From Alkanindiges sp. (GTDB lineage: Bacteria > Pseudomonadota > Gammaproteobacteria > Pseudomonadales > Moraxellaceae), in assembly GCA_030152125.1 (NCBI GenBank), contig JASLIR010000043.1:1-12577 (forward strand): DNA of 12,577 nucleotides. The letters run 5' to 3'. Position 1 is the first letter of the stretch. Each line of letters starts with the position of its first letter. This document shows positions 1 to 12,577 of the stretch, piece after piece. The position numbers and the translations under genes were made by a program. A model generated the notes under the pieces. That model ran no database searches. It saw nothing but the letters and a program-made list of their open reading frames with translations, and was not told where the DNA came from.

Positions 1-632
1 ACCAGTGGGTCGGCCTGATTCGCAGTTACCAGCGCACCTGCAGTCACATTGGAGCGCCCGGTCTGGCCAGCAATAGGGGCACGTACAATGGCATAGTTTA
101 GGCTGATTTTGGCGTTTTCCAGGGTGGCGCGGCTGGCATCAACATCTGCCTGGGCCAGTGCAACCTGCGCGGCAATATCATCATAATCCTGCTTACTGAT
201 GGCATTGGTGCCCACCAGTTGCTTGTAGCGGCCTTCCTTCACTTTCAGGGCATTCAGGTTGGCAATCTGGCGGTTTAACGCTGCCTTGGCATTATCCAGT
301 GTGGCCTGATAGGTGTTGGGGTCAATCTGGTACAGTGGTTGACCGGCATGCACATAACTGCCTTCCACAAACAGGCGTTTTTCCACAATACCGCTCACCT
401 GCGGGCGCACTTCGGAAATCTGGTAGGCTGCCGTACGGGCTGAAAGCTCGATGGTCTGCTCTACAGATTGCCGTTGCGCCACAATGACCGATACCTCGGC
501 AGGTGGCATTTGTGCGTGTGCACCACCAGCTGCTGCCTGATCCTCATTTTTTTTGCCACAACCGCTAATGGCGATGCTTGCTGCCAACGTTGAGAGCACA
601 GCGATGCGCGCCCATTGTGATGCTAACATCAT
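1..632 (-). CDS. RND efflux periplasmic adaptor lipoprotein (AcrA/MexA family), N-terminal part
   Basis: Partial gene; about 210 codons are visible and the C-terminus lies beyond the left edge. The protein starts MMLASQ and has a lipoprotein signal with lipobox ISGC (C25), followed by GKKN, similar to the SGCGK of MexA. The barrel-sandwich half 'SEVRPQVSGIVEKRLFVEG' and 'QPLYQIDP' comes next, then a long helical hairpin (about residues 100-170, 'YQATLDNAKAALNRQI' to 'ASRATLENAKISLNYA'), then the second lipoyl half 'IVRAPIAGQTGRSNVTAGAL'. This order is diagnostic of membrane fusion proteins that link an inner-membrane RND pump to an outer-membrane channel. The start at 632 is preceded by a good Shine-Dalgarno (GAGGTGAT). 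It lies 15 bases after the PAP2 gene and is probably co-transcribed with it. The pump gene is expected to the left but cannot be seen. The substrate is unknown. Confidence 0.93.
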   Translation of the reverse strand, partial: MMLASQWARIAVLSTLAASIAISGCGKKNEDQAAAGGAHAQMPPAEVSVIVAQRQSVEQTIELSARTAAYQISEVRPQVSGIVEKRLFVEGSYVHAGQPLYQIDPNTYQATLDNAKAALNRQIANLNALKVKEGRYKQLVGTNAISKQDYDDIAAQVALAQADVDASRATLENAKISLNYAIVRAPIAGQTGRSNVTAGALVTANQADPL

Positions 633-647
633 GATATCACCTCGTAT

Positions 648-1313
648 TTACCAGCAATGTACGCTGTTCTTATTTAAAAAATTGAACTGTTTGAAAAACC
701 ATAAAAGGCCACACAGCCAGGCAATAGCCAATGCCCAGCCAGCCAGTATGTCTGTTAGAAAATGTGCCCCCAGGTAGATTCGGGAGAAACCCATGGCAAC
801 ACCCCATACGATGCCCGCCACCGACAACCAGCAGTGGTAAGGCGACTGTTTGCTGATAACTATTAATACGCCAGCCAGGGTGACGGCATACATGCTGTGA
901 CCACTGGGAAAAGATGAGCCGTAGTGATTGACCAGCTCAACCCATACGTCCGGGCGTACCCTTGCAAAAGTCCATTTACAACCCCAGCTTAGAATGACGG
1001 CGCCGCTTAGGCTGACAATAGTGAAGATTGCCAAATCCGGACGTTGCTGTTTAAGCATGATGCCAGTGATTGTGAGCCCCATCACGCTCAGCGCAGGTAG
1101 TCCGCCCAGCCATGCCAATGCAACGGCAATGCTGGATAACAGCGGGGAGTGCAACTGGTGGATGTGCCATAACCATGAGGTTTCCAGTGCTGTTGTAGCT
1201 GGTTGCAGGGCAACCAGTGCCAACAGGCTAAAACAGACGAGCGCAAGTATTGCAGCGCCCAGCAGGGGCCAGTTTTTGAGGTGTGTTGAGGATGGTTCAA
1301 TGCTCACATTCAA
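648..1313 (-). CDS. PAP2-family membrane phosphatase (first gene of efflux unit)
   Basis: 221-residue integral membrane protein with about five to six hydrophobic segments and all three PAP2 signature motifs: KX6RP (K113, R120-P121), PSGH (136-139) and SRX5HX3D (S177-R178, H184, D188). The catalytic histidines and the phosphate-binding Lys/Arg are all present, so it should be an active lipid phosphate phosphatase, acting on phosphatidate, undecaprenyl diphosphate or a similar lipid at the outer face of the inner membrane. The substrate cannot be told from sequence. The start is a TTG at 1313 preceded by AGGTG eight bases upstream; GTG at 1307 is an in-frame alternative, and the ATG at 1309 is out of frame and stops at once. 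It shares a promoter with the adaptor gene 15 bases downstream, an unusual partner for an RND pump. Confidence 0.9.
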   Translation of the reverse strand: MNVSIEPSSTHLKNWPLLGAAILALVCFSLLALVALQPATTALETSWLWHIHQLHSPLLSSIAVALAWLGGLPALSVMGLTITGIMLKQQRPDLAIFTIVSLSGAVILSWGCKWTFARVRPDVWVELVNHYGSSFPSGHSMYAVTLAGVLIVISKQSPYHCWLSVAGIVWGVAMGFSRIYLGAHFLTDILAGWALAIAWLCGLLWFFKQFNFLNKNSVHCW

Positions 1314-1370
1314 AAATCGGCACCTGCATCGTTTCGTCGTCTGTTGCTATTAAGTGTATCTATTTTAAAG

Positions 1371-1392
1371 AAGTGTACTGGATAGTACACTT
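1371..1392. promoter_or_regulatory. Perfect 9-bp inverted repeat, candidate repressor operator
   Basis: AAGTGTACT (1371-1379), a 4-base spacer GGAT, then AGTACACTT (1384-1392). The symmetry is perfect and it sits between the predicted -35 and -10 of the PAP2-adaptor unit, covering the -10. A further half-site-like AAGTGTATC lies at 1352-1360. Size and symmetry fit a TetR/AcrR-type regulator, the usual controllers of RND pumps, but no regulator gene is in the window, so the family is an inference. As a terminator it is unlikely because neither side has a good T-tract. Confidence 0.55.
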
Positions 1393-1399
1393 TTATCAA
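1372..1399 (-). promoter_or_regulatory. Predicted sigma-70 promoter of PAP2-adaptor unit
   Basis: On the minus strand TTGATA (1399-1394) is separated by 16 bases from TACACT (1377-1372), 5/6 and 4/6 matches to the -35 and -10 consensus. The leader to the TTG start at 1313 would be about 50 bases. The promoter is overlapped by the inverted repeat at 1371-1392, so repression by a bound dimer would be natural. An alternative -10, TAAAAT, lies slightly downstream. Confidence 0.5.
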
Positions 1400-1550
1400 G
1401 CATATTTTAAAAATTTTTTTAATCCTGGGCTGTAGTTAAAATAGACTTAATAAAAATAAATACTTATGTGTTTAAAATAATTCAGTGAGTTAAGATTTGA
1501 TCAGGGGTATTGTGCGTTTTTTGTAATAAAGTGTAGGTCGCATCATAAAG

Positions 1551-1584
1551 GCAGCGTATAAATGTAAGTGCATCTATACGCTGC
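1551..1584 (-). terminator. Hairpin, probable terminator of ispB-COG4389 unit
   Basis: GCAGCGTATA (1551-1560) pairs perfectly with TATACGCTGC (1575-1584) across a 14-base loop. It lies 35-68 bases past the stop codon of the minus-strand gene. The minus-strand T-tract is weak (CTTTAT); the other side carries TTTT, so it may act in both directions. Confidence 0.5.
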
Positions 1585-1618
1585 TTTTAGTACCCTTTAA
1601 GAGTGACTATAAGAGTGA

Positions 1619-3724
1619 CTAGTCGTGTTTTGCAGCCTCGTTTGCAGGCGTTGTAGAGGTAGGTTGCCTTGGCGGCCAGAAAAAGTCTGAGGGGCGGGTC
1701 ATAAAGTGGGTGAGCAGCAGGCGCAACAGTGGCTTCCACTGCGAATAGCGTACTTTGCGGGCACGCAACGCCACAAACAGGGTAAGGCTAAAACTAACCA
1801 GCAAGTTGGTAAGGCCAATCATCAGTACACCCAGAAACGATACCAGAATCAGGCCAATATCCGCGCTGCCATTTAAACAGAACAGCCCCTGGGCAAAATT
1901 GGCTGAGGCAAAGGCGATATGGCGGATATCCAGCGGCAGGCCCAGCATAAAGCCAATTGTTCCCATACTACCCAGCATGATACCGAACCAGAAGTTGCCT
2001 GCCAGTGCGCCCAGGTTATTCTCAATATAGCCTGCTACCCGGTTTAGCCGCTCCACGCCCAGCCAGCGTTGTAGCCTGGCATGCTGGCGCAAGCGCGGGC
2101 CAACCTGACGGTAAACTGCCAGGTTATCGTAATAGCCTGCTATCAGGCCGGACAGGAACAGGCAAACCCCGGCAATTGCCGCATGCGGAATAGCCAGCGA
2201 GGTAAACGGATTGATGTTATGCAACAAGGCGGCTGCTTTTGGAGCGCTCAGCAAGGGCTGATGCAGGTTATGCTGCCATAACCAGGCAATCAGCAGGCCG
2301 GTAGGCATGGCAATGGAAATATTACCTAATATGGCAATAAACTGGGTGCGCATGATGTTGACAGTCAATGCTGCCAGCTCTGCCATTTGGGCGGCGCGGT
2401 TACCGGTGTTTTGCTGAATGGTTGCCGCCAGTGCTGCGGCAGTCATGGCTGGCTGTTTGGTAGCCACGGTAAAATGCAGCATATGAATCAGCATAAACCC
2501 CAGCGAGTAGTTCATGCTAAAGACAAATGCTTGGGTGAGCGGGGCAAGCACCACCCGTCCGGCCAGTATTTTCAGGGCGGACATGGTGCCAATAATCACC
2601 CCGGCACCTGCTGCCGAGCGGTACATCTGGAAAAAGCCCTGCCGGTCAGTACTGACATAATGTCCACCGGTACGGCTGGCGTTTTCCGTCACCTGGCGCG
2701 ACAGCAACTCGGTGTTAACGGAAATCAGCGCACGCACGCTTCGGGAGTCCTGCTGTGCTTCAGTTAGTTCCTGCAATAGTTCAAGCAGGGATTGCTGGAA
2801 CTGTTTAGGGTCGTCCAGCAGCAGGTTGAACAATAGGCTAATACGGGTCAGGCACTGGTCCAGCCGGATCAGCAGGTTGGTCAGGCTTAAGCTGACCCCG
2901 TTACGGCGTGTGCCACGCTTGATGCGGTTTAAAATATCGCGGCACTGGTCCAGTATTACCAGTGCCTGTTTTTCATCGGGGAGTTCCGGTGGCCAGCGTA
3001 CACTGTCTTCCGAAGTGTATTCCCGGTACTTACTGACAAATTCTATAATTTCATGGTTTTGAATCAGGAAAGGCGACTCGTATTCATCCAGTTCCGGATA
3101 GGCGCGGGCAACTTCCGGCTCCAGCCCAATGGCAGAAATACGGTAGGAAATGACCATCATGGCATGCAGGATCTGGTCGCGTGCCTGAATGCGCAAGTCC
3201 ATGCGGGTTGCATAGGGCTGCGACAGCAGGGTAATCAGTTCCTGCCAGTCTTCCAGTTCAATATTGGCAATCCATTCCGGGTCATCGCTATGGTGAAACA
3301 CCTGCTGGAACAAGTCACTGAGCAGGGTCTGGTCGCGCAGGGGCGGCAGTAAATGCCCGCCTATACGCTGGCTAAGCTGGCTAAAAAAGCCGTCATTGCC
3401 CAGAATGCCGGCATCGGCATACAGGCTGGTTTGCTGGTATTGCGCCAGTGTGCGCAGGATATAGTCATGCAGACACTCGGCGTATACGGGCTGATCAATC
3501 AGTATTTCGATCAGTACCTGTAGCTTATCGTGAATCTCATCTGTATTTTCGGCATTGGCAGGACGCAGGCTGTCAACCAGTTGTACCAGTAAGGCCGGGT
3601 CTGGTTTTTCCTGTGCCTGGTCATTCAATTGCTCATGCATTTCGGCAAATAGCGCATGAAATTTACTCGGCATAGGCAGGTTCCATTCAGTTGGGCTTGT
3701 AGATGGTGGCTCTGGCTGGCGCAC
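1619..3724 (-). CDS. COG4389/Gcr family membrane protein ('site-specific recombinase' by name)
   Basis: About 700 residues. The N-terminal half (to about residue 360) is soluble and helical. The C-terminal half has roughly six or seven hydrophobic segments (for example 'AAGAGVIIGTMSALKILAG', 'AIAGVCLFLSGLIAGYY', 'IGLILVSFLGVLMIGLTNLL'). The segment 'HFTVATKQPAMTAAALAA' and the overall layout identify the SpecificRecomb/COG4389 family, found mostly in betaproteobacteria. Databases call it a site-specific recombinase, but I see neither a serine- nor a tyrosine-recombinase active site and the topology is that of a membrane protein, so the real function is open. It follows ispB by 15 bases and is probably co-transcribed. 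The start is uncertain: the long form begins with GTG (3724) without a clear ribosome site, whereas ATG at 3673 (MPSKFHALF) has GGAA seven bases upstream and may be the true start. Confidence 0.85.
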   Translation of the reverse strand: MRQPEPPSTSPTEWNLPMPSKFHALFAEMHEQLNDQAQEKPDPALLVQLVDSLRPANAENTDEIHDKLQVLIEILIDQPVYAECLHDYILRTLAQYQQTSLYADAGILGNDGFFSQLSQRIGGHLLPPLRDQTLLSDLFQQVFHHSDDPEWIANIELEDWQELITLLSQPYATRMDLRIQARDQILHAMMVISYRISAIGLEPEVARAYPELDEYESPFLIQNHEIIEFVSKYREYTSEDSVRWPPELPDEKQALVILDQCRDILNRIKRGTRRNGVSLSLTNLLIRLDQCLTRISLLFNLLLDDPKQFQQSLLELLQELTEAQQDSRSVRALISVNTELLSRQVTENASRTGGHYVSTDRQGFFQMYRSAAGAGVIIGTMSALKILAGRVVLAPLTQAFVFSMNYSLGFMLIHMLHFTVATKQPAMTAAALAATIQQNTGNRAAQMAELAALTVNIMRTQFIAILGNISIAMPTGLLIAWLWQHNLHQPLLSAPKAAALLHNINPFTSLAIPHAAIAGVCLFLSGLIAGYYDNLAVYRQVGPRLRQHARLQRWLGVERLNRVAGYIENNLGALAGNFWFGIMLGSMGTIGFMLGLPLDIRHIAFASANFAQGLFCLNGSADIGLILVSFLGVLMIGLTNLLVSFSLTLFVALRARKVRYSQWKPLLRLLLTHFMTRPSDFFWPPRQPTSTTPANEAAKHD

Positions 3725-3739
3725 ACCACAGGGTGCGGA

Positions 3740-4735
3740 CTAGCTAAGGCGATTGAGCGCCAGTCTGGCCAGGTTTTCCAGACCATCGCGATAGATAGAC
3801 GCGGGCAGGCTGGAGAGTGCAGCAATGGCCAGGTGTGTTTCTTCTGCAGCGCGCTGGCGGCAATAATCCAGTGCGCCGGACTCATTCACAATACGAATCA
3901 CGTCATTTAATGTATCCAGACCACCGGTTTGAATGGTCTTGTGTAGCAGTTGCTGTTCTGCTGGCGCGCTTTTTAATAACGCCGCAATCAGTGGTAAGGT
4001 TGGCTTGCCTTCCATTAAATCATCGCCAATATTTTTACCTAATGTTTCCGGGTCGGAGGTGTAATCCAGAATGTCATCAATAATCTGGAATGCATTGCCA
4101 AAGTGTCCGGCATAGGCTTTTAGTGCAGCGCGGTACTGGTACTGGTTACCTAAAATAGCAGCACCTTCGGTGGCCAGTTCAAACAGGCGTGAGGTTTTGC
4201 CATGAATGATTTTCAGGTAAATGTCTTCGCTAATATCCGGCTGGTGCTGATATTGCAGCTGTAGTACCTCACCCTCGGCAATTTCGCAGGTGCCGCTGGA
4301 AAACTCTTTCAGTAAATCAAAATTATGCAGGTTCACCAGCAGGTCAAAGGCCCGCGCAATCAGGTAGTCACCCACCAGCACTGCGGTGGCATTGTTCCAG
4401 GTTGCATTGGCGGTAGGGCGACCACGGCGCAGGCCGGATTCATCCACCACATCGTCGTGTACCAGGGTAGCGGTATGCAGCATTTCGATAATGGCAGCCA
4501 GTCTTAAACTGGCTTCATGGTCCAGGGACTCAGCGTTTTCAGTGTCTGCATGGCAGGCACGCGCAGCCAGTAGGCACATTAACGGACGCATACGCTTGCC
4601 ACCGGCTTCCACCACATAGCGGCTGACTGACATCACCAAGGGGACTTTGGAGTTAATGCCGGTTTGAATAAAGTGATCCATTGCCTCAAAGTCGGCGGCA
4701 ACAGGGGCAAGAATGTCACGCTTGAAATCAACCAT
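3740..4735 (-). CDS. ispB: Octaprenyl diphosphate synthase
   Basis: 331-residue trans-polyprenyl diphosphate synthase. It extends farnesyl diphosphate with isopentenyl diphosphate units to make the ubiquinone side chain, in the cytoplasm. Visible signatures are GGKRMRP (45-51), the first Asp-rich motif DDVVD (94-98) followed by RRGRPT, the conserved 'GKTSRLFELATEGAAILG' region, and the second Asp-rich motif DDILD (220-224). Length is normal for the family. The ATG at 4735 is the only sensible start, with AGGAA about 12 bases upstream. It is divergent from rplU-rpmA, the same arrangement as in Escherichia coli, which supports ispB over other chain-length members; the exact chain length (C40 here by family) cannot be proven from sequence. 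Confidence 0.94.
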   Translation of the reverse strand: MVDFKRDILAPVAADFEAMDHFIQTGINSKVPLVMSVSRYVVEAGGKRMRPLMCLLAARACHADTENAESLDHEASLRLAAIIEMLHTATLVHDDVVDESGLRRGRPTANATWNNATAVLVGDYLIARAFDLLVNLHNFDLLKEFSSGTCEIAEGEVLQLQYQHQPDISEDIYLKIIHGKTSRLFELATEGAAILGNQYQYRAALKAYAGHFGNAFQIIDDILDYTSDPETLGKNIGDDLMEGKPTLPLIAALLKSAPAEQQLLHKTIQTGGLDTLNDVIRIVNESGALDYCRQRAAEETHLAIAALSSLPASIYRDGLENLARLALNRLS

Positions 4736-4879
4736 TTTCTAATACAGTTCCTGAACGACGTGAAAACACGGTGGTTTTGATATTTTGTTAATATAAACCA
4801 AATACGCCAAAAGGCGAAAATACAATAGCTTATATTAAATACTAATCAACACCACCATGCGTCAAGTAAAAGGTGACTG

Positions 4880-4933
4880 ATGATGCCAAAGTTATACAAA
4901 GCAGCGCTGCTGCCGTGGTTTGAAATTGATTAA
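4880..4933 (+). CDS. Candidate 17-residue peptide upstream of rplU (speculative)
   Basis: ATG ATG start followed by PKLYKAALLPWFEID and TAA. AGG at 4871-4873 lies six bases before the first ATG and nine before the second, better than many real genes here. It ends 27 bases before the rplU -35 box, so it would need its own promoter further left, and none is clear. No known family is recognised. It may well be chance. Confidence 0.15.
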   Translation: MMPKLYKAALLPWFEID

Positions 4934-4960
4934 AAAATGGCACAAATCCGTGTTTTTCTA

Positions 4961-4989
4961 TTGTCAGCACGCAGTTTTTTGCATAGAAT
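4961..4989 (+). promoter_or_regulatory. Strong sigma-70 promoter of rplU-rpmA
   Basis: TTGTCA (4961-4966), 17-base spacer, TAGAAT (4984-4989): 5/6 matches in both boxes with ideal spacing. The predicted transcription start near 4996 gives a leader of about 80 bases before the rplU ATG at 5078. Confidence 0.8.
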
Positions 4990-5077
4990 ACGCCCCTTGC
5001 GAAACCCCAGTGGCGGACGTTTTAAGATCGGCATCGTTCATTGCCGGCACGGCGACACGGGCAGGATGGAGTACATT

Positions 5078-5389
5078 ATGTACGCAGTGATTCAAAGCGG
5101 TGGCAAGCAACACCGTGTTATCGTTGGCGAAAAGCTGAAAGTTGAATTATTGAAAGCTGAAACCGGTTCAAGCATTACATTTGATGATGTATTGTTGCTT
5201 GTTAACGGTGAAAGCATTCAAATTGGTGCGCCAGTTGTAGCTGGTGCGACTGTAACTGCAGAAGTGGTTGGTCATGGTCGCCACGACAAAGTACGCATCG
5301 TTAAAATGCGTCGTCGTAAGCACTACCGTAAGCAACAAGGTCACCGTCAATGGTTTACCGAATTGCACATTACTGGTATTAACGGCTAA
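5078..5389 (+). CDS. rplU: 50S ribosomal protein L21
   Basis: 103 residues starting [20 protein letters not shown], the universal L21 N-terminus, and ending in the RNA-binding '[20 protein letters not shown]' segment. L21 binds 23S rRNA in the large subunit. The frame is open upstream to 4937, but the start is fixed at 5078 by the family N-terminus, the normal length and the Shine-Dalgarno GGAG six bases before the ATG; moreover 4937 lies upstream of the promoter. The gene is first in a two-gene operon with rpmA 18 bases downstream. Confidence 0.98.
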
Positions 5390-5407
5390 TCCTAAGGAGC
5401 ATATGAC

Positions 5408-5659
5408 ATGGCACATAAAAAGGCTGGTGGTTCCACACGAAATGGTCGTGATTCCAACCCGAAAATGCTGGGTGTGAAAGTTTACGGCGGTCAAACCGTT
5501 GTTGCTGGTAACATCATCGTTCGTCAACGTGGTACTGAGTTCCACGCTGGTGCAAACGTTGGTATGGGTCGTGACCATACTTTGTTTGCTACTACCGACG
5601 GCGTAGTAAAGTTTGAAGTGAAGGGCCAGTTTGGTCGTCGCTATGTGACTGTAGAATAA
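5408..5659 (+). CDS. rpmA: 50S ribosomal protein L27
   Basis: 83 residues, starting [19 protein letters not shown], with '[16 protein letters not shown]' and '[14 protein letters not shown]' typical of L27. The N-terminal tail, which reaches towards the peptidyl transferase centre, starts directly at the mature AHKK sequence, so there is no cleavable extension of the Firmicutes type. AAGGAG lies about nine bases before the start; another ATG at 5403 is out of frame. It is followed at once by a terminator, so obgE, which often follows in proteobacteria, is not in this operon. Confidence 0.98.
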
Positions 5660-5682
5660 TCTGACGATTATTTGCAGACACT

Positions 5683-5709
5683 AAAAAAGCCCGCTTGCCG
5701 GGCTTTTTT
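5683..5709 (+). terminator. Intrinsic terminator of rplU-rpmA
   Basis: A6-GCCCG, loop CTTGC, CGGGC-T6: a short G/C stem flanked by A and T tracts, 23 bases past the rpmA stop. The A/T flanks make it able to work on both strands. Confidence 0.93.
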
Positions 5710-6001
5710 GCTTTGTAAGGGCAGCACATGTTTTCTTTACAGTTGAATAATTGCTTACAAATGCTTGCATAACTGCTGTAGGCTTAATGCCAATGACTGA
5801 AAATATTGACATTTTTACTGCACTGGACACATTTTAAGACTGGATGGCATGGGCTTGGCTTGGCATAGTGATGTCATGCTTAACAGCTACAATCAGGACA
5901 AGCCTGCAGGTGTGCAGGATGGTGATGCAGTGGTGTTATAGGTTCTGTTTGTGCTGGCGGGTATAAGGACGTATGTCTGGTAAATCATTGTAGGTGAAGA
6001 T
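5710..6001. other. Intergenic region before lolA
   Basis: 292 bases with no convincing gene or RNA. A perfect -35 hexamer TTGACA lies at 5806-5811, but the -10 candidates 17-18 bases on (ACATTT or CATTTT) are weak, and the leader to lolA would be about 170 bases. No clear operator or stable hairpin was seen. Confidence 0.5.
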
Positions 6002-6751
6002 ATGACAAGTGTTAGTAGTCAAAAAAAGATGTTGAATAATAAAGTAAAGAAACAGTTTGCGCTGGCCATGCTGGCAGCCTTGCCTGTATTTGCCGTGGGC
6101 GTTACCGCAGCAACTGCGGTGCAGGCGGCACCTACCGTAGCATCCGAGGCGGCAGCTACCAATAACCTGAACCAGTATTTGTCACGTATTAGCAGTCTGC
6201 AGGCCAATTTTAGCCAGTCCACCCAGGCGAGTGCGCCTAAAAGTGGTAAAACACCGGCACTGGCTAACCAGGGCTTGCGCAGTACGCACCTGAACCAGAC
6301 CTTTAGTGGTGTGATGCAGGTCAAGCGTCCAGGCCTGTTCCGCTGGGAAACCACCAGCCCCTCCAAGCAACTGATTGTGACCAGTGGTAAGACGGTGTGG
6401 ATTTATGACCCGGACCTGGAGCAGGCGGTGCGTCAGAGCCTGGATGAGCAGGTAGGGAATACCCCCGCATTGTTGCTATCCGGCCAGTCTGCCACCATCA
6501 TGAAATCTTTCCGGGTGACGCAGCCAAATGCCAATGAGGCTTATTTTGTGCTGTATCCAAAACAGGAAGACGGTGTGTTTGAAAGCCTGGGCATCCGCTT
6601 TAGCAATAATGCGCCTAGCCAGATGATTTTAAAGGATTCGCTGGGTCAGCAAACGACTATTAATTTTAGTAATGTGCAAAGCAACCCTAATTTAAATGCA
6701 GAGGCATTTAATTTTGTACCGCCAAAAGGCGTGGATGTGATTGATCAGTAA
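6002..6751 (+). CDS. lolA: Outer-membrane lipoprotein carrier protein LolA
   Basis: 249 residues. LolA is the periplasmic chaperone that takes lipoproteins from LolCDE and passes them to LolB at the outer membrane. A signal peptide is visible with a basic n-region (NNKVKKQ), a hydrophobic core (about 19-36) and a likely cleavage after AVQA (42). Family features are LQANFSQ (66-72), 'FSGVMQVKRPGLFRWETT' (101-118), 'LIVTSGKTVWIYDPDLEQAV' (124-143) and the C-terminal 'FNFVPPKGVDVI'. It is longer than usual (about 200-210 residues) because of the long signal region and a Ser/Lys/Ala-rich insertion at about 73-99 between the first two strands. The start at 6002 has AGGTG five bases upstream. It stands alone between two terminators. 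Confidence 0.93.
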   Translation: MTSVSSQKKMLNNKVKKQFALAMLAALPVFAVGVTAATAVQAAPTVASEAAATNNLNQYLSRISSLQANFSQSTQASAPKSGKTPALANQGLRSTHLNQTFSGVMQVKRPGLFRWETTSPSKQLIVTSGKTVWIYDPDLEQAVRQSLDEQVGNTPALLLSGQSATIMKSFRVTQPNANEAYFVLYPKQEDGVFESLGIRFSNNAPSQMILKDSLGQQTTINFSNVQSNPNLNAEAFNFVPPKGVDVIDQ

Positions 6752-6801
6752 TTAGCTGTTTTTAAAATGCTTAGTTGTCTGTTATAGCGTTTGTTGTAAA
6801 T

Positions 6802-6830
6802 AAGGCCCCTTTTATGGGGTTTTATTTTTT
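6802..6830 (+). terminator. Intrinsic terminator of lolA
   Basis: AAGGCCCC (6802-6809) pairs with GGGGTTTT (6816-6823), including two G-U pairs, over a six-base loop and is followed by ATTTTTT. It lies 50 bases past the lolA stop. Confidence 0.8.
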
Positions 6831-6942
6831 ATAAAGATAACAGTTTTTACATATTGTCCGATGAAGATAACTATAAATAAAAAACAGCCATTAATATCTG
6901 CGTTAAATTGTGTTGGTATTCCTGTTTTGGCAGAGAGAAATA

Positions 6943-7395
6943 ATGAATATCTTTGAAGCCTTGCGTGAAAGCCATGAAATCCAGCGTGATCTGGCAGAAA
7001 AACTGATACAAACGAAGGGTGATAGCCCGGAACGGACCGCATTATTTAATGATTTAAAACAGGAACTGGCAGCGCATGAGCTGGCAGAGGAGCGCTATTT
7101 CTATTCCCCCTTAATGGAGGAGGATGCCGCCATGGATTTATGCCGGCATGCCATTGCCGAGCATCATGAGATGGATGAAATGGTGGAAGAGCTAGAAGCG
7201 CTGGAACAAAGTAGCCCCGCCTGGCTGGTGAAGGCCAGGCAGCTGGCAGACAAGGTGCATCATCACCTGAAAGAGGAAGAGCACAAGTTTTTTCAGCAGG
7301 CAGGCAAAGTGCTGACCGAAAAGCAGAAACGTAGCCTGGCAAGCGATTATTTGCAGGAATATGCGGAGCAAAAGAAGCAGCTGGTTGCTCATTAA
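6943..7395 (+). CDS. Hemerythrin HHE domain protein
   Basis: 150 residues, almost wholly helical and acidic. The non-haem di-iron ligand pattern is visible: H11 (LRESHEIQR), H45 and E49 (AAHELAEERYF), H74/H75 (AEHHEMDEM) and the H106-H108/E111-E113/H114 cluster (VHHHLKEEEHKFF). Such proteins bind oxygen or sense oxygen, NO or iron; the specific role is unknown. The frame is open back to a GTG at 6910, but the ATG at 6943 starts the HHE fold and has GAGAGAAA in front. It is a single gene between terminators. A TATAAA at 6872-6877 may be the -10, but no good -35 pairs with it. Confidence 0.9.
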   Translation: MNIFEALRESHEIQRDLAEKLIQTKGDSPERTALFNDLKQELAAHELAEERYFYSPLMEEDAAMDLCRHAIAEHHEMDEMVEELEALEQSSPAWLVKARQLADKVHHHLKEEEHKFFQQAGKVLTEKQKRSLASDYLQEYAEQKKQLVAH

Positions 7396-7416
7396 GCGGT
7401 TTAACAGGTTGTTCTT

Positions 7417-7449
7417 AAAAGGGCTTTATATTTTTATAAAGTCTTTTTT
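7417..7449 (+). terminator. Intrinsic terminator of the hemerythrin gene
   Basis: CTTTATA (7424-7430), loop TTTT, TATAAAG (7435-7441). The stem is extended by A-U, G-C and G-U pairs on the outside and runs into CTTTTTT. It lies about 25 bases past the stop. Confidence 0.75.
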
Positions 7450-7586
7450 ATTTTGTCGTTTTATTTCATGAAAATGTCATAAGCAGTGTTTATTTTAATG
7501 GCATCGCTAATGCGGTAATTGATATAAAAAATACATATGAGAAAATAGACGCAAGATAGATGATTGATAACTTTAAATAATAAGCA

Positions 7587-7646
7587 CTGTAAGAAAACTG
7601 TCAATAATCTATCATTAATTGGTCAAAATTTTATCTTAAATTTAAT
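7587..7646 (+). promoter_or_regulatory. Candidate PHO box array and promoter of the glycosyltransferase-PAP2 operon
   Basis: Heptamers recur every 11 bases: CTGTAAG (7587), CTGTCAA (7598), CTATCAT (7609), then weaker TGGTCAA (7620) and TTATCTT (7631). They are separated by 4-base spacers made only of A and T (AAAA, TAAT, TAAT, AATT). The Escherichia coli PhoB box is two CTGTCAT-like heptamers with a 4-base A/T-rich spacer. The 18 bases from 7598 match that consensus at about 15 positions. TTTAAT (7641-7646) is a 5/6 match to a -10 box and no good -35 is present, as expected when PhoB replaces -35 recognition. The leader to the ATG at 7676 would be about 23 bases. The pattern is seen directly; PhoB binding is inferred. 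Confidence 0.65.
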
Positions 7647-7675
7647 AAACGACAAGAGTGTTAAGAATAAGAGCT

Positions 7676-8935
7676 ATGACAACTTACCAATCATTTACCC
7701 GACATGCTGCATTTGATGTATTGACGGCTGAGTCTTTTGTGAAGCCACTCAATATTGCGATTGTCAGTGAAACCTGGCCACCGGAAATTAATGGTGTGGC
7801 ACTGTCGGTATTACAACTCGCTAAAGGGTTACAGCAGCGCGGTCACCGCATTTTGCTGGTACGCCCGGATCAACAAAAAAGCAGCAATGATTTTACCCCC
7901 GATGCACTGTGTCTGGTGCGTGGTCACGCCATTCCAAAATATCCAGAACTGAAATTTGGCTGGCCACAGGTACTGAAAATTGGCCGTGCCTTTGAGCAGT
8001 TCTCGCCGGACATTGTACATATTGTGACTGAAGGCCCACTGGGACTAGCGGCATTGAATGTAGCCAAGCAGCGTCACTACCCGGTGTCCAGTGGCTTCCA
8101 TTCGCCATTCCATGAGTTCAGTCGCTTCTTTGATCTGGCTTTCCTGTTAAAGCCGGTGCAGCATTACCTGCGCTGGTTCCATAACATGACCGATGTGACC
8201 TGTGTGCCAAGCACCGATACCAAGCAAGCGCTGATTGACTTTGGTGTGACCTGTCCACTTGAAGTGGTGTCACGCGGTGTGGATACCGAGCGTTTTAACC
8301 CGAACCGCCGCTGTGCCGAGCTGCGTACCCGCTGGGGTGCGAGCGAGAACACCACGGTGATGATGTATGTAGGACGGGTATCACCAGAGAAAAATATTGA
8401 CCTGACCATTGAAGCTTTCCGTGCTGCACAAAAAGCGCAGCCAAAGCGCGATTTCAAACTGGTGATTGTAGGTGATGGCCCGGACCGTACCCGTCTGGAA
8501 GCGCTGGCCCCGGAAGCGATTTTTGCCGGCATGCAGCGTGGCGATGAGCTGGCTAAACATTATGCCAGCGGTGACCTGTTTGTGTTTGGCAGTGAAGTGG
8601 AAACCTTTGGTAATGTGCTGCTTGAAGCCTTGTCCAGCGGTTTGCCAGCAGTGGCTTATGATTATGCCTGTGCTGCGCTGGTGATGGTGGAAGGTGAGCA
8701 TGGCTGGCGCTGTCCGTTTGCCAAGCGTCAGGAGTTTATCCGCATGGTGAGCAGTGTGCCAGAACAGGCAGTATTGCGCCGCATGGGTGAAAAAGCCCAT
8801 ATACGTGCGCAGGGCTTTGGCTGGCACCTGGCGGTACAACAGTTTGAACAGGCTTTAAAAGCCACAGTTAAAAAGCACCAGACGCTGTACTCCAAGGCGC
8901 TGGGTGATAGAACATTTCCCTTATTTATTTCATAA
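7676..8935 (+). CDS. GT4-family glycosyltransferase, possibly acting on diacylglycerol
   Basis: About 419 residues with the two Rossmann domains of GT-B retaining glycosyltransferases. The N-terminal acceptor domain opens with 'LNIAIVSETWPPEINGVA' (25-42). The donor domain has GRVSPEKN (about 232-239), VGDGPDRTRLEAL, and the EX7E signature E309...E317 in 'EVETFGNVLLEALSSGLP'. No transmembrane segment is seen; relatives act at the inner face of the membrane. The N-terminal motif resembles PimB/MgtA- and SqdX-type enzymes that glycosylate lipids, but donor and acceptor cannot be fixed from sequence. A GTG at 7658 is in frame, but the ATG at 7676 is the better start; its ribosome site is weak either way. 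The PAP2 gene follows after 25 bases, and the PHO-like array precedes it. Confidence 0.88.
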   Translation: MTTYQSFTRHAAFDVLTAESFVKPLNIAIVSETWPPEINGVALSVLQLAKGLQQRGHRILLVRPDQQKSSNDFTPDALCLVRGHAIPKYPELKFGWPQVLKIGRAFEQFSPDIVHIVTEGPLGLAALNVAKQRHYPVSSGFHSPFHEFSRFFDLAFLLKPVQHYLRWFHNMTDVTCVPSTDTKQALIDFGVTCPLEVVSRGVDTERFNPNRRCAELRTRWGASENTTVMMYVGRVSPEKNIDLTIEAFRAAQKAQPKRDFKLVIVGDGPDRTRLEALAPEAIFAGMQRGDELAKHYASGDLFVFGSEVETFGNVLLEALSSGLPAVAYDYACAALVMVEGEHGWRCPFAKRQEFIRMVSSVPEQAVLRRMGEKAHIRAQGFGWHLAVQQFEQALKATVKKHQTLYSKALGDRTFPLFIS

Positions 8936-8960
8936 CTATTTATAAAAAAGAGGTAAAACA

Positions 8961-9515
8961 ATGAGTAAATTACAATTAGCGGTGAATCGGGTACAACATT
9001 TTGATCTGGACTGGTGTATCCGTTTAAACCAGTATTCATCCAAAAAGCAGATTGCACTGTTTTTTAAAGGTGTAAGCCGTTTAGGTGATGGCTGGTTCTG
9101 GTATATCTGCCTGTCGGTGGTATGGGCGGCGCGTGGCCTGGCGTATGCGGTTGAGCTGGCATACATGGCACTGGGTACCTTTTGTGGCACCCTGCTGTAC
9201 AAGTTTTTAAAGCGCAAAACTGTACGTCCACGTCCTTATCAGGTGCATCAGGCGGTGGTATTGGGTGAACGCCCACTGGATCACTTCAGCTTTCCGTCGG
9301 GTCACACCATGCATGCCATGCTGGTATGTATCCTGATGGGGTATGCGTTGCCAGCACTGCTGTGGATTATGGTGCCATTTACCGCGCTGGTTGCAGTATC
9401 CCGTGTGATTCTGGGCCTGCATTACCCAACCGACGTGCTGGCTGGTGCGTTTATTGGTAGCAGCCTGGCAGTCGGCATTATCTATCTGTCGCCGTTGTTT
9501 CACGTCATGATTTAA
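8961..9515 (+). CDS. PAP2-family phosphatase (partner of glycosyltransferase)
   Basis: 184-residue membrane protein with complete PAP2 motifs: KX6RP (K84, R91-P92), PSGH (112-115) and SRX5HX3D (S147-R148, H154, D158). Four to five hydrophobic segments are visible. A lipid phosphatase of this class could turn phosphatidate into diacylglycerol, the acceptor for the neighbouring glycosyltransferase; dephosphorylating an undecaprenyl carrier is the main alternative. The start has GAGG about seven bases upstream. It lies 25 bases after the glycosyltransferase and is almost certainly co-transcribed. Outside the motifs it is not obviously a recent copy of the PAP2 protein at 648-1313. Confidence 0.92.
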   Translation: MSKLQLAVNRVQHFDLDWCIRLNQYSSKKQIALFFKGVSRLGDGWFWYICLSVVWAARGLAYAVELAYMALGTFCGTLLYKFLKRKTVRPRPYQVHQAVVLGERPLDHFSFPSGHTMHAMLVCILMGYALPALLWIMVPFTALVAVSRVILGLHYPTDVLAGAFIGSSLAVGIIYLSPLFHVMI

Positions 9516-9525
9516 TGTGAAACAA
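9495..9525 (+). terminator. Hairpin across the PAP2 stop codon (weak terminator or 3' stabiliser)
   Basis: TTGTTTCAC (9495-9503) and GTGAAACAA (9517-9525) form a perfect 9-bp stem over a 13-base loop that contains the stop codon. No T-tract follows, so it is not a classical intrinsic terminator. Confidence 0.35.
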
Positions 9526-9559
9526 TGGTTTGCCTTCTGTCTTATTCCTCATCTCATTT

Positions 9560-9565
9560 TATAAT
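9560..9565 (+). promoter_or_regulatory. Consensus -10 box before the 9636 gene
   Basis: A perfect TATAAT 70 bases before the start codon. The upstream -35 candidates (CTGTCT or TGTCTT) are poor, so strength and use are uncertain. Confidence 0.4.
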
Positions 9566-9635
9566 AAACCTTTACAATCCTCCCTCTGATTATTAGCATT
9601 CGTTCAATATCTCGTCGAACCACTGCTGATTAGCC

Positions 9636-10115
9636 ATGAATTTCCTCTCTCCTGCTGTTGCTCTGGCTATTTTGTCTGCCGGCATTTTTTTAATGATTGG
9701 CCTGCTGACCGGCGTGTGGAAGTATCTGGCTATTATGCGCAGTGACAAAGCCCGCGCACCTTATTATGTAGATATTGCCCATCGCGCCTCATTGCTGTAT
9801 GCCAGCAGTAGTTTGATTCTGGCGCTACTGGCTTATTTTTCCGTGTGGTCTGAGCGTATTAATTTTTATGCCGTATTGCTGAATGTGGCTTATTTTGCCT
9901 TAGCCATCGGTACGTATGTGATTCATGGCCTGTTAAAAGATACTGACAACCAGTTGCGCAGGCCGCATAAGCTGGGTGGCTTAAGTTTGCATACGGCATT
10001 AATACAGCTGTTTATGTGGTCACTGATTGCAGCAGAGGTAGGCGGGACACTGGTATTGCTGCTTGGGGCATGGCAACCTTTATGGCAGGCGCTTAGTCTG
10101 GTGGGCGGGGTTTAG
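9636..10115 (+). CDS. Uncharacterised four-helix membrane protein
   Basis: 159 residues with four hydrophobic segments (about 5-30, 50-70, 77-97 and 119-145). I do not recognise a named family. Features that look conserved-type are 'PYYVDIAHRASLLYASSS' (about 42-59) and 'GTYVIHGLLKDTDNQLRRPH' (about 91-110), with several histidines near membrane borders. These could bind a metal or haem or be structural; that is only a possibility. The ribosome site (GATTAG) is weak. It lies 120 bases after the PAP2 gene with its own -10 box, so it may be a separate transcript or a read-through member of the lipid operon. Confidence 0.75.
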   Translation: MNFLSPAVALAILSAGIFLMIGLLTGVWKYLAIMRSDKARAPYYVDIAHRASLLYASSSLILALLAYFSVWSERINFYAVLLNVAYFALAIGTYVIHGLLKDTDNQLRRPHKLGGLSLHTALIQLFMWSLIAAEVGGTLVLLLGAWQPLWQALSLVGGV

Positions 10116-10211
10116 CACTCAGTGTTTAGCGGGCAATATTTAGTAGTCCGTGTTGTCTGACGCTTTACACACCAGACAGGCAGGGCTTAGGCTAAACTGC
10201 TGGCAGTGCAT

Positions 10212-10240
10212 CTGACAGTGCCTGTGTAATTTGTTAGAAT
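10212..10240 (+). promoter_or_regulatory. Sigma-70 promoter of iscX
   Basis: CTGACA (10212-10217), 17-base spacer, TAGAAT (10235-10240): 5/6 matches in both boxes. The leader is about 33 bases. It contains a 10-bp direct repeat TTAACAGGAC (10250-10259 and 10263-10272), the second copy of which supplies the AGGA ribosome site for the ATG at 10280. Confidence 0.7.
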
Positions 10241-10279
10241 AAAGCATATTTAACAGGACCACTTAACAGGACTAATCCC

Positions 10280-10480
10280 ATGGCTTTACGTTGGAGTGAT
10301 GCGCTGGATATCGCAATCAGTTTGTATGAGGCGCATCCGGATGTGGACCCGCAGTACATCCGCTTTACTGATTTGCACCGCTGGATATGCGAGTTACCTG
10401 ATTTTGCTGATGATCCGAATCGTTCCAATGAAAAGATTCTGGAAGCCATCCAAATGGCCTGGATTGACGAGGCTTCTTAA
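10280..10480 (+). CDS. iscX: Fe-S cluster assembly protein IscX
   Basis: 66 residues, the standard IscX/YfhJ length, and close to the Escherichia coli protein throughout: [20 protein letters not shown], '[17 protein letters not shown]' and '[17 protein letters not shown]'. IscX is a small acidic cytosolic protein that binds the cysteine desulfurase IscS, and iron, and modulates Fe-S cluster assembly. In many proteobacteria it ends the isc operon after fdx; here it stands alone with its own promoter, upstream of ndk and away from any isc gene in the window. AGGA is eight bases upstream of the start. Its stop codon lies inside a 15-bp tandem repeat. Confidence 0.96.
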
Positions 10481-10507
10481 AGAAATTGGCTGGGCCTCTT
10501 AAAGAAA
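10471..10507. repeat. Near-perfect 15-bp direct repeat at the iscX stop
   Basis: GGCTTCTTAAAGAAA (10471-10485) and GGCCTCTTAAAGAAA (10493-10507) differ at one base, with a 22-base period. The core TTCTT-A-AAGAA of the first copy is also an inverted repeat. The first copy contains the last codons and stop of iscX. It looks like a local tandem duplication; no function is evident. Confidence 0.6.
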
Positions 10508-10586
10508 ATGTAAGAGAAATTGTAAGAATAATGCAAAAGTCCGTGGTGAAATGTCGGCTAACGCTATCTTTGTCATATCACAACGG

Positions 10587-10592
10587 TATAAT
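10587..10592 (+). promoter_or_regulatory. Consensus -10 box of ndk
   Basis: A perfect TATAAT 39 bases before the ndk start. TTGTCA upstream is only 11 bases away, too close for a -35; at 16-18 bases the hexamers are poor (CTATCT or TATCTT), so activator help or a weak -35 is implied. Confidence 0.5.
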
Positions 10593-10631
10593 GCGCCATC
10601 TTTTTTTGTTGTTCAATTTTAAGGAGCGATC

Positions 10632-11063
10632 ATGGCTATCGAACGTACATTATCCATTGTTAAACCAGATGCAGTAAGCAAAAACCACATTGGCGACATT
10701 TTCAGCCGTTTTGAAAAAGCTGGCCTGAAAATCGTTGCAACCAAAATGAAGCACCTGAGCAAAGCAGAAGCTGAAGGCTTTTATGCTGAGCACAAAGAGC
10801 GTGGCTTTTTCAATGACCTGGTAGCCTTCATGACCTCTGGTCCAGTTGTAGTATCTGCACTGGAAGGTGACAATGCTGTACTGGCTCACCGTGACATTCT
10901 GGGTGCTACCAATCCTAAAGAAGCTGCTCCAGGCACCATCCGTGCTGACTTTGCTGTAAGCATTGACGAAAATGCTGCACATGGTTCTGACTCTACCACT
11001 TCTGCTGCACGTGAAATCGCTTACTTTTTCCAAGACGGCGAAATTTGCCCACGTACTCGCTAA
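10632..11063 (+). CDS. ndk: Nucleoside diphosphate kinase
   Basis: 143 residues, standard length for bacterial Ndk. It transfers the gamma phosphate from ATP to nucleoside diphosphates through a phospho-histidine. K11 in '[12 protein letters not shown]', '[14 protein letters not shown]' (66-79), '[18 protein letters not shown]' (87-104) and the active-site motif NAAHGSDS with H117 are all intact. AAGGAGCG lies six to twelve bases upstream of the ATG. It is followed by two consecutive hairpins and then rlmN, a neighbour order I recall from betaproteobacterial genomes. Confidence 0.98.
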
Positions 11064-11077
11064 TTGATACGTTGGAT

Positions 11078-11117
11078 AAACCAGATAAGTGTTATCATGC
11101 TTATCTGGTTTGTTTTT
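11078..11117 (+). terminator. Intrinsic terminator of ndk
   Basis: AAACCAGATAAG (11078-11089) and CTTATCTGGTTT (11100-11111) form a perfect 12-bp stem with a 10-base loop, followed by GTTTTT. It starts 15 bases past the ndk stop. Confidence 0.88.
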
Positions 11118-11120
11118 ATG

Positions 11121-11159
11121 CGCTTTTCAATCACATAAAACACGGTTGAAAAGCGTTTG
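11121..11159 (+). terminator. Second hairpin after ndk
   Basis: CGCTTTTCAA (11121-11130) and TTGAAAAGCG (11146-11155) form a perfect 10-bp stem over a 15-base loop, followed by TTTG. It begins nine bases after the first stem, so it may be a back-up terminator, possibly one protecting the rlmN promoter. Confidence 0.5.
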
Positions 11160-11242
11160 TCTTAAGGCTGCTGCTGTTTTGCATACCAGGGTGGCAGTTG
11201 GCTTAAGCACTCATTTTTATTTATTGTCCTTATAGATTTATC

Positions 11243-12577
11243 ATGACTACAGATGTTGTTGATTCATTAGCGCAAGCAGTACACGTACTGCAAAATGCCA
11301 CACCAGCCGGTGATCAGGCTGCCGAGTCTGCTTGCGCCAAGGAATCGTCCGGAAATGCCGGGAAGGTAAACCTGCTGGGCTTGTCCCGCCCGCAGATGGA
11401 AGCGTTTTTTGAGGGCATGGGCGAGAAGAAGTTCCGTGCCGGTCAGGTGTTAAAGTGGATTCACCAGTTTGGGGTGGATGACTTTGACCAGATGACCAAT
11501 CTGGCTGGCAAGCTGCGCGAGCGGCTTAAACAGGTTGCCTTTGTTGAAGCGCCGGAAGTGGTGCATAAAAACTTCTCTAAAGATGGTACCCGCAAGTGGG
11601 TGTTCCGGGTAGGGGATGGTGCGGGTTCGCTGGTAGAAACCGTACTTATTCCTGCCGATGATAAAACCGGTGCGCGTAAAACCCTGTGTATTTCATCACA
11701 GGTGGGTTGTGCGCTGGATTGCAGCTTTTGCAGTACCGGCAAGCAGGGCTTTCAGCGTGATTTGACTGCCGCCGAAATTATTGGCCAGTTGTGGGTGGCT
11801 AACCAGTCCTACATGGAAGATGTGCCGGTTGGCGAGCGCAGCCGTACCGTAACCAATGTGGTGATGATGGGCATGGGCGAACCGCTGCTTAACTTTGAGC
11901 CGGTAGTAAGTTCGATGCGCCTGATGCTGGACGATTTTGCCTATGGCATGTCCAAGCGCCGTGTGACCCTGTCAACTTCCGGCATTGTGCCGATGATTGA
12001 CAAGCTGGGTGAAGAGATTGATGTAGCCCTGGCTATTTCCTTGCATGCCCCTAATGACGCCTTGCGTGACGAGCTGGTGCCGGTAAACAAAAAATACCCG
12101 CTGGCGGAGCTGATTCCGGCTGCACGCCGCTATCTGGCGCGTGACAATGGCCTGGAAAGTGCTCGTAAACATGTGACCATTGAATATGTAATGCTGGAAA
12201 ATGTAAATGACCAGCAGGAACATGCCAAACAATTAATACAACTTTTAAAGAATTTACCGAGTAAGATTAACCTGATTCCGTTTAACCCCTTTCCGCATGC
12301 TCCCTATGGACGTTCCAGCCGTAACCGGATCATGGCATTTCAGAAAACATTGTCTGATGCCGGTTTCGTATGTACGGTGCGTACTACCCGTGGTGATGAT
12401 ATTGATGCGGCCTGTGGGCAACTGGTTGGGCAGGTCGCAGACCGTACCCGCCGGGCGGAGCGCTGGCAGAAAAAAGTAGCTGCACAGCAGGTTAATAATT
12501 CTCCTGCTGCTTGTTCAGAAATATTAAGAACAAGAGGCTATGGTGATAGAAGAAAACTTGGTTCGGCCAGGTGTGGT
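11243..12577 (+). CDS. rlmN: Dual-specificity 23S rRNA A2503 / tRNA A37 C2-methyltransferase RlmN (open at right edge)
   Basis: Radical-SAM enzyme that methylates C2 of A2503 in 23S rRNA and A37 of some tRNAs. Visible are the CX3CX2C cluster (C156, C160, C163 in GCALDCSFC), catalytic C149 (TLCISSQVG) and C391 (AACGQL), the SAM motif '[15 protein letters not shown]', '[12 protein letters not shown]', '[20 protein letters not shown]' and '[18 protein letters not shown]'. An N-terminal extension of about 40 residues precedes the domain. The ATG at 11243 has no strong ribosome site, but no better start is seen. The RlmN domain ends near residue 411 (12475). The frame then stays open to the edge with codons unlike the rest (ATA, AGA, AGG) and overlaps the start of another frame, so the true end may be earlier. 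Confidence 0.93.
12540..12577 (+). CDS. Start of a further gene, cut by the right edge
   Basis: ATG GTG then [10 protein letters not shown], in a different frame from rlmN. AAGAGG ends two bases before the ATG and five before the GTG, so the GTG at 12543 may be the start. Only 12 codons are visible and no family can be assigned. In several betaproteobacteria a type IV pilus TPR lipoprotein gene (pilF/pilW) follows rlmN, but nothing here shows that. Confidence 0.35.

Follow-up and report, generated by a model that had tools for sequence, protein, structure and literature searches.

A conserved GT4-PAP2 gene pair behind a PHO box in Moraxellaceae, a probable variant of the PlcP-Agt route of membrane lipid remodelling

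The stretch of DNA analysed here, hereafter the window (12,577 nucleotides), carries two adjacent genes that probably make up an operon activated by PhoB and serving to remodel membrane lipids, pairing a GT4 glycosyltransferase (GT) of the Agt2 type with a PAP2 phosphatase (table 1). The pair is real and conserved, is controlled by PhoB as far as its sequence indicates, and most likely has a glycolipid function. Under phosphate scarcity PhoB would bind the tandem box and turn both genes on. At the inner membrane, the PAP2 protein would dephosphorylate phosphatidate, either newly made or produced by a phospholipase D, into diacylglycerol and free phosphate. The GT would then glycosylate the diacylglycerol, with UDP-glucuronate and/or UDP-glucose as sugar donor, on the model of Agt2 of Pseudomonas aeruginosa, giving a phosphorus-free glycolipid. 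The pair would represent a variant of the PlcP-Agt pathway in which PAP2 is the partner, and such a variant would explain how bacteria devoid of PlcP could still produce diacylglycerol glycolipids.

Table 1. Position of the GT4-PAP2 pair and its upstream repeat in the window
Feature	Position	Strand	Remarks
PHO box, four CTGTCAT-like half-sites, 11-bp period	7587..7626	+	21/28 consensus matches
GT4 gene, Agt2-type (predicted)	7676..8935	+	ATG start; upstream GTG alternative at 7658
PAP2 integral membrane lipid phosphatase gene (predicted)	8961..9515	+	Pfam PAP2

The two genes share a strand and are separated by a gap of 25 bp, with an AGAGG ribosome-binding site 5' of the PAP2 gene. For the GT gene the ATG is the likelier start, because a length of 419 aa is found in 6 of the 7 closest homologues. 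Pfam matches above cut-off are Glyco_transf_4 and Glycos_transf_1 in the first protein and PAP2 in the second, and scans for promoters and terminators gave no signal exceeding that of shuffled sequences. Among the best 80 of 191 confirmed relatives of the GT, the closest named ones belong to Alkanindiges (63% identity) and Acinetobacter (53-60%). Judged from these relatives, the window belongs to the Moraxellaceae, and the betaproteobacterial framing of the initial annotation is abandoned. The corresponding 80 loci derive from 2 Alkanindiges, 2 Moraxellaceae MAGs and, for the remainder, Acinetobacter. All 80 contain the GT4-PAP2 pair, a count biased by the choice of loci as best GT matches, and in 79 of them ndk and rlmN lie downstream of the pair, in the same order as in the window. 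In L142 the pair is flanked by the gene of the tail-specific protease on one side and by iscX-ndk-rlmN on the other.

The upstream repeat was scored as the number of matches to CTGTCAT over four half-sites at 11-bp spacing, with a maximum of 28. The score of 21 before the GT is the highest in the window and is unmatched anywhere else on either strand of its 12.6 kb; furthermore, when the 260 bp upstream of the ATG were shuffled 2000 times with dinucleotides preserved, this score was never reached. Upstream of the GT in the same best 80 of 191 loci, scores of at least 19, 20 and 21 are found in 50, 39 and 27 loci, respectively, whereas among the 1,739,774 other positions of these loci one reaches 19 and none reaches 20. 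The best four-half-site score has p < 0.05 (against 60 shuffles) before the GT in 91% of the 80 loci, versus no more than 2.5% upstream of ndk, rlmN or PAP2 itself. By the measure of this conservation, the repeat upstream of the GT is a genuine, maintained PHO box. Since PAP2 has no PHO box of its own in the 80 loci, GT and PAP2 would most simply constitute one transcription unit. The initial annotation had described a GT and a PAP2 gene 25 bases apart behind PHO-box-like repeats and had proposed PhoB control. The arrangement is confirmed by coordinates, Pfam domains, repeat score and shuffles, and the proposed control of the pair is supported by the repeat and its conservation (50 of 80 loci at 19 or more, against 1 in 1.74 million positions). 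In wider relatives, a PHO-like triple (p ≤ 0.02) occurs at 12 of the 25 GT starts tested and is absent at the other 13, some of these starts being uncertain; this test, applied also to the GT-less loci described below, used a simpler shuffle of 300 rounds and uncorrected p values. The four-half-site scoring gives 16-19/28 for the promoters of four olsB-like genes in Acinetobacter-type genomes. A Pho box is also reported for olsB of A. baumannii in passages of Olea-Ozuna et al. (2025, PMC11828411).

By its motifs and modelled fold, the second protein belongs to the membrane phosphatases of the PAP2 superfamily. The residues of the PAP2 motifs KX6RP, PSGH and SRX5HX3D are invariant across 33 aligned PAP2s, and an SRLGDG stretch is common to these proteins. 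The AlphaFold2 model has a pLDDT of 96.4, and its structural matches to PgpB/YodM and to LpxE are tied. The nearest curated profile is that of the undecaprenyl-diphosphatase SepP, with 54.3 bits against a cut-off of 250; the NCBIfam cut-off of LpxE (lipid A 1-phosphatase) is likewise not reached, nor is that of any curated phosphatase. Unlike PgpB/YodM and LpxE, the window PAP2 thus falls below the curated family cut-offs and lies in an operon with a GT and a PHO box. Sequence and fold leave the substrate unfixed; that the protein acts on phosphatidate is what we infer, and a role as supplier of diacylglycerol is likely. The active sites of known membrane PAP2s face the periplasm, so that lipids would have to cross the membrane, and this counts against such a supply.

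The distribution of GT, PAP2 and PlcP was drawn from the genomes of relatives, of unstated completeness, at thresholds of 1e-30 for GT, 1e-18 for PAP2 and 1e-30 (class) or 1e-20 (family) for PlcP. The PlcP seed sequences were taken from annotated records, and the S. meliloti seed was accepted as PlcP because it is 45% identical to the protein preceding agt1. Adjacency counts come from the search tables; the ORF picks at the regions read miss some genes in GC-rich genomes. Among 139 Moraxellaceae genomes the GT is present in 50, each with a PAP2 within 1 kb of it, on the same strand in 46 and divergent in 4, the divergent GTs examined being of the Agt1 type. We found plcP in none of these 50 genomes and in 1 of the 139, a genome that is GT-less at threshold and whose PAP2 is preceded by a PHO-like repeat. 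A metallophosphoesterase of 257-278 aa in Acinetobacter, considered as a possible PlcP, received no support: in four Acinetobacter and Alkanindiges genomes, the profile built on the P. aeruginosa and S. meliloti PlcP matched LpxH places only (E 1e-10, 1e-8) or gave no match.

Beyond the family, we compared 39 GT-bearing genomes at order level, namely the 36 strongest of 63 GT matches (to E 3e-39) plus G001, G002 and G004, with G052 and G115, whose best match is a long fused protein, left out. PlcP is present in 12 of 12 genomes without an adjacent PAP2 versus 8 of 27 with one (Fisher p 4.5e-5, uncorrected for kinship). At class level, a strong GT occurs in 32 of 274 genomes and has a PAP2 within 1.5 kb in 27 of the 32. 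PlcP is found in 18 of these 27 paired genomes and in all 5 unpaired ones, a contrast that is not significant (p 0.29); in one of the five (G358) the GT sits at a contig end, where a PAP2 could be missed. It follows from the family-, order- and class-level counts that every strong-GT genome sampled has PlcP, PAP2 or both.

A rather unlikely alternative, if one deserving weight, is that the GT makes a diacylglycerol glycolipid while PAP2 is a separate periplasmic phosphate-salvage enzyme, with undecaprenyl diphosphate, lipid A 1-phosphate, PGP or some further lipid phosphate as its substrate. The diacylglycerol would then have another source, such as phosphate-induced phospholipases, PgpB-like enzymes or MdoB-type reactions. 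Among Moraxellaceae genomes with PAP2, 10 of 60 have no GT at threshold. At the ndk locus of 6 GT-less genomes examined, PAP2 is retained and the GT is missing, and a PHO-like repeat precedes PAP2 in 4 of the 6 (uncorrected p ≤ 0.02). PAP2 is therefore likely to serve some function in starvation apart from the GT, perhaps that of releasing phosphate. Salvage is also consistent with SepP as the nearest profile of the PAP2, with LpxE as a tied best fold, and with the induction of phospholipases at low phosphate in A. baumannii, described in passages of Olea-Ozuna et al. (2025, PMC11828411). However, it sits poorly with the closeness of PAP2 to the GT in all 50 family genomes and in 27 of 32 strong-GT genomes of the class, with the presence of PlcP in every order-level GT genome that lacks an adjacent PAP2, and with a PAP2 score below every curated phosphatase cut-off. 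We retain the coupled reading, in which PAP2 would feed the GT, as the preferred one.

It is improbable that PAP2 and PlcP are strict alternatives. The initial annotation had PAP2 take the place of PlcP and named the absence of plcP from pair-bearing genomes as a check. Within the Moraxellaceae this part stands (0 of 50 GT-bearing genomes), and the order-level contrast points in the same direction, but the claim is not supported for the class as a whole: two thirds of the paired genomes (the 18 of 27 above) have PlcP, and the two genes co-occur positively among the 274 genomes, with PlcP in 29 of 45 genomes with PAP2 versus 49 of 229 without. Moreover, 12 of the 45 PAP2s have plcP within 8 kb, and some clusters hold both, the two genes lying side by side in G373 (L177) and G231 (L180). 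PAP2 is better described as a second diacylglycerol branch beside PlcP, nearly the sole one in Moraxellaceae. In that family, with PlcP in 1 of 139 genomes, it would chiefly supply the diacylglycerol used for glycolipids, and in other gammaproteobacteria it would be a branch running alongside PlcP.

The GT part of the preferred reading is strong: sequence comparisons make the window protein an Agt2-type enzyme, predicted to be a UDP-sugar:diacylglycerol glycosyltransferase. A tblastn search against plasmid records matched a P. aeruginosa record with the gene order cerN, phosphocholine-specific phospholipase C, plcR and GT. This GT beside plcR, which is 43% identical to the window GT over 374 aa, we take to be PA0842/Agt2, going by the PAO1 gene order cerN-plcH-plcR-GT. 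In a second P. aeruginosa record, the gene of a UDP-2,3-diacylglucosamine diphosphatase precedes that of a GT 32% identical to the one of the window, and these two genes are taken as plcP-agt1. The window GT has the EX7E motif along with its GT4 domains. The maximum-likelihood tree, built on 79 GT4 rows, places it inside the Agt2 clade (support 100/95), which is sister to Agt1 (100/97), and separates it with 100/99 support from 20 further GT4s found in Acinetobacter, Alkanindiges and Pseudomonas. These 20, which serve as outgroup, come from the same genomes, carry PF00534 and are presumed polysaccharide or LPS enzymes, several with very long branches; of 32 PF00534 matches, 30 were obtained as loci. 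From 85 gathered rows, 6 were dropped as short, overlong or off-frame, L156 and L166 having been omitted earlier; some N-terminal overhangs were trimmed, and L137 is represented by its GT part only. The diacylglycerol glycosyltransferase proposed by the initial annotation is thus borne out by the 43% identity and the place in the Agt2 clade, and the phylogenetic check that it named puts the GT outside the presumed polysaccharide enzymes. That the GT instead acts on another lipid (phosphatidylglycerol, GlcN-PG type) or on a polysaccharide or LPS core intermediate, the PHO box then reflecting general envelope remodelling, is very improbable: among curated profiles GlcNAc-phosphatidylglycerol synthase matches it best (123.7 bits against a cut-off of 480), but this profile does not discriminate, because the Agt2 reference has the same two top profiles in the same order (GlcNAc-PG synthase with 135 bits, then glucosyl-DAG synthase), also below cut-off, and a polysaccharide enzyme is disfavoured by the split in the tree.

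The predicted system resembles the PlcP-Agt pathway of Sinorhizobium, SAR11, Phaeobacter, P. aeruginosa and Methylosinus in its Pho-type box, its GT4 diacylglycerol glycosyltransferase and its presumed phosphorus-free glycolipid, and differs from it in the PAP2 partner and in the lack of plcP from the 50 GT-bearing Moraxellaceae genomes. With P. aeruginosa Agt2 it shares, besides identity, clade and leading profiles, a Pho box; the P. aeruginosa gene, however, adjoins plcR (plcH-plcR) and has no neighbouring PAP2, and plcP is there paired with agt1. According to passages of Jones et al. (2021, PMC8528852), Agt2 makes glucuronosyl-diacylglycerol with some use of UDP-glucose, has a Pho box and increases in level at low phosphate, and its product is lowered yet persists in a plcP mutant. 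This persistence implies another source of diacylglycerol in P. aeruginosa. If our reading is true, PAP2 is a concrete candidate for that kind of PlcP-independent supply, a candidate drawn from the Moraxellaceae operon. The idea of obtaining diacylglycerol from phosphatidate without PlcP has a parallel in cyanobacterial remodelling, for which phosphatidate phosphatases are suggested as the source in passages of PMC4796936; the suggestion is made there for cyanobacteria. The same passages infer PlcP to be the main source of diacylglycerol in marine heterotrophs, and Phaeobacter MED193 and SAR11 HTCC7211 appear in them to be without such phosphatases.

In A. baumannii, low phosphate brings about three new lipids, as passages of Olea-Ozuna et al. 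(2025, PMC11828411) report. Two are ninhydrin-positive, an ornithine lipid and a lysine lipid; the third, U3, is missing in a phoR mutant, and those passages give no structure for it. We propose the GT4-PAP2 operon as a good candidate for the source of U3, whose dependence on PhoR would suit a product of this operon. If true, genes would be on offer for a phosphate-starvation lipid of an important pathogen genus. The fullest form of the proposal joins three elements, a PlcP-independent gammaproteobacterial branch (PhoB-controlled PAP2, then diacylglycerol, then an Agt-type GT), its standing as the sole branch in Acinetobacter and kin, and U3 as its product; taken together we hold these tentatively, at a little under an even chance. 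The terms 'glycosyltransferase', 'PAP2' and 'plcP' are all absent from the main text of the A. baumannii paper. A search by title, abstract start and term counts, with subscription journals mostly outside its reach, found no paper on a PAP2-Agt pair or on such an Acinetobacter lipid, and PAP2 was absent from the PlcP papers among the matches listed.

The neighbourhood of the pair in other lineages provides additional clues. The OlsB/OlsA system resembles the one proposed here in making phosphorus-free lipids under phosphate starvation, and olsB/olsA-like genes are found near the pair in several lineages; its chemistry differs, proceeding through acylated amino acids without diacylglycerol. Clusters of this kind read Agt2-PlcP-PAP2-GT4-OlsB-OlsA (L177), Agt2-PAP2-OlsB-OlsA (L163) and OlsB-Agt2-PAP2 (L175). 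In L138 OlsBA is divergent from an Agt1-type GT and PAP2, and in L126, L131, L132 and L133 olsBA lies 4-6 kb from the pair. All of these were picked out of 20 order-level and 20 class-level regions chosen by GT match, most of the others being without ols genes. The names olsB and olsA were assigned by Pfam PF13444 and PF01553 at part of the loci and by likeness to other loci at the rest. As far as gene order can indicate, clusters in distant lineages tie PAP2 to phosphorus-free lipid remodelling. The OlsB domain PF13444 is present in 4 of 4 GT-bearing Acinetobacter-type genomes and in 0 of the 6 GT-less ones examined at the ndk locus; the two Alkanindiges genomes have the GT and PAP2 and no PF13444 match, and the association of PF13444 with the GT has p 0.005 when they are excluded and 0.06 when they are included.

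In the Acinetobacter-type loci L143-L148, the PAP2 gene is present ahead of ndk-rlmN and the GT is absent; a search for PF13444 (OlsB, ornithine-lipid synthesis) in these six genomes returned no matches. In one Acinetobacter-type genome (L156) the GT is broken across two frames, with the PAP2 gene and the PHO box seemingly intact despite the split GT.

Several clusters contain a second, distinct GT4 adjacent to PAP2 (see table), which groups in the tree with the fused type represented by L137 and possibly performs an additional glycosylation step. The L137 locus, from an order-level relative, encodes a protein of 748 aa. This appears to be a fusion in which an N-terminal region, metallophosphoesterase-like as read by eye, is followed by a membrane stretch and then by a GT4 domain; from the same protein Pfam recovered the GT4 part alone. 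Long GT4 matches resembling the L137 fusion occur in several genomes among the order-level GT matches. Furthermore, the loci L135 and L136 hold two Agt2-like GTs approximately 10 kb apart, which fall on separate branches of the tree and are each preceded by a putative PHO-like repeat.

Locations of additional features in the window and in related loci
Feature	Location	Strand	Remark
Second GT4	L177:5467-6720		adjoins PAP2
Second GT4	L168:4804-5997		adjoins PAP2
Second GT4	L182:5154-6536		adjoins PAP2
Split GT	L156:2640-3955
748-aa protein	L137:5374-7620
Second PAP2 protein	window 648-1313	-	distantly related to operon PAP2 (30% over 86 aa)
Hemerythrin-domain protein	window 6910-7395	+	directly upstream of operon
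Sigma-70-like match	window 7577-7604	-	strong (11/12); overlaps PHO box on opposite strand

Within the window, the gene adjoining the second PAP2 gene looks, by eye, like one for an efflux-pump adaptor. The hemerythrin-domain protein bears a weak likeness to the PA2171 persister family (41 bits vs. a cut-off of 190). The promoter scan containing the sigma-70-like match yielded a total no higher than in shuffles.

Finally, P. aeruginosa records labelled as plasmids (L140, L139) hold plcP paired with agt1 as well as the segment plcH-plcR-agt2, all of which are chromosomal genes.
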